Shown here: piece by piece, positions 1 to 51,566 of the stretch
How the letters are laid out: the number at the start of each line of letters is the position of its first letter
How positions within the stretch are numbered: the first letter of the stretch is position 1
Source of the DNA: a bacterium
Lineage (GTDB): Bacteria > Desulfobacterota > Binatia > UBA12015
Assembly (NCBI GenBank): GCA_030430245.1
Contig: JAUIFY010000008.1
Location: 1 to 51,566, forward strand
Direction of reading: 5' to 3'
Length of the DNA stretch: 51,566 nucleotides
Notes under the pieces: generated by a model
Told to the model about the DNA's origin: nothing
Seen by the model: only the letters and a program-made list of their open reading frames with translations
Databases searched by the model: none
Translations under genes and position numbers: made by a program

Positions 1-1117
1 TTCCGGGCGCGCCCACGACGGCCGTGTCGCCGTCGATGTCGACGGACCACCCGAAGAAGAGACAGTTCGAGCCACCCGCACTGATCTGGGCTTCGAGATT
101 CGCGACGAGTCCCCAGTTCTCAACGCCGCCCTCGTCTCGGCCGTAGACGTCGGCCCGCCCCCGCTGACAGCCGTTCGTCCCCGGAAGCACCAGGGGCGCA
201 CCGACGACCGCCGTGTCCCCGTCGATCGCGACCGCGAAGCCAAACTGACTTCCGCCCGTGATCATCCGCACCTCGCCCCAGTTGTCCGCGCCGCCTTCAT
301 TGCGCCGAAAGAAGTAGGCCGCACCGACGTTCCGGGCGCCCACGACCGCCGTGTCACCGCTGATCGAGACCGAAATGCCGAACTCGAAGGCGACGGCGGG
401 GCTGGACGCCGTGAGCTTCTTGTCATTCGTGATCGTGGGGTCGATCACGACTGGGTACACGGCGTTCTCGTCGTCCACGGTCAGTCGAATCACCGGCTCC
501 TGGCCGACGCGCGCAACCAGCTCCATGCTCGACGGCAGGACCGCGCCCGTGGCGTCGACGGCGAAGAGCTTCGAGTAGCCGAGCTTCGCCGCCTCGCTTT
601 CGAACGTCAGGTCCGAACCGTTCTTCCGCCCCTCGAGGGGGCCGGTCACCGCGAGGTCCACGAGCAGCGCGTCCGCGCCCTCGGGCCGTTCGTGCAAAGT
701 GAAGCCCTGCTCGAGGCCGCCCGGATCGTTCACGTACCACTCGACGAGGGCCCCGCGACGATACTCGATGCGGTTGCCGGTCGCGTGGAGGGTGGCCTCT
801 GCTGCACCCACCATGTTGCCCGGACGCCCGTAGGTCGCGAGACGCATCCCCCAGACCGGCTCGTCGTTCAGCGAGACGACCACTCCGCTCGGGCGAAACA
901 TGGCGGCGAGCCGATGCCGCTCGTTGTGCGCCTCGTACGCCCCCGGCTCCGAGCGGTGTGGCCCGACCCGATAGAGGCTGCGCTCGATCGCATGCTCGAG
1001 CGCGGCCGGCAGATTCGCGGCGTCGCTCTGCGTCGCCGCGGCGGCGGTCAGAGGAGTCGCCAGGCCCGAGAGGGCGAACGACAGGAGCAGTGCGGGCAAG
1101 GTGCGAGAGAGATGCAT
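1..1117 (-). CDS. Exported FG-GAP repeat protein, C-terminus cut by window edge
   Basis: The reading frame is open from an ATG at 1117 to the window edge, about 372 codons. A purine-rich AGGAG lies just upstream of the ATG. Residues 1-25 look like a Sec signal peptide (MHLSRTLPALLLSFALSGLA). The first ~200 residues are a beta-rich domain of unknown function. Then come FG-GAP units of the integrin-alpha propeller type, seen as repeats of SVSISGDTAVVGA, FAVAIDGDTAVVGAP and WSVDIDGDTAVVGA with FG/FGW before each. FG-GAP blades usually bind Ca2+ and fold as a beta-propeller used for adhesion or ligand binding outside the cell. A second FG-GAP protein lies at 34332-35546. Exact ligand unknown. Confidence 0.82.
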   Translation of the reverse strand, partial: MHLSRTLPALLLSFALSGLATPLTAAAATQSDAANLPAALEHAIERSLYRVGPHRSEPGAYEAHNERHRLAAMFRPSGVVVSLNDEPVWGMRLATYGRPGNMVGAAEATLHATGNRIEYRRGALVEWYVNDPGGLEQGFTLHERPEGADALLVDLAVTGPLEGRKNGSDLTFESEAAKLGYSKLFAVDATGAVLPSSMELVARVGQEPVIRLTVDDENAVYPVVIDPTITNDKKLTASSPAVAFEFGISVSISGDTAVVGARNVGAAYFFRRNEGGADNWGEVRMITGGSQFGFAVAIDGDTAVVGAPLVLPGTNGCQRGRADVYGRDEGGVENWGLVANLEAQISAGGSNCLFFGWSVDIDGDTAVVGAPG

Positions 1118-1475
1118 GGAGCTCCTCGTTTCTGGGGTCGGCACAGTCGGACGGGTCAAGGTTCGGCGCCGTCCGCGGGCCCCGACAGCCGGGTGCCACG
1201 AGCTGGCACCAACGCCACCCGTCGTGCATTCGACGAGCGCCTGAATCGTAGTCGGGTGTCTCTCGAGCGTGAAGTCTCTTACGCCCGGGGTTTCGTGCAT
1301 TTATCGTGCACGCGTCCGTGCACGAACCCCGCATCGCTCCTCACCGAGCGCTGCCCGGGCGCCCGGTCGACGCGCTCGCGTAGCCCTTCCGAGCGCCTAC
1401 GTCTCCATCGCCGAGCCGCATATCCTCGAACTTCGGACGCCCCCCCCGGGAGACCCGGGGGACTCCCGGGATGTG

Positions 1476-1979
1476 CTAGCCGCGAGACCGTTCCATCGCT
1501 GCGCAGCGTGCATCGAACGTTCCGCTGAGATCTGAGAGCGTGACTGCTGCCAACCGCGCGTTCACGATCGTCTCGGCCTCGGCCAACACGTCGCCGATCG
1601 CCTCGTTGACGGCCTGCTCTACGGCGCAATCCGGATCGGAGCGTTCGAACCCAATGGTGAAGAGCCGCGGCCCACCGACGGCGCGATGGACCTCCAAGAG
1701 CGAAACGTCGGCAAGGTCCCGAGCGATCGTCCAGCCGCCGTGGTGGCCCTTCTCCGAGCGCACGTACCCGGCATCGCGGAGGCCGGCCATCGTACGGCGC
1801 ACGACCACGGCATTCGTGCCGAGCATCGACCCGATCTCCTGCGACGTCATCGGTCTGTCTTGACGCGAGAGGTGCAGCAGCACGTGCAGCATTCGGGAGA
1901 GACGCCCGTCTTTTCGCATGGCTCCAGGATTCGCGATCTGCCTGGGAACTGGCAACCGCGGTCGACTCATGATACTCAT
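1476..1979 (-). CDS. Rrf2-family transcriptional regulator
   Basis: 167 residues if started at the ATG at 1979 (a second ATG lies at 1970). The N-terminal winged helix reads MLHVLLHLSRQDRPMTSQEI, then a recognition-helix region NAVVVRRTMAGLRDAGYV and a GGW wing, followed by a dimerisation helix. This is the Rrf2 plan and length. Only one cysteine lies in the usual sensor region (SDPDC), with another near the C-terminus, so an IscR/NsrR three-Cys Fe-S site is not present. It more resembles YwnA-like members. It is divergent from the methyltransferase gene at 2009, with a 6-2-6 palindrome between them, so autoregulation and control of the methyltransferase are the obvious inference. Confidence 0.85.
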   Translation of the reverse strand: MSIMSRPRLPVPRQIANPGAMRKDGRLSRMLHVLLHLSRQDRPMTSQEIGSMLGTNAVVVRRTMAGLRDAGYVRSEKGHHGGWTIARDLADVSLLEVHRAVGGPRLFTIGFERSDPDCAVEQAVNEAIGDVLAEAETIVNARLAAVTLSDLSGTFDARCAAMERSRG

Positions 1980-1983
1980 AAAG

Positions 1984-1997
1984 TTGCATGAATGCAA
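1984..1997. promoter_or_regulatory. Candidate Rrf2 operator: palindrome TTGCAT-GA-ATGCAA
   Basis: A perfect 6-2-6 inverted repeat lies between the divergent starts of the Rrf2 gene (1979) and the methyltransferase (2009). On the plus strand a possible promoter (CTGGCA at 1949-1954, 16 nt, GATACT at 1971-1976) would place the transcription start at about 1983, directly at the palindrome, consistent with repression. The symmetry is visible; the protein-DNA assignment is inference. Confidence 0.5.
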
Positions 1998-2008
1998 ATG
2001 GAGGAGCG

Positions 2009-2788
2009 ATGCGAACCTTCGAGCGCGCCGACCACTGGGATGAAGCAGCCCTTCGGTATCGGCAGACCGCACATGAGTTCACGAGCCGATTCGCGAGGAC
2101 CGCGCTCCAGCTCGTGGATCTGTCCGCAGAGAGCAAAGTGCTCGACGTGGCGGCGGGAACCGGGGCGCTTGCGTTCGCGGCTGCGGAAACCGGGGCCTCG
2201 GTTCTCGCGACAGATTTCTCGCCGGGCATGATCGCTTCCATCGATTCCGAGAAAGTCCCGAACGTCGAGGCGCGCGTCATGGACGGCCAGGCCCTCGATC
2301 TGCCCGATGCGACCTTCGATGCGGTGTTCTCGTTCTTCGGCGTGGTCATGTTCCCGAATTGGCGAGCTGGGCTCGCCGAGATGCGGAGGGTCACGCGCGC
2401 AGGTGGCGTCGGCGTCGTCGCTACCTGGGAGGCACGCGGCGCAGCCACCTTCCTGCTGCTCGGACGAGTACGAGAGAAGCTGTTTCCGGGGCGCCAGGGG
2501 ATGGACATGCCGGAAGGCATCGTCGCGCTCAGTCGTCCCGAAAACCTGGCCACGGAACTCGTGGACGCCGGGTTTCAGGCGCCGAGGATCGAGCGGATCA
2601 CGCACGACTTCGAGCTCGCCGTCGCAGCACTCGACGATCCGGACGCGTTGTTCGGCATGTCCCCCGACTGGGCGAACCTGAGTGCGGTCGACCGCGACGT
2701 CGTGATTGCGGAGGTGCGAAGAATGGCGGGGGATCGTCCGGTGCTCCCCGTCCCGTCGACCGCGCTGATCGCAACAGCGGTGCGCTGA
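2009..2788 (+). CDS. Class I SAM-dependent methyltransferase
   Basis: 259 residues. The start at 2009 is chosen because GGAGGAG (2000-2006) lies directly before it; an upstream in-frame ATG at 1988 would lie inside the palindrome and has no ribosome site. Motif I of the Rossmann methyltransferase fold is LDVAAGTGALAFAAAETGAS, followed by an acidic strand-2 end (LATDFS) and the post-II region DATFDAVFSFFGVVMFPNW. This matches small-molecule methyltransferases of the UbiE/Methyltransf_11 type. The substrate cannot be read from the sequence. It is divergent from an Rrf2 regulator, a pairing often seen with stress- or xenobiotic-responsive genes. Confidence 0.85.
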   Translation: MRTFERADHWDEAALRYRQTAHEFTSRFARTALQLVDLSAESKVLDVAAGTGALAFAAAETGASVLATDFSPGMIASIDSEKVPNVEARVMDGQALDLPDATFDAVFSFFGVVMFPNWRAGLAEMRRVTRAGGVGVVATWEARGAATFLLLGRVREKLFPGRQGMDMPEGIVALSRPENLATELVDAGFQAPRIERITHDFELAVAALDDPDALFGMSPDWANLSAVDRDVVIAEVRRMAGDRPVLPVPSTALIATAVR

Positions 2789-3004
2789 CGTGCACGCCGC
2801 CGATCTGCGGCTCTCGAGAAGGTGCGCTCGACGACGATTCTCACCGTAGAGAAGCAGTATGCTCCCATTCGGCGAGCAACGGCGTACGTCGACACCGGGC
2901 GCTGCCGCGCGCCAGCAGGCCGAGTCGGCTCGTCTTGCAGTCGCGATCGTCGGGAAGCAGATCGGTTCTCGGGCGTCGTACGCCCGGGCGAACGGCTGGT
3001 GGGC

Positions 3005-5080
3005 TCAGGAAGACGTCTCGCAGACGTAGGTCCGTCCGCTCGCGCGCCACGTGCACTCTTCCGCGGCGAACGTACGCCCCCCGCAGAGCCCTTTCGCGCC
3101 ATCGCCTTCGTTCTCGCCCAGGACGATCGCGAGACGCAGGGGCCCCACGAGGGGTTCGAGCGTCTCGCTGGCCGCGCGCACCGTGAACTCGACGGTGCCG
3201 TCGACGTGGCGTCGGTCCGTGAACCGCACCATCTCGAGACCGCCTGCGGATCCGTCTCGACAGCCTTCCTCGGGAAGTGCACCGGATTGGCTGCGATACA
3301 CCTGGATGCGTCCGTCTTGCCGGTTCCGCCACCCGTCCCTGTGGTCGCAGCCGAAGCCGAATGGAGGGATCGGCGTGGTCCGCGAGGAGAGATCGAAGAG
3401 GGCGCGGTTCCCGGCGCCGGCGTCTTCGAGAACGATCTGGGCCCCTCGGTGGCTCGGAGAGAACGGATTTTCGACCACCGGAAGCCGCAGGCGGCCCGTG
3501 ATCTGCAACCGTGCGCGCGAGGGAGACCGTCCGAGTCTCCACGCCTTGACCTTGGTGGCGGTGAGCAGCCCTCCGCCCCGACACGCGGGCAGCGTGCACG
3601 AGGAGGTGCACGAATCGCCGTCGACCCCGTTTCCGTCGTCGCAGTGCTCGCCGGAATCGATGACCGCGTTCGCGCAGGTGCGATCGAGCACGAACACGTC
3701 GATGCGGTCGTTCGTGTCGTCGGGAACGAGATCGTCGGCGTAGCTTGCGAACGCGATGATCCGACCGTCGTGCGAGATGGCGGTGTCGTTGAACGCCGGG
3801 AACTCGGCGGGGCCGCCGTCGAGCGCGAGGTCGAGCCGCTCCGTGGTGCCTTTCTCGCGGTCTCGGAGGAACAGCCCGCCCCGCGCCCACGGCGGATCCA
3901 GGTTCGTGGCTTCGCTCGTGAAGGCGACGTAGCGCCCGTCGTAGGAGATGGAGGCCGTGTCGGCGAACCGTCCGGTGTGGTCGTTGCCAGGGACCCCCGC
4001 GGTCGAGCGGCTGATCAGCTCGGTCGTCCGGGTCACGAGATCGTGCACGAAGAGGTCGCTGCAGGAACGGATGCCGAACGGTCCGCAGATGAACGAGTCG
4101 CCGGCGACGAGATTGTCGGCGCTCGTCGAGAACAGGACGAACCGTCCGTTGCCCGAGATGACGCCGTTCTCGCCGAAGTCGTTCGCTTGTGTGCCGTCGG
4201 TGGCCAGGTTGGCCCGAACGACCGCGCCCGTGGCGCGGTTCTTCACGAAGACGTCGTCGTCGGGAAAGGAGCCAGGTCGCGTGTTCGTGTCGTTCTCGAC
4301 GAGGTTGTCCGCGTCGCTGCTGAACACGACGAGGTTCCCGTCGGCCGAAACGGACGGCAGGAAGGCGGTGGATTTGTTGGCGGGCTCACCCGTCGGCGAC
4401 GACGAGACGAGGGTAGTTTTCCCGGTGCGTCGGTCGCGGACGTACGTATGCAAGACGCCGTCGGGGGTGCCGCCGGGGATCAGGTTCGTCGCGTAGCTCG
4501 AGAACGCCACGGTGTTCCCGTCCGCCGATATCTGCGCGAGGTAGGCGAGCTCGTTTGCGGGGATTCCCTCGGTCGACTGACTGACGAGCTCGTTCGTGCC
4601 GAGGAGCCGGTCCCGAACGAAGACGTGGCCGCAGGCCGTGTTGGAGGGGCAGGTGAGGTCCGGGCCGGGGGGGATCACGTTCGTGGCGCTGCTCGAGAAC
4701 GCGGCGTAGCGCCCGTCGGCCGACATCGAGATGGAGTAGCTGCTGCCGTTCAGCGGCCCTCCATCGTACGAAACGCTCGCGGCTTCGATCCGCTCCAGCG
4801 CCCGGTCGTAGGTCCAAGCGGTGTGGCAGTCGCGATTCGGCCACGTCACCTGGCAGGACCTCGGGGGAACCGGGAGCAGCTGCGGTGTTCCCGAGAAGCC
4901 GACGTAGCGTCCGTTGCCGGAGACCCAAAAGGCGCGTGTGTCCGTTCGATACTGGGCTTGGTCCACCTGGCTACCGTCCCAGCGCACGCTCACCCGCTTG
5001 GTGACGCCGGCGTCCACCACGAGCGGCGCGAGGACCGCAGCCGCGCCGCACGCGACCGCAACCTGACGCAGAAGTCCCAT
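3005..5080 (-). CDS. Secreted TolB-like beta-propeller with Myxococcus-type Cys-rich repeat
   Basis: 691 residues. An N-terminal signal peptide (VAVACGAAAVLAPLVVDAG) precedes about seven PD40/TolB-like blades. Each blade carries the signature SADGRYVAFSSxATNLxP followed by VFVRDRxTGxTxLVS, at roughly residues 45-450. After the propeller comes a DUF4215/Myxococcus cysteine-rich repeat, DSGEHCDDGNGVDGDSCTSS, and then a ~200-residue Cys-containing tail ending in VCETSS. In known families these propellers are surface or periplasmic binding modules and the DUF4215 repeat is disulfide-bonded, so extracytoplasmic location is well supported. Function unknown. It ends tail-to-tail with the methyltransferase gene. 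Confidence 0.85.
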   Translation of the reverse strand: MGLLRQVAVACGAAAVLAPLVVDAGVTKRVSVRWDGSQVDQAQYRTDTRAFWVSGNGRYVGFSGTPQLLPVPPRSCQVTWPNRDCHTAWTYDRALERIEAASVSYDGGPLNGSSYSISMSADGRYAAFSSSATNVIPPGPDLTCPSNTACGHVFVRDRLLGTNELVSQSTEGIPANELAYLAQISADGNTVAFSSYATNLIPGGTPDGVLHTYVRDRRTGKTTLVSSSPTGEPANKSTAFLPSVSADGNLVVFSSDADNLVENDTNTRPGSFPDDDVFVKNRATGAVVRANLATDGTQANDFGENGVISGNGRFVLFSTSADNLVAGDSFICGPFGIRSCSDLFVHDLVTRTTELISRSTAGVPGNDHTGRFADTASISYDGRYVAFTSEATNLDPPWARGGLFLRDREKGTTERLDLALDGGPAEFPAFNDTAISHDGRIIAFASYADDLVPDDTNDRIDVFVLDRTCANAVIDSGEHCDDGNGVDGDSCTSSCTLPACRGGGLLTATKVKAWRLGRSPSRARLQITGRLRLPVVENPFSPSHRGAQIVLEDAGAGNRALFDLSSRTTPIPPFGFGCDHRDGWRNRQDGRIQVYRSQSGALPEEGCRDGSAGGLEMVRFTDRRHVDGTVEFTVRAASETLEPLVGPLRLAIVLGENEGDGAKGLCGGRTFAAEECTWRASGRTYVCETSS

Positions 5081-5347
5081 GTCTCCCCTCTCGCACGAGA
5101 ACGGACGGGGCGCCTAGCGACTTCTTTCGCTGCGAGCTCATGACGCTCCGTCATCAATCATGGGAATGTCCGGAGTCGCCACCCGCGGGAATCGTCTCGA
5201 GGTCGCGCCCCTAGGGTCGACGGTGATCCCCACCCGGCGACTAGTCCGCGGCCCGCGTGCGCCCTTTCGTCGGGGCGGTGCGCCCATCGCATCCGGGGCT
5301 CGAAGGCGGCGCAGCGATCCCTGGGCGGATGGGCCCGCTGCCGACTC

Positions 5348-5452
5348 CTTCTGCGCCGCTGCCGGGTGGGCGACCCTAGCTTCTTCTGCGCCGTTGCCGA
5401 GTGGGCGACTCTAGGTTCTTCTGCGCCGTCGCCGGGTGGGCTACACTAGGAC
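5348..5452. repeat. Three tandem copies of a 35-bp repeat
   Basis: Copies at 5348-5382, 5383-5417 and 5418-5452 each begin CTTCTGCGCCG, continue GCCGRGTGGGC and end near CTAG. They differ at a handful of positions, so the array is not brand new. In the third copy the variable end reads CTACACTAGG, creating TACACT (5442-5447), a -10-like hexamer that copies one and two lack. The matching -35 is poor. The array is head-to-tail without spacers, so it is not a CRISPR. Confidence 0.85.
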
Positions 5453-5551
5453 GCCGTGACGACACCCCCGTTGGCCTGGGCCGTGCCCGGTATCCTCGCC
5501 GGGCGTGTCACTGCGGACGTGAAGAAGGGGGCGACGTTCGCGGTCGGTGTG

Positions 5552-5572
5552 CCGGTCCTGCGGAAGGACCGG
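5552..5572 (+). other. RNA hairpin candidate in the leader of the glycosyltransferase gene
   Basis: CCGGTCCT and AGGACCGG form a perfect 8-bp stem around a GCGGA loop, about 95 bases before the start codon at 5666. No U-run follows, so it is not a classic terminator. It could be a leader structure; nothing more can be said. Confidence 0.35.
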
Positions 5573-5665
5573 AATGCAAATCGGCCCGCGACCCGCCCGT
5601 GGCTCGATCCCGCGGTGGGAGCACGCCGCACAATGAGCGAGTAGGAGGCAGCGGAGCCGACCTCG

Positions 5666-6970
5666 ATGGCAGCGACCGTTCTCATCACGAACTCGATCGT
5701 TGCGGGACGTACGGGCACCGAGGTCGTCACCGAGCAGCTCGCCGACGGACTGCGACGCACGGGTCTGCATCCGATCGTCTACGCGCCGGTCCTCGGCGGT
5801 TTGGCCCGCGCGATGCGAGCGCGTGGTCACGTGCTCGTCGACCGTCTCGACGCGGTCCCGATTCGACCGGACGTGATCCACGGGCAGCACACCGGCCCGA
5901 CGATGGCGGCACTCACCGCATTCCCCAACGTACCCGCCGTCTTCGTCTCGCACAGCATCCTCGCCAGCTACGATCGGCCGCCGCGCCATCCCCGGATTCG
6001 TCGCTACTTCGCGGTGTCCGAGCTCGTGCGCAAGCGCGTCGCGTCCGACGGAATCCAGCTCGATCGGGTTCAGCTCCTCCGCCAGGCCGTCGATCTGGAT
6101 CGGTTCCGGCAGCGTGCCCCGCTCCCGGAGAGACCCCGCCGTGCCCTCGCGCTCACCAAGAACACGGCCCACCTCGGCGGGGTCGAGGAAGCCTGCGACG
6201 CGGCGGGGATCGAGCTCGACGTCTGCGGACCGTCGACCGGTCGATTCTCCGAGCACCCCGAGGAGCTCCTTTGCTCGAGCGATCTCGTGTTCGCCACGGG
6301 CCGCAACGCCCTCGAGGCCGCGGCCGTCGGCTGCTCGGTCGTCGTCTGTGACGCACTCGGTTTCGCGGGCCGACTCACGTCGGCCAACGCCGACGCGTGG
6401 TGCCGATTGAATCTCGCCGTCGGACTGCAGGCGCACCCGACGACCATCGAGCGGCTCGCGTCTGCCATCGCATCCTACGATCCAGCCGATGCAGCGCGCG
6501 TCTGCGCCACGGTGCGCCGCGATGCCGCGCTCGACGCGCAAGTCGCGGAGCTCGTCGCCGTGTACGACCAGATCCGCTCCGAAGGCCCGGCCGACCGCGG
6601 CGAGGAGGCCGCGGCCACGGCCGCCTTTCTCGAAGACTACGTCCCGACCCAGACGTCCGACCGGCCCTGGCTGCGTCTCGCGCGCGACGTCTACGGGGAG
6701 CTACCCTTCCGAGAGTCGGACGTCGTTCTCAAGGATACGCAGCGTGAGCTGCTCACCCAGATGAACCTGCATGCGGAGCGGCTGCGGTCGGAGCTCGTCG
6801 CGGAGGTGAGTGCGCTGCGTCGGGAAATCGGGGAGAGCCGCGCACCCCACGCGGCATCGAACGGAGTCGTCGAGCGGGTGCGCCGCCTCTACCGGCGAGT
6901 GGTTCCGGCGCGAATCCGCAACCCGATCGGCCGCGCGCGCCGCCGCATTCTGGCCCGGCTCACGGAATAG
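5666..6970 (+). CDS. Glycosyltransferase, GT4-like (GT-B fold)
   Basis: 434 residues. The start is an ATG. The N-terminal half opens with VLITNSIVAGRTGTEVVTEQLADGL, the usual beta1-loop-alpha1 of GT-B enzymes acting on polar glycans or lipids, and contains DVIHGQHTGPT and VFVSHSI. The C-terminal half has a nucleotide-sugar binding region around ALALTKNTAHLGGVEEAC and VFATGRNALEAAAVGCSVVV, matching the E-x-(A/G)-x(2)-G element of GT4 enzymes. Residues from ~310 are an extra charged tail with heptad-like helices (LLTQMNLHAERLRSELVAEV) and an Arg-rich end, possibly for membrane or partner contact. The sugar and acceptor are unknown. The gene stands alone after a long, repeat-bearing leader. Confidence 0.78.
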   Translation: MAATVLITNSIVAGRTGTEVVTEQLADGLRRTGLHPIVYAPVLGGLARAMRARGHVLVDRLDAVPIRPDVIHGQHTGPTMAALTAFPNVPAVFVSHSILASYDRPPRHPRIRRYFAVSELVRKRVASDGIQLDRVQLLRQAVDLDRFRQRAPLPERPRRALALTKNTAHLGGVEEACDAAGIELDVCGPSTGRFSEHPEELLCSSDLVFATGRNALEAAAVGCSVVVCDALGFAGRLTSANADAWCRLNLAVGLQAHPTTIERLASAIASYDPADAARVCATVRRDAALDAQVAELVAVYDQIRSEGPADRGEEAAATAAFLEDYVPTQTSDRPWLRLARDVYGELPFRESDVVLKDTQRELLTQMNLHAERLRSELVAEVSALRREIGESRAPHAASNGVVERVRRLYRRVVPARIRNPIGRARRRILARLTE

Positions 6971-7182
6971 GGGACCGAGGCGAGCATCACCGGGAACCGT
7001 CCAGAGCGCCCCTTGCCCGTGGCGTGACGCACGACGACTGCGTCGATCACGAAGCCTCCGTGACGGGCGTACTCCTCGGGCGTCCGGGACAAGACAGGAT
7101 CGTACCGACCTGACGGACGTGACCTCGAGATCGTCGCCGCCGAGCGATGGCCCCTCGGTCCACGCCTCTTTGCGGAGTCGGA

Positions 7183-8340
7183 TCAGGGCAGGTTTCGGAG
7201 CGTCGTCTTGTCGGGCAGCGCAGCGAGCTCGTTCGTGAAGACGTCCGTCCCATCTCCGAAGTCGACGTTCAAACTACGGAGCGATGCGCTCGCCCCCAAG
7301 ATCAGATGATCGGCCCCCTCCCCCAGGCTCGCACTGAGCGCGGCAGCGCTCCCGCCGAGATCGAACTCGAGCTCATCGACGCCGGAGCCGCCCTGATACT
7401 TGACGCGACCCCCGCCGGCGTCTCCGGCCAGGAGGGCTCGATTCGGGCCCTCCCCGAGACGAAGCACGATGCTCTTCCCGACAGAAGACACGGAGCTCAC
7501 CACCACGTGGTCGCCGCCTGCCGACGTGTCGCCCGAGCTCACCTTGAGGTTGCCTCCGATCGTGCAGGGGTTGCAGACGACATTCTGCCCCCCGGCGCTG
7601 TCGGCAGGGCCATCGAAGAGCTTGGCGGTCACGTTGCCTCCGATCACCATTTCGTCGTTGATGTAGACGTCGTCGTCCGCGCTCGAGCCGATGTACGTGA
7701 GATTCCTCTCGACGACGAAGTCGGACTCGTTGTCGAAGACCGATCTCACCCGCTCACGATTGACGGCGAACTTCACATTCCCCGTGACGTGCACGCTTCC
7801 GTAGCTCCGGAAGGTGTTCACGCCCATCATCGTCAGGTTCTTGCCGACCCGGAAGCCCCTGGCGCTCTCCTGGAGCTCGTCGGCGCCACTTCCGAGGTCG
7901 ATCCGGACGTTGCCCGCGACGCTCAGCGGGGCCGCTACCGACAGCCGCAGGATCTGGCTGTCCTTCCCCGCCTTGATCATCAGATTGCCCGCGACTTCAT
8001 TCACGCTGCCGCCCAACTCGATCGTGCGGCGGCCATTGCCCGCCAGCACGGTGAGACTTCCCGCGAGCACGCTCTCGAGATTGATCGTGAGCTGCTCGCG
8101 CGTGTTGTCCAGCAACTGCACCTTGAGATTCGCGCGCGGCGCGAAGCTCGTCGTACCGCGGAAATCGGTGAGGTCGATGCTTCCATCGGCGCGCACCTCG
8201 ACCGTGACGTCGCCGTCGTCGAGAGTCTCCTTCAAGGAGAGCGTGTTGGCCGTCTCCCCCACCTCGAACGCCGACCAGGCGAGTCCCGGGCGAAGTGAGA
8301 TCGTCAGAAGAAGCGCGAGGAGGATGGGGCGATAGGTCAT
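7183..8340 (-). CDS. Exported protein built from G-N-[LV] beta repeats
   Basis: 385 residues from the ATG at 8340; an in-frame upstream ATG at 8421 would put 27 residues before a good signal peptide (MTYRPILLALLLTISLRPGL, cleavage near AWS), so the shorter form is preferred. The mature protein has about eight loose repeats spaced 20-35 residues apart. Examples are EVAGNLMIKAG, SVAGNVRIDLGSGADEL, RVGKNLTMMG, HVTGNVKF, VVERNLTYIGS, VIGGNVTAKL, TIGGNLKVSSG and SVGKSIVLRLGEG. Short regular beta units with G/N/D turns suggest a parallel beta-helix or roll, with acidic GxGxDxL turns that may bind Ca2+. No enzymatic motif is visible. It is exported but otherwise of unknown function. Confidence 0.7.
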   Translation of the reverse strand: MTYRPILLALLLTISLRPGLAWSAFEVGETANTLSLKETLDDGDVTVEVRADGSIDLTDFRGTTSFAPRANLKVQLLDNTREQLTINLESVLAGSLTVLAGNGRRTIELGGSVNEVAGNLMIKAGKDSQILRLSVAAPLSVAGNVRIDLGSGADELQESARGFRVGKNLTMMGVNTFRSYGSVHVTGNVKFAVNRERVRSVFDNESDFVVERNLTYIGSSADDDVYINDEMVIGGNVTAKLFDGPADSAGGQNVVCNPCTIGGNLKVSSGDTSAGGDHVVVSSVSSVGKSIVLRLGEGPNRALLAGDAGGGRVKYQGGSGVDELEFDLGGSAAALSASLGEGADHLILGASASLRSLNVDFGDGTDVFTNELAALPDKTTLRNLP

Positions 8341-8690
8341 GGAAGGCAGGCTCCGTCGTTGGAAGGTGGAAAACCCAGGACCGTAGAGGGAACGCACGAC
8401 ACGCGCTAGGCTCGAAATCACGACAGGAAGCAGCCCTCTTCCGCGCGCCGGACACCGGGACCCGCGAAGCCGCTGGCAGATGCGCTACGAGACCCAACGA
8501 GCGAGGGACCCGATGCGGCGATGAAGAGTCGCCCCCCTCGAGTCTCGAAGCTCGGCCGTGTCGACCGGGCTGTAGCAGCACCGCCACCTTCCTCCGGCGC
8601 ATCACGCGCGATCCGTTCGTGGTTCTCGCCCCCGACGGCTGGGCCGCGCGCCGCACTCGACCCCGGTCGGTGTCGAGCGTTCGAGAGCGC
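8341..8690. other. Intergenic gap without a supportable gene
   Basis: 350 bases between two minus-strand genes. The only structure I can support is a hairpin at 8656-8677, just past the lipoyl gene stop. Frames on both strands here are short, lack ribosome sites and resemble the by-products of high GC content. Confidence 0.5.
8656..8677 (-). terminator. Terminator-like hairpin after the lipoyl-domain gene
   Basis: CTCGACCCC and GGTGTCGAG pair over 8 of 9 positions around a GGTC loop, starting 13 bases beyond the stop codon at 8691. There is no U-tract, so it may be a weak terminator or simply 3'-end structure. Confidence 0.35.
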
Positions 8691-8984
8691 TCAGAACCCC
8701 GTCGTGTCGTCGATCTCGTAGGCGACCGGGTCGAACGGCTCGTCGGCGGACGACGTCAGAACGGCCAGCAACGCGCCGCACCGGACGGTGTCGCCGGCGT
8801 GGGCGTACGCATGGCGCAGGACGCCCGCGGCCGGAGACTCCACCTCGATCTCGGACTTGTCGGCTTCGATCACCACGACGATCACACCCTTTTCCACGCG
8901 CGCCCCCGGCGCGAGCGGCCACGCGACGACCTTCCCCTCCTGCATCCCGTCACCGACGGTCGGCATTCGGATGGGGACGGGCAT
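8691..8984 (-). CDS. Stand-alone biotin/lipoyl attachment domain protein
   Basis: 97 residues, essentially one lipoyl domain. IRMPTVGDGMQEGKVVAWPL is the first half, EADKSEIEVESPAAG carries the acceptor lysine (K43) in the E-x-D-K-(A/S) turn typical of lipoate sites rather than the MKM of biotin carriers, and VRCGALLAVL is the last strand. A ~20-residue acidic tail follows. Such domains normally sit at the N-terminus of an E2 acyltransferase and swing acyl or reducing groups between active sites. Here there is no E1, E2 core or E3 in the window, so its partner is unknown. It is the last gene of an operon with a MaoC hydratase and a zinc-type dehydrogenase. Confidence 0.85.
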   Translation of the reverse strand: MPVPIRMPTVGDGMQEGKVVAWPLAPGARVEKGVIVVVIEADKSEIEVESPAAGVLRHAYAHAGDTVRCGALLAVLTSSADEPFDPVAYEIDDTTGF

Positions 8985-9002
8985 CGCTCGCGGATTCCGG
9001 GA

Positions 9003-9857
9003 CTACGATCGGACCGTGACCGCCGCGTTCGAGATGATGATCGCGTCGCGCTCCTTCGACTTCGCCTCGACGAAGATCGTGTCGCCTTCCTTCCAGTACG
9101 AGGTGAGATACGTCTCGCCAGGCCAGGCGACGCCGCGGAAGCGTGCCGCGTACTTCGCAACCTTCGTCGGGTCCCCGCCGAGAACGCCGTCCACGACCGC
9201 CTTGCAAACGATCCCGTACGAGCACAGGCCGTGGATGATCGGCGCGTCGAAGCCGCCCTTCGCGGCGAACTCGGGGTCGCAATGCAGCGGGTTCTTGTCG
9301 CCGTTCAGACGATAGAGCAGCGCCTGCTGGGGGAGCGTCGTCGACTCGACGACGCCGTCGGGCTCGCGCTCGGGCGGCGCCTTGGAAACCTCGGGGCCTT
9401 TGGGACCACCGAAGCCGCCCTCGCCCCGGAGGAACAACGACATGCGGTTGGTGTAGAGTGGGTCTCCGTCGCCATCGCTCACCGCCGTCTCGAGGAGCAA
9501 GAGGGCCGCTTTCCCTTTGTCGTAAATGTCCGCGATCCTCGTCTGTCCCCGCAGCTTCGTCTCGGGCGGCAGAGGCTTGTGGATCTCGACCTCTTGCTCG
9601 CCATGCAGCATCATCGCACGATTGAACTCGAGCCCCGGCACTCCGAAGATGCCGCCGCGTGCACCCGACTTCGCCACGGTCGTGAAGCTCGGCAGCACCT
9701 TCAAGTTCTTCTCGTAGGTGTACTCGAGCTCGTTCGCGTCGGTCGCCGGCACCCCGGCACCCACGCCCAGAGCATAGAGGATGACGTCGTCCTTTGCGTA
9801 GCCGCCCTCTCCGGGCTCGAACGTGTGGGCCAGCGCTTTCTCGCGGTCAATGGGCAT
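9003..9857 (-). CDS. MaoC-family (R)-specific enoyl-CoA hydratase 2-like enzyme
   Basis: 284 residues, the length of double-hotdog hydratase 2 proteins (as in the C-terminal part of peroxisomal multifunctional enzyme 2). The C-terminal hotdog has the hydratase-2 motif YRLNGDKNPLHCDPEFAAKG, residues ~182-201, with the catalytic Asp187 and His192 of the GD-x-NPLH-x-DP signature. The N-terminal hotdog is the non-catalytic lid. It is expected to hydrate trans-2-enoyl-CoA to the (3R)-hydroxyacyl-CoA. Its start overlaps the end of the dehydrogenase gene by 11 bases, so both are translated from one message; the lipoyl protein follows after 18 bases. The CoA substrate is not determinable. Confidence 0.88.
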   Translation of the reverse strand: MPIDREKALAHTFEPGEGGYAKDDVILYALGVGAGVPATDANELEYTYEKNLKVLPSFTTVAKSGARGGIFGVPGLEFNRAMMLHGEQEVEIHKPLPPETKLRGQTRIADIYDKGKAALLLLETAVSDGDGDPLYTNRMSLFLRGEGGFGGPKGPEVSKAPPEREPDGVVESTTLPQQALLYRLNGDKNPLHCDPEFAAKGGFDAPIIHGLCSYGIVCKAVVDGVLGGDPTKVAKYAARFRGVAWPGETYLTSYWKEGDTIFVEAKSKERDAIIISNAAVTVRS

Positions 9858-10863
9858 CGGCGTTCACCTCGATCAGGACCTTGGCTCCCGCGCTCGGGTC
9901 GTTTGCGATTGCGAACGCCTCCTCGAATCGCTCCAGCGGGAAACGGTGGGTGATGGCGGGTGTGAGATCGACCTTCGTCAGCATGTCGATCATCTCGGTA
10001 TAGTCGTCCGGGTAGCAGATCGAGCCTGCCAGGGTGAGCTGCTTGGACATCACGAGCAGGAAGCTCGTGGGAATCGGATCGCGATGGAGCGCGACGATCG
10101 AGACGCGCGCATTCTCCTTCGCCCTCTCGAGGATGCTCGTGAGGACCGGTGCCGCGCCCGAAGCCTCGATGTAGGCGTCGCTGCCCGGCATCGGCATCCC
10201 GAGCCACGCGCCGGTGCCGTGCAGCTCGGTCAGCCTCTCCCACGGGTCTTCACGGCTCGGATTGACGGTCTCGCGGGCACCGAGGGAACGCGCGACCTCG
10301 AGCCTGCGGTCGGAGAGGTCGATCACGACGACGTCGTCGATGCCGCGAAACGCGAGAGTCGCGGTCGCCATCAGTCCGATCGGCCCGGCCCCGAAGATCG
10401 CGATCTTCTCCCCCCTCGCGGCACCACTGCGATTCACGGCCTGCATCCCGACGCCGAGGGGCTCGGCCAGCGCCGCGGCATCGAACGGAAGGGAGTCCGG
10501 GATGGGGAAGAGCGCACCGCCATCGGCCGCGTTCGGAACCAGGAGCTCGGGCGCGAACCCGCCCTGCGGAGCCCCGTTGCCGATCGCGTTCCGGGCACCC
10601 ATGGGGTTCAGCACGACGCGCGTCCCGGGAGCGACGCTCTCGACGTCGCTCCCGACGCGCGCGACGACGGCCGAGAGCTCGTGACCCAGGGGCATCGGCT
10701 CGGGCCCCGGGCCGGCGAGTCCGCCCAACTTCACGTACCCGAGGTCGCTCCCGCAGATCCCGCAGGCGGCGACCGAGAGAACGACGTCGCGAGGCCCCGG
10801 CTCGATCGGGTCGACGTCGTCGATGCGCACGTCGCCCGGCCCGTGGATGCGGACCTGCTTCAC
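9847..10863 (-). CDS. Zinc-type medium-chain alcohol/polyol dehydrogenase
   Basis: 338 residues from a GTG at 10863 that overlaps the previous gene's stop as GTGA, a coupling signal that fixes the start. The GroES-like domain has the catalytic zinc Cys in AACGICGSDLG (~residue 38) and the GHE pair (LGHELSAVVARVG). The Rossmann fold shows GAGPIGLMA (~165), and an Asp at the end of strand two (VVVIDLSDRR) favours NAD. The four-cysteine structural zinc loop usually found at ~90-115 is absent: this stretch reads NPMGARNAIGNGAPQGG. Substrate unknown; the setting between an exported protein and a MaoC hydratase suggests acyl or alcohol catabolism. Confidence 0.87.
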   Translation of the reverse strand: MKQVRIHGPGDVRIDDVDPIEPGPRDVVLSVAACGICGSDLGYVKLGGLAGPGPEPMPLGHELSAVVARVGSDVESVAPGTRVVLNPMGARNAIGNGAPQGGFAPELLVPNAADGGALFPIPDSLPFDAAALAEPLGVGMQAVNRSGAARGEKIAIFGAGPIGLMATATLAFRGIDDVVVIDLSDRRLEVARSLGARETVNPSREDPWERLTELHGTGAWLGMPMPGSDAYIEASGAAPVLTSILERAKENARVSIVALHRDPIPTSFLLVMSKQLTLAGSICYPDDYTEMIDMLTKVDLTPAITHRFPLERFEEAFAIANDPSAGAKVLIEVNADAH

Positions 10864-11255
10864 GAAACGTCCTTCGCGCCCCACTTGCGGATGTCGTCGA
10901 GGAGCTTCTTCCCCTCCGGGGACTCGAGCTTGGCCTTGCACTCCTCGGGGGAGAACCCGGTGCGGAGGTTGCGAACACGGGCGGCGCCCTCATCGAACAC
11001 CTTCGACAGGATCTCGAGATGCTGCTGGCCGGCGCCCTGATACTTGGCGTACTTCAGGAACGCGGTTCGCACCGAGTACGGGGGCTCGACGTCGCAGGTG
11101 ACGAAGCGTTGGCTGATCTTGCCGTACTCGATCGCTCCCTCCTTCAGCTCTTCGAAGATGATGACGTCGATGGCGTGAGCGCGCTCGGAGAGTCCGACCG
11201 TGGCCCCGAAGAGCGAAAGCACCGCGATGAGGAGGAGTCTGGGAAGGGACGACAT
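10860..11255 (-). CDS. Small exported protein of unknown function
   Basis: 131 residues from ATG 11255, with GGGGAG just upstream. MSSLPRLLLIAVLSLFGATV and a cleavage site after ERAHA form a clear signal peptide. The mature part (~103 residues) is helical and charged, with two cysteines (VTCDVEPP and PEECKAKL) that could form a disulfide, and no motif I recognise. It is the first gene of the operon leading into the dehydrogenase, overlapping it by GTGA. The coupling of a periplasmic protein to cytosolic CoA enzymes suggests it handles uptake or sensing of the substrate, but that is inference. Confidence 0.7.
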   Translation of the reverse strand: MSSLPRLLLIAVLSLFGATVGLSERAHAIDVIIFEELKEGAIEYGKISQRFVTCDVEPPYSVRTAFLKYAKYQGAGQQHLEILSKVFDEGAARVRNLRTGFSPEECKAKLESPEGKKLLDDIRKWGAKDVS

Positions 11256-11281
11256 GCTCCCCGTTTTAGGGGTTCCGGCTC

Positions 11282-11347
11282 GGCGTCCACAAGCTCCCGG
11301 GTCGGAGCGCGTGGGGCGTCCACAAGCCCCCATCCGTCGGAGCGCGT
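11282..11347. repeat. Imperfect direct repeat of about 33 bp upstream of the lipoprotein hydrolase
   Basis: GGCGTCCACAAGC (11282 and 11315) and GTCGGAGCGCGT (11301 and 11336) each occur twice, 33-35 bp apart, making a head-to-tail duplication in the gap between divergent genes. No symmetry and no obvious promoter. Confidence 0.7.
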
Positions 11348-11382
11348 TGCGCGGTTCGGCTCGCTGAGCGTATGAACCCCGG

Positions 11383-12540
11383 ATGGCCCCTCTACGCACT
11401 CTCACGGCCGCCGGTATGCTGGCGCTCGTCGTCGCACTCGCGGGCTGCGGCGACGACCCCACACCCGCGGTCGACCCCGCGAGCCAGGCCGAGTTCGACG
11501 CGACCGGGCCCTACGGTATCGCCTCGTTCGACGTCACGTTCGTCGATCGAAGCCGCGCGACGCGCGCCAACGGCGCGTTTCCGGGCGCTCCCGAACGAAC
11601 CCTCGTCTCCACCGTCTGGTATCCAATCGAGGGCCTCGCTCCCGAGGGGGCGTCGCCGAGCCCCGCTCCGGGATCGTTCCCGCTCATCGGCTACGCGCAC
11701 GGATTCACGTCCGGCCGGGCCGCCGGAGGACGGCTCGGCGAACACCTGGCATCGCACGGCTACGTCGTGGTCGCACCGGACTTCCCTCTTTCCAACGGAG
11801 GCGCGCCCGGCGGGCCGACGGCAGGCGACCTCGCCAACCAGCCCGCCGACCTCGGCTTCGTCATGCGTGAGCTCGCCGCGATGGACCACCCGGTCGCAGG
11901 CGCGATCGACACCACCCGGCAGGGGATCGCCGGTCTCTCCCTCGGTGGCGCGACGGTCGTGACGGCCGCCTACCATCCAACGCTCGGCCTCGACTTCGTC
12001 GACGCAGCCGTGGCACTCGCTCCGGCCGCCTGCTTCACGGGCCCCGATTTCTACGCGAACGCGGTCCCGACGCTGCTGATCGCGGGGACGGCCGACGAGC
12101 TCGTCCCCTTCGACGAGAGCCCCGAGCGGGCCTTCGGCTGGGCACCCTCGCCGACGACTCTGCTGCGGCTCGAGGGCGGAACCCATGTCGGAATGCTCGG
12201 AATCGACGCACCCGGAGCCGAGAACTCCGACGTTCTTGTCGGCTGTGCCGCCGTATTGAACGAGATCGGCGAAGAGAACGAGAGCTCCTTCTCCGGCTCG
12301 CAGGAGCTCTTCACGCGCGGACTCTCGGGCGACGTCTACCGCGCGGACGGCTGCGACCTCCAGCGTTTCTGCAACAACGGCTACGTCCAGACGATGTCGG
12401 CTCAGCGTCAGCTCCAGCTCGTTCGCATCGCGACGCTCGCCCACTTCGAAGCGAACCTCCGAGACCGCGCGGATGCGGCGGCGTTTCTCGCGCGGGCCCT
12501 CGGACCGAACAATCCCGACGCCGCGGTGGAGACGAAGTAA
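11383..12540 (+). CDS. Lipoprotein alpha/beta hydrolase, dienelactone hydrolase/PAF-acetylhydrolase type
   Basis: 385 residues. A canonical lipobox LAGC (Cys22) predicts lipid anchoring outside the inner membrane. The alpha/beta hydrolase core shows the oxyanion strand PLIGYAHGFTSG, the nucleophile elbow GLSLGG (~residue 188), the acid region IAGTADELVPFD and the base in EGGTHVGM, so a Ser-Asp-His triad is complete. The spacing and the preceding domain (VSTVWYPIEG) resemble the PAF-acetylhydrolase/chlorophyllase-like group acting on esters or lipids. The SDR gene begins four bases after its stop, so the two are co-transcribed. No specific substrate can be given. Confidence 0.83.
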   Translation: MAPLRTLTAAGMLALVVALAGCGDDPTPAVDPASQAEFDATGPYGIASFDVTFVDRSRATRANGAFPGAPERTLVSTVWYPIEGLAPEGASPSPAPGSFPLIGYAHGFTSGRAAGGRLGEHLASHGYVVVAPDFPLSNGGAPGGPTAGDLANQPADLGFVMRELAAMDHPVAGAIDTTRQGIAGLSLGGATVVTAAYHPTLGLDFVDAAVALAPAACFTGPDFYANAVPTLLIAGTADELVPFDESPERAFGWAPSPTTLLRLEGGTHVGMLGIDAPGAENSDVLVGCAAVLNEIGEENESSFSGSQELFTRGLSGDVYRADGCDLQRFCNNGYVQTMSAQRQLQLVRIATLAHFEANLRDRADAAAFLARALGPNNPDAAVETK

Positions 12541-12544
12541 AGCA

Positions 12545-13381
12545 ATGAGCGACTACCTCGAGGGTAAGACGATCGTCATCACCGGCGCGGCCGGCGGATT
12601 CGGGCGCCTCGTGGCGCAGAAGACGGCGGCGCGGAAGGCGCGCATCGTCGCCGCCGACGTCGACGAGACGGAGGTCCGCGAGACGGTCCGCTCGATCGCC
12701 GAGGCGGGCGGGGACGCAGAAGCCGTCGTGACCGACGTGACCCGCCTCGCAGACATGCGCGAGCTGGCCCGACGCGCGGTCGAGCGCTTCGGCGCGATCG
12801 ACGTCATGGTCAACAACGCCGGCACCATGCCCCTCGCCCTCTACTCCGATCACGCTGCGGCGGCGGAAGCCTGGGACCGCTGCATCGACGTGAATCTCAA
12901 GGGGGTCCTCCACGGCATCATGGCCGTCTACGACCAGATGATCGCGCAACGGCGCGGACACGTCGTGAACCTCTCGTCGATCTACGGCAACTACCCGGTC
13001 GCGGGTGCCGCGGTCTACGGCGCGACGAAGGCCGCGGTGAACGTGCTCTCGGAGTCACTGCGACAGGAGTCGCAGGGCAAGATCAAAGTCACGACGATCC
13101 GCCCGACCGGCGTCCCGGGCACTGGCCTCGGCGCCGGTGTGATCAATCCTGCGGCGCTCGGCGGGATCCTCGGCGCGGGGGAAGCAGCGTTCATGGAGAA
13201 GATGGGCGAGATCCTGAGCGAGAACCCGCCGGCCGAGCTCGTCGACCCCCAGAGCATCGGCTACTACAGCCTGAGCCCCGAGATCCTCGCGGACCAGATC
13301 GTCTTCGCGATCGACCAGCCGTGGGGCGTGTCCATCAGCGATCTGACGGTGCGCGCGTCCGGCGACGCGTACAGGATCTGA
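12545..13381 (+). CDS. Short-chain dehydrogenase/reductase (SDR)
   Basis: 278 residues. The start ATG at 12545 is four bases after the hydrolase stop. Classical SDR elements in order: cofactor loop TGAAGGFG (~12-19), an Asp after strand two (AADVDE) favouring NAD(H), DVT before helix four, NNAG (~91), catalytic Ser in NLSSIYG and YGATK with the Tyr/Lys pair (~158-162). Length is slightly above the 250 typical, with an extra loop AALGGILGAGEAAF near the substrate lid. It probably oxidises or reduces a hydroxyl on a product released by the neighbouring hydrolase. That functional link is inference from the operon. Confidence 0.9.
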   Translation: MSDYLEGKTIVITGAAGGFGRLVAQKTAARKARIVAADVDETEVRETVRSIAEAGGDAEAVVTDVTRLADMRELARRAVERFGAIDVMVNNAGTMPLALYSDHAAAAEAWDRCIDVNLKGVLHGIMAVYDQMIAQRRGHVVNLSSIYGNYPVAGAAVYGATKAAVNVLSESLRQESQGKIKVTTIRPTGVPGTGLGAGVINPAALGGILGAGEAAFMEKMGEILSENPPAELVDPQSIGYYSLSPEILADQIVFAIDQPWGVSISDLTVRASGDAYRI

Positions 13382-13384
13382 GCA

Positions 13385-13430
13385 CGGTCGGGACGGGCCA
13401 GCCTCCCGACCGGACCCGGGCGACGCCCGG
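13385..13430. terminator. Two tandem hairpins between convergent genes, probable bidirectional terminator
   Basis: First stem CGGTCGGGA/TCCCGACCG (13385-13393 with 13404-13412), second CCGGGC/GCCCGG (13416-13421 with 13425-13430). They fill the 49-base gap between the SDR stop and the stress-protein stop. There are no T-runs, as is common in GC-rich genomes. Confidence 0.55.
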
Positions 13431-13901
13431 TCAGGCCTCGGACTCGCCAGACTCCGGTGGCTTCACGATCAGAACGTGACACGGGGCCTTCCGCATCACC
13501 TTCTCGACGACCGATCCGATGAGGGCGAGATCGAGCGCGCTGCGCCCGATGCTCCCCATCACGATCACGTCGACGGAGAGCTCCTTCGCCGTCGCGAGGA
13601 TGACCTTCGCGGGATTACCGACCTCGACCACCGTCTCCATCGGGACGGCGGGATCGCGGTGGCGGTCGGCGAGCACGTCGAGGTCCTGCCGGACCTGCTC
13701 TCGGACGCCCGAGATCGGGTCTTTGATCCCGGCCTCGGTCAACGCCCGGTAGACCTCCGTGTAGGGGAACGTGTCCTCGACCACGGTGAGAAGCGTCAGC
13801 TTCGCCTGAAACTGCTCGGCGAGCTGCACGGCCGCGCTCACGACCTCCTCGGAGTGGGGAGAGAGATCGGTCGGACACAAGATGTGGCTCGGACGGATCA
13901 C
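13431..13901 (-). CDS. Universal stress protein (UspA family), ATP-binding type
   Basis: 156 residues from a GTG at 13901 preceded by GAGG at good spacing; a longer Arg-rich extension to 13982 is unlikely. One Usp domain: strand one HILCPTDLSPHSEE, mid-region VVEVGNPAKVILATAKELSVD, and the ATP site MGSIGRSALDLALIGSVVEK, which fits G-x2-G-x9-G-(S/T) exactly. ATP-binding Usp proteins act as stress or energy-state modulators in the cytoplasm. It stands alone, convergent with the SDR gene. Confidence 0.92.
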   Translation of the reverse strand: MIRPSHILCPTDLSPHSEEVVSAAVQLAEQFQAKLTLLTVVEDTFPYTEVYRALTEAGIKDPISGVREQVRQDLDVLADRHRDPAVPMETVVEVGNPAKVILATAKELSVDVIVMGSIGRSALDLALIGSVVEKVMRKAPCHVLIVKPPESGESEA

Positions 13902-14067
13902 GGCGATACCTCGTTTCGAGGGAGGGTACTCCTGCGACGCCCCCGAGGGGAAGCGACGGGCCCTCCATCCCCTTGGACGCACCGCATCGAACCGAATTCG
14001 GCCTGGCTCACGCGAGGCCGCGACCGGCCGTCGCTTTCGCCGGAGCGCCGGGGTGCGGACGCGCTGG

Positions 14068-14550
14068 TCAGCTCGCGGGCCTCTTCTGCATCAGGGCATC
14101 TCGCGTCGCCCGACAGACGAGCGTGTCGTTCTGCTTGTACCCACGATGCTCGAACGTCACGACGCCCTGGCTGGGTCGTGACTTCGACTCGCGTGCGGCC
14201 ATGACCTCGGTTTCCACGCGGAGGGTGTCTCCGTGGAAGACCGGCGCCGGAAACGCGATCGCCTGAAAGCCCAGGTTCGCCACGGTCGTCCCGAGCGTGG
14301 TCTCGTGGACGCTGATGCCGATGACGGTCGACAGCGTCAGCATCGAGTTCACGAGCGGCTTGCCGAACTCCGTCTCGTTCTTCGCGTAGTCGAAGTCCAG
14401 ATGGAGCCACGCCGGATTCATCGTCATCGACGTGAACATCACGTTGTCCGACTCCGTGATCGTCCGCCGAATCGCATGCTGGACCACCACACCCGGCTGC
14501 AGCTCCTCGAGCCACATGCCCCGATGGGGACGTCGTCTCGTCGCGTCCAT
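14068..14550 (-). CDS. MaoC-family dehydratase, single hotdog
   Basis: 160 residues. [20 protein letters not shown] opens the hotdog fold and [20 protein letters not shown] carries the region where hydratases place Asp and His (here D-x4[13 protein letters not shown]). The sequence resembles the (R)-enoyl-CoA or mesaconyl/itaconyl-CoA type of MaoC proteins. It is the last gene of a long minus-strand catabolic operon, 50 bases after the CoA-transferase, and no clear ribosome site lies before its ATG. It likely hydrates an unsaturated acyl-CoA made upstream in the same pathway. Confidence 0.83.
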
Positions 14551-14600
14551 TTGGCCGATCGTGACGAAATTCGGCCGACGAGACAACGCCCCGCTCGGGA

Positions 14601-15836
14601 TCAGCCGAAGACGCCGGAATCGCGGAGCCGGGCGATCTCCCCCTCGGACTTGCCGAGAACCCGCGCCATCACCTCGTCGGTGTTCTCGCCCTGGGTCGGG
14701 GCCTTGGTCGGGCACGGAAGGGGCTCTCCGTTCACGAAGACGGGCAGAGGAAGCTGCTCGCAGCCGAGCTTCTCCGTCGGATAGAAGCCCATCCGGTGCT
14801 GGAACTGCGGGTCGTCCGCGAGGCTCTTCTGCGTGTTGAAGGGCGCGATCGTGGTGTTCACCTCGTCCGAGAACTCGAGCCACTCCCGGACCGTCTTCGT
14901 CTTGAAGATCTCGCGCAGCTCCTTCTGGAGCTCCTTGTTGCCCCGCGCGTGGTCGGCGTACTTCGAGCCAGGCCACTTCTCGAAGAGATCCATGCGCCCG
15001 ACCCCGTCGCAGAAGTTCTTCCAGAACGCCTGCTCCGAGGCCATGAACAGCACGTGACCGTCCTTCGCCTCGTACGCCTGGTAGCGAACGCCTTCCCACA
15101 TGCCCGCGAGGCCGGCCGGGCGACGGACGTAGTCGTCGGACGGATTGCCGGTCACCTCGCTCTCCGGACGCATGTACGCGCGCTCGGTCTCGATGCGGTA
15201 CCAGTCCATGTAGGCCGACGCGTCGGACTGCGCCATCTCCATCTCGCAGCCCTCCCCCGACTCACGCGCCTTGATGACGCCCGCGAGAATCGCGAGTGCC
15301 GCCATCATCGGGCCGACGTTGATGCCGACGTTCGGCATGTTCTTGGGAATGCGGCAGAAGCCTTCCTCGTCCACGACCGGCTGCACGATGCCCGACCACG
15401 TGTCGTAGGCGATGCCGTGACTCGGCATGCTCTTGTATGGGCCGGTCGAGCCATAGCCCGAGAGGGTCGCGAAGACGATCTTCGGGTTGACCTTCTTCAG
15501 GTCCTCGAACCCGAGCCCGAGCTTCGCGAGCGCCCCCGGGCGCATCGCCTCGAGAACGACGTCGGCCTTCGCGACGAGATCCTTGTAGAGCTGCTTGCCT
15601 TCGTCGGACTTGAGATCCAGCGTGATGCTCTTCTTCCCCCGGTGGGTATGGAGGTGGAGCAGAGAGACCCCCTCGACGATCGGCCAGGTCATCTGACGGA
15701 TGTAGTCGCCGGCGGGCGACTCGACCTTGATGACGTCGGCTCCCATGTCGGCGAAGAACGTCGCCACGTGCCCGGGGCCGAGGAGACTCGACTCGATCAC
15801 ACGAAGGCCGGAAAGAAGCTGGTTGGGATCGGACAC
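14601..15836 (-). CDS. Class III CoA-transferase (CaiB/BaiF family)
   Basis: 411 residues, full length for the family. The N-terminus has [30 protein letters not shown], then [31 protein letters not shown] and [13 protein letters not shown]. The catalytic Asp is D145 in GIAYDTWSG, matching the aspartate that forms the anhydride intermediate in formyl-CoA transferase. Such enzymes move CoA between carboxylic acids, or activate an acid using another acyl-CoA. In this operon it could load the growth substrate for the two dehydrogenases and hydratases encoded upstream. Confidence 0.92.
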
Positions 15837-15849
15837 TCGGATCTCCTCC

Positions 15850-16332
15850 TCAGGGCTGCCAGTCGTCGCCCTTGCGGGCCCATGGGTTGTCGTCGGCGCT
15901 CGTCGGGAGGGCGAATCGGGCCTCGCACGAGGTCATGGTGGCGTCGTCGACGTCGACGTTCACGTCGGCCGTGATCCAGCCGCAGCCCTTGTCGTCCGTC
16001 GACACGTCCTTCACGGTGCCGCGGAAGACCATGCGGTCGCCGACGAACACCGACCCCTTCATGCGGAACTTCATGCGACCCGGACGGCCCTTCGGCCCCG
16101 TCCAGTCGGTGATGTAGCGCTCGAACCAGTGCGCGAGGTTCGGCGTGTTGAGAAAAATGTCCTTCAGGCCGTTGCGCTTCTGCGCGAAGTCCTTGTCGTG
16201 GTGCATCGGACGGATGTCGCGTGTCGCGATCGCCCCGAATGCGACGGTGGTGGCCGTCACGTCGTAGGGCAGCTCGGGAAGCTGATCCCCGACCTTCACG
16301 TCCTCGAGAGTCCGAATCTTCGTCGCGCTCAT
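15850..16332 (-). CDS. MaoC-like hotdog subunit of a heteromeric enoyl-CoA hydratase
   Basis: 160 residues. The start ATG overlaps the preceding stop as ATGA. The sequence has the MaoC active-site segment FGAIATRDIRPMHHDKDFAQ with the Asp/His pair (TRDIRPMHHD), then NTPNLAHWFERYITDWTGP. Pairing with the FAS1-like hotdog protein next door is the arrangement of heteromeric hydratases such as the mycobacterial steroid enzyme ChsH1-ChsH2 and HadAB: this subunit carries the catalytic residues and the partner shapes the acyl pocket. The partner's DUF35 extension seen in ChsH2 is missing here. Confidence 0.85.
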   Translation of the reverse strand: MSATKIRTLEDVKVGDQLPELPYDVTATTVAFGAIATRDIRPMHHDKDFAQKRNGLKDIFLNTPNLAHWFERYITDWTGPKGRPGRMKFRMKGSVFVGDRMVFRGTVKDVSTDDKGCGWITADVNVDVDDATMTSCEARFALPTSADDNPWARKGDDWQP

Positions 16333-16841
16333 TGCCCTTCCTTCTTGTAGCCGAAGCCGGCGATCTCCTCGCGAACGAGAAGGTCGCCCTTCATGTTCTC
16401 GTAGACGACCTCGATGTTCCAAAAGCGGCCGGTACCGAGCTTCGTCGTCTTCGGCCCCGTCACCGAGCGAAGAACCTGGTACTGCTTCACGCGCTCGCCC
16501 ATTCGCACCGGCTCGTAGAAGACGAGCTCATCGGCGGACATGATCGCCTCCGGGCAATCCAGCTGCTCCTTCAGATCGAAGTGGGTGCGCAGCGCGAGCC
16601 CCTCTTCGTCCCGGTAGGGCGACCAGAAGTGCGGCCGACACCAGACGGAGATCATCGTCGGCGGCGCGATCCAGCCACCGGTGATCTCCCTGGCGGCCTC
16701 TTCGTCCCAGTAGATCGGGTTTCCGTTCTCGACCGACGAGCAGCCGGTGAGGACGAAGCCGCGCTCGACGTCGAACTCCCCGATCTCTTCGTGGCGCTTC
16801 TGGCCGATCCAGCCTCGTACGATCTCTGGCAGATCCGACAT
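16329..16841 (-). CDS. FAS1-like dehydratase domain protein, partner hydratase subunit
   Basis: 170 residues. IGQKRHEEIGEFDVERGFVL at the start and the core NPIYWDEEAAREITGGWIAP are typical of the N-terminal MaoC (FAS1-like dehydratase) domain, as is YEPVRMGERVKQYQVLRSVT. The Asp/His catalytic pair of active MaoC proteins is not evident, so it is probably the structural, substrate-binding half of a heteromer with the next gene, with which it shares an ATGA overlap. It follows the smaller acyl-CoA dehydrogenase by 15 bases. Confidence 0.83.
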   Translation of the reverse strand: MSDLPEIVRGWIGQKRHEEIGEFDVERGFVLTGCSSVENGNPIYWDEEAAREITGGWIAPPTMISVWCRPHFWSPYRDEEGLALRTHFDLKEQLDCPEAIMSADELVFYEPVRMGERVKQYQVLRSVTGPKTTKLGTGRFWNIEVVYENMKGDLLVREEIAGFGYKKEGQ

Positions 16842-16856
16842 TGCCTTCCGACCTCC

Positions 16857-17972
16857 TCAGTCCAGAACGTCGGCCGCGACCAGCTCCTCGAGGTAGGGAG
16901 TGTCCCACCACGAGAGCTCGAGCTGCTTGGCCCGACGGAAGTAGAGCTGCACGTCGTACTCGAGCGTGAAGCCGACGCCGCCCCAGAGCTGCTCACAGGT
17001 GCGCGTCACCTCGGTGTACGTGTCGCAGCAGAAGAGCTTCGCCATCGGCGCGAGACGCTCGATCGACCGCCCTTGCGCCCGCGTCCATGCCGCCTCGAGC
17101 ACGATCATGCGTCCGCCCTCGATGTTCGTCGAGGCGTCGGCCATGTAGTGGGCGAGCGACTGGAACGCGGCGAGGGGCTTGTCGAACTGCGTCCGCACCT
17201 TCATGTACTCGCCCGTGATGTCGAGCGCCTGCTGGGCACCGCCGATCGCCTGCGACGCGAGGAGGACGATGCCGTCGTGCATCACCTTCGAGAGCGAGTC
17301 CCAGCCCGTGCCCGCCGCGCCGACGCGGTCCCCTGCACCGACCTTCACGCTCTCGAACGTCACGCGATACTGCGCATCGCCGGCCTGCGAGAGGATCTGG
17401 CGCATGGAGACGCCGTCGGCCTTCGCATCGACGAGAAAGACGTCGACCCCCGCGTCCGTACGCGCCAACACCAGCAGCTGGTCGGCCGCGCCTCCGAAGT
17501 AGACGTGCTGCTTCGTCCCGGAGAGGACGAAGGCGTCGCCGTCCGACCGGGCCTCCAGCTGCACGCCCACCGGTCCGTAGCCGCGCTCCGGCTCGAGCCA
17601 CGCGATGGTGAAGATCGACTCGCCGCTCGCGATCTTGGGGAGCCACTCGGCCTTCTGCGCGTCGCTTCCCGCTTCCGCGAGGATGCCCCCACCGATCACC
17701 GCCGACACGAAGTGCGGAACCGAGGCGAGCGTGCGCCCCATCTCCTCGTACACGAGAGCCGCCTCGAGAAGCGACTGCCCTCCCCCGCCGTACTCGGCGG
17801 GAAGGGTGAGCCCGAGCAGGCCGGACTCCCCGAGCTGCTTCCAGAGCGCGTCCGAGAAGCCCCTTGGGTCGTCCTCGAGCTCGCGGACCGCGTCGACCGA
17901 CGAGTGCTCGTCGAGAATCGACCGCGCCATGTCCTTGATCATCTGCTGTTCTTCGGTGAATTCGAGATCCAT
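16857..17972 (-). CDS. Acyl-CoA dehydrogenase, smaller subunit type
   Basis: 371 residues from the ATG at 17972, preceded by AAGGAAAG. N-terminal helices MDLEFTEEQQMIKDMARSIL, LGLTLPAEYGGGG, the mid beta domain (SIFTIAWLEPERGYGP, VFLVDAKADGVSM) and a C-terminal four-helix bundle (CEQLWGGVGFTLEYDVQLYF) are all present. The usual FAD/substrate motif YSEPxAGSD is replaced by AWLEPERGYGP, and the catalytic YEGT-type Glu is not seen. Divergence of this kind marks the second chain of alpha2beta2 dehydrogenases such as mycobacterial FadE28/FadE29, suggesting it pairs with the full-length enzyme encoded at 18008. Confidence 0.88.
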   Translation of the reverse strand: MDLEFTEEQQMIKDMARSILDEHSSVDAVRELEDDPRGFSDALWKQLGESGLLGLTLPAEYGGGGQSLLEAALVYEEMGRTLASVPHFVSAVIGGGILAEAGSDAQKAEWLPKIASGESIFTIAWLEPERGYGPVGVQLEARSDGDAFVLSGTKQHVYFGGAADQLLVLARTDAGVDVFLVDAKADGVSMRQILSQAGDAQYRVTFESVKVGAGDRVGAAGTGWDSLSKVMHDGIVLLASQAIGGAQQALDITGEYMKVRTQFDKPLAAFQSLAHYMADASTNIEGGRMIVLEAAWTRAQGRSIERLAPMAKLFCCDTYTEVTRTCEQLWGGVGFTLEYDVQLYFRRAKQLELSWWDTPYLEELVAADVLD

Positions 17973-18007
17973 CGTTCTTTCCTTCGATCGTCTTGAAGAC
18001 GCGACGC

Positions 18008-19189
18008 TCAGAAGTTCTTCGGGAAGCCGAGGTAACGGCGGGCGATGATGTTCTTCTGGACTTCGGAGGAGCCGCCGCCGATCGTCTCGACGACCGTCGC
18101 GCGGTACGCGCCTTCGAATCGGCCGCGGATCGGACCCTCGTCCTGACCTTCGCGGATCTGGCCGGCCGCGCCCTGAATGTCGAGCGCGTCCTGGCACACC
18201 CGCTGCGAGAGCTGTGTCGCGAAGAGCTTGTACTGCGACGACTCGATCGTCGGCGGCTTGCCACCCTTACGCGCCGCGCAGACGAATCGGACCGACAGCC
18301 CCTTGGCGACCGCCTGGTCGGTCACGATGCGGGCGATGAGACGGCGCACGTTCGGATCGTCCTTGATCGGCTTGCCGTCGCGCTTCGCCTCCTTCGCCCA
18401 CTCGATCAGGACCCGCGCGCGCTCGGTGCTCGGCGAGAGCGTGAACATCGTGAACCGTTCGAGATCGAGCGCTTCGGAGATGTACTGGAAGCCCTTGCCC
18501 TGCTCGCCGACCATCTGGGTGTCGGGGACGTAGACGTCGTTGAAGAAGACCTGGTTCGTGGTGTCTTTCCCGATCGTCGGCAGGCTCACGATCTCCAGCC
18601 CGGGGTCGTTCATCGGAACCAGGAAGAGACTGATGCCGCTGTGCTTGGGCGCGTCCGGGTCCGTGCGGGCTCCGACCCAGTACCAGTCGGCGAAGTGTGC
18701 CGACGTCGTCCAGATCTTCTGTCCGTTGAGAACCCAGCCATCACCCTTCTTCTCGGCCTTCAGCTGCATGTTCGCAGCATCGGATCCGGCCTGGGGCTCG
18801 GAGTAGCCCACGGCGAACTCGATGTCGGCATTCAGGATCTTCGGAAGAAACTCCTTCTTCAGGTAGTCGCTCCCATGGCGAATCAGAGTCTTTCCGATGA
18901 TGCCGACGCCTTTGCCGATCTGCGGCGCGGCGTGCTTCGCGAGCGCCTCGTTCAGGATGTACTCGTAGACGCCTTCGATCTCCTGGCCGCCATACTCCTT
19001 CGGCCACGACATGCCGAGCCACCCCTGGGCCGCGAGCTTCTTCATGAACGCGCGGCGCTCGGGGGTGTCCGCGAGCTGGGTGAAGTTCTCACGTGTCGGG
19101 TCCATGACGACGGGGTCGTGATTGTCGACGAGCCACTGCTCCACCTCGTCGGCGAAAGCCTGCTCCTCGGGCGAGAAATCGAAATCCAC
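18008..19189 (-). CDS. Acyl-CoA dehydrogenase, larger subunit type
   Basis: 393 residues. It starts with a GTG at 19189; AAGGAGGA six bases upstream decides it. MDFDFSPEEQAFADEVEQWL and WPKEYGGQ open the chain, YSEPQAGSDAANMQL is the FAD/substrate loop, WTTSAHFADWYWVGARTD follows, and VETIGGGSSEVQKNIIARR is the C-terminal FAD-binding end. The Glu/GGGSSEVQ form differs from the YEGTxxIQ of straight-chain enzymes and is common in actinobacterial-type FadE proteins that act on ring- or branch-bearing acyl-CoAs. It is the first enzyme gene after the TetR regulator, 51 bases downstream on the same strand. Confidence 0.92.
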   Translation of the reverse strand: MDFDFSPEEQAFADEVEQWLVDNHDPVVMDPTRENFTQLADTPERRAFMKKLAAQGWLGMSWPKEYGGQEIEGVYEYILNEALAKHAAPQIGKGVGIIGKTLIRHGSDYLKKEFLPKILNADIEFAVGYSEPQAGSDAANMQLKAEKKGDGWVLNGQKIWTTSAHFADWYWVGARTDPDAPKHSGISLFLVPMNDPGLEIVSLPTIGKDTTNQVFFNDVYVPDTQMVGEQGKGFQYISEALDLERFTMFTLSPSTERARVLIEWAKEAKRDGKPIKDDPNVRRLIARIVTDQAVAKGLSVRFVCAARKGGKPPTIESSQYKLFATQLSQRVCQDALDIQGAAGQIREGQDEGPIRGRFEGAYRATVVETIGGGSSEVQKNIIARRYLGFPKNF

Positions 19190-19240
19190 GATGGTTCCTC
19201 CTTGCGAAAATGGGGACGAGCCCCGAGAGATGCGTTTGGT

Positions 19241-19840
19241 TCAGCTTCTGGCGCGAATGCCGTCGAGAAAGACGTCGCCGAGACATTCGATGGCGCGCCG
19301 CCGACCCCGCCGCGGTGCGGCCGGCCCGAGAAGAGTGCCGAAGAACGTGGTCGCGAAGAGCCCCGTGATCTCCTCGGCCGAGAGATCGGTGCGAATCTCG
19401 CCGCGCTCCTGGAAGTGCCGCACCCACTGCGTGATCGGTGCGAAGTAGGGGTTCTCGTTCCAGTCGAATTCCGGCGGAGTCCGGAACGCCAGGGCCACGA
19501 GCTCGCGGGCGCTCGTCGCGTTGCTGCGCGTCGAGAGCAGAGCGTCCGTCACGCAGCGCACGAGCTCGCGAGCGGATCGCGGTCGCGGAAGCCCCTCGAG
19601 GCGCTGGCGGATCTGCTCCTCGACCGACCCCCGGAAGGCCCGCAGCAGGTCCTCCTTGTTCTGGAAGTGCAGGTAGAACGTCCCCCGCGCGACGCCCGCC
19701 GCCTTCACGATGTCCTCGACCTGCACCGCGTCGTAGCCCCGCTCGCGAAAAGCGGCCAGCGCCGTGTCGTACAGGCGCTGCCGCGTCCCGAGGCGCTGAC
19801 GGTCCCGCGCCGTCAGGCGGGCGGTTTGCGGGGCGGACAT
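19241..19840 (-). CDS. TetR-family repressor of the acyl-CoA catabolic operon
   Basis: 199 residues. The helix-turn-helix is YDTALAAFRERGYDAVQVED, then IVKAAGVARGTFYLHFQNKE, residues ~24-68, a textbook TetR DNA-binding domain. The ligand domain contains TPPEFDWNENPYFAPITQWV, as often seen in lipid-responsive TetR proteins. It is the first gene of the minus-strand operon 19840 to 14068. A 23-bp imperfect palindrome lies 31 bases upstream of its start, overlapping a perfect TTGACA -35 box. Autoregulated repression relieved by an acyl-CoA is the likely scheme; the ligand is inferred. Confidence 0.92.
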   Translation of the reverse strand: MSAPQTARLTARDRQRLGTRQRLYDTALAAFRERGYDAVQVEDIVKAAGVARGTFYLHFQNKEDLLRAFRGSVEEQIRQRLEGLPRPRSARELVRCVTDALLSTRSNATSARELVALAFRTPPEFDWNENPYFAPITQWVRHFQERGEIRTDLSAEEITGLFATTFFGTLLGPAAPRRGRRRAIECLGDVFLDGIRARS

Positions 19841-19869
19841 GCCTGGATCCTCGCAACTGACGCACGTCT

Positions 19870-19893
19870 TGTCAATGACACTTGTTCATTAAC
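19870..19893 (-). promoter_or_regulatory. TetR promoter and palindromic operator
   Basis: Minus-strand TTGACA (19870-19875) is a perfect -35 box; the -10 seventeen bases on is weak (GAGGAT). Overlapping it is GTnAATGA-N7-TCATTnAC at 19871-19893, matching in 7 of 8 arm positions, including the perfect core AATGA-N7-TCATT. The size and symmetry fit a TetR dimer site. It also lies upstream of the divergent DUF4920 gene (19961), so it may control both sides. Confidence 0.6.
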
Positions 19894-19960
19894 TGACCTC
19901 GCGTCAGCGAAGGCCGGGCGCGCCCGTGAACGCCCGGTCCCGATGGGATAGGGACCGTCC

Positions 19961-20410
19961 ATGCGCCGCATCCTTCACGGAGCCGTCCTCACCACCGTCC
20001 TTCTCACTTGCGTCCGACATGTGCCGGCCTCGGAAGGCTTCGGCGCCCCGATCAAGCTGACCCGGGAAACGCCGCTGCGCGAGGTGGTCCAGCGTCCCGA
20101 AGCGATCGGAGACGAGCCGGTCCTCGTCCGCGGACGGGTCGCCGACGTCTGCCAGAGGAAGGGCTGTTGGACGATCCTGCAGGACGGCGATGCGCGGGTT
20201 CGGGTGCGGTTCAAGGACTACGGATTCTTCGTCCCGACCGACTGCAGCGGACGGGAAGCGCTGGTCGAGGGCGTGGTCGAGGTGAAGACGCTCTCGGCCG
20301 ACATGGCCCGGCACTACGAAGAGGAGACCACGGGAGGCGATCCGGCGGCGGTCACCGGCCCGCGACGCGAGGTCTCCATGATCGCGACCGGAGTCCGACT
20401 CCTGCCCTGA
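19961..20410 (+). CDS. Exported DUF4920 protein
   Basis: 149 residues. The signal peptide is MRRILHGAVLTTVLLTCVRH with cleavage near VPAS. The mature part carries the DUF4920 pattern: VLVRGRVADVCQRKGCWTIL, then VRVRFKDYGFFVPTDCSGRE and ALVEGVVEVKTLSADMARHY. This small OB-like domain is periplasmic, with a conserved Cys pair (VCQRKGC); no activity is established as far as I know. It is divergent from the TetR gene across the palindrome at 19871-19893. Confidence 0.88.
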   Translation: MRRILHGAVLTTVLLTCVRHVPASEGFGAPIKLTRETPLREVVQRPEAIGDEPVLVRGRVADVCQRKGCWTILQDGDARVRVRFKDYGFFVPTDCSGREALVEGVVEVKTLSADMARHYEEETTGGDPAAVTGPRREVSMIATGVRLLP

Positions 20411-20421
20411 GCGAATGCGGG

Positions 20422-20484
20422 GGTACCGGCCGCGCTCCGAGCAGGTCGCGGCGGTACCGGACGCGCCCCGAGCCGGGCGCGCGG
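20422..20484. repeat. 31-bp direct duplication
   Basis: GGTACCGGnCGCGCnCCGAGC occurs at 20422 and again at 20453 with two substitutions, so a unit of about 31 bp is duplicated head-to-tail in the gap between the DUF4920 gene and the copper-protein gene. No symmetry or start site is tied to it. Confidence 0.65.
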
Positions 20485-20565
20485 CGGCGCGCTTGCCCTG
20501 GTTTGGTTGCATGGCGTAACACGGACGCCTGGGCCGATCTCTTGGCCCACAGCGGGGGATCGCCC

Positions 20566-22326
20566 ATGACCGAGCTTTCGACGAGGATCGTCACCCTGTG
20601 CCTCGCGGCCACCGTCGCCGCGTGTGGCGACGGCAGCACCGGCCCGAGCGCCACGACCACGGTGCCGGGCAGCGAGCCGACCGCTCCGGTCGACCCACCC
20701 GCCGAGCCCGCGCCGAACGAGCCCGGCGACCCGGAGTGCGCGGAGTCGTTCGACAGCACGTTCGAGGCGATCCAATCGATCGTGTTCGAACGCCGCGGCT
20801 GCACCGCCCAGGTCTGCCACGGAGGCGCGGCCGCGGGCGGGCTCGACCTCTCCGCCGACGTGGCCTACGCGAGCCTCTACGACCAGCCCGGGCAGATCGC
20901 CGACATGCCGCTCGTCCAACCGGGCCGCACGAACAACAGCCTCCTCTTCCTGAAGCTCGCCGCCGCGACCCAGCCCGACCGCTTCGACGTCGCGGGAGCG
21001 ACGATGCCCAACGGACAGGAGCCGCTCTCGGAAGACGAGCTCGAGCTGATCCGCCTCTGGATCTACTCCGGCGCTCCCGAAGACGGCGTCATCCAATCGA
21101 CGATCGCCCTGATCGACGCCTGCCTCCCCGATCCGTCCCCGATCACGATCGAGCCTCTCCCGCCGCCCGCACCGGACGAGGGCGTGCAGTTCGTGATGCC
21201 CCAGTTCACGCTCGAGGCGTCGTCCGAGACCGAGATCTGCTTCGCGTCGTACTACGACTTCACCGACGAGGTGCCCGACCGGTACAAGGATCCGACGGGC
21301 ACGATGTTCCGGTACAAGGGCTTCGACATGCGGCAGGATCCGCAGAGCCACCACCTCATCCTGTTCGCGCCCGGCGTGCCGCCCGACCGGGTGCACGACC
21401 CCGCCTACGGGGAGTGGACCTGCGCCAGCGGCGCACGCGCGGGCGAGACCTGCGAGCCCACCGACTCGACCTCCTGCGGTGACGGCATCTGCGCGAGCGC
21501 TCTCCAGGTCGGCACGTGCTTCGGCTACGGCCCGAGCGACTTCAGTGCGTCCGTCGATCCCGTGGACGTACAGGGCATCGGAGGCGCCCAGCGCGCGCAG
21601 CTCTACACCGAGTTCGGCGACGGCGTCTACGCGGAGATCCCACTGCGCGGTCTGATCTACTGGAACTCGCACGCGTTCAACCTGACGCCCGAGGACCACC
21701 GAATGAACGCGCGTCTGAACTATCTCTTCGCCGACGAGCAGGACCACGTCTCGATACCGATCCCGGTGCACTTCGGCAGCCTCTACCAGGCGGCCGGCAC
21801 GCCGCCGTTCACCGAGGCCCGCTACTGCAACTCGATGACCTTCGAGCGAGGCACGCGCATCACCGAGATCACGCAGCACACCCACCGATTCGGCAAGCAC
21901 TTCGAGGCGTGGCTTCCCGACGGCTCGAAGTTCTACGAGAACCTGGTCTACAACGACCCGGTCGTCCTTCGCCTGGATCCGCCTCTCGCCTTCGACTCGG
22001 AGGACCCGGCCGAGCGTACCATCGAGTTCTGCGGTCTGTTCAACAACGGCGTCGCCGACGACGGCTCCCCCGATCCGGAGACCGTGACGCGCTCCTCGCG
22101 CACTCCCGAGAACCAGCTCCGCAGCAGCGGCGCCTGCGAGCCCGTGGCATGTGCCGAGGGCGACGTCGGTGCGCCCTGCCGCGGCGTCGGGGACGACGCG
22201 ACGTGCGACTCGAGCCCGGGTGCCGGTGACGGGTTCTGCGACGCCTGCGCGATCCAGGCCGGCGTGAGCACCGAGAACTCGATGTTCCTCCTTCTCGGCC
22301 GCGTCTACCTGACCGACCCGGACTAG
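20566..22326 (+). CDS. PHM-like copper type II monooxygenase lipoprotein with degenerate cytochrome motif
   Basis: 586 residues from ATG 20566 (GGGGGA upstream). A VAAC lipobox (Cys20) and a Pro/Thr-rich linker lead into a domain with GCTAQVCHGGAAAGGLDLS (~78-96). It looks like the GC-x-SSCHGG-x-AGGLDL domain of planctomycete/myxobacterial cytochrome-like proteins, but the C-x4-CH spacing is not the CxxCH haem site. From ~210 the sequence matches the two-domain copper core of peptidylglycine alpha-hydroxylating monooxygenase: SHHLILF (His262/263), NSHAFN (His369), QHTHRFG (His438/440) and ENSMFLLLG (Met573) supply both copper sites. Cys-rich inserts (EWTCASGARAGETCEPT) sit between. Expected reaction: O2-dependent hydroxylation at the cell surface; substrate unknown. 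Confidence 0.8.
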   Translation: MTELSTRIVTLCLAATVAACGDGSTGPSATTTVPGSEPTAPVDPPAEPAPNEPGDPECAESFDSTFEAIQSIVFERRGCTAQVCHGGAAAGGLDLSADVAYASLYDQPGQIADMPLVQPGRTNNSLLFLKLAAATQPDRFDVAGATMPNGQEPLSEDELELIRLWIYSGAPEDGVIQSTIALIDACLPDPSPITIEPLPPPAPDEGVQFVMPQFTLEASSETEICFASYYDFTDEVPDRYKDPTGTMFRYKGFDMRQDPQSHHLILFAPGVPPDRVHDPAYGEWTCASGARAGETCEPTDSTSCGDGICASALQVGTCFGYGPSDFSASVDPVDVQGIGGAQRAQLYTEFGDGVYAEIPLRGLIYWNSHAFNLTPEDHRMNARLNYLFADEQDHVSIPIPVHFGSLYQAAGTPPFTEARYCNSMTFERGTRITEITQHTHRFGKHFEAWLPDGSKFYENLVYNDPVVLRLDPPLAFDSEDPAERTIEFCGLFNNGVADDGSPDPETVTRSSRTPENQLRSSGACEPVACAEGDVGAPCRGVGDDATCDSSPGAGDGFCDACAIQAGVSTENSMFLLLGRVYLTDPD

Positions 22327-22376
22327 AGAGCTTCGGCGTCCGCGGCGAGCGGGCCGACTCGGTTCGCGGGCGGGAA

Positions 22377-22396
22377 AGGCGACCGGCGAGTCGCCT
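22377..22396. terminator. Hairpin between convergent genes
   Basis: AGGCGAC and GTCGCCT form a 7-bp perfect stem with a CGGCGA loop, midway between the copper-protein stop (22326) and the PPOX stop (22480). Probably a bidirectional terminator without T-tract. Confidence 0.45.
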
Positions 22397-22479
22397 GCCC
22401 GTCTCCACGCCGATCGCGACGCGCCGGGGGACCGGGCCGACCGCCGGAGGGAAGCGCCCGCTTCGGTCGGGGCCCGAGA

Positions 22480-22869
22480 CTAGCCGTCGCCGTCGGTGAG
22501 CATCACCTCGAGCACGACGCGCCGCCCGATCCGGCCGAACAGCCACGAAAAGAAGTCGATCGCGCGCATCTGCAGACCGTACTTCGCGTACAGCGCATCG
22601 TAGGCCCGCGCCTCCCGCGCCGGATCGTCGACGACCGAGCAGGTGCCGTCGACCCAGTCCCCGGTGATGCCTCCCCGCACGTCGCACGGCGCGACGCGTG
22701 CACGGGGATCCCGACGAACGCGTTTCACTTTGTAGGACGTACCGTCGGTGAAGAGCACGAGGCTCCCGTCGAGCGGCGCGACCCACACCGGGGTCTTCAC
22801 GCCCGAGCCGTCGCGCTTGAACGTCTCGAGACTCACGTAGGGCTCGTCGGCCAGCCTTCTCGTCGTCAC
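22480..22869 (-). CDS. PPOX-class (pyridoxamine 5'-phosphate oxidase-like) flavin/F420 enzyme
   Basis: 129 residues from a GTG at 22869. The split-barrel fold is visible as YVSLETFKRDGSGVKTPVWV, then SLVLFTDGTSYKVKRVRRDP and ARVAPCDVRGGI, the usual order in small PPOX-class F420-dependent reductases. The short length and TSYKVKRVRRDPR cofactor-phosphate loop favour the F420/FMN group over true PdxH. The C-terminal half (YAKYGLQMRAIDFFSWLFGR) is helical. It is divergent from the UbiA-like gene. Whether the cofactor is F420 or FMN cannot be told from the sequence alone. Confidence 0.8.
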   Translation of the reverse strand: MTTRRLADEPYVSLETFKRDGSGVKTPVWVAPLDGSLVLFTDGTSYKVKRVRRDPRARVAPCDVRGGITGDWVDGTCSVVDDPAREARAYDALYAKYGLQMRAIDFFSWLFGRIGRRVVLEVMLTDGDG

Positions 22870-22976
22870 CGAACCACTCTAGCCCGCCGCGCGGCCCGGC
22901 ACACGAGCCGTCCGAGCCGGGACTCGCTCCCCGCCGCCGCCCTGGCTATACCCTCGACAACCCACGGGGGATTCCC

Positions 22977-23978
22977 ATGCTGAATGTCGCCATGTGGGGC
23001 AAGGCGCTCACCGTCATGCCCCGAATCACGAAAGAAGATTGGGCCGGACTCGACATCGTCTCGCGATGGCTGATCGCGACGCGCTCCGCGGTCATCGTGA
23101 TGACGTTCACGTCGGCGGCGTTCGCCGGACTTCTCGCCGCGAAGGCCGGGAAGTTCGACGGCCTGCTCTTCGGGCTCTGCACGCTGGGCCTGTGCCTCGC
23201 GCACGCCACGAACAATCTGGTGAACGACCTCACCGACTACTGGAAGGGCGTCGACGAGGGGAACTACTTCCGCACCCAATACGGTCCGCAAACCGTGCAG
23301 GACGGGTTCCTGTCCGTCGGAGGTCTCGTCACCTACGCGGTGGTCACGGGCGTGGCGGCACTCGCCGTCGGCGTCTACCTGGTCGCACTCCGGGGCGACG
23401 CGGTCCTGTGGCTGCTCGGAGCCGGCGCGTTCTTCGTTCTCTTCTACACGTGGCCGCTGAAATACATCGGCCTCGGCGAACCCGCCGTCCTCGTCGTGTG
23501 GGGGCCATTGATGGTGGGCGGCACGTACTACGTCGTCACAGGGGAATGGAGCAACAACGTCGCGGTGGCGAGCGTTGCGTACGCGCTCGGCCCGACGGCG
23601 GTGCTCTTCGGGAAACACATCGACAAGCTTCCCGCCGACGAAGCCAAGGGGATCCGGACGCTACCGGTGATCCTCGGCGACGTGCGGTCGCGCTACGCCG
23701 TACTCGGGATGCTGATCGCCCAACTCGGTGTCGTCGCGTATCTGGTCGCCGTCGGCTACTTCAACGTCGCCATGCTGCTGTGCTTCGGCGCCGCGCCGTC
23801 GCTCCGACGCGTTTGGCAGATCTACAAGGAGCCCCGTCCGGACGCCCCGCCCCCGGAGCTGCCCGAGGGAATCTGGCCGCTTTGGTACGTGGCGATCACG
23901 TTCTGGTACAACCGTCGCTTCGGCATGCTCTTCCTGATCGGCCTCGCCGCCGACATCGCCGTGACGAAGCTGCTCTAG
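22977..23978 (+). CDS. UbiA/MenA-like polytopic prenyltransferase
   Basis: 333 residues with about eight membrane helices. The first Asp-rich motif is NNLVNDLTDYWKGVD (~79-93) and the second DKLPADEAKGIRTLPVILG (~215-233), the two Mg2+/prenyl diphosphate sites of the UbiA superfamily. A long loop (EGNYFRTQYGPQTVQDGFLS) after motif one is like MenA-type enzymes. The C-terminal loop rich in Pro (EPRPDAPPPELPEGIWPLWY) is unusual. It should attach an isoprenoid chain to an aromatic acceptor such as a quinone precursor. No quinone genes flank it, so the acceptor is open. Confidence 0.8.
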   Translation: MLNVAMWGKALTVMPRITKEDWAGLDIVSRWLIATRSAVIVMTFTSAAFAGLLAAKAGKFDGLLFGLCTLGLCLAHATNNLVNDLTDYWKGVDEGNYFRTQYGPQTVQDGFLSVGGLVTYAVVTGVAALAVGVYLVALRGDAVLWLLGAGAFFVLFYTWPLKYIGLGEPAVLVVWGPLMVGGTYYVVTGEWSNNVAVASVAYALGPTAVLFGKHIDKLPADEAKGIRTLPVILGDVRSRYAVLGMLIAQLGVVAYLVAVGYFNVAMLLCFGAAPSLRRVWQIYKEPRPDAPPPELPEGIWPLWYVAITFWYNRRFGMLFLIGLAADIAVTKLL

Positions 23979-23998
23979 CGAGAGCCAGGGGGCCGCGT

Positions 23999-25531
23999 TC
24001 AGCGGCGACGGCCGAGATCGGCCGCGTAGACGATCACGTGAAAGACGTAGCTCTGCTCCTCGGTCCCCGAGAGCAGGTGCGCCATGGGGCCGAGCGCGTA
24101 CGAGGGCACGTCCGCGCCGCCGTGCGTCTCCATCGACAACGGAACGTCAGCGGGCTCCTGAAACGTCGGCTTCGTGGTGTCCCACGCCGAGAGATCGGGA
24201 CGCGACCCGCGCCGACCGCTCGGACCGTTCGCGTAGTTGAGCGTCGTGTACGGCTTGCCGTCGAGGGCGCGCATCGGCTCGGTCTTCGGATTCCCCGACG
24301 CGTCATTGCCGACGACCAGTCCGAGGATCGGATTGCCCCGCGTGGGGTACCCCGAGATCGTCATCGTGTGCCCGTGGTCGGAGGTCACGACGATCAGGGT
24401 ATCCTCGGGATCGGTGCGATCGAGCGCGAGCTGCACGGCCTCCGCGAGCTCGACCGTGGCGGCGAGCGCACGATACGCGTTGTCGTGGTGGTGCGCGTGA
24501 TCGATGCGTCCCGCTTCGACGAGCAACAGGAAGCCCTCGCCATCACGCTCGAGAAGATCGAGCGCCTTCGCCGTCATCTCGGTGAGGGAAGGCTCGCCCG
24601 CGGGGCCCGGGTCGCGGTCCACTTCGAACGCCATGTGATCCGAGCCGAAGATCCCCAGAACCTGATCGGTCGTCGCTGGATCGATCGCACGAAGCTGATC
24701 GCGGTTCCACACGAAGCGCCCGTGCGGATGGTCGCGCTCCCACTGGCGCACGAGGTTGCGGTCGTCGCTCCGGAGCCCGGTCACGCCCTCCGGATCGTCG
24801 GCGTCGCCGGGCAGGAAGTACCCTCGCCCGCCGCCCAGAACGACCTGAAGCGAAGAGCCGACCGCCCCTTCGACGAGCTGCCGAGCGAGATCCACACATC
24901 CGCGGTCGGCGGCCTCGGGCGGCACGTCCCCGTCGGACTCCCAATTGCGCTCGACCGAATGCCCGTACGCCGCGGCCGGCGTGGCGTGCGTCAGGCGCGC
25001 CGTCGTAACGATGCCCGTGCCCAGACCCGCGCGCTGCGCCAGCCCGAAGAGGCTCGAAACCTCGCGTCCTTCGGCGGACGCGCAATCCCCGCGCACGACA
25101 CGTTCGTCCAGACCGACCACACCCGCCTTCGTCTTGACGCCGGAGAGCAACGCGGTGCCCGCGCCGGCGGAGTCCGCGACTTGCTGGTTGGTGTTGTACG
25201 TCTTGAGGAGCCCCCGGTAGGGGAGTCTCTCGAAGCTCAGAAGGTTCTCCTCACCCGGCGCGCCGCGCTGCTGGCCCTCGAAGATTCGCGCCGCCGTCAC
25301 GGTGGGCACGTCGAGGCCGTCGCCGATGAAGAGGATCACGTTCTTGGCCCGGCCACCGATGCGCTCGACCGAGCGGTTGCGGGCGATCGCCTCCTGACCC
25401 GCGCGAAACCAAGGGTCGTCGGCCTGCTCCAGCGCGGGCTCCCCGCGGCGGGACGAGCCGCTGCACGAGGCGACGACCACGGCCGCGGCAGCCGCAGCGG
25501 CACCGCGCGGCCACCTTCGCATCAGGCGCAC
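23999..25531 (-). CDS. Alkaline phosphatase lipoprotein (PhoA family)
   Basis: 510 residues from a GTG at 25531; GGAGAG six bases upstream supports it over the ATG four codons later. Lipobox ASC (Cys23). Core: NVILFIGDGLDVPTVTAARI with the metal Asp71, the nucleophile Ser121 in QQVADSAGAGTALLSG, GIVTTARLTHATPAAAY, EAGRIDHAHHHDNAYRA and VVTSDHGHTM (metal His/Asp), and a last metal His in METHGGADVPSYALGP. All PhoA zinc and nucleophile positions appear present, so it should hydrolyse phosphomonoesters outside the cytoplasm. It is divergent from a TetR gene across a promoter region with two palindromes, not a Pho box, so its control may not be phosphate-based. Confidence 0.93.
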   Translation of the reverse strand: MRLMRRWPRGAAAAAAAVVVASCSGSSRRGEPALEQADDPWFRAGQEAIARNRSVERIGGRAKNVILFIGDGLDVPTVTAARIFEGQQRGAPGEENLLSFERLPYRGLLKTYNTNQQVADSAGAGTALLSGVKTKAGVVGLDERVVRGDCASAEGREVSSLFGLAQRAGLGTGIVTTARLTHATPAAAYGHSVERNWESDGDVPPEAADRGCVDLARQLVEGAVGSSLQVVLGGGRGYFLPGDADDPEGVTGLRSDDRNLVRQWERDHPHGRFVWNRDQLRAIDPATTDQVLGIFGSDHMAFEVDRDPGPAGEPSLTEMTAKALDLLERDGEGFLLLVEAGRIDHAHHHDNAYRALAATVELAEAVQLALDRTDPEDTLIVVTSDHGHTMTISGYPTRGNPILGLVVGNDASGNPKTEPMRALDGKPYTTLNYANGPSGRRGSRPDLSAWDTTKPTFQEPADVPLSMETHGGADVPSYALGPMAHLLSGTEEQSYVFHVIVYAADLGRRR

Positions 25532-25607
25532 GGCGCGCTCTCCGACTCCATGTCGCTAGTCGTGCCATGCAAGCAGGCCCCACGAAAGGAGCCCGGCGCC
25601 GCGCCGC

Positions 25608-25647
25608 TTGAATTCGATCCTTCCATCGAAAATGATCATGTCATCAT
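25608..25647 (+). promoter_or_regulatory. Promoter with two adjacent inverted repeats upstream of a TetR gene
   Basis: TTGAAT (25608-25613), a 17-base spacer and AATGAT (25631-25636) form a plausible sigma-70 promoter for the TetR gene at 25675. The spacer is almost exactly filled by TTCGAT-N6-ATCGAA (25613-25630, perfect), and the -10 is covered by ATGAT-N6-ATCAT (25632-25647, perfect arms). The two symmetric sites in tandem suggest autorepression by a TetR dimer and perhaps a second factor. The alkaline phosphatase start lies about 80 bp away on the other strand. Confidence 0.55.
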
Positions 25648-25674
25648 GCGGGCTCGAATGCGCGGGGTTCCGTA

Positions 25675-26304
25675 GTGGCGGGCGCCTCGAAAGCGGCCAC
25701 GCGCGGCGGTCGAAGAAAGCAGCGGAATCGGGAGCGCCTGGTCGCCGCCGCGGGCGCCGTCATGGCGCGCAAGGGCGTCGACGCCGCGACCATCGCCGAG
25801 ATCACGGAGGAGGCCGACCTCGGCTTCGGCACGTTCTACAATCACTTCGCGTCGAAGGAGGCGATCGTCGACGAGGTCCTCGCCTCGGGCCTCGAGTCGG
25901 TCGGAGGCAGCCTCGATCGGCTCACCGAGGGGATGGAGGATCCGGCGCGCATCCTGGCGACCGCGGTGCGGCATCTCCTCGCCGTCGCCGATCGGGACCC
26001 CGTGTTCGCCTGGTTCGTGCTGCGCGCACCGAACGCGAGCGCGCAGCTGACGCAGCATTTTCTGCATCGGGCCGAACGTGACGTCGGACGCGGCAGAAAA
26101 GAGGGGCGATTCGTCATCCACGACCCCACCAGCCTCGCCATCGCCATCCTCGGGATGATCCTCGAAGGCACGCGCGCGAAGCTGGTCGGAACCGCCACCT
26201 CCTCGATCGACGAGCACCTGGCCGCCTACGCCCTGCGACTTCTCGGGATCGACGAAGCCGAGGCGCACGAGCTCGCCCGCGCACCGCTCGCGCCCATCGG
26301 TTGA
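25675..26304 (+). CDS. TetR-family regulator
   Basis: 209 residues from a GTG at 25675. N-terminal HTH: RLVAAAGAVMARKGVDAATI, then AEITEEADLGFGTFYNHFAS, residues ~21-60, with the FYNHF recognition end. The ligand domain (VRHLLAVADRDPVFAWFVLR and HDPTSLAIAILGMILEG) resembles the AcnR/YcdC-like group. Its promoter carries two perfect inverted repeats, and the alkaline phosphatase gene is divergent from it, so both are candidates for its control. A terminator-like hairpin lies just downstream. Confidence 0.9.
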   Translation: MAGASKAATRGGRRKQRNRERLVAAAGAVMARKGVDAATIAEITEEADLGFGTFYNHFASKEAIVDEVLASGLESVGGSLDRLTEGMEDPARILATAVRHLLAVADRDPVFAWFVLRAPNASAQLTQHFLHRAERDVGRGRKEGRFVIHDPTSLAIAILGMILEGTRAKLVGTATSSIDEHLAAYALRLLGIDEAEAHELARAPLAPIG

Positions 26305-26346
26305 GACCGGGCGCAGTCTCGACCTTGGTCGACGGAGGACCGTACC

Positions 26347-26374
26347 GAGACCGTCGAGACCGTCGGTCTCTTTA
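26347..26374 (+). terminator. Intrinsic terminator after the TetR gene
   Basis: GAGACCGTCG and CGTCGGTCTC pair over 9 of 10 positions around an AGAC loop, followed directly by TTTA. It sits 43 bases past the TetR stop and 16 bases before the GTG of the barrel protein. Confidence 0.55.
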
Positions 26375-26389
26375 CGAATCTCCGAGGGT

Positions 26390-27469
26390 GTGCCAGCAAG
26401 GCGCGTGGCTCGGGCGCTCCCACTCGTCATCGCAGCCGCGGCCGTGGGCTTCGCGATCACCGCGGAACGTGCGCGGGCGCAGCATACCCACCCCGGGCAA
26501 CCGAGGCCCCCCGTCGAGGCGGCGGCGCCGGACGCATCGGCGAACGGCTCCGATGCGCCCCCGACCGCGGGCTCGGAGCCGATCGCCGCCGACGGGGACG
26601 AGCAGTCCACCGAGCTCGAATCGACCGCGCCCCTCCTCGACCGCCCGCACCATCCCGACGAGGCCAAGCCGGGCCGGCGCAGCCTCGAAGAGATCGCCAC
26701 GGTCGGCTTCGAGCCGGGGCCACTCGAGCGCCGGCTCCAGTCCTACCTCCCCCTCTTCAAGCGCCTCGCCGGCAAGTTCGCGGACCGGCTGCCGTTGCCC
26801 CTCGGGTTCGACTTCGTGTTCGTGAAGCAATGGAACAAGCAGCTCTTCACGTCGAACCAGATCACGTTCCGTGATCGCACCTTCAACGTTCCGAGCGACG
26901 ACTTCAGCCAGCTCCGCAACGATTCGACGTCGTTCGTCGGGGTGCTCGACGCATGGATCCTTCCGTTCCTGAACATCTACGGCGTTGCGGGGTACACGAC
27001 GGGAGAGCTCGACTTCAGCGTCACCCTGCCGGAGTTCGGCAACCTCTCCTTGGACGTCGACAAGAAGTTCCACGGCTACACGGCAGGCGGTGGCGGCCTG
27101 GTCGGAGGCGCGTACAACAACTTCTTCGGCCTCGTGGACGTCACGTACGTGACGAGCGACCTCAACATCTTCACCGAGAACGTCGAGACCTTCGCGGTGG
27201 CCCCGCGGATCGGATACGAGCACGTGCTCGGCAAGCTCAAGGGCGCGATCTCGGTCGGCGCGAACTACTATCGGCAGTCGACGCTCCGCGCATCGACGTT
27301 CGAGTTCGGCGACGAGACCATCGACATCGACTTCCGGGTGGCGGAGAAGAACCCGTGGAACGGCGCCGTCGCCCTCCGCGCCGTTCTGTTCCACCGATTC
27401 GACGTCGCGGTATCCGGCGCGTTCGGAAGCCGGCGGGCGCTGATCGCGCGCGCGGGAATCCGGTTTTGA
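26390..27469 (+). CDS. Outer-membrane beta-barrel-like protein
   Basis: 359 residues from a GTG. The signal peptide ALPLVIAAAAVGFAITAERA with cleavage near ARAQ is followed by an ~80-residue Pro/Ala/Glu-rich low-complexity linker. From ~110 the sequence alternates in amphipathic strands: FVFVKQWNKQLFTSNQITFR, NIYGVAGYTTGELDFSVTLP, GGGGLVGGAYNNFFGLVDVT, AISVGANYYRQSTL and VAVSGAFGSRRALIARAGIRF. The last residue is Phe, the BAM recognition signature. No porin family is recognised with confidence. The M20 gene starts within its stop codon (TTGA). Confidence 0.72.
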   Translation: MPARRVARALPLVIAAAAVGFAITAERARAQHTHPGQPRPPVEAAAPDASANGSDAPPTAGSEPIAADGDEQSTELESTAPLLDRPHHPDEAKPGRRSLEEIATVGFEPGPLERRLQSYLPLFKRLAGKFADRLPLPLGFDFVFVKQWNKQLFTSNQITFRDRTFNVPSDDFSQLRNDSTSFVGVLDAWILPFLNIYGVAGYTTGELDFSVTLPEFGNLSLDVDKKFHGYTAGGGGLVGGAYNNFFGLVDVTYVTSDLNIFTENVETFAVAPRIGYEHVLGKLKGAISVGANYYRQSTLRASTFEFGDETIDIDFRVAEKNPWNGAVALRAVLFHRFDVAVSGAFGSRRALIARAGIRF

Positions 27470-28920
27470 GGATCGAGTCTCGGAACCCCGCCTTGCTCGC
27501 TGCCGTGGCGCTCGGGCTCGTGGCCATGGTGTCGCGCGCAACGGCCAGCCCGACGACCGACGGGCACGCGCACGTCGAAGCCCATGTCGACGCGAACCGC
27601 GACGCGCACGCGGCGCGTGCGCTCCATCTCTGGGAGCTCGCCGAGGTGGGGTACCAGGAGGTCGAGAGCTCGAACGTTCTCCGGCAAGCGCTGCGTGAGA
27701 ACGGCTTCACCGTGAAGAGCGGCATCGCCGGGATGCCGACGGCGTTCCTCGCCGAGTACGGCTCGGGCGCGCCGGTCGTCGCGATCCTCGCGGAGTTCGA
27801 CGCACTCCCCGGCATGTCACAGAAGGCGCAACCGACACGCGAGCCGCTCGTCGAAGGCGCGGCGGGCCATGCCTGTGGTCACCACCTGTTCGGCGCCGGC
27901 TCCGTCGCGGCCGCGCTCGCGGTGAAGGACTGGCTCGCGAAGACCGACACACCGGGAACACTCCGGGTCTACGGCACGCCGGCCGAAGAAGGCGGCGCGG
28001 CCAAGGCGTACATGGCACGCGACGGCCTCCTGGACGACGCCGACGTCGCGCTGCATTGGCATCCATTCGACCGCAACGAGGTGTCGTACAAGACGTCGCT
28101 CGCGAATCGCTCGGCGAAGTTCCGCTTCACGGGCATCCCGGCGCACGCCGCACACGCCCCCGAGCGCGGCCGCTCCGCGCTGGATGGCGTCGAGGCGATG
28201 AACTTCATGGTGAACTTGATGCGCGAACACGTGCCCCAGGAGACGCGCATCCACTACGTCGTCACCCGCGGCGGCGACGCACCGAACATCGTCCCGGGCG
28301 AGGCCGAGGTGTTCTACTACGTCCGCCACCCGGAGCCGTCGGTCCTGAAGGAGATCTGGGCCCGGGTCGTCGAAGCGTCCGAAGGCGCCGCGCGCGGCAC
28401 CGGCACCTCGGTCGAGCACGAGATCATCCACGGCGTGAACAGCCTCCTTCCGAACGAGGCACTGTCGCGACGCGCACACGCGAACCTCGAGCGCATCGGC
28501 AGCTTCGAGTACTCCGCGGAGGAGCGGGCCTTCGCGGAGAAGCTCCGTGAGTCGCTGGATGCCCCGGACCTCGACATCGATTCGGTCGTCGAAGTCCAGC
28601 CGTTCGCCCTGCAGCTCACGAGCAGCTCCACCGACGTCGGCGACGTGAGCTGGGTCGTCCCCACGACCGGCGTCCGCACCGCCACCTGGGTCCCCGGCAC
28701 TCCCCCCCACAGCTGGCAGGCCGTCGCCGCCGGCGGCACCTCGATCGGCACGAAGGGCATGCACCAGGCCGCGAAGGTCCTCGCCGCGACGGCCGTCGAC
28801 CTGTTCCTCGACGCCAACCTGGTGGCCACCGCCAAACGCGAGCACGCCAAACGCCGCGCCGGCAAGCCCTACGAACCCCTGATCGGCACCCGCACCCCAC
28901 CCCTAACCTACCGCAAGTGA
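27466..28920 (+). CDS. Exported M20D-type amidohydrolase (AbgB-like)
   Basis: 484 residues. The start is taken as a TTG at 27466 that overlaps the barrel gene stop as TTGA; it gives a good signal peptide (RNPALLAAVALGLVAMVSRA, then TAS). The M20 core shows VVAILAEFDALPG with the first metal Asp, GAAGHACGHHLFG (Cys137, His139, His140), YGTPAEEGGAA with the Glu-Glu pair (174-175) and ADVALHWHP, followed by the dimerisation lid and a late TKGMHQAAK. These fit p-aminobenzoyl-glutamate hydrolase subunit B and related aminoacylases. Export of an AbgB-like enzyme is unusual, since most are cytosolic; it may free amino acids or aromatic acids outside the cell. Confidence 0.83.
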   Translation: MRIESRNPALLAAVALGLVAMVSRATASPTTDGHAHVEAHVDANRDAHAARALHLWELAEVGYQEVESSNVLRQALRENGFTVKSGIAGMPTAFLAEYGSGAPVVAILAEFDALPGMSQKAQPTREPLVEGAAGHACGHHLFGAGSVAAALAVKDWLAKTDTPGTLRVYGTPAEEGGAAKAYMARDGLLDDADVALHWHPFDRNEVSYKTSLANRSAKFRFTGIPAHAAHAPERGRSALDGVEAMNFMVNLMREHVPQETRIHYVVTRGGDAPNIVPGEAEVFYYVRHPEPSVLKEIWARVVEASEGAARGTGTSVEHEIIHGVNSLLPNEALSRRAHANLERIGSFEYSAEERAFAEKLRESLDAPDLDIDSVVEVQPFALQLTSSSTDVGDVSWVVPTTGVRTATWVPGTPPHSWQAVAAGGTSIGTKGMHQAAKVLAATAVDLFLDANLVATAKREHAKRRAGKPYEPLIGTRTPPLTYRK

Positions 28921-28926
28921 CGAACC

Positions 28927-29017
28927 GAGGAGGGGACGTTCGTTACCTTTTCGCGGCTGTTACCTTTTCCCGCCAAAAGGTAACGAATGGAGAAAAGGTA
29001 ACGAACGTCCCCTCCTC
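28927..29017. repeat. Nested perfect inverted repeat (REP/BIME-like) filling a convergent junction
   Basis: Outer arms of 26 bp (28927-28952 and 28992-29017) are perfect reverse complements, beginning GAGGAGGGGACG and containing TTCGTTACCTTTTC. The 39-base interior holds a second perfect hairpin, GTTACCTTTT/AAAAGGTAAC (28959-28968 and 28975-28984, loop CCCGCC). The hexamer TTACCT or its complement thus occurs four times. The element starts 6 bases after one stop codon and ends 5 bases before the opposing one. The style resembles REP palindromes moved by RAYT transposases, though no such gene is in the window. It likely also ends transcription from both sides. Confidence 0.9.
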
Positions 29018-29022
29018 CCCTG

Positions 29023-30384
29023 CTAGGCGGCGCCCCAGTAGCGCAGCCAGAGCGACGAGGTCGTCACGAGCCAACTCGCGATTGCGTAGGCGGGGAGGCC
29101 GTAGGTGCGAAGCGTGCTCCGGAGGGTGAGCGAGCCGAGGTGGTCGGTCGGGCGAGCGACCGTCGTCGTCCAGACCACCATCACCAGCGGCATCAGCGGG
29201 AGGAGGTACCGTCCCTGCATGCCGATCACGCGCGGGCTGCCGACCGGGGTGTAGGTCGCGTAGATCGCGCCATTGATGATCGCGATCGTCGCCGCGCACA
29301 GCGTGAGAAGCCAGACGCATCCCCACGTGGAGACGCGCGGCGCGCATTGTGATGCGAGGGGCGTCGCGAGGAGCGTCAGCAACGATGCGACCACGAACCA
29401 GGCCGGGATCCGGGTGTCGAGGTGACCGAGCTTGCCGACCAGGCCGACGAACCAACCGGCGCCGTGGACGAGGGTCCAGAAGGCGACCGTCGCGATTCGC
29501 CAGGGGGCGGCCAGGAGGCCGGCGATCTGGGCATCCGGATCGACGCCGGGCGGGAGCGAGACCTCGATGCCCACGGAAGCCAGCCAGCCCGCCGTCGCGA
29601 CGATCTGCGCGACCCCGAAGAGCGCGAGGCACGTGGTCTTCCGGCGAGACGAGCCCCAGCGGGCCGCGGGGACCAGCGCGATCGCCCAGGGAAGCAGCCA
29701 GTACCCGAACTTGGCGAGCGTCACCACGAGGCCGAGAGACGCGAACGCGGCGAGCCGGGGGCCGCCCAGGCGCTGCTCGGATTCGAGGAAGCGGGCGAGG
29801 CATCCGCCGAGCAGCAAACTCGCGCTCAGGGTGACGGCATCGGCGGAGAGGCTCGCGGTCTGTGCGACCGTCATCGGAAAGAACGCCATCACCGCCAGCG
29901 ACGCGGTCAGGAATCCGGCGAGACGAAGCGTGACGCCGAGGGCGACCGTGCCGATCAGGAGGTTCGCGAGCCGACCGAGGTACATCAGCAGCAACGGCGA
30001 AGGATGGAACGGCTCGAGCGCCGCGAACACGACGGCGGGACCGACGTAGCTCACGGGAGGATAGATCGCGGCGTTGCGGAACCACGCCGGGGCGACGTCG
30101 TCGGCATCGACCCGGATCGACCACCCCTGCGACAGCCGCTCCACCGGGTAGCGACGTTCGGGGTGGAACGGAATGTCCGGCACCATGACGTGCGCGAACT
30201 CCGTCAACGCCCGGGGCAGCGGCGCCGACCCTTCGGGCGACGCGTTCTCTCCCGTCACCAACGAGTAGGCGCGAAAGAAGTGGACGGTCTCGTCCGCGAC
30301 CTGGAGCGGAGGCGTGAGAAGCAACGTGCTCAGGCCGAAGCAAAAGAACAGCACCTGGAGGATCCGGCGCTCACGCGCGACCAT
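29023..30384 (-). CDS. DUF2142-type polytopic membrane protein
   Basis: 453 residues with ten or more membrane helices. The N-terminal loop after helix one (TPPLQVADETVHFFRAYSLV) and the pattern AAIYPPVSYVGPAVVFA, then MYLGRLANLLIGT, are the DUF2142 pattern (PPDE-x-H-F-x-RA), related to GT-C fold glycosyltransferases in which the acidic pair DE binds a polyprenyl-phosphate sugar. A late QGRYLLPLMPLVMV is also shared. It is probably a sugar transferase for a surface glycan or lipid, acceptor unknown. It stands alone, with the repeat element behind it and a low-complexity leader in front. Confidence 0.82.
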   Translation of the reverse strand: MVARERRILQVLFFCFGLSTLLLTPPLQVADETVHFFRAYSLVTGENASPEGSAPLPRALTEFAHVMVPDIPFHPERRYPVERLSQGWSIRVDADDVAPAWFRNAAIYPPVSYVGPAVVFAALEPFHPSPLLLMYLGRLANLLIGTVALGVTLRLAGFLTASLAVMAFFPMTVAQTASLSADAVTLSASLLLGGCLARFLESEQRLGGPRLAAFASLGLVVTLAKFGYWLLPWAIALVPAARWGSSRRKTTCLALFGVAQIVATAGWLASVGIEVSLPPGVDPDAQIAGLLAAPWRIATVAFWTLVHGAGWFVGLVGKLGHLDTRIPAWFVVASLLTLLATPLASQCAPRVSTWGCVWLLTLCAATIAIINGAIYATYTPVGSPRVIGMQGRYLLPLMPLVMVVWTTTVARPTDHLGSLTLRSTLRTYGLPAYAIASWLVTTSSLWLRYWGAA

Positions 30385-30770
30385 TCAGCTCGACACTCCC
30401 GTCGGGCGCGGGACCACGGGCCCAGGCATCGACCGCCGCACGGCGACGGGCCACGCCGGCCGTCGCGGAAGAACGAGGCGCCCCCGGTCGATCGCGCCAA
30501 GGGCCACCTCGACCCGCATCGCGCCCCGGCACGCCCCCCGCATCGCGCCCCGGCACGCGCCCCGCATCGCGCGCCGCATCGCGCGCCCCGGCACGTACCG
30601 ATCGAGCCGCGCCTGGTGGGGGTTCGACACGCGGCACCCCTATCACCCGCAGGGGCCGTCTCAAGCTCCCGGCTCGAACGGTCGTGCCAGCAAGCCGGCC
30701 GATCGGTGTGGAGCCTCGTCCGAAGCGCCGTGCCTTGCCCTCGACCGACGGCTCGGCGAGACTCGCGCGC
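30385..30770. other. Low-complexity gap between divergent genes
   Basis: 386 bases. The centre is the 24-bp repeat array at 30515-30597. A minus-strand frame, 30385-30630 (81 codons, rich in MRGACRGA), ends with a TGA abutting the ATG of the DUF2142 gene, and could be a leader peptide. It has no ribosome site and its sequence is produced by the repeat, so I leave it uncalled. Confidence 0.45.
30515..30597. repeat. 24-bp tandem repeat array, about 3.5 copies
   Basis: CGCATCGCGCCCCGGCACGC starts at 30515 and 30539, with degenerate copies at 30563 and 30575. The period of 24 is a multiple of three, so all frames stay open and read as 8-residue repeats (HRAPARPP-like on plus, MRGACRGA on minus). 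This explains the spurious long frames here. Confidence 0.8.
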
Positions 30771-31718
30771 ATGAGCGACCGTGCGTACGACCCCGAGCTG
30801 GCGCCCTTCATCCCCCACCTTCCCTCGCTAGGCATGGACGACGTGCCGGCCGCGCGCGCCGGCCTGGCCGAGATCCTCGGCAACATGCCGACCGGCACCC
30901 CGCCGACCAACGTCGCCTGGGACGACCGGAAGATTCCCGGCAAGCCAGGTGATCCCGACGTCGCGGTCCGCGTCTACCAGCCGACGGACACGACGACGAA
31001 TCGACCCGGCGTACTCTACATCCACGGCGGCGGATTCTGCGTGGGGAGCGTCGAGACCGAGCACGAGGGGGCGCTGCGCAGCTGCGCCGACCTGGGCGTC
31101 ACCGTCGTCTCGGTCGACTACCGGCTCGCGCCGGAGAATCCCTTCCCGGCCGGCTTCGACGATTGCTACGCCGCCCTCGAGTGGATCGCGTCCCACGGCG
31201 CAGATCTCGGCGTCGACCCCCGACGACTCGCCGTGATGGGCGGCAGCGCCGGCGGAGCGCTCGCCGCCGCCATCGCACTCGCCGCGCGCGACCGGAACGG
31301 CCCGGAGCTCCGCTTCCAGCTGCTCAACATCCCGGTGATCGACGATCGCCTCGACACACCCTCGATGCGCGCGTTCACCGACACCCCGATGTGGAACCGA
31401 CCAAGCGCCGAGCTGAGCTGGAAGCACTATCTCGGCGACGATCGAAGCGACGTGTCGCCGTACGCCGCGCCCGGCCGGGCCACGGACTTGCGAGGGCTGC
31501 CCGCGGCATACATCTCGACGATGGAGTTCGATCCCCTCCGTGACGAGGGGATCGGCTACGCGCTGCGGCTTCTCGAAGCCGGCGTCCCGGTCGAGCTGCA
31601 CCAGTATCCGGGCACGTTCCACGGCTCGTCCGTGATCCCGACGGCCGCCGTATCGCGACGTTCGGCGAGCGAGATGATGGCGGCTCTGGGACGCGCGCTG
31701 GGCGTCGTCCACGGCTGA
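30771..31718 (+). CDS. Hormone-sensitive-lipase family (type IV) esterase
   Basis: 315 residues from ATG 30771. The HSL family box is LYIHGGGFCVGS (oxyanion hole, 85-88), then SVDYRLAPENPFPAGFDDCY, nucleophile Ser159 in MGGSAGGALAAA, the acid in MEFDPLRDEG and the base in YPGTFHGS. All three catalytic residues are present. The N-terminal cap (~50 residues) is shorter than in large lipases, typical of cytosolic carboxylesterases acting on short or medium esters. It starts a plus-strand run that continues with a hydrolase, an aldehyde dehydrogenase and a lipoprotein, though a 150-base gap follows it. Confidence 0.92.
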   Translation: MSDRAYDPELAPFIPHLPSLGMDDVPAARAGLAEILGNMPTGTPPTNVAWDDRKIPGKPGDPDVAVRVYQPTDTTTNRPGVLYIHGGGFCVGSVETEHEGALRSCADLGVTVVSVDYRLAPENPFPAGFDDCYAALEWIASHGADLGVDPRRLAVMGGSAGGALAAAIALAARDRNGPELRFQLLNIPVIDDRLDTPSMRAFTDTPMWNRPSAELSWKHYLGDDRSDVSPYAAPGRATDLRGLPAAYISTMEFDPLRDEGIGYALRLLEAGVPVELHQYPGTFHGSSVIPTAAVSRRSASEMMAALGRALGVVHG

Positions 31719-31867
31719 CGGCACACTCGGCACTCGGCAGCGCGGGTCGCTCGGCACCGTGCGCGAATGCTTCGCGTGCCACGATCCCCGCGACGCGCCA
31801 GCAACGCGAAGCACCCGGTAGGACGCACGGCTTGCTCGGGACACCGAAGTGTGGAAGTCGGCGACGG

Positions 31868-32866
31868 ATGAAGCGTGCCCTGACGATCGGCGGGTGCATC
31901 GTGCTCCTCGCCCTCGCCGGACTCTGGCTCCATCTGACGCGCCCGTTCCTCACCTACCCGGCACCCGCCGACGTGACGTGCCTCGACCCGAGCCGGGGAC
32001 GCTTCGCGCCCCTCGGCGAACCGGGCGCCGTGTACGGCCTGGGGCTGAGCTACGCGGGACACATCGCCGAGTCCCCCGGCCTGTACGATCCCGATGCGGG
32101 CCCGCCCCTGTTTCGCAAGCGTCCCCATTCCGTGAACCGGACGGACGAGATCCCCTTCCCCGACCGCGCCACGCTTCTCGCCGGCGCGGCGAATCTCGAC
32201 GGCGCACACGCCGGCGCGCTGAACGAGAGCCTGGGCGACATCCCTCCCCTGCTCGACTACGAGGTCGAGGTCGGCATCGCGGTCCTGGAGCCCATCGCGA
32301 AATCCTCGCTGCAGGATCCCGCGTTTGCGCCTCCGGTCGGCTTCTTCGTCGCGAACGACGTCACCGCGCGCATCCTGATCGGCATGTCCCCCGATTTCGC
32401 GAGCACGGTCGACTACCTCGCCGAAGGCAAGGGGCTCCCCGGCTTCCTTCCGGTCGGCGACCGGATGTGGGTCCCGAACGTCCACCAGGCGAACGGATGG
32501 GTCTGCGTGGAGCTCGTCACCGAGGTGAACGGCGACGTGCGCCAGAGCGCGTCCTCGGCGGACATCATCCTCGGCCCGCGCGAGATCCTCCTCGCAATCG
32601 CGAACCGCTTCGACCTCGCCGGCTTCGAGCCGAACGACTGGGTCATCACCGGGACGCCTCCGGGTGTCGCGCTGCAGACGCCGGGATGGATCCAGAGAGC
32701 GATGGCCCTCGTCGACCCCTCGGCCGAGATCAAGGTCGGAGCGATGGCGGCAAGCGCCGACGCCGGCGCCTTCCTCGCACCGGGCGACACGGTCGTCGTG
32801 CGCGCCGGGTTCCTCGGCGAGAAGCGCTCCACGGTCACGCCGCCCGGCGGACCGCGCGGCACTTGA
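31868..32866 (+). CDS. Membrane-anchored fumarylacetoacetate hydrolase-family protein
   Basis: 332 residues from ATG 31868. Residues 1-23 (KRALTIGGCIVLLALAGLWL) form one N-terminal membrane segment, unusual for a family that is mostly cytosolic. The FAH core has LLDYEVEVGIAVLEPI with the metal-binding Glu pair, FFVANDVTARILIG with the Asp ligand, VCVELVTEVNGDVRQ and WVITGTPPGVALQ. This supports C-C bond hydrolase, decarboxylase or tautomerase chemistry on an acyl-pyruvate-like substrate. The aldehyde dehydrogenase gene begins 32 bases later. Export means it would act in the periplasm, unless the helix keeps it inside. Confidence 0.83.
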   Translation: MKRALTIGGCIVLLALAGLWLHLTRPFLTYPAPADVTCLDPSRGRFAPLGEPGAVYGLGLSYAGHIAESPGLYDPDAGPPLFRKRPHSVNRTDEIPFPDRATLLAGAANLDGAHAGALNESLGDIPPLLDYEVEVGIAVLEPIAKSSLQDPAFAPPVGFFVANDVTARILIGMSPDFASTVDYLAEGKGLPGFLPVGDRMWVPNVHQANGWVCVELVTEVNGDVRQSASSADIILGPREILLAIANRFDLAGFEPNDWVITGTPPGVALQTPGWIQRAMALVDPSAEIKVGAMAASADAGAFLAPGDTVVVRAGFLGEKRSTVTPPGGPRGT

Positions 32867-32898
32867 CGCATCCCCGTTTTGCCCCGAGCATCCGCGCC

Positions 32899-34335
32899 AT
32901 GTGGTCGTGGGACGGATTCTATTCGGGCGGTGAATGGGTCGAGCCCACCGGCTCGTCCTCGCTCGACGTGGTGAGCCCGAGCAGCGAGCGCCTCGTGGGT
33001 CGCGTACCGATCTCGACGAGCGACGATGTCGACAAAGCGGTATCGTCGGCCCGCCGCGCGTTCGACGAGGGCCCGTGGCCTCGTCTGTCGGTGGCCGAGC
33101 GCGCCGACGCGCTCCGGCCCCTCGGCGACCACCTTCAGGCGCGGGCCGACGATCTGCTCCAGATTCTCGTGAGCGAAGTCGGCGCCCCGATCTCCGGAAT
33201 GGCGGCGATCCAGGCGCACGGCGCCGGCTTCATGGTGGGGATGCTGATCGATCAGGCGATGGCCTTCACGTGGTCGGACGAGCGCTCCTCTCTGGTCGGA
33301 GGCCGGACGATCGTCCTGCGCGAGCCCGTCGGGGTCGTCGCCGCGATCGTCCCCTGGAACGGCCCGTTGAGCCTCACGCTCATCAAGTCGATCCCCGCGC
33401 TGATGGCAGGATGCACGGTCGTCGTGAAGCCTCCGCCCGAAACCCCGCTGAACGGCTACGTCGTGGCCGAGTGCGTCGATCGGCTCGGGCTCCCTCCCGG
33501 CGTCTTCAACATCATTCCTGGAGACCGCGAGATCGGCGAGCACCTCGTTCGGCATCCCGACGTCGACAAGGTGACCTTCACCGGCAGCACGGCGGCGGGC
33601 CGTCGCGTCGGTGGGATCTGTGGCGAGCACTTGAAACGGTGCAGCCTCGAGCTCGGAGGCAAATCGGCGGCGATCGTACTCGAGGATGCCGACCCGGAGG
33701 TCGTCGTGGCGGCGGTGCTCGAGAGCGCGTTCGGCACGAACGGACAACAGTGCTTCGGGCTGACGCGCGTCGTCGCGACCGACCCGATCCACGACCGCCT
33801 GGTCGAGCATTTCGTGGAGGCCGTGGCCGCTCTGCGCGTCGGCGACCCCTTCGATCCGGCGACCGACATGGGACCGCTCGTGGCGGAGCGCCAGCGCACG
33901 AGGGTCGAGGGGTACGTCCAGAGCGGACGAGACGACGGCTGCCGCGTCGAGATTGGCGGCGGGCGCCCCGACCTGAGCACGGGGTGGTACGTCGAGCCCA
34001 CGGTCTTCACCGGGGTCGACAACTCGATGAGGATCGCGCGCGAAGAGATCTTCGGCCCCGTGCTCTCCGTGATCCGTTGTCGCGACGAGGCCGAAGCACT
34101 GGCGATTGCGAACGACTCCATCTACGGTCTGGCCGGAGCCGTGTTCACCGCGGACGTCGAGCGGGGCGAGAGGATCGCGCGACGCGTCCGCACGGGCATG
34201 CTCACCGTCAACGGATGGCAGGTAAACCCGAACGCGCCCCTGGGTGGCTTCAAGTGTTCCGGGATCGGACGAGAGTTCGGCCCCGAGGGACAGAGCGCGT
34301 TCACCGAACCGAAGGCGATCAACCTCCCCGCGTGA
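32899..34335 (+). CDS. Aldehyde dehydrogenase (NAD(P)+-dependent)
   Basis: 478 residues from ATG 32899. The family residues are in place: IVPWNGPLSLT with Asn154, VVKPPPETPLNG, FTGSTAAGRRVG for the dinucleotide, ELGGKSAAIVLEDAD with the general base Glu251, GQQCFGLTRV with nucleophile Cys285, and EEIFGPVLSVI. It oxidises an aldehyde to its acid in the cytosol; the natural aldehyde is unknown. It follows the FAH-fold gene closely and overlaps the FG-GAP lipoprotein by GTGA, so the three form an operon. Confidence 0.95.
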   Translation: MWSWDGFYSGGEWVEPTGSSSLDVVSPSSERLVGRVPISTSDDVDKAVSSARRAFDEGPWPRLSVAERADALRPLGDHLQARADDLLQILVSEVGAPISGMAAIQAHGAGFMVGMLIDQAMAFTWSDERSSLVGGRTIVLREPVGVVAAIVPWNGPLSLTLIKSIPALMAGCTVVVKPPPETPLNGYVVAECVDRLGLPPGVFNIIPGDREIGEHLVRHPDVDKVTFTGSTAAGRRVGGICGEHLKRCSLELGGKSAAIVLEDADPEVVVAAVLESAFGTNGQQCFGLTRVVATDPIHDRLVEHFVEAVAALRVGDPFDPATDMGPLVAERQRTRVEGYVQSGRDDGCRVEIGGGRPDLSTGWYVEPTVFTGVDNSMRIAREEIFGPVLSVIRCRDEAEALAIANDSIYGLAGAVFTADVERGERIARRVRTGMLTVNGWQVNPNAPLGGFKCSGIGREFGPEGQSAFTEPKAINLPA

Positions 34336-35546
34336 ACGAGCGAGCCCGAGTGCGGCTCGTCGCGACGACTCTGCTCGCGATCGGCACACTCGCGTGCTCC
34401 CCTCCACCCCCTCCGAACATGGCCACGCCGGAGGCCATCCCCACGCAGAAGGTCGGAAAGCGGGCCCTCTTCGGTTACAAGGTCGCGGCCTCGGACGATC
34501 AGATCGCGGTCGGAGCGCCGCACGCGAAGGTCGCCGGCTATCGGAAGGCCGGAGCCGTTCTCCTGTTCGACCGCGCGACGCTGGCCCTGCAGAGAAAGAT
34601 CGACGCGCCGGACCCGACCGACGGCGCGCTGTTCGGCTTCTCCCTCGATCTGGAGGGCGACCGGCTCCTCGTTGGGGCCGTCGGACACGAGACCGCGGGC
34701 GTCGAGTTGGCGGGGGCCGCGTACCTCTTCGACAGCAACACGGGCCGCCTCCTGCATTCCTTCACCGAGAGTCCCCCGCTCCCCAAGGCCGAATTCGGCT
34801 CCACCGTGACGTTCGCAGGTCCCACCCTCGTGATCGGCGCGCCCGCGACCAACGTGGACGGCGAGACCAGAGCGGGCGCGGCCTACCAGTTCGACGCTTC
34901 GACCGGAAAGCGGAGGCACGTCTTCCGCCGCCCCCGGAAGGATCTCGTGCTCGGGCAGGCACTGGCCTCCGGTGCGGGTCGGCTTCTGGTCGGGGCTCCC
35001 GCCGCGACGGTGGACGGGGTGGCGCACGCCGGCCAGGTCTTCGCCTTCGACCCCGAAACGGCAGAGCTCACCCACACCTTCGAGGAGCCGGCCCCCGGGC
35101 CGGGCAGCACGTTCGGCGCCGCGATCGCGACCGACGACGAGGTGGCCGTCATCGGGGCACCGAACGCGTTCGACCGCGCCGGCGCAGCGTACGTCTACGA
35201 CGTCGAGAGCGGCGCGCTTCTTCATCGGCTGCACGAAGGACTCTCGCTCGAAGACGACGGGATGTTCGGGTACTCGCTCGCTCTGCTGGAAAACGAGATC
35301 GCCGTCGGAGCACCCCACACGACGGTGAAGGGCATCCCCGGCTCGGGCGCCGTCTACCTCTTCGATCGCACCAGCGGAACGCTGGTGAACCGCCTCACCG
35401 TCCGCCCCGTGGGCGGCGCCGATCTCGGCATCTCGGTCGCGGCCGAGGGCGGCGCACTCTTCTCGAGCGCCCAGGGCGGACCCGAGGGGGGAACCGTCTA
35501 CGTGTCGCGCGAGCCGCGACGGACGGCCCCACCCCCCGAGTCCTAG
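34332..35546 (+). CDS. FG-GAP repeat lipoprotein
   Basis: 404 residues from a GTG that overlaps the aldehyde dehydrogenase stop (GTGA). The N-terminus RLVATTLLAIGTLACSPPPP is a signal with a probable lipid Cys22 (the -3 position is not ideal), followed by a proline run. The rest is about six to seven blades with the pattern LFGYKVAASDDQIAVGAP, GAVLLFDRATLALQRKI; LFGFSLDLEGDRLLVGA; FGAAIATDDEVAVIGAP; and MFGYSLALLENEIAVGAP. This is a complete integrin-alpha-like propeller, probably facing the periplasm or the surface. Ligand unknown. Confidence 0.85.
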   Translation: MNERARVRLVATTLLAIGTLACSPPPPPNMATPEAIPTQKVGKRALFGYKVAASDDQIAVGAPHAKVAGYRKAGAVLLFDRATLALQRKIDAPDPTDGALFGFSLDLEGDRLLVGAVGHETAGVELAGAAYLFDSNTGRLLHSFTESPPLPKAEFGSTVTFAGPTLVIGAPATNVDGETRAGAAYQFDASTGKRRHVFRRPRKDLVLGQALASGAGRLLVGAPAATVDGVAHAGQVFAFDPETAELTHTFEEPAPGPGSTFGAAIATDDEVAVIGAPNAFDRAGAAYVYDVESGALLHRLHEGLSLEDDGMFGYSLALLENEIAVGAPHTTVKGIPGSGAVYLFDRTSGTLVNRLTVRPVGGADLGISVAAEGGALFSSAQGGPEGGTVYVSREPRRTAPPPES

Positions 35547-35565
35547 CCTGCGCGTCGGACCGACG

Positions 35566-37344
35566 TCACGACTCTGGAACGTGGAACACGTCGTCCGGGA
35601 GCTCGTCGTCGATCGCGGTGTTCCGACGGATGATGTCGGAGAGCCGGGTATTGCGAACCTCGGCACGCATCGCCGGGCCGAGCGTGCGCTCGTACCAGAG
35701 TCGGTCGCCATCCCGCAGCGCCGTGAACTGCTCGCTCAGGATCGCATGGACGAGCTCGCCGACCATCGCGCCCGCCACCGGCGTCTCGGCCAACGCTCCG
35801 ACCCAGAGATCGAGCTCCTCGACCCCGGAATAGACCGCCGCCATGCGTCCTGCCATCTCCGGATCGTCGGTCACGTCGCCCCACGTACGCGCGGGCGAGA
35901 GGTCGAACGCGCGGCGCGCGTCGTTGTAGCTCGGTAGGCCGTGGTCACGACCCCGCTGGATGTTGAGCGACGCGAGATCGAAGCCCCCCGACCCCGGAGG
36001 TCCGAAGAGGAAGTTCCGCACGTCGTCGATCACGTAGGGGTCGATCGCCTGACAGACCTGCGCGGCCAGCCCGCGCAGCACGGGAGCGATGCCGCCCTCG
36101 TCGGTGAGCCGCTGCGGCGCGAAGAACGCATCGCGAAGGGGCAGGTGCCCCGCGGCGATCTCGTCACCGTTCGCGTCCAGGCGAAGGAGCTGCGGACTGA
36201 GGGCGCTGTGACCGAATCGATACGCACCCGTCGAGAAGACGTTCGCGATGCTCGCGTCGAGCTGGGCATCGTATCCGTCGTACGGGGGAATCGCGTCCGG
36301 CCCCAGCAACGCCGGCAGGAACTCCTCATAGGTGACGACCTGCATCTGCGCGCCCACGATCCGCCGCGCCCGCTCATAGACCTGATCGCCGCTCAGGCTC
36401 GGGTCGTTCTGGCGGATCTGGTTCGCGAGCCGATTGTGCTCGCGCACGAAGAGGGTATGCATCGTGGAGAGGCCGACCTGCTCGTTCGCACGCACGTCAC
36501 CGGCGAGGAAGAGCGCGTCGCTGCTTCCGCCTGCGTTGGGCAAGCCGACGTCGTTGAACGGCAGCAGCCGGCCCTCGCTCATGCGCAGCCGCCCCGTTCC
36601 GTCGTTCGTGCGTAGGGCTTCCGCGCGCTCCGGGTCCGAGCCGTAGACGTTCGACGCATCGATCCACCCCGTGATCTCGTTCACCTGCTGACGGATGCCT
36701 TCACCATCCACCTCGTAGAGCGAGCGGTTGAAGTCGATCGACTGCGCTCCCGTGCCGGTCGGATCGAAGAACGGGTCGCCACTCGGAATCGTGATCGCCG
36801 CCGGCTCGGGCGGGTCGGTGCCGTCCGTGAGATCGATGTCATGGTCGAGGAACTGTCCCCACTGCCAGAGGAAATCCGAGACCCGTCGCGCGTTCTCACG
36901 CGACTCGCTCTGCGCGCAGACCGCATTGCTGATCTCCCGGGCGCCCGGGCGGTCCTCTCCCGCGAACGCGGCGACGCCGTCCGCGTAATCGGCCGCAGCG
37001 AGGCGGAGCAGCGGGGTCTCGCTGGAACCGATGTCGCTGCGAATCGGATTGTTGTCCGATCCGTCGATCGTCCGGAAGAGCGGTCCGGCCGCCGGCGGGG
37101 CCGGACGCCGTGGGCCGGCACGCTCGATGCGCCGCACCGGAGAGACGTCGTTCGATCCCGGCCCGTCGGCGTCCGCCCCGGGGCCCGCTCCGTCCGGCGG
37201 CGGGCCGCCGGGCGGGCCGCCACGCTGTGCGCGGGCGTCGCCGACGAACGCCGAGAGGAGGATCCACCCCGCGGACGCAATCACGATCAGGAACGCCATC
37301 GCGAGCGAGGCTCTCGTTTCGGGCGCCTTCGTCACCGCCTTCAT
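35566..37344 (-). CDS. Secreted animal-type (myeloperoxidase-like) haem peroxidase
   Basis: 592 residues. A signal-anchor (LAMAFLIVIASAGWILLSAF) is followed by a Gly/Pro linker (RGGPPGGPPPDGAGPG). The catalytic domain carries the full mammalian set: QWGQFLDHDIDL supplies distal His168 and the ester-forming Asp167; AGDVRANEQVGLSTMHTLFV matches the AGDTRSSEMPELTSMHTLL of myeloperoxidase with catalytic Arg285 and second ester Glu288 (the Met of myeloperoxidase is Gln); AYRFGHSAL gives proximal His379. REHNRLANQI and YEEFLPALLG are conserved too. It should oxidise halides or phenols with H2O2 outside the cell. Translation is coupled to the EF-hand gene by ATGA. Residue numbers are from my own count. 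Confidence 0.93.
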   Translation of the reverse strand: MKAVTKAPETRASLAMAFLIVIASAGWILLSAFVGDARAQRGGPPGGPPPDGAGPGADADGPGSNDVSPVRRIERAGPRRPAPPAAGPLFRTIDGSDNNPIRSDIGSSETPLLRLAAADYADGVAAFAGEDRPGAREISNAVCAQSESRENARRVSDFLWQWGQFLDHDIDLTDGTDPPEPAAITIPSGDPFFDPTGTGAQSIDFNRSLYEVDGEGIRQQVNEITGWIDASNVYGSDPERAEALRTNDGTGRLRMSEGRLLPFNDVGLPNAGGSSDALFLAGDVRANEQVGLSTMHTLFVREHNRLANQIRQNDPSLSGDQVYERARRIVGAQMQVVTYEEFLPALLGPDAIPPYDGYDAQLDASIANVFSTGAYRFGHSALSPQLLRLDANGDEIAAGHLPLRDAFFAPQRLTDEGGIAPVLRGLAAQVCQAIDPYVIDDVRNFLFGPPGSGGFDLASLNIQRGRDHGLPSYNDARRAFDLSPARTWGDVTDDPEMAGRMAAVYSGVEELDLWVGALAETPVAGAMVGELVHAILSEQFTALRDGDRLWYERTLGPAMRAEVRNTRLSDIIRRNTAIDDELPDDVFHVPES

Positions 37345-37661
37345 CGCTGCACCGCCCGTCCGGCGCCACGGCCGCCCGAGGGCGGTCGCAGCTCGTCGCT
37401 CGTCAGACTTCCGTCTCCGTCTGCGTCCATCCTCGAGAACCGCTCCTCGCCGTGCTGGAGCATGGGCGCGAGGAACTCGTCCTCGGTGACGGCTCCATTG
37501 CCGTCCACGTCGAGCTCTTCGAAGCTCGGGGGGCGATGGCCGCCGGAGCGTCCCTGACCGGTCGAGCCTCCGGGGCCTCCGCCCGGGAACGCGTCCGCAC
37601 CGCTCGCAGCCAACGAGCACGCGGCGGCGAGCACGACTGCCGAAACTCGAATGCGCTTCAT
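37341..37661 (-). CDS. Small secreted EF-hand protein
   Basis: 106 residues from ATG 37661; AAGGAG eight bases upstream decides the start. Signal peptide MKRIRVSAVVLAAACSLAAS, cleavage near ADA, then a Gly/Ser/Pro linker. Two canonical EF-hand loops: DVDGNGAVTEDE (51-62) and DADGDGSLTSDE (79-90) keep Asp/Asn/Thr/Glu at positions 1, 3, 5, 9 and 12. Two hands predict a Ca2+-binding or sensing protein in the periplasm. It is the first gene of the haem peroxidase operon and overlaps it by ATGA. Animal peroxidases need a bound Ca2+, so supplying calcium or acting as a partner is a reasonable inference. Confidence 0.92.
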   Translation of the reverse strand: MKRIRVSAVVLAAACSLAASGADAFPGGGPGGSTGQGRSGGHRPPSFEELDVDGNGAVTEDEFLAPMLQHGEERFSRMDADGDGSLTSDELRPPSGGRGAGRAVQR

Positions 37662-37707
37662 CCTGTGGTCTCCTTGCTGTTGCCGGAAAGTCGGCGCAGC
37701 ACCGCAG

Positions 37708-37723
37708 TGCGAGCCGCGTGCCA
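37708..37723 (-). promoter_or_regulatory. Sigma-54 (-24/-12) promoter of the EF-hand/peroxidase operon
   Basis: On the minus strand TGGCACGCGGCTCGCA matches TGGCAC-N5-TTGC at 9 of 10 positions, with the invariant GG and GC exactly 10 bases apart. It points towards the EF-hand ATG at 37661 and would give a leader of about 36 bases. A gene for a GAFTGA-containing activator lies divergently, as expected for such a promoter. Confidence 0.85.
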
Positions 37724-37766
37724 CCCGAAAACGCCACGCGGATGCGCGACGCCGACGCCGTCGGGG

Positions 37767-37799
37767 TGCGGACTCCGCAGTCCTCGTGCGGGATCCGCA
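37767..37799. promoter_or_regulatory. Two tandem activator sites TGCGG-N3-CCGCA
   Basis: TGCGGACTCCGCA (37767-37779) and TGCGGGATCCGCA (37787-37799) share perfect 5-3-5 symmetry and are spaced exactly 20 bp, two helical turns. They lie about 76 and 96 bp upstream of the inferred sigma-54 start site, the usual distance for an NtrC-type enhancer. They also sit 84-116 bases before the kinase gene, so autoregulation is possible. Confidence 0.7.
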
Positions 37800-37882
37800 T
37801 GCGCACCTGCTCCTGCACGCCGCCGTCGCTGGCGTTTTCCGCGCGCTCCGTATGGAATGCCGCTTGCGAAACGAGCTGCCCG

Positions 37883-39331
37883 ATGAGCGACGCGCCCAAC
37901 ACCGATCCCACGACCTCGCTTCGCCGCATCCGCTGGGCGCAAGCGATCGCGTTCGGGGTCATCGCGGTCGCCTTGGTCGCAACCGCGCTACAGAGCTTCG
38001 TCGGCGCGCGGCGGTCCGCCGAGACGCTCACCATCGGTCAGGGCCGGCGCCTGCTCGATGCCGTGCAACGGGAGCACCACCGCTACGGGCGCGAGATCGA
38101 GCAGCACCTCGACGAGGTGCTGCGGCAGAACGAAAAGTTCGGACTGCGGTGCATCGGACTTCCGCGCCGCGACCGCGTTCAGCGGGTCGGACACTGTCTC
38201 CTCTCCGGGCCCGCCATGCGAGAGATGCTGCGCGATACGAAGCCGGACCGCGCCGTGACGGTGGGCGATCACATCGCGATGGTCGACCAGCCCGAGCGTC
38301 CCGGTCTCCCGGGAGGAGGACCACCGACGGGCCGGCCGCTCGACGGCTTCGAGCCCCCGGCACGACGATTCGACGGACCTCCGCCCTCCGGGCGACGGGG
38401 CGCCGGCCGCGGCGTCGACGAACCTCCGACACGCGGAGTCCGACCGCCCCCGCACCCGGCCTTCGGCGAAGACTTCCGCCGTCCGCCGCCCGGACGCGAC
38501 GGGCCTCCGCGTGGCGCGCCTCACGTTCCACCCGTCGTGATCGAGTTCGAGCCGATCCAGGCCGAGGCGTTGCAGTCCTCCGTCACGCGCGGCGGGATCG
38601 TCGCCCTGATCGCCGTCGTCGCCCTCCTCGTGAGCGGCTTCGTTCTCTTCCGCCTGAGCCGCCGCGCCGAGCAGCTCCAACAGCAAGCCGAGCGCGACCG
38701 TCGGCTCGTCACCCTCGGCGAGATGGCCTCGGTGCTCGCCCACGAGATCCGGAACCCGCTCGCCGCTCTGAAGGGGAACGCGCAGATCCTCGCGGAGCAG
38801 CTGCCCGACGACGCACGCGAGCGACGCGGCGCTGACCGTGTGGTTCGATCCGCGATCCGGCTCGAGGCGCTCACCGAAGACCTCTTGAGTCTCGTCCGGT
38901 CGAGCGAGGTGAACCGCACGAACGTCTCTCCCGAGGCCCTCTTGCACGAGTCCCTCGCGCAGATCGACTTCGACCGATTCGAAACCGACACCTCGAAGGC
39001 GCCCGCGACCTGGAGTCTCGACCCGAGCCGGATGCAGCAGGTCCTCGTGAACCTGCTTCGGAACGCGGCCGAGGCTTCTCCCCATGGACTCCCCGCGTCG
39101 GTCGAGATCGCCGAACGTGGCGGCCGGCTCGTGATCGCCGTCCGCGACGCCGGCGACGGCATTCCCGTGGGCGAGGAAGAGCGCATCTTCGACCCCTTCG
39201 TGACGAACCGGGTCCAGGGAACGGGGCTCGGACTCGCCGTCGCACGGCGCATCGTCGAGCTCCACGGAGGAACGATTCGTGGCCGGAACCTCGACTCGGG
39301 TGGCGCCGAGTTCGAGGTCGTGATTCCGTAG
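37883..39331 (+). CDS. NtrB-type sensor histidine kinase with periplasmic sensor
   Basis: 482 residues from ATG 37883. Membrane helix one (~20-41) and helix two (~237-258) enclose a ~195-residue periplasmic region. This begins with a helical stretch ([20 protein letters not shown]), has Cys90 and Cys105, and ends in a long Pro/Arg/Gly-rich segment (~136-217). The cytoplasmic part has no PAS domain: HisKA with His287 in [18 protein letters not shown], then the ATPase N-box [26 protein letters not shown] and [11 protein letters not shown]. It feeds the response regulator 9 bases downstream. The Gly/Pro tracts echo those in the EF-hand and peroxidase proteins. The cysteines suggest redox sensing, which is inference. 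Confidence 0.9.
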
Positions 39332-39340
39332 GAGGCCGAC

Positions 39341-40672
39341 ATGGCCCGCATTCTCGTGGTCGACGACGAAGAGGACATCCGCAGCTTCCTGGCGGACGCA
39401 CTCGGCGCAGAGGGACACGACGTCGCGGAGGCTCCCGACGGCGAGGCAGCATGGTCCCGACTCGGTGCCGAGGGGTTTCACCTCGTCCTGACCGACCTTC
39501 GGATGCCGCGGTTGGACGGAATCGAGCTCCTTCGAAGGCTGCGCCAGACGCAGCCCGAGGTCGAGGTCATCGTCCTCACGGCACACGGGAGCGTCGACAG
39601 CGCGGTCGAGGCGATGAAGCTCGGCGCGTTCGAGTACCTGCAGAAGCCGATCAGCGGGCCGGCCGAGCTCCGACTCGTCGTGTCCCGCGCGCTCGAGCGG
39701 CGGTCCCTCGCCGACGCGCGGGAGGAGGGGGTCCGAAGCCGCGAACGCGAGGGCATCCGCCTCTCGTACGGCGCGCCGTCGATGACGACCGTCGAAGATG
39801 CGCTGCGAAAGGTCGCGAAGACGACGTCGACGGTGCTGCTCCAGGGAGAAAGCGGCACGGGCAAGGAGGTCGCCGCGCGTGTGATTCACGCGTGGAGTCC
39901 GCGACGCGACGGCCCCTTCGTCGCCGTCAACTGCGCGGCGCTCCCGGAGAGCCTTCTCGAGAGCGAGCTCTTCGGACACGAGAAGGGAGCCTTCACGGGG
40001 GCGGTCGACCGGCGGCGAGGACGGGTCGAGCTCGCCGACGGTGGCACGTTCTTCCTCGACGAGATCGGCGAGCTCAAGCCGGACCTGCAGGCGGCGCTTC
40101 TGCGCGTCCTCGAGAACCGGAGCTTCGAGCGCGTGGGCGGAAGCCAGACCCTCCGGGTCGACGTCCGATGGATCGCGGCAACGAACCGCGACCTTCAAGC
40201 GATGATCGCCGATGGCCGGTTCCGAGACGACCTCTACCACCGCTTGTCGGTGTTCCCGATTCACCTGCCCCCGCTGCGCGAACGGCGCGACGACATCCTT
40301 CCGCTCGCGGAGACGCTCCTCCCCGCCATCGCGCGGCGCATCGGCATCGCGGAGCCGTCGCTCACTCCGGAGGCCGCGCGGCATCTGGCCGCCGCGCCGT
40401 GGCCGGGGAACGTCCGCGAGCTCGGAAACGCTCTGGAGCGAGCGGTGATCCTCGCCGATGGAGCACCGATCGCGCCCGCGCATCTGACGACGGGAAGCAC
40501 CGGGACCGCACCGAGCGACACCCCCACGGACGGCACCCTCGCCGATCTCGAGCGCGCGGCCGTCGTACGCGCCCTGCAGAGATGGGATGGCAACCGCAAG
40601 CAGGCCGCCGAGGCGCTCGGGATTGGGCTCCGCACACTCTACGACAAGCTGAAGCGGTACGAGATCGACTGA
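39341..40672 (+). CDS. NtrC-family sigma-54-dependent response regulator
   Basis: 443 residues; GGAGG precedes the ATG. Receiver domain 1-120 with phospho-acceptor Asp52 in [17 protein letters not shown] and Lys102 in LQKPISG. AAA+ domain ~145-370: Walker A GESGTGKE (169-176), sigma-54 loop GAFTGA (216-221), Walker B FFLDEIGE, arginine finger region [21 protein letters not shown] Fis-type HTH ends the protein ([20 protein letters not shown]). All parts for activation of Esigma54 are intact. It is encoded with the kinase and is expected to act at the two TGCGG-N3-CCGCA sites to turn on the EF-hand/peroxidase promoter. Confidence 0.95.
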
Positions 40673-40759
40673 AGAGACTCGCCGGACGCGGCGTTTCCGG
40701 TCGAGCAAGACCCACCGCCCGCGCAAAGTCCGTCCGTCGGCGGGGACTGCCCGTCTTCG

Positions 40760-40788
40760 GGATACCCGCCGAGAGACGGGCGGTATCC
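40760..40788. other. Inverted repeat between the response regulator and the phytase-like gene
   Basis: GGATACC (40760-40766) and GGTATCC (40782-40788) are perfect arms, and GCCCGTCT/AGACGGGC overlaps them. This can fold as alternative hairpins. It may end the kinase/regulator transcript or regulate the gene at 40846. Confidence 0.4.
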
Positions 40789-40845
40789 GTCGGCGCGGCG
40801 AGGTGGCACGACGCGACCGTTCGTCGTAGGAGGGAGCGGACGGTC

Positions 40846-41775
40846 ATGTCGCGCGTCGTTCTCACCCTCTTGCTCCTTCCCGCGATCTTCGGCGCCGGAC
40901 CGGCCGTAGCGGACGACCCGCCACAGCTCGCTCGAACGTCGGGCACGATCGAGGTCCGGCACGCGGGGCTCTCGGGGCTCGCGATCGATGGGGATGGGGT
41001 GATCTGGGCCGTACCGGAGCGCGAGCGTCGGCTCGTCCCGCTCCGGCGCGACGGCGATCGTCTCGTTCCGGCCGGCTCCTCCGTGCCCATCGAAGGCGTG
41101 CCCCGCACCCACGACACCGAGGCGATCGCCTGGCTCCCGGACGGCCGCGTCGCTCTCGGGACCGAGACGCGGCGGCCACGCACCGGGGACGAGATCCTCC
41201 TCGCGCGACGCGACGGAGACGTCTTTCGCGTCGACGATCGGATCGTCCTTCCCTACGCTCCCTGGAAGCTGGATGCGCATCCCAACAAGGGCATCGAAGG
41301 GCTCTGCTTCGCGGGCGGCCACCTCGTCGCGGGGCTGGAGATGGCGATGGCACAGGGACGGACCCGCCACGGACCGATCGCCGTCTACTCCCCGAAGGAG
41401 AAGGTGTGGACGGCCTACCGCCTACACCTCACGAGCTCCCGCGGAAAGCTCGCCGCCCTCACCTGCCGCGAAACGGACGACGGCATCGAGGTCCGCGCGA
41501 TCGAGCGCCACTTCGGGACGAGCCACCTGTTGGGGTTCACGATCGCGCTCCCGCCGCGCGAGGGCGTGATCGAGCCCGAGATGCTGGGCTCGCTCTATGG
41601 GACCGACAGCGCGGGGCCGAACTTCGAAGCGATGGCCTGGCTCCCGAACGGCGAGCTCGCGATCGTCGCCGACAATCACTACGGCCGGGTCACGGGGCCG
41701 ATCGACTCGCTGATCGTGTCGCTCGGTCCGGACCATCCGCCGACGACGGCCGAGGCGAAGAGCGCGGACGACTGA
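40846..41775 (+). CDS. Exported phytase-like/esterase-like beta-propeller protein
   Basis: 309 residues, ATG at 40846 with AGGAGGGAG upstream. Signal peptide VVLTLLLLPAIFGAGPAVAD. The remainder fits the phytase-like (esterase-like activity of phytase) fold: LSGLAIDGDGVIWAVPERER, DTEAIAWLPDGRVALGTETR, NKGIEGLCFAGGHLVAGLEM, NFEAMAWLPNGELAIVADNH, each a blade with a conserved acidic residue. Members are exported, and phosphatase activity is known for some only. It is close to the sigma-54 regulator but not clearly co-transcribed. Its TGA touches the transporter's stop codon on the other strand (TGATCA, no gap). Confidence 0.8.
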   Translation: MSRVVLTLLLLPAIFGAGPAVADDPPQLARTSGTIEVRHAGLSGLAIDGDGVIWAVPERERRLVPLRRDGDRLVPAGSSVPIEGVPRTHDTEAIAWLPDGRVALGTETRRPRTGDEILLARRDGDVFRVDDRIVLPYAPWKLDAHPNKGIEGLCFAGGHLVAGLEMAMAQGRTRHGPIAVYSPKEKVWTAYRLHLTSSRGKLAALTCRETDDGIEVRAIERHFGTSHLLGFTIALPPREGVIEPEMLGSLYGTDSAGPNFEAMAWLPNGELAIVADNHYGRVTGPIDSLIVSLGPDHPPTTAEAKSADD

Positions 41776-43176
41776 TCAGCCCTGCATCCGCTCGAGCTCG
41801 ACTCCCTTGGTCTCGTGCACCATCGAGAGCACGAAGAAGACCGACGCGACGGCACACGCCGAGTAGAAGCCGTACGCCCCGGCGAGCCCGACGGACCCGA
41901 GCATCATGGGGAACGTCATCGTGATCGCGAAGTTGGACGCCCACTGGAACAGGCCGGCGACCGCGAGCCCCGAACCGCGAATCTGATTGGGGAACATCTC
42001 GCCGAGCATCACCCACATGACTGGCCCCCACGACAGGTTGAAGAAGAACACGTAGGCGTTTGCCGCGACGAGCGCGACCGCCCCAGCCGTGTCGGTGAGC
42101 ACGAGATTCCCGTCCGGCCCGACCGCGGCGTCCGCGAACGCGTACGTCATCGTGCCGAGCGTCGTCGCCATCCCGATCGAACCGAGCCACAGAAATGGCT
42201 TCCGACCGATCCGATCGATGAGCACCATCGTCACCGCGCACGCAGCGATGCTCACCGCACCCGTGATGACGTTGATGAGAAGGGCGTTGCTCTCCGAGAA
42301 GCCGACCGACTGCCAGAGGACGGCCCCGTAGTAGAACACCACGTTGATCCCGACGAGCTGCTGGAACGTCGCGAGGCCGATGCCCACCCAGACGATGCGA
42401 CGAACGCCTCCCGATTCCGGGTCGAGCAGGTCGCGAAGCGACGGTCGGTGACGATCCGATGCGAGAGACGCATCGATCTCGGCCGCCTTCCGCTCGGCGG
42501 CGTCGACGCCGTAGAGGCGCGCGAGCACCGTGCGCGCATCGGCGGAGCGGCCCTTCAAGACGAGAAAGCGAGGACTCTCGGGGATGAACAGCAGCGCGAC
42601 GAGAAAGACGGTGGCCGGTGCAATCTCGACCCAGAACATCCAACGCCACGCCTCCCACCCGAGCCAGAGCGGGGTAGTGGCCGATCCCGCGATTCCGGCG
42701 AGCGCGTAGTTGCTCGCGAACGCGAAGAAGAGCCCGGTGATGATCGCGATCTGCTGGAGCGTCGAGAGTCCACCGCGAAGCTCCGCCGGGGCGATCTCGC
42801 TGATGTACGCCGGGGCCATGACGCTCGCGGCGCCGACGGCCAGCCCTCCGAGCATCCGATAGAAGACGAACTCGCCCGACGAGCCGGCGACACCCGACCC
42901 CCAGGCGCTCACCACGAAGAAGATCGCCGCGACGAGCAGCAACGAGCGCCGCCCGAACGCATCGGCCAATCGACCGGCGAAGAACGCGCCCACCGCGCAG
43001 CCCAGCAACATGGACGCGACGTTGAATCCGGTCCCGACGCTGTCCGCGTCGAACGCGGTCCGGAGCCCCTCGACCGTCCCGTTGATCACGCCGCTGTCGA
43101 ACCCGAACAGAAACCCGCCGATCGTCGCGACGATACTGATTCGCGCAACGAACCGAAGATCTCCCGCGTCACTCAT
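41776..43176 (-). CDS. MFS sugar porter-type transporter
   Basis: 466 residues with twelve predicted helices. Signatures of the sugar porter family: GGFLFGFDSGVINGTVEGL in helix one, GRLADAFGRRSLLLVAAIFF, PAYISEIAPAELRGGLSTLQ, FIPESPRFLVLKGR before the central loop, ATFQQLVGINVVFYYG in helix seven, DRIGRKPFLWLG and EMFPNQIRGSGLA. The QQ/GIN substrate residues suggest a hexose- or polyol-like cargo by proton symport, but inositol or another sugar cannot be excluded. No sugar catabolic gene adjoins it. Confidence 0.93.
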   Translation of the reverse strand: MSDAGDLRFVARISIVATIGGFLFGFDSGVINGTVEGLRTAFDADSVGTGFNVASMLLGCAVGAFFAGRLADAFGRRSLLLVAAIFFVVSAWGSGVAGSSGEFVFYRMLGGLAVGAASVMAPAYISEIAPAELRGGLSTLQQIAIITGLFFAFASNYALAGIAGSATTPLWLGWEAWRWMFWVEIAPATVFLVALLFIPESPRFLVLKGRSADARTVLARLYGVDAAERKAAEIDASLASDRHRPSLRDLLDPESGGVRRIVWVGIGLATFQQLVGINVVFYYGAVLWQSVGFSESNALLINVITGAVSIAACAVTMVLIDRIGRKPFLWLGSIGMATTLGTMTYAFADAAVGPDGNLVLTDTAGAVALVAANAYVFFFNLSWGPVMWVMLGEMFPNQIRGSGLAVAGLFQWASNFAITMTFPMMLGSVGLAGAYGFYSACAVASVFFVLSMVHETKGVELERMQG

Positions 43177-43228
43177 CCGTTCTCCGAAAGGTCGGCACGT
43201 CGTTTCGTCGCGCGCGGATCCTCCGCCG

Positions 43229-43855
43229 TCAAGACCGCGACGATTCGCCGATCTCGATCTCGCGGAACGTCAGGTTCAGGCGCAGGCCCACGGGGCGACG
43301 GGTCTTCGGAACCGCGTGCCGCCAATGGCTCTGGGTGTCCCCGTCCATCACGAGGAGTGATCCATGCGGCAGGTCGAACGCGACCGGCGCGATCCCGCGA
43401 TCACGGTGCTTCAGGCGGAAGCGGCGCACCGCGCCCAGACTGACCGACGCGATGACCGGACGCGGACCGAGCTCGGACTCGTCGTCGCTGTGCCAGCCCA
43501 TCGAGTCGGCACCGGTGCGATACGCGTTGGCGAGGACCGAGTTGAAGCGGGCTCCGAGGCACTCCTCCAGCCGCCGCCGCACCGACTCCAGAGCGGGCAG
43601 GAGCGGCAGCGGCTCGTAGGTCACCCCGGAGTAGCGATAGCGCGCCCCCGGAACGCCGTACCAGGCCGAGAGCCGCGGCGACGGCATCCGGCGCCCCGCG
43701 ATCCGAACGTGGTGCCGTTCCCACGCGACGCCGGCCCAGAGCTCGTCGAACAACCGATCCGCTTCTGCCGCGCCGAAGAAGCCCGTCCAGAGCCGGAGGC
43801 GACCACCCGCCAGCTCGACCTCGGACGGAGCCCCGCCTCCGCCGGGTCTATCCAC
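43229..43855 (-). CDS. AlkB-like Fe(II)/2-oxoglutarate dioxygenase
   Basis: 208 residues from a GTG at 43855 overlapping the MerR gene stop. The double-stranded beta-helix has the Fe ligands His122 and Asp124 in MGWHSDDES and His180 in HWRHAVPK, and the 2-oxoglutarate/AlkB motif R-x5-R in GLRLNLTFR. SLLVMDGDTQSHW is also an AlkB feature, and FNSVLANAYRTGADSMGWHS matches ABH2-like members. It likely removes alkyl groups from nucleic acid bases. Its place behind a ferritin-like oxygenase and a MerR regulator suggests induction with that pair, perhaps against damage made by the oxygenase or its substrate. Confidence 0.93.
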   Translation of the reverse strand: MDRPGGGGAPSEVELAGGRLRLWTGFFGAAEADRLFDELWAGVAWERHHVRIAGRRMPSPRLSAWYGVPGARYRYSGVTYEPLPLLPALESVRRRLEECLGARFNSVLANAYRTGADSMGWHSDDESELGPRPVIASVSLGAVRRFRLKHRDRGIAPVAFDLPHGSLLVMDGDTQSHWRHAVPKTRRPVGLRLNLTFREIEIGESSRS

Positions 43856-44636
43856 GCTTCGGAGCACGCTTGCGGCCACGACTCGGCGGTTCGACGTCGC
43901 CCTCGGCGATGAGCCGCAGAAGGATGTTCTTCCGAAGCTGCACGATGATCTGGCCGACGAGATCGATCGCGCGCTCGGCCATGTCGACCGCCGCCTCCCC
44001 CGTGACGCGTCCGGCGACACCCTTGGTGAACAAGCGAAGCTCCTCACGCGCGAGCCACTCCACCATGTCGACGTAGATGCCGTACTGCTCGGGGCGAAAC
44101 CCGGCGTCCGGCGTGAACCCCGCCCGGCGCAGCTCGGCCCAGATCTCGACGAGCTGAAGGGAGGACGGCTCGAGCCAGTCCGCGCCGCGCTTCTTCGCGA
44201 TCTCGATCGCGCGCGTGGCCGCGAACGCGCGGATGTCCGCCGGCGGAATGTCGCAGCGCCGGGAGACGCTCGCGACGCTCTCGCCCTCGGAAGCGGGCGC
44301 ACCCTCGACCTGCGGGAAGAGCTTGCCATCGAGCTCGAGCAGCGCGTCGACCTCGGTCCGCGACAGCTCCTCGTCGTCGGCGACGATCCGACGGATGACG
44401 CTCAACGGCAGATAGCGCTTCTCTTGCAGCTCCTTGATGAAGCGAATCCGCTCGACGAACGCCTCATCGTACCAGGCGACGTTTTTGGCGGGCCGCTCGG
44501 GCTCGGGGAGCAGTCCCTCGCGAATGTAGAAGCGAATGGCCTCCCGACCGACCCCCGTACGGGCCTCGAGATCCTTCATCTTGAGTCGCGCGGGCGGCTC
44601 GGGCTCCGTGGTCGGAGTCGGGCGTTCGACGGGCAC
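43848..44636 (-). CDS. MerR-family regulator with long C-terminal domain
   Basis: 262 residues from a GTG at 44636, ten bases past the oxygenase stop; an ATG at 44579 is the alternative start. MerR HTH: MKDLEARTGVGREAIRFYIR EGLLPEPERP, then VERIRFIKELQEKRYLPLSV. A further helical domain (~150 residues: ADWLEPSSLQLVEIWAELRR, LFTKGVAGRVTGEAAVDMAE) may bind ligand and resembles the C-terminal half of TetR-like sensors. It is encoded in the operon it probably controls, with a 40-bp palindrome before the first gene. It ends in an Arg/Lys-rich tail. Confidence 0.87.
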   Translation of the reverse strand: MPVERPTPTTEPEPPARLKMKDLEARTGVGREAIRFYIREGLLPEPERPAKNVAWYDEAFVERIRFIKELQEKRYLPLSVIRRIVADDEELSRTEVDALLELDGKLFPQVEGAPASEGESVASVSRRCDIPPADIRAFAATRAIEIAKKRGADWLEPSSLQLVEIWAELRRAGFTPDAGFRPEQYGIYVDMVEWLAREELRLFTKGVAGRVTGEAAVDMAERAIDLVGQIIVQLRKNILLRLIAEGDVEPPSRGRKRAPKRG

Positions 44637-44646
44637 GCCCTCGTTA

Positions 44647-45726
44647 CTAGCTCGCCTGCGCCAGGGCGGCGACCTCTTCGACGTTCCGGCGACGCATGTC
44701 GTACTCGAGGGCGATCTGCTCGTCGTTCGCCATGAGCGCCTCGAGATCCGCGTCCGCGTACTCGAGGATGCCCATGTCGGCGTAGGCCTTCTGGATCCGC
44801 GGCCCCCAGAGACCGATGTCCTTGATCGTCGGCACGATTCGGGTGAAGAGCGCCGCACGATACATCTTCATGAACTCGGACCGGTCGGTCGCGCCCTTGC
44901 ACGCGTCGAGAGGCAGCCCGAGCGTCTTCCACACCTCGTCTCCGAGGAATCGATCCCGTAGGAGGTAGCAGCCCTCGACGACGAACTCCTCACGCTCGTC
45001 GCGCTCCTTCTGCGTGAGCTCGGGATAGAAGTCGCGCAGCGCCAGCCGACCGAAGGCGACGTGACGCGCCTCGTCCTGCATCACGTAGGCCGTGACGGAC
45101 GAGACGAGCTCGTTCTGAGCGTGGTCGCGAATCATGCCGAACGCCGCGAGCGCCACGCCCTCGATCAGGACCTGCATGCCGAGATAGGTGATGTCCCAGC
45201 GCGAGTCGGTGAGCGTGTCGTCGAGCAGTGCCTTCAGGTACGGGTTGATCGGATAGACGAGGTCGTACTTCTCGTGGAGGAGGCGGGAGTACGCCTCGAC
45301 GTGCCGCGCCTCGTCGATGACCTGGGTCGACGCGTAGAACTTGGCGTCCATGTGCGGGACCTGTTGAACGATCTTGGCCGTGCAGAGGAGCGCACCCTGC
45401 TCGCCGTGCAGGAACTGCGACAGCTGCCAGGACTGGAAGTGGCGACGCACCTCGGTGCGGGCCGCGTCGTCCAGGCCCTCCCAGATGTCGCTGCCGTAGA
45501 TGCCGAGAACCTCGTCCGGCAGTCCGGCCGGATTGCCGGGATCGAGATCCCGGGACCAATCGATGCGGTCGGCGGCGTCCCATTGAAGCCGCTTCCCCTT
45601 GTCGTAGAGGCCGAGGAGCTTGTCGCGGCCGTCGTCGTACTCCCACCGGAACGTGGTGTCGAAGGACTGCGTGACGTCCCACTTCAGGGGATCGGGGCGA
45701 TTCGTATAGCGCTCTTCGGTCGACAT
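44647..45726 (-). CDS. Ferritin-like di-iron oxygenase (AurF/R2-like)
   Basis: 359 residues. The ferritin fold with two EExxH-like halves is clear: FLHGEQGALLCTAKIV (Glu109) and STQVIDEARHVEAYSRLL (Glu139, His142), then QVLIEGVALAAFGMI (Glu189) and AYVMQDEARHVAFGRLAL (Glu219, His222). This is the ligand set of a carboxylate-bridged di-iron centre, as in R2 proteins, fatty-acid desaturases and AurF-type N-oxygenases. Chemistry on an amine, alkane or fatty acyl substrate is possible; the sequence does not choose. It heads the operon with MerR and AlkB, and has GGGAGGAAGG before its ATG. Confidence 0.87.
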   Translation of the reverse strand: MSTEERYTNRPDPLKWDVTQSFDTTFRWEYDDGRDKLLGLYDKGKRLQWDAADRIDWSRDLDPGNPAGLPDEVLGIYGSDIWEGLDDAARTEVRRHFQSWQLSQFLHGEQGALLCTAKIVQQVPHMDAKFYASTQVIDEARHVEAYSRLLHEKYDLVYPINPYLKALLDDTLTDSRWDITYLGMQVLIEGVALAAFGMIRDHAQNELVSSVTAYVMQDEARHVAFGRLALRDFYPELTQKERDEREEFVVEGCYLLRDRFLGDEVWKTLGLPLDACKGATDRSEFMKMYRAALFTRIVPTIKDIGLWGPRIQKAYADMGILEYADADLEALMANDEQIALEYDMRRRNVEEVAALAQAS

Positions 45727-45746
45727 GGCCTTCCTCCCGAGACTCG

Positions 45747-45796
45747 TCTCGATTGCGTAGTACGTACGACTACTACGTATTCGAGAGGCGAGTCAA
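45747..45796 (-). promoter_or_regulatory. Promoter with 40-bp palindrome before the di-iron oxygenase operon
   Basis: TTGACT (minus strand, 45791-45796) is a near-perfect -35 box. Directly downstream is a 40-bp imperfect palindrome centred at 45766.5: outer arms TCTCGA/TCGAGA (45747-45752, 45781-45786) and inner arms CGTAGTA/TACTACG (45756-45762, 45771-45777), 14 of 20 pairs in all. It covers the spacer and -10 zone, the usual place for a MerR-type operator. The MerR gene is second in the operon. Confidence 0.65.
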
Positions 45797-45835
45797 GCCC
45801 GAACCGGCGCCACTGTGATAGGAGCGGGTCCCGGG

Positions 45836-47716
45836 ATGCGTCGCTGGCAGATCGGTCCGGTGCTCGGGGCCCTTTTCGCGCTCTCGGGAGCGGGCTGCGC
45901 CGACCGGGCCCTCCCCCCGAGCGACCTCACCGAGGTCCTCGCGGGGCCCCGCGGACTCGCGGTTTGCCCCACGCTCCGCCCCCTCGAGCCCGACACGATC
46001 GCCGCCACCGAACGGACGTGCCAGGCCGCCATCGCGCGGGCCGGCACGGCCTACGTCGTCGCCCTGCTCCGCGGCGAGCATGCCTGCGTCGATACGAATC
46101 ACCCGGGCCCCGAGGTCGCCGGAGATCCGGTCCACCCGTGCGTCGGACTCCGCGCGCTGTCGACCGGCTCGTTCCGAGAGCCGTCGGACGAGCGCGCCGC
46201 GGCCGCGACGCGACGCGCGGCCGAGGACTTCGAGCGGGAGATCCGCGCGGCGTGCGACGACGCGACGATGGCACGGCTGGCCGCCTGCTCGGAGACCGTG
46301 GACGGCCTGGTAGAGTGTCTCCGCGCGGACCATTGGGAGGCCGCGCAGCTCCTGCTCCGCGAGCAGTACGGCGACCTCCTGCCGCTGGACGACGAGTCGG
46401 CCCGCGCGTGCCGCGCCCGCGTGGGCGCTGCCTCGGTCGATCTCCTCGAGACACAGGCGAGCGCCATCGCCGACTGCCTCCTGGCCCCTCCGCCGGAGGA
46501 AGTGGCGTCACGCGCACGACGTTGCTTCGGAGAGGTCGCGAACGGCGTCGTCGCATCGCCCACGGACCGGAAGACGGCCGACGCTCTCGCGCAATCCGCC
46601 CGCGTGTTCCGCGAGGCCATCCGCGACGCGTGCGACGAGGTGCACGTTCCGTCGGTCGACTCGTGCGGACGCGACCTCGCGTCCATGGAGGAATGCCTCC
46701 TGTGCGCGCACCGACGCGAAGCCATGTACGTCGTGCAGTCGCAGTTCGGCGGCCGCCCCACCTCCCCCAAGACCGACTTCATCGACTGGGGCACGCTGCG
46801 CAACCCGGTCGTCGGCTGGGACGACCGCCGCATCAAGGACCAGGTGATGGCGTTCCACGACGACCACTTCTGGGTGATCGGCTCGATCGCGTTCGAGGAC
46901 GACGATGACCACGCGGTCGCCGTCCCGACGTACGTGCGCTCGGACGACTGGCGGAGCTGGGAGGAGATCCCCGCCCCCGAGGGGGGCTTGGGCTCGCCCG
47001 ACCTGACGTTCCACGACGGCGTCTGGCACGTCGTCTTCCAGCACCCCGACCCGCTCGTCCCGGAGAGCCGGCGCCTCTTCTGGACGACGACGCCCGATCT
47101 CCTGACATGGACGCCCCGCGTCGAGATCGCCCCGAACGTCCTCGAGGAGCGATCGATCATCGACGGAGCGCTCGCCCGCAAGAACGGCCGCACTCACCTC
47201 CTCCTCAAGTGGCGCGTGGAGGACCTCCCGTGGATCGCCATCACGGCGGACGACGACCTCACGGCGCCGTGGCCCGTCGACGGCCGGCTGGTGGCCGGCA
47301 CCGAGCAAGCGTTTCACGGCTTCGCCGAGAACGGACAGTTCATCGAGGTCGACGGGCGCATCCACATGCTCGCGACGGCCCGCGATCCCGAGGGCTTCCG
47401 GTGTGGAAGCATCTACACGTGCTCCCACGAGCCCTTCCTCTACGACTTTGCCGTCGGCGACGGCAGCGCAGTCGAAGACTGGAGCCACTGGCGCCACAAG
47501 ACGCAGCTGCGCATCCCCTACGAGGACTGGAACCGGGTCATGCACGCAAACACCGGCTTCCTCACCGACTGGCGCGCCCACGACGGCTTCTTCTACCTCT
47601 CCTACTCGGGCTCCCTCGATCACGAGAGCTTCGCCGGCCGCGGCCACGGTAAGATCGGACTCGCGCGATCTCGCGACCTCATGCACTGGCGCCTCCCCGG
47701 CGACCTCCGCGACTGA
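45836..47716 (+). CDS. Probable lipoprotein: Cys-rich helical repeats plus propeller domain
   Basis: 626 residues from ATG 45836 with GGAGCGGG upstream. The N-terminus (RRWQIGPVLGALFALSGAGC) is a signal with possible lipid Cys21, though the lipobox is poor. Residues ~50-310 hold three related helical units with paired cysteines: FEREIRAACDDATMARLAAC, then VECLRADHWEAAQLLLREQY; and FREAIRDACDEVHVPSVDSC, then MEECLLCAHRREAMYVVQSQ. From ~315 begins a five-bladed propeller like glycoside hydrolase 43/32 proteins: DDHFWVIGSIAF, TYVRSDDWRSWEEIPAPE, SPDLTFHDGVWHVVFQHPD, ARSRDLMHWRLPGDL. Catalytic acids cannot be assigned. I know of no family with this fusion. Confidence 0.72.
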   Translation: MRRWQIGPVLGALFALSGAGCADRALPPSDLTEVLAGPRGLAVCPTLRPLEPDTIAATERTCQAAIARAGTAYVVALLRGEHACVDTNHPGPEVAGDPVHPCVGLRALSTGSFREPSDERAAAATRRAAEDFEREIRAACDDATMARLAACSETVDGLVECLRADHWEAAQLLLREQYGDLLPLDDESARACRARVGAASVDLLETQASAIADCLLAPPPEEVASRARRCFGEVANGVVASPTDRKTADALAQSARVFREAIRDACDEVHVPSVDSCGRDLASMEECLLCAHRREAMYVVQSQFGGRPTSPKTDFIDWGTLRNPVVGWDDRRIKDQVMAFHDDHFWVIGSIAFEDDDDHAVAVPTYVRSDDWRSWEEIPAPEGGLGSPDLTFHDGVWHVVFQHPDPLVPESRRLFWTTTPDLLTWTPRVEIAPNVLEERSIIDGALARKNGRTHLLLKWRVEDLPWIAITADDDLTAPWPVDGRLVAGTEQAFHGFAENGQFIEVDGRIHMLATARDPEGFRCGSIYTCSHEPFLYDFAVGDGSAVEDWSHWRHKTQLRIPYEDWNRVMHANTGFLTDWRAHDGFFYLSYSGSLDHESFAGRGHGKIGLARSRDLMHWRLPGDLRD

Positions 47717-47731
47717 CGCCGGCGCGACGAA

Positions 47732-47754
47732 CGCGCCACGCGCCGTGTGGCGCG
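47732..47754. terminator. Hairpin between convergent genes, probable bidirectional terminator
   Basis: CGCGCCAC and GTGGCGCG form a perfect 8-bp stem with a 7-base loop, 16 bases past the lipoprotein stop and 54 bases before the opposing stop at 47808. No T-run. Confidence 0.55.
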
Positions 47755-47807
47755 GGCACGGCCGTGCGATCGCCGCGGACCACCGGTCTTCCGAGACGCC
47801 GCGAACC

Positions 47808-49565
47808 TCAGTCCAGCGCGAGCCAGCGCAGAGCCACGGCGAGCTTCCGCGGATCCGCCCGCCCCGGGGGGCGCGCATCCGGCAGCCGTAGCCGCAGCAC
47901 CTGCACGTCGCCGCCGGTCCAGGCGGACGCCGGCACGTCGACCACGAGCGGAAAAGCGGCGGGACCTCGCGCGGCCTCGAACAACGTCGCGCCGTTGAGC
48001 TCGAGCGTCAGACTCTGCTGCCCCATCGTCCGCGCATCGATCGAAAGGCGCCGTGGACGCTCCCCCGGTGGGAGGCGGAAGTGGATCTCCGCGAGGTGCC
48101 CGCGGCTCCAGCGGTGCTCGGCCTCGGGGTGCGACCAGCCCGCGAAGACGACGCTCGACGCATCGAAGGGGACCCGCTCGCCGACGGGAATCGTCGCGTC
48201 GTAGGCCGCGAGCGCAGCCCGAACCGCCGCACGATCCAGTCGCTCGGCACGTGCGTCCCACGACGCACTCGTCTGCAAGAACGGCGGATCGCTCCAATCG
48301 AAGAGCCGCTCCGGCGCCTCGTCGATGGACGGCATCGTGTTCCAGTAGGCCGTGTAGGGGTTGTAGAGCCCCTGGACGGCGTGCACGAAGACGCCCCAGG
48401 CCAAGAGCGCGACCATCAGCCAGGCCGTCGGCCGCGATCGCGAGAGGACCCTCGCCGCAAAGACCACGAAGAACACGTAGAGCGCCGGCAGGACGTCGGC
48501 CATGAACCGGGGCCCGTAGGAGTAGCCACCCCACCAGTGCGGGAAGCTCGAGACCGCGATCCAGTGGAGCACCGGCCAGACCAGGAGAATCGCGACCGGA
48601 CCGCGACCTCGGAGTGCCTCCCTCGTCGTTCCCGGCATCAGCAGGGGCAAGAGCAGAAACGGCGAGTAGACGAACAGTCCCCGTGCCGGACTGAAGAGAT
48701 TGCCGAAGGCGGCGGTCGACCAGCTCCCACCGTCGAGCCGCTTTGGCATGTAGTACCCCGGAAGTGGCTCTCCGAACTCGGCCCACGAGAGGAGGGAGAA
48801 CCCGGCGAGGAGCAACGCGACGACGAGTCCCGTCCGGATCGCGCCTCGCAGATCGCGAGCAGCGACGAAGAGGATCAGCGTGGGCGCGAGCAGCGCGAGC
48901 GTCGGGCGGCAAAGATAGGCGGAGAACAGCAGCACCCCGAGCACCAGGGCATGAACCGCGCCACCCGTCTCGCTCGCCCGAAGCACGTGCCACAGTGCCG
49001 CCAGAGCGACGACGGCCGCGAGATCGTGCGACCACAGCGCCGTCGCCATCGTGCTCGCGTAGGACGTACCGGCCCAGAACGCCCCGGCGAGGAGCACACT
49101 CGGCCAGAACGGCAGCCACACGCGCGCGATCGCGAACAGAAGGACGAGGATCGCGACGGCCAGGCCCGCGGCGAGCCACCGTTGCGCGAGGCGATCGTGC
49201 TCGGGCATGCGCCAGCCGAGCGCGTTCAACCCGGCGACGTACGGGATCGCGAACAACGACGTCCCGAGCGGCGGGTAGTAGTACACGTGCCCTCCCTTCG
49301 CCTCGAGGACGTTGGCGTACCGCACCACGTTCTCGCCGTAGGCATCCAAGCGAAGCGTACCGTGGTCGAGGACGGACTGACTCACGAGAAGCGAGCCGAG
49401 CGAGTCCGAACCGGTGTAGTCCACGCGAGCGGCGAGAACGAGCACGACGACCGCCCCGCAGAACAGGACGAGAGCGAACGCGCGGGCGCCCGCGTCGATC
49501 ACGAGCCGAAGCTCCGCGATTCGGTACACCGAGAACCGGGCGGCTCGCCCGGAGCGCCCTGACAA
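47808..49565 (-). CDS. Polytopic GT-C-like membrane glycosyltransferase
   Basis: 585 residues if started at the TTG at 49565; a GTG at 49529 (573 residues) is equally likely because neither has a clear ribosome site. About eleven membrane helices are followed by a ~150-residue C-terminal domain of beta sandwich type (HLAEIHFRLPPGERPRRLSI, GQQSLTLELNGATLF). The first periplasmic loop DYTGSDSLGSLLVSQSVLDH has acidic residues where GT-C enzymes bind polyprenyl-phosphate sugar, and a HWWGGYSYGPRFMADVLPAL stretch recalls PMT/ArnT-like proteins. It lies at the start of the glycan genes but on the opposite strand. Acceptor unknown. Confidence 0.75.
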   Translation of the reverse strand: MSGRSGRAARFSVYRIAELRLVIDAGARAFALVLFCGAVVVLVLAARVDYTGSDSLGSLLVSQSVLDHGTLRLDAYGENVVRYANVLEAKGGHVYYYPPLGTSLFAIPYVAGLNALGWRMPEHDRLAQRWLAAGLAVAILVLLFAIARVWLPFWPSVLLAGAFWAGTSYASTMATALWSHDLAAVVALAALWHVLRASETGGAVHALVLGVLLFSAYLCRPTLALLAPTLILFVAARDLRGAIRTGLVVALLLAGFSLLSWAEFGEPLPGYYMPKRLDGGSWSTAAFGNLFSPARGLFVYSPFLLLPLLMPGTTREALRGRGPVAILLVWPVLHWIAVSSFPHWWGGYSYGPRFMADVLPALYVFFVVFAARVLSRSRPTAWLMVALLAWGVFVHAVQGLYNPYTAYWNTMPSIDEAPERLFDWSDPPFLQTSASWDARAERLDRAAVRAALAAYDATIPVGERVPFDASSVVFAGWSHPEAEHRWSRGHLAEIHFRLPPGERPRRLSIDARTMGQQSLTLELNGATLFEAARGPAAFPLVVDVPASAWTGGDVQVLRLRLPDARPPGRADPRKLAVALRWLALD

Positions 49566-49653
49566 CGTCGGTCGACGAACACGACAGCCTCGGCGTGCCT
49601 TAGCGCGGGTCGCACGTCGACGCCAGCAGCCGCGAGAGCGCTCGTCGGATAGA

Positions 49654-50367
49654 GTGAGAATCGTGATGCGCCCGAAGCTCGGTGTCGTCGTGCCGCTCGC
49701 GAACGAGCGGGCGACGGTGGACGATCTCGTGACGGGAATCCTGGTCCACCTGACCGAGCGAGACGTCCTGCACTGCGTCCTCGACGAAGTCAGCCGTGAC
49801 GGAACTCGAGATCGCGTCGCCGCCTGGGAGGCGCGGGATGAGCGCGTGCGACTCGTGTGGGCGCCGGAATGCCGCTCGGTCGTGGACGCGTACTTCGCCG
49901 GCTACCGCGCCGCCCTCGAGGACGGCTGTGGCTGGATCCTCGAGATGGACGGTGGCGCGAGCCACCGCACGGACGAGATTCCCCGCTTCCTCGAGCGCAT
50001 GGAGGGGGGCGTCGACTTCGCGGCGGGCTCGCGCTTCGTCGACGGCGGAAGCTACCGCGGGAGCCTGCGCCGCTACGCCCTCAGCCGCGGCGGAACCCTC
50101 ATCACGAACGCCCTGCTCGGTACGCGGATGCGCGACATGACCAGCGGCTACGAGTGCTTCACGCGTCGCGCGCTGGAGCACGTCGTGGCCCGCGGAGTGC
50201 GAGCACGCGCGCACTTCTTCCAGACCGAGATCCGCTACATGCTGCACGACTGGCGATGGACGGAGGTGCCGATCTCCTATCGAGACCCGAGCCCCCGCGT
50301 CGGATCGGCGAGCGTCCTGGAGGCGCTCCGCATCCTGTGGCAGCTTCGCCGCGACCATGCGCACTGA
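49654..50367 (+). CDS. GT2 glycosyltransferase, dolichol-phosphate mannose synthase-like
   Basis: 237 residues from a GTG at 49654 (an ATG at 49666 is the alternative). GT-A fold: KLGVVVPLANERATVDDLVT, then the nucleotide strand HCVLDEVSRDGTRDRVAAW. The metal motif is GWILEMDGGASHRTDEIPRF, a form of the MDADxSHDP of polyprenyl-phosphate transferases, followed by FAAGSRFVDGGSYRGSLRRY. LRRDHAH ends it, without the membrane helices many relatives have. It should move a sugar from a nucleotide sugar to a polyprenyl phosphate or a similar lipid. The STELLO-like gene starts inside its last codons. Confidence 0.83.
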   Translation: MRIVMRPKLGVVVPLANERATVDDLVTGILVHLTERDVLHCVLDEVSRDGTRDRVAAWEARDERVRLVWAPECRSVVDAYFAGYRAALEDGCGWILEMDGGASHRTDEIPRFLERMEGGVDFAAGSRFVDGGSYRGSLRRYALSRGGTLITNALLGTRMRDMTSGYECFTRRALEHVVARGVRARAHFFQTEIRYMLHDWRWTEVPISYRDPSPRVGSASVLEALRILWQLRRDHAH

Positions 50368-51421
50368 CCTCCACGCAACGCTGACGACCATCCAGGGGCC
50401 GACGCCGTGCACGCGCGATCTCGCGCGCACGCTCGAGGACTCCGGCGTTCCGCTCCTCGTCGTGGGCGACGCCAAGGGACCCACGACCTACCCGCTCGCG
50501 GGTGCCGAGCTGCTCGACCTCGAGGCCCAGGGGCGCAGCGGCTTCGCCCTCGCCGCGCGGCTCCCGACCAACCACTACGCGCGCAAGAACCTCGGCTACC
50601 TCGAGCTCATGCATCGCGGCGCCCGGACCATCTTCGAGACGGACGACGACAACCGACCTGCGCCCTCCTGGAGCCCTCGTACTCTCGACGTGGCCGCGCG
50701 CGCGGTCCGGGCCCAGCCGTGGGTGAACGTCTACGCGCTCTACACCGACACGTACATCTGGCCACGCGGGCATCCGCTCGATGCACTTCGGGATGCCACG
50801 CCCGTCTGGCAGGGCGAGGCGACGACGCGACGCGCGCCCATCCAGCAGAGCCTCGTCGACGGCGCAGCGGACGTGGATGCGGTCTGGCGGCTCGTCTTCG
50901 GGGGCGACCTCACGTTCCGCCGAGGAGAGAGCGCATGGCTCCCCGCCGGGAGCTACTGTCCGTTCAACAGCCAAAGCACGTGGTGGTGGCCCGAAGCCTT
51001 GCCCCTCATGTACCTGCCCGCGACGTGCAGCTTCCGCGCCACCGACATCTGGCGCGGATTCATCGCACAGCGCTGCCTGTGGGCCTTCGGATCCGAGTAC
51101 GGTCTCGTCTTCCACCCTCCCGAGATGATCCAGGAACGCAACGAGCACGACCTCCTGCGCGACCTCCGCGACGAGCAGGAGCTGTATCTCGAGGGGGCGC
51201 GCATGGCGCGCCGCCTCGACGCACTCCCTCTGCTCCCGGGGGCCGGCGAGGCTCCGGCGAATCTCCGCGCCTGCTACGCGGCCTTCATCGAGGAGGAGAT
51301 CTTCGATACGGTCGAAGCCGATCTGCTCGAGGCCTGGCTCCAGGACTGCGAGGTCGTGCGGGGAGGATCGAACGACCGGCAGCCGAACCCACCGACCGAG
51401 CACCGGGAGAGCACCAAGTGA
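50357..51421 (+). CDS. STELLO/DUF288-like glycosyltransferase
   Basis: 354 residues; its ATG lies 11 bases inside the preceding gene. The core [20 protein letters not shown] followed by [11 protein letters not shown] has the DxD-type acidic metal site and the YARKNxGYLxAM pattern of the STELLO family. [20 protein letters not shown], then [20 protein letters not shown] is a further family-like block (RxxDIWRxF). STELLO proteins were first described in plants as Golgi proteins affecting cellulose assembly; bacterial homologues sit in surface glycan clusters. Activity is not established here. Ends GTGA-coupled to the fucose synthase gene. Confidence 0.8.
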
Positions 51422-51566
51422 GCCGGGAGATGAATCCACACAGCCGCATCTTCGTCGCGGGCCATCGCGGGCTCGTCGGCTCTGCCCTGGTTCGCCGACT
51501 CACGGAAGGAGGCTTCGGCACGCTCCTCACGCGCGGGCGGGACCAGCTCGACCTCCGAGACCAAGC
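51418..51566 (+). CDS. fcl: GDP-L-fucose synthase, N-terminal part (cut by window edge)
   Basis: 49 codons from a GTG that overlaps the previous stop (GTGA) and has GGGAGAG upstream. [20 protein letters not shown], then RRLTEGGF matches the start of GDP-4-keto-6-deoxymannose epimerase/reductases, whose NADP-binding loop is GxxGx[17 protein letters not shown] fits the R-x-xLDLxD that follows. The product makes GDP-L-fucose for surface glycans. The catalytic Ser-Tyr-Lys lies beyond the edge. Confidence 0.87.

Follow-up and report, generated by a model that had tools for sequence, protein, structure and literature searches.

A palindrome pair as the probable enhancer of a neighbouring NtrC-type regulator beside a divergent EF-hand gene in the Binatia

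What is the role of two palindromes lying in the gap between a divergent EF-hand gene and a histidine kinase/response-regulator operon? The window, a 51,566-nucleotide stretch of a genome from the Binatia, houses the pair in a 221-bp gap (37662-37882). The preliminary description had placed two 13-mers there, with 5-bp arms and a 20 bp spacing, and had read them as cooperatively bound sites of an NtrC-type activator. The coordinates proved exact, the arms are perfect, the start-to-start distance is 20 bp, and both palindromes match the pattern GTGCGG-N2-TCCGCA under which they had been described.

37767-37779, no strand: palindrome 1, TGCGGACTCCGCA, perfect 6-1-6, at the same place in the orthologous loci L046, L047 and L048
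37787-37799, no strand: palindrome 2, TGCGGGATCCGCA, 20 bp from palindrome 1, kept in orthologs

Written in the 6-1-6 form TGCGGA-N-TCCGCA, palindrome 1 is a perfect fit and palindrome 2 has one mismatched pair. Since the 16 half-sites of four loci yield the consensus TGCGGA with an A/T-rich centre, this form describes the motif better. A perfect 10-nt inverted repeat (GAAAACGCCA / TGGCGTTTTC) also occupies 37727-37736 and 37830-37839, and its centre (37783) is exactly that of the palindrome pair; its conservation is not obvious beyond a T-rich tract in L046.

Single palindromes are not enriched and one alone is unremarkable. The genome (6.34 Mb) has 16 exact copies, compared with 66 of a reversed control pattern, and the window contains four matches at ≤1 mismatch versus 4.6 expected. 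The pair behaves otherwise: none of 4,000 dinucleotide-preserving shuffles of the window's gap yielded an equally good one, and the genome scan, in a genome 87.5% complete, found it nowhere else. No good partner at 20-21 bp was found for the other single palindromes of this genome, and only 3 of 14 of them, none paired, had a sigma-54-like element (score 24-25) within 200 bp. The motif had been offered as a lead to further targets of the regulator, to be found by scanning for GTGCGG-N2-TCCGCA pairs. That expectation was not borne out, as the scan, in which only pairs were scored, returned a single pair per genome. The regulator therefore looks local and autoregulatory.

The genes on either side of the gap are as follows.

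35566-37344, minus strand: animal-haem-peroxidase-type protein (Pfam An_peroxidase, 2.7e-156)
37341-37661, minus strand: small secreted-type EF-hand protein, 106 aa, two EF-hand loops (Pfam EF-hand_1, 7e-10)
37883-39331, plus strand: membrane sensor histidine kinase (HisKA, HATPase_c), ATG at 37883, best NCBIfam match ZraS
39341-40672, plus strand: NtrC-type response regulator (receiver, sigma-54 AAA+ and Fis-type HTH domains), presumed binder of the pair

The EF-hand gene, with its ATG at 37661, is the first gene of a leftward operon and was found in all four divergent orthologous loci. The peroxidase gene overlaps it by ATGA; it occurs in L046 and L048, is missing from L047, and is therefore an optional part of the operon. 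On the other side, a presumed cognate activator with sigma-54 AAA+ and Fis-type HTH domains, as an NtrC-type enhancer calls for, is encoded next to the pair, and the genome has one copy of rpoN. The HTH domain of the regulator covers residues 395-443 approximately, and its 14-residue HTH segment is nearly invariant across the pair-holding orthologs. No close paralog of this HTH was found in the genome, where the next-best HTH is 48% identical; among the matches listed in a scan of genome contigs with the regulator, the paralogs are 39-50% identical, and these were set aside. Downstream of the regulator lies a gene for a secreted protein (40846-41775), with an apparent counterpart at the same place in L046. 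The kinase has two cysteines, C90 and C105, in its predicted extracytoplasmic sensor domain that are invariant in all five orthologs, and a role in metal or redox sensing is possible for them. Its structure model (mean pLDDT 72.5, pTM 0.41) combines a long helix with a sensor domain that is small and includes beta structure, and is too weak to point to a particular signal.

Clear orthologs of the regulator occur in only 5 of 148 genomes of the class, spread over four families; the distribution is patchy even within its own genus (two of four genomes). The pair is carried by four orthologous loci from three families, the window's own included, and the response regulator is 76, 68 and 64% identical to its three pair-holding orthologs. 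These three genomes (G002, G020 and G018) share the divergent EF-hand gene and all carry the pair in that gap, as TGCAGATCCCGCA-7-TGCGAAATCCGCA in G002 (spacing 20 bp), TGCGGAATCCGCA-8-TGCGGATTCCGCA in G020 (21 bp) and TGCGGGATCCGCA-7-TGCGAGATCCGCA in G018 (20 bp). The sites were compared directly, as a MAFFT alignment of the gaps had set those of L047 out of register. For each of the three gaps, too, 0 of 4,000 shuffles beat the pair. A degenerate pair, TGCGNNNYCCGCA-N6-9-TGCGNNNYCCGCA, scanned independently of genes, occurs at only four places in the 148 class genomes, three of which are the promoter of orthologous loci, while the fourth ortholog, from the same genus, has the pair with one mismatch per site. 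A degenerate match in G111 (TGCGGGACCCGCA / TGCGCCGCCCGCA) was taken as chance, because just one strand matched and the arms were poor. Among 395 genomes drawn from the phylum, no degenerate pair was found beyond the same three places. A looser pair was found at exactly one place each in G000, G002, G018 and G020, always at the orthologous promoter, and the distant regulators of family f43 (53%) showed no pair. Because only five class genomes have an ortholog, few loci underlie this footprint, and two of these come from a single genus. The frequency of the single motifs would fit a chance pair in a GC-rich gap, but a pair and spacing kept in four orthologs, at one place per genome and unmatched by shuffling in any of the four gaps, make that explanation practically negligible.

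The fifth genome with an ortholog, G105, lacks the EF-hand gene. Its kinase/regulator operon retains a sigma-54-like element and a weak pair, with four mismatches and equalled by 7 of 4,000 shuffles. Since this pair persists in the absence of the EF-hand gene, it is the regulator that the sites accompany. A gene for a small secreted Cys-containing protein (L135:6040-6330) replaces the EF-hand gene in G105, before the kinase and in the same direction. A second kinase/regulator copy (57%) lies about 6 kb further on without the pair, and no site was found at this second response regulator. The persistence of the weak pair bears on the alternative that a different regulator, a repressor or one-component activator, uses the palindromes as its operator, with the neighbouring response regulator binding elsewhere. 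A single GC-rich palindrome of such a size would be a suitable site for many dimeric regulators; however, a pair that occurs once per genome, adjoins the kinase/regulator operon and outlasts the EF-hand gene makes such an operator very unlikely, and the promoter geometry below argues in the same direction.

Candidate sigma-54 promoters face outward on both sides of the pair.

37708-37723, minus strand: -24/-12 candidate TGGCACGCGGCTCGCA for the EF-hand gene, score 27/29, pair centre 60 bp upstream
37853-37868, plus strand: -24/-12 candidate TGGAATGCCGCTTGCG for the kinase operon, score 25/29, pair centre 70 bp upstream

The arrangement of an NtrC-type enhancer, a pair of dyad sites lying upstream of -24/-12 promoters, was thus found in four gaps, each with candidates on both sides of the conserved pair. 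The distances from pair centre to -24 are 60/70 in the window and 62/69, 70.5/60.5 and 82/70 in the orthologous gaps, with 70.5 in G105. They cluster in one 10.5-bp helical phase (R 0.86, Rayleigh p ~2e-4), a statistic in which the orthologs are not independent and the weak G105 pair is included. This distance and phase fit sigma-54 activation at both promoters, which speaks against the operator of a different regulator. If transcription begins some 12 nt past the GC of the -12 element, the pair is centred at about -86 and -96, within the range of 80-150 bp upstream that is usual for enhancers (PMC4987338).

The two promoters differ in quality. On the minus strand, the -24/-12 element TGGCAYGNNNCTCGCW is conserved in all four orthologous gaps, and the window's candidate gives a leader of 36 nt that contains AAGGAG. 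The plus-strand candidate, whose TTGCG is at 37864-37868, has counterparts in L046, L047 and L048; that of L047 (G020) has CGG instead of TGG, the only degenerate -24 among the eight promoters. This candidate would give the kinase mRNA a leader of just some 4 nt ahead of the ATG (37853-37885), and its L046 counterpart one of about 3 nt. The exact position of this element is therefore doubtful: either the kinase mRNA would be near-leaderless or the element may be misplaced. The regulator might bind the pair while only the EF-hand-side promoter depends on sigma-54, the kinase/regulator promoter being of another kind that the pair represses or leaves unaffected. The better-conserved minus-strand element with its leader, and the scant plus-strand leaders of two loci, agree with this proposal. 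However, a plus-strand GG-N10-GC element with a good TTGC or TCGC is present in the right phase in 4/4 gaps, and no sigma-70-like promoter was found on the kinase side of the gap. We consider this one-sided arrangement unlikely.

The position of the pair also bears on a role in RNA. Each palindrome could form a 5-6 bp stem, as an attenuator or terminator hairpin would, but the loops would be 1-3 nt without a T tract, a search for a terminator found none, and both palindromes lie upstream of the predicted starts of both operons. This reading was rejected as extremely improbable.

Taken together, the palindromes very probably act as a tandem upstream activating sequence that serves the sigma-54 activator whose gene lies at 39341-40672. 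The NtrC-type enhancer proposed in the preliminary description is supported by the joint recurrence of pair, 20-21 bp spacing, promoters and kinase/regulator genes in four orthologous loci; the cooperativity that it included is something we infer. Judged from the sequence, the membrane kinase would sense an envelope signal and phosphorylate the regulator, two dimers of which would bind, probably cooperatively, to the two palindromes, which share a face of the helix and are separated by about two turns. The AAA+ domains would then assemble and, through looping, act on sigma-54 RNA polymerase at the -24/-12 promoters to either side. The kinase-regulator operon would thereby be switched on in positive autoregulation, and the divergent EF-hand (and peroxidase) operon would be activated as well. 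From its single pair per genome, the regulator appears to be local and autoregulatory.

This arrangement resembles the zraP/zraSR divergon of enterobacteria, in which divergent sigma-54 promoters share a gap that holds the response-regulator site and the regulator has one main target (PMC4987338, PMC8249747, PMC7657598). In both, a secreted accessory gene of metal-ion-binding type is divergent from an operon for a histidine kinase and an NtrC-type regulator, with a shared sigma-54 control region. Unlike ZraPSR, the accessory protein here is an EF-hand protein and the operon includes a peroxidase gene; no ZraP-type zinc-binding periplasmic chaperone was found at the locus, where Pfam gives EF-hands only. 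The kinase and regulator score 171 and 366 bits against NCBIfam cut-offs of 479 and 760 for ZraS and ZraR, so that orthology is not indicated. By analogy, the locus would work like ZraPSR yet is no member of it, because of these scores, far below the cut-offs, and of its EF-hand accessory protein.

The NtrC site is TGCACC-N5-GGTGCA. As with NtrC-type tandem enhancer sites, two dimer sites share a face of the DNA and are located upstream of -24/-12 promoters; unlike the NtrC site, which is longer and of other sequence, the motif here is TGCGGA-N-TCCGCA, 13 bp, with sites 20-21 bp apart. Response-regulator sites are commonly inverted repeats of 4-6 bp with spacers of 3-8 bp (PMC3333781), a format that the palindromes, by comparison, suit in general. 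The motifs of Desulfovibrio vulgaris NtrC-family response regulators are likewise of this form, and DAP-chip with comparative genomics assigned these regulators local sigma-54 targets (PMC3333781, PMC4641369), as proposed here. The string TGCGGA-N-TCCGCA had no textual match in the D. vulgaris motif papers, whose logos are figures, and was matched to no regulator in the literature text searched.

The element is of a well-supported, ordinary type, and its EF-hand partner is unusual: the type of switch is known, whereas the motif is its own and the partner gene encodes a calcium-binding-type protein. An unusual pair spotted by eye in raw sequence can thus be validated through conservation across genomes. 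The analysis gives one NtrC-type regulator, otherwise unassigned, a specific DNA site and a probable target set, and connects sigma-54 control with a haem peroxidase and a secreted EF-hand protein. Tentatively, and with less likelihood than the enhancer itself, the locus might be a calcium- (or other metal-) linked sigma-54 envelope-response circuit, in which the EF-hand protein would take the feedback role of ZraP and the paired enhancer would be the sole control point.
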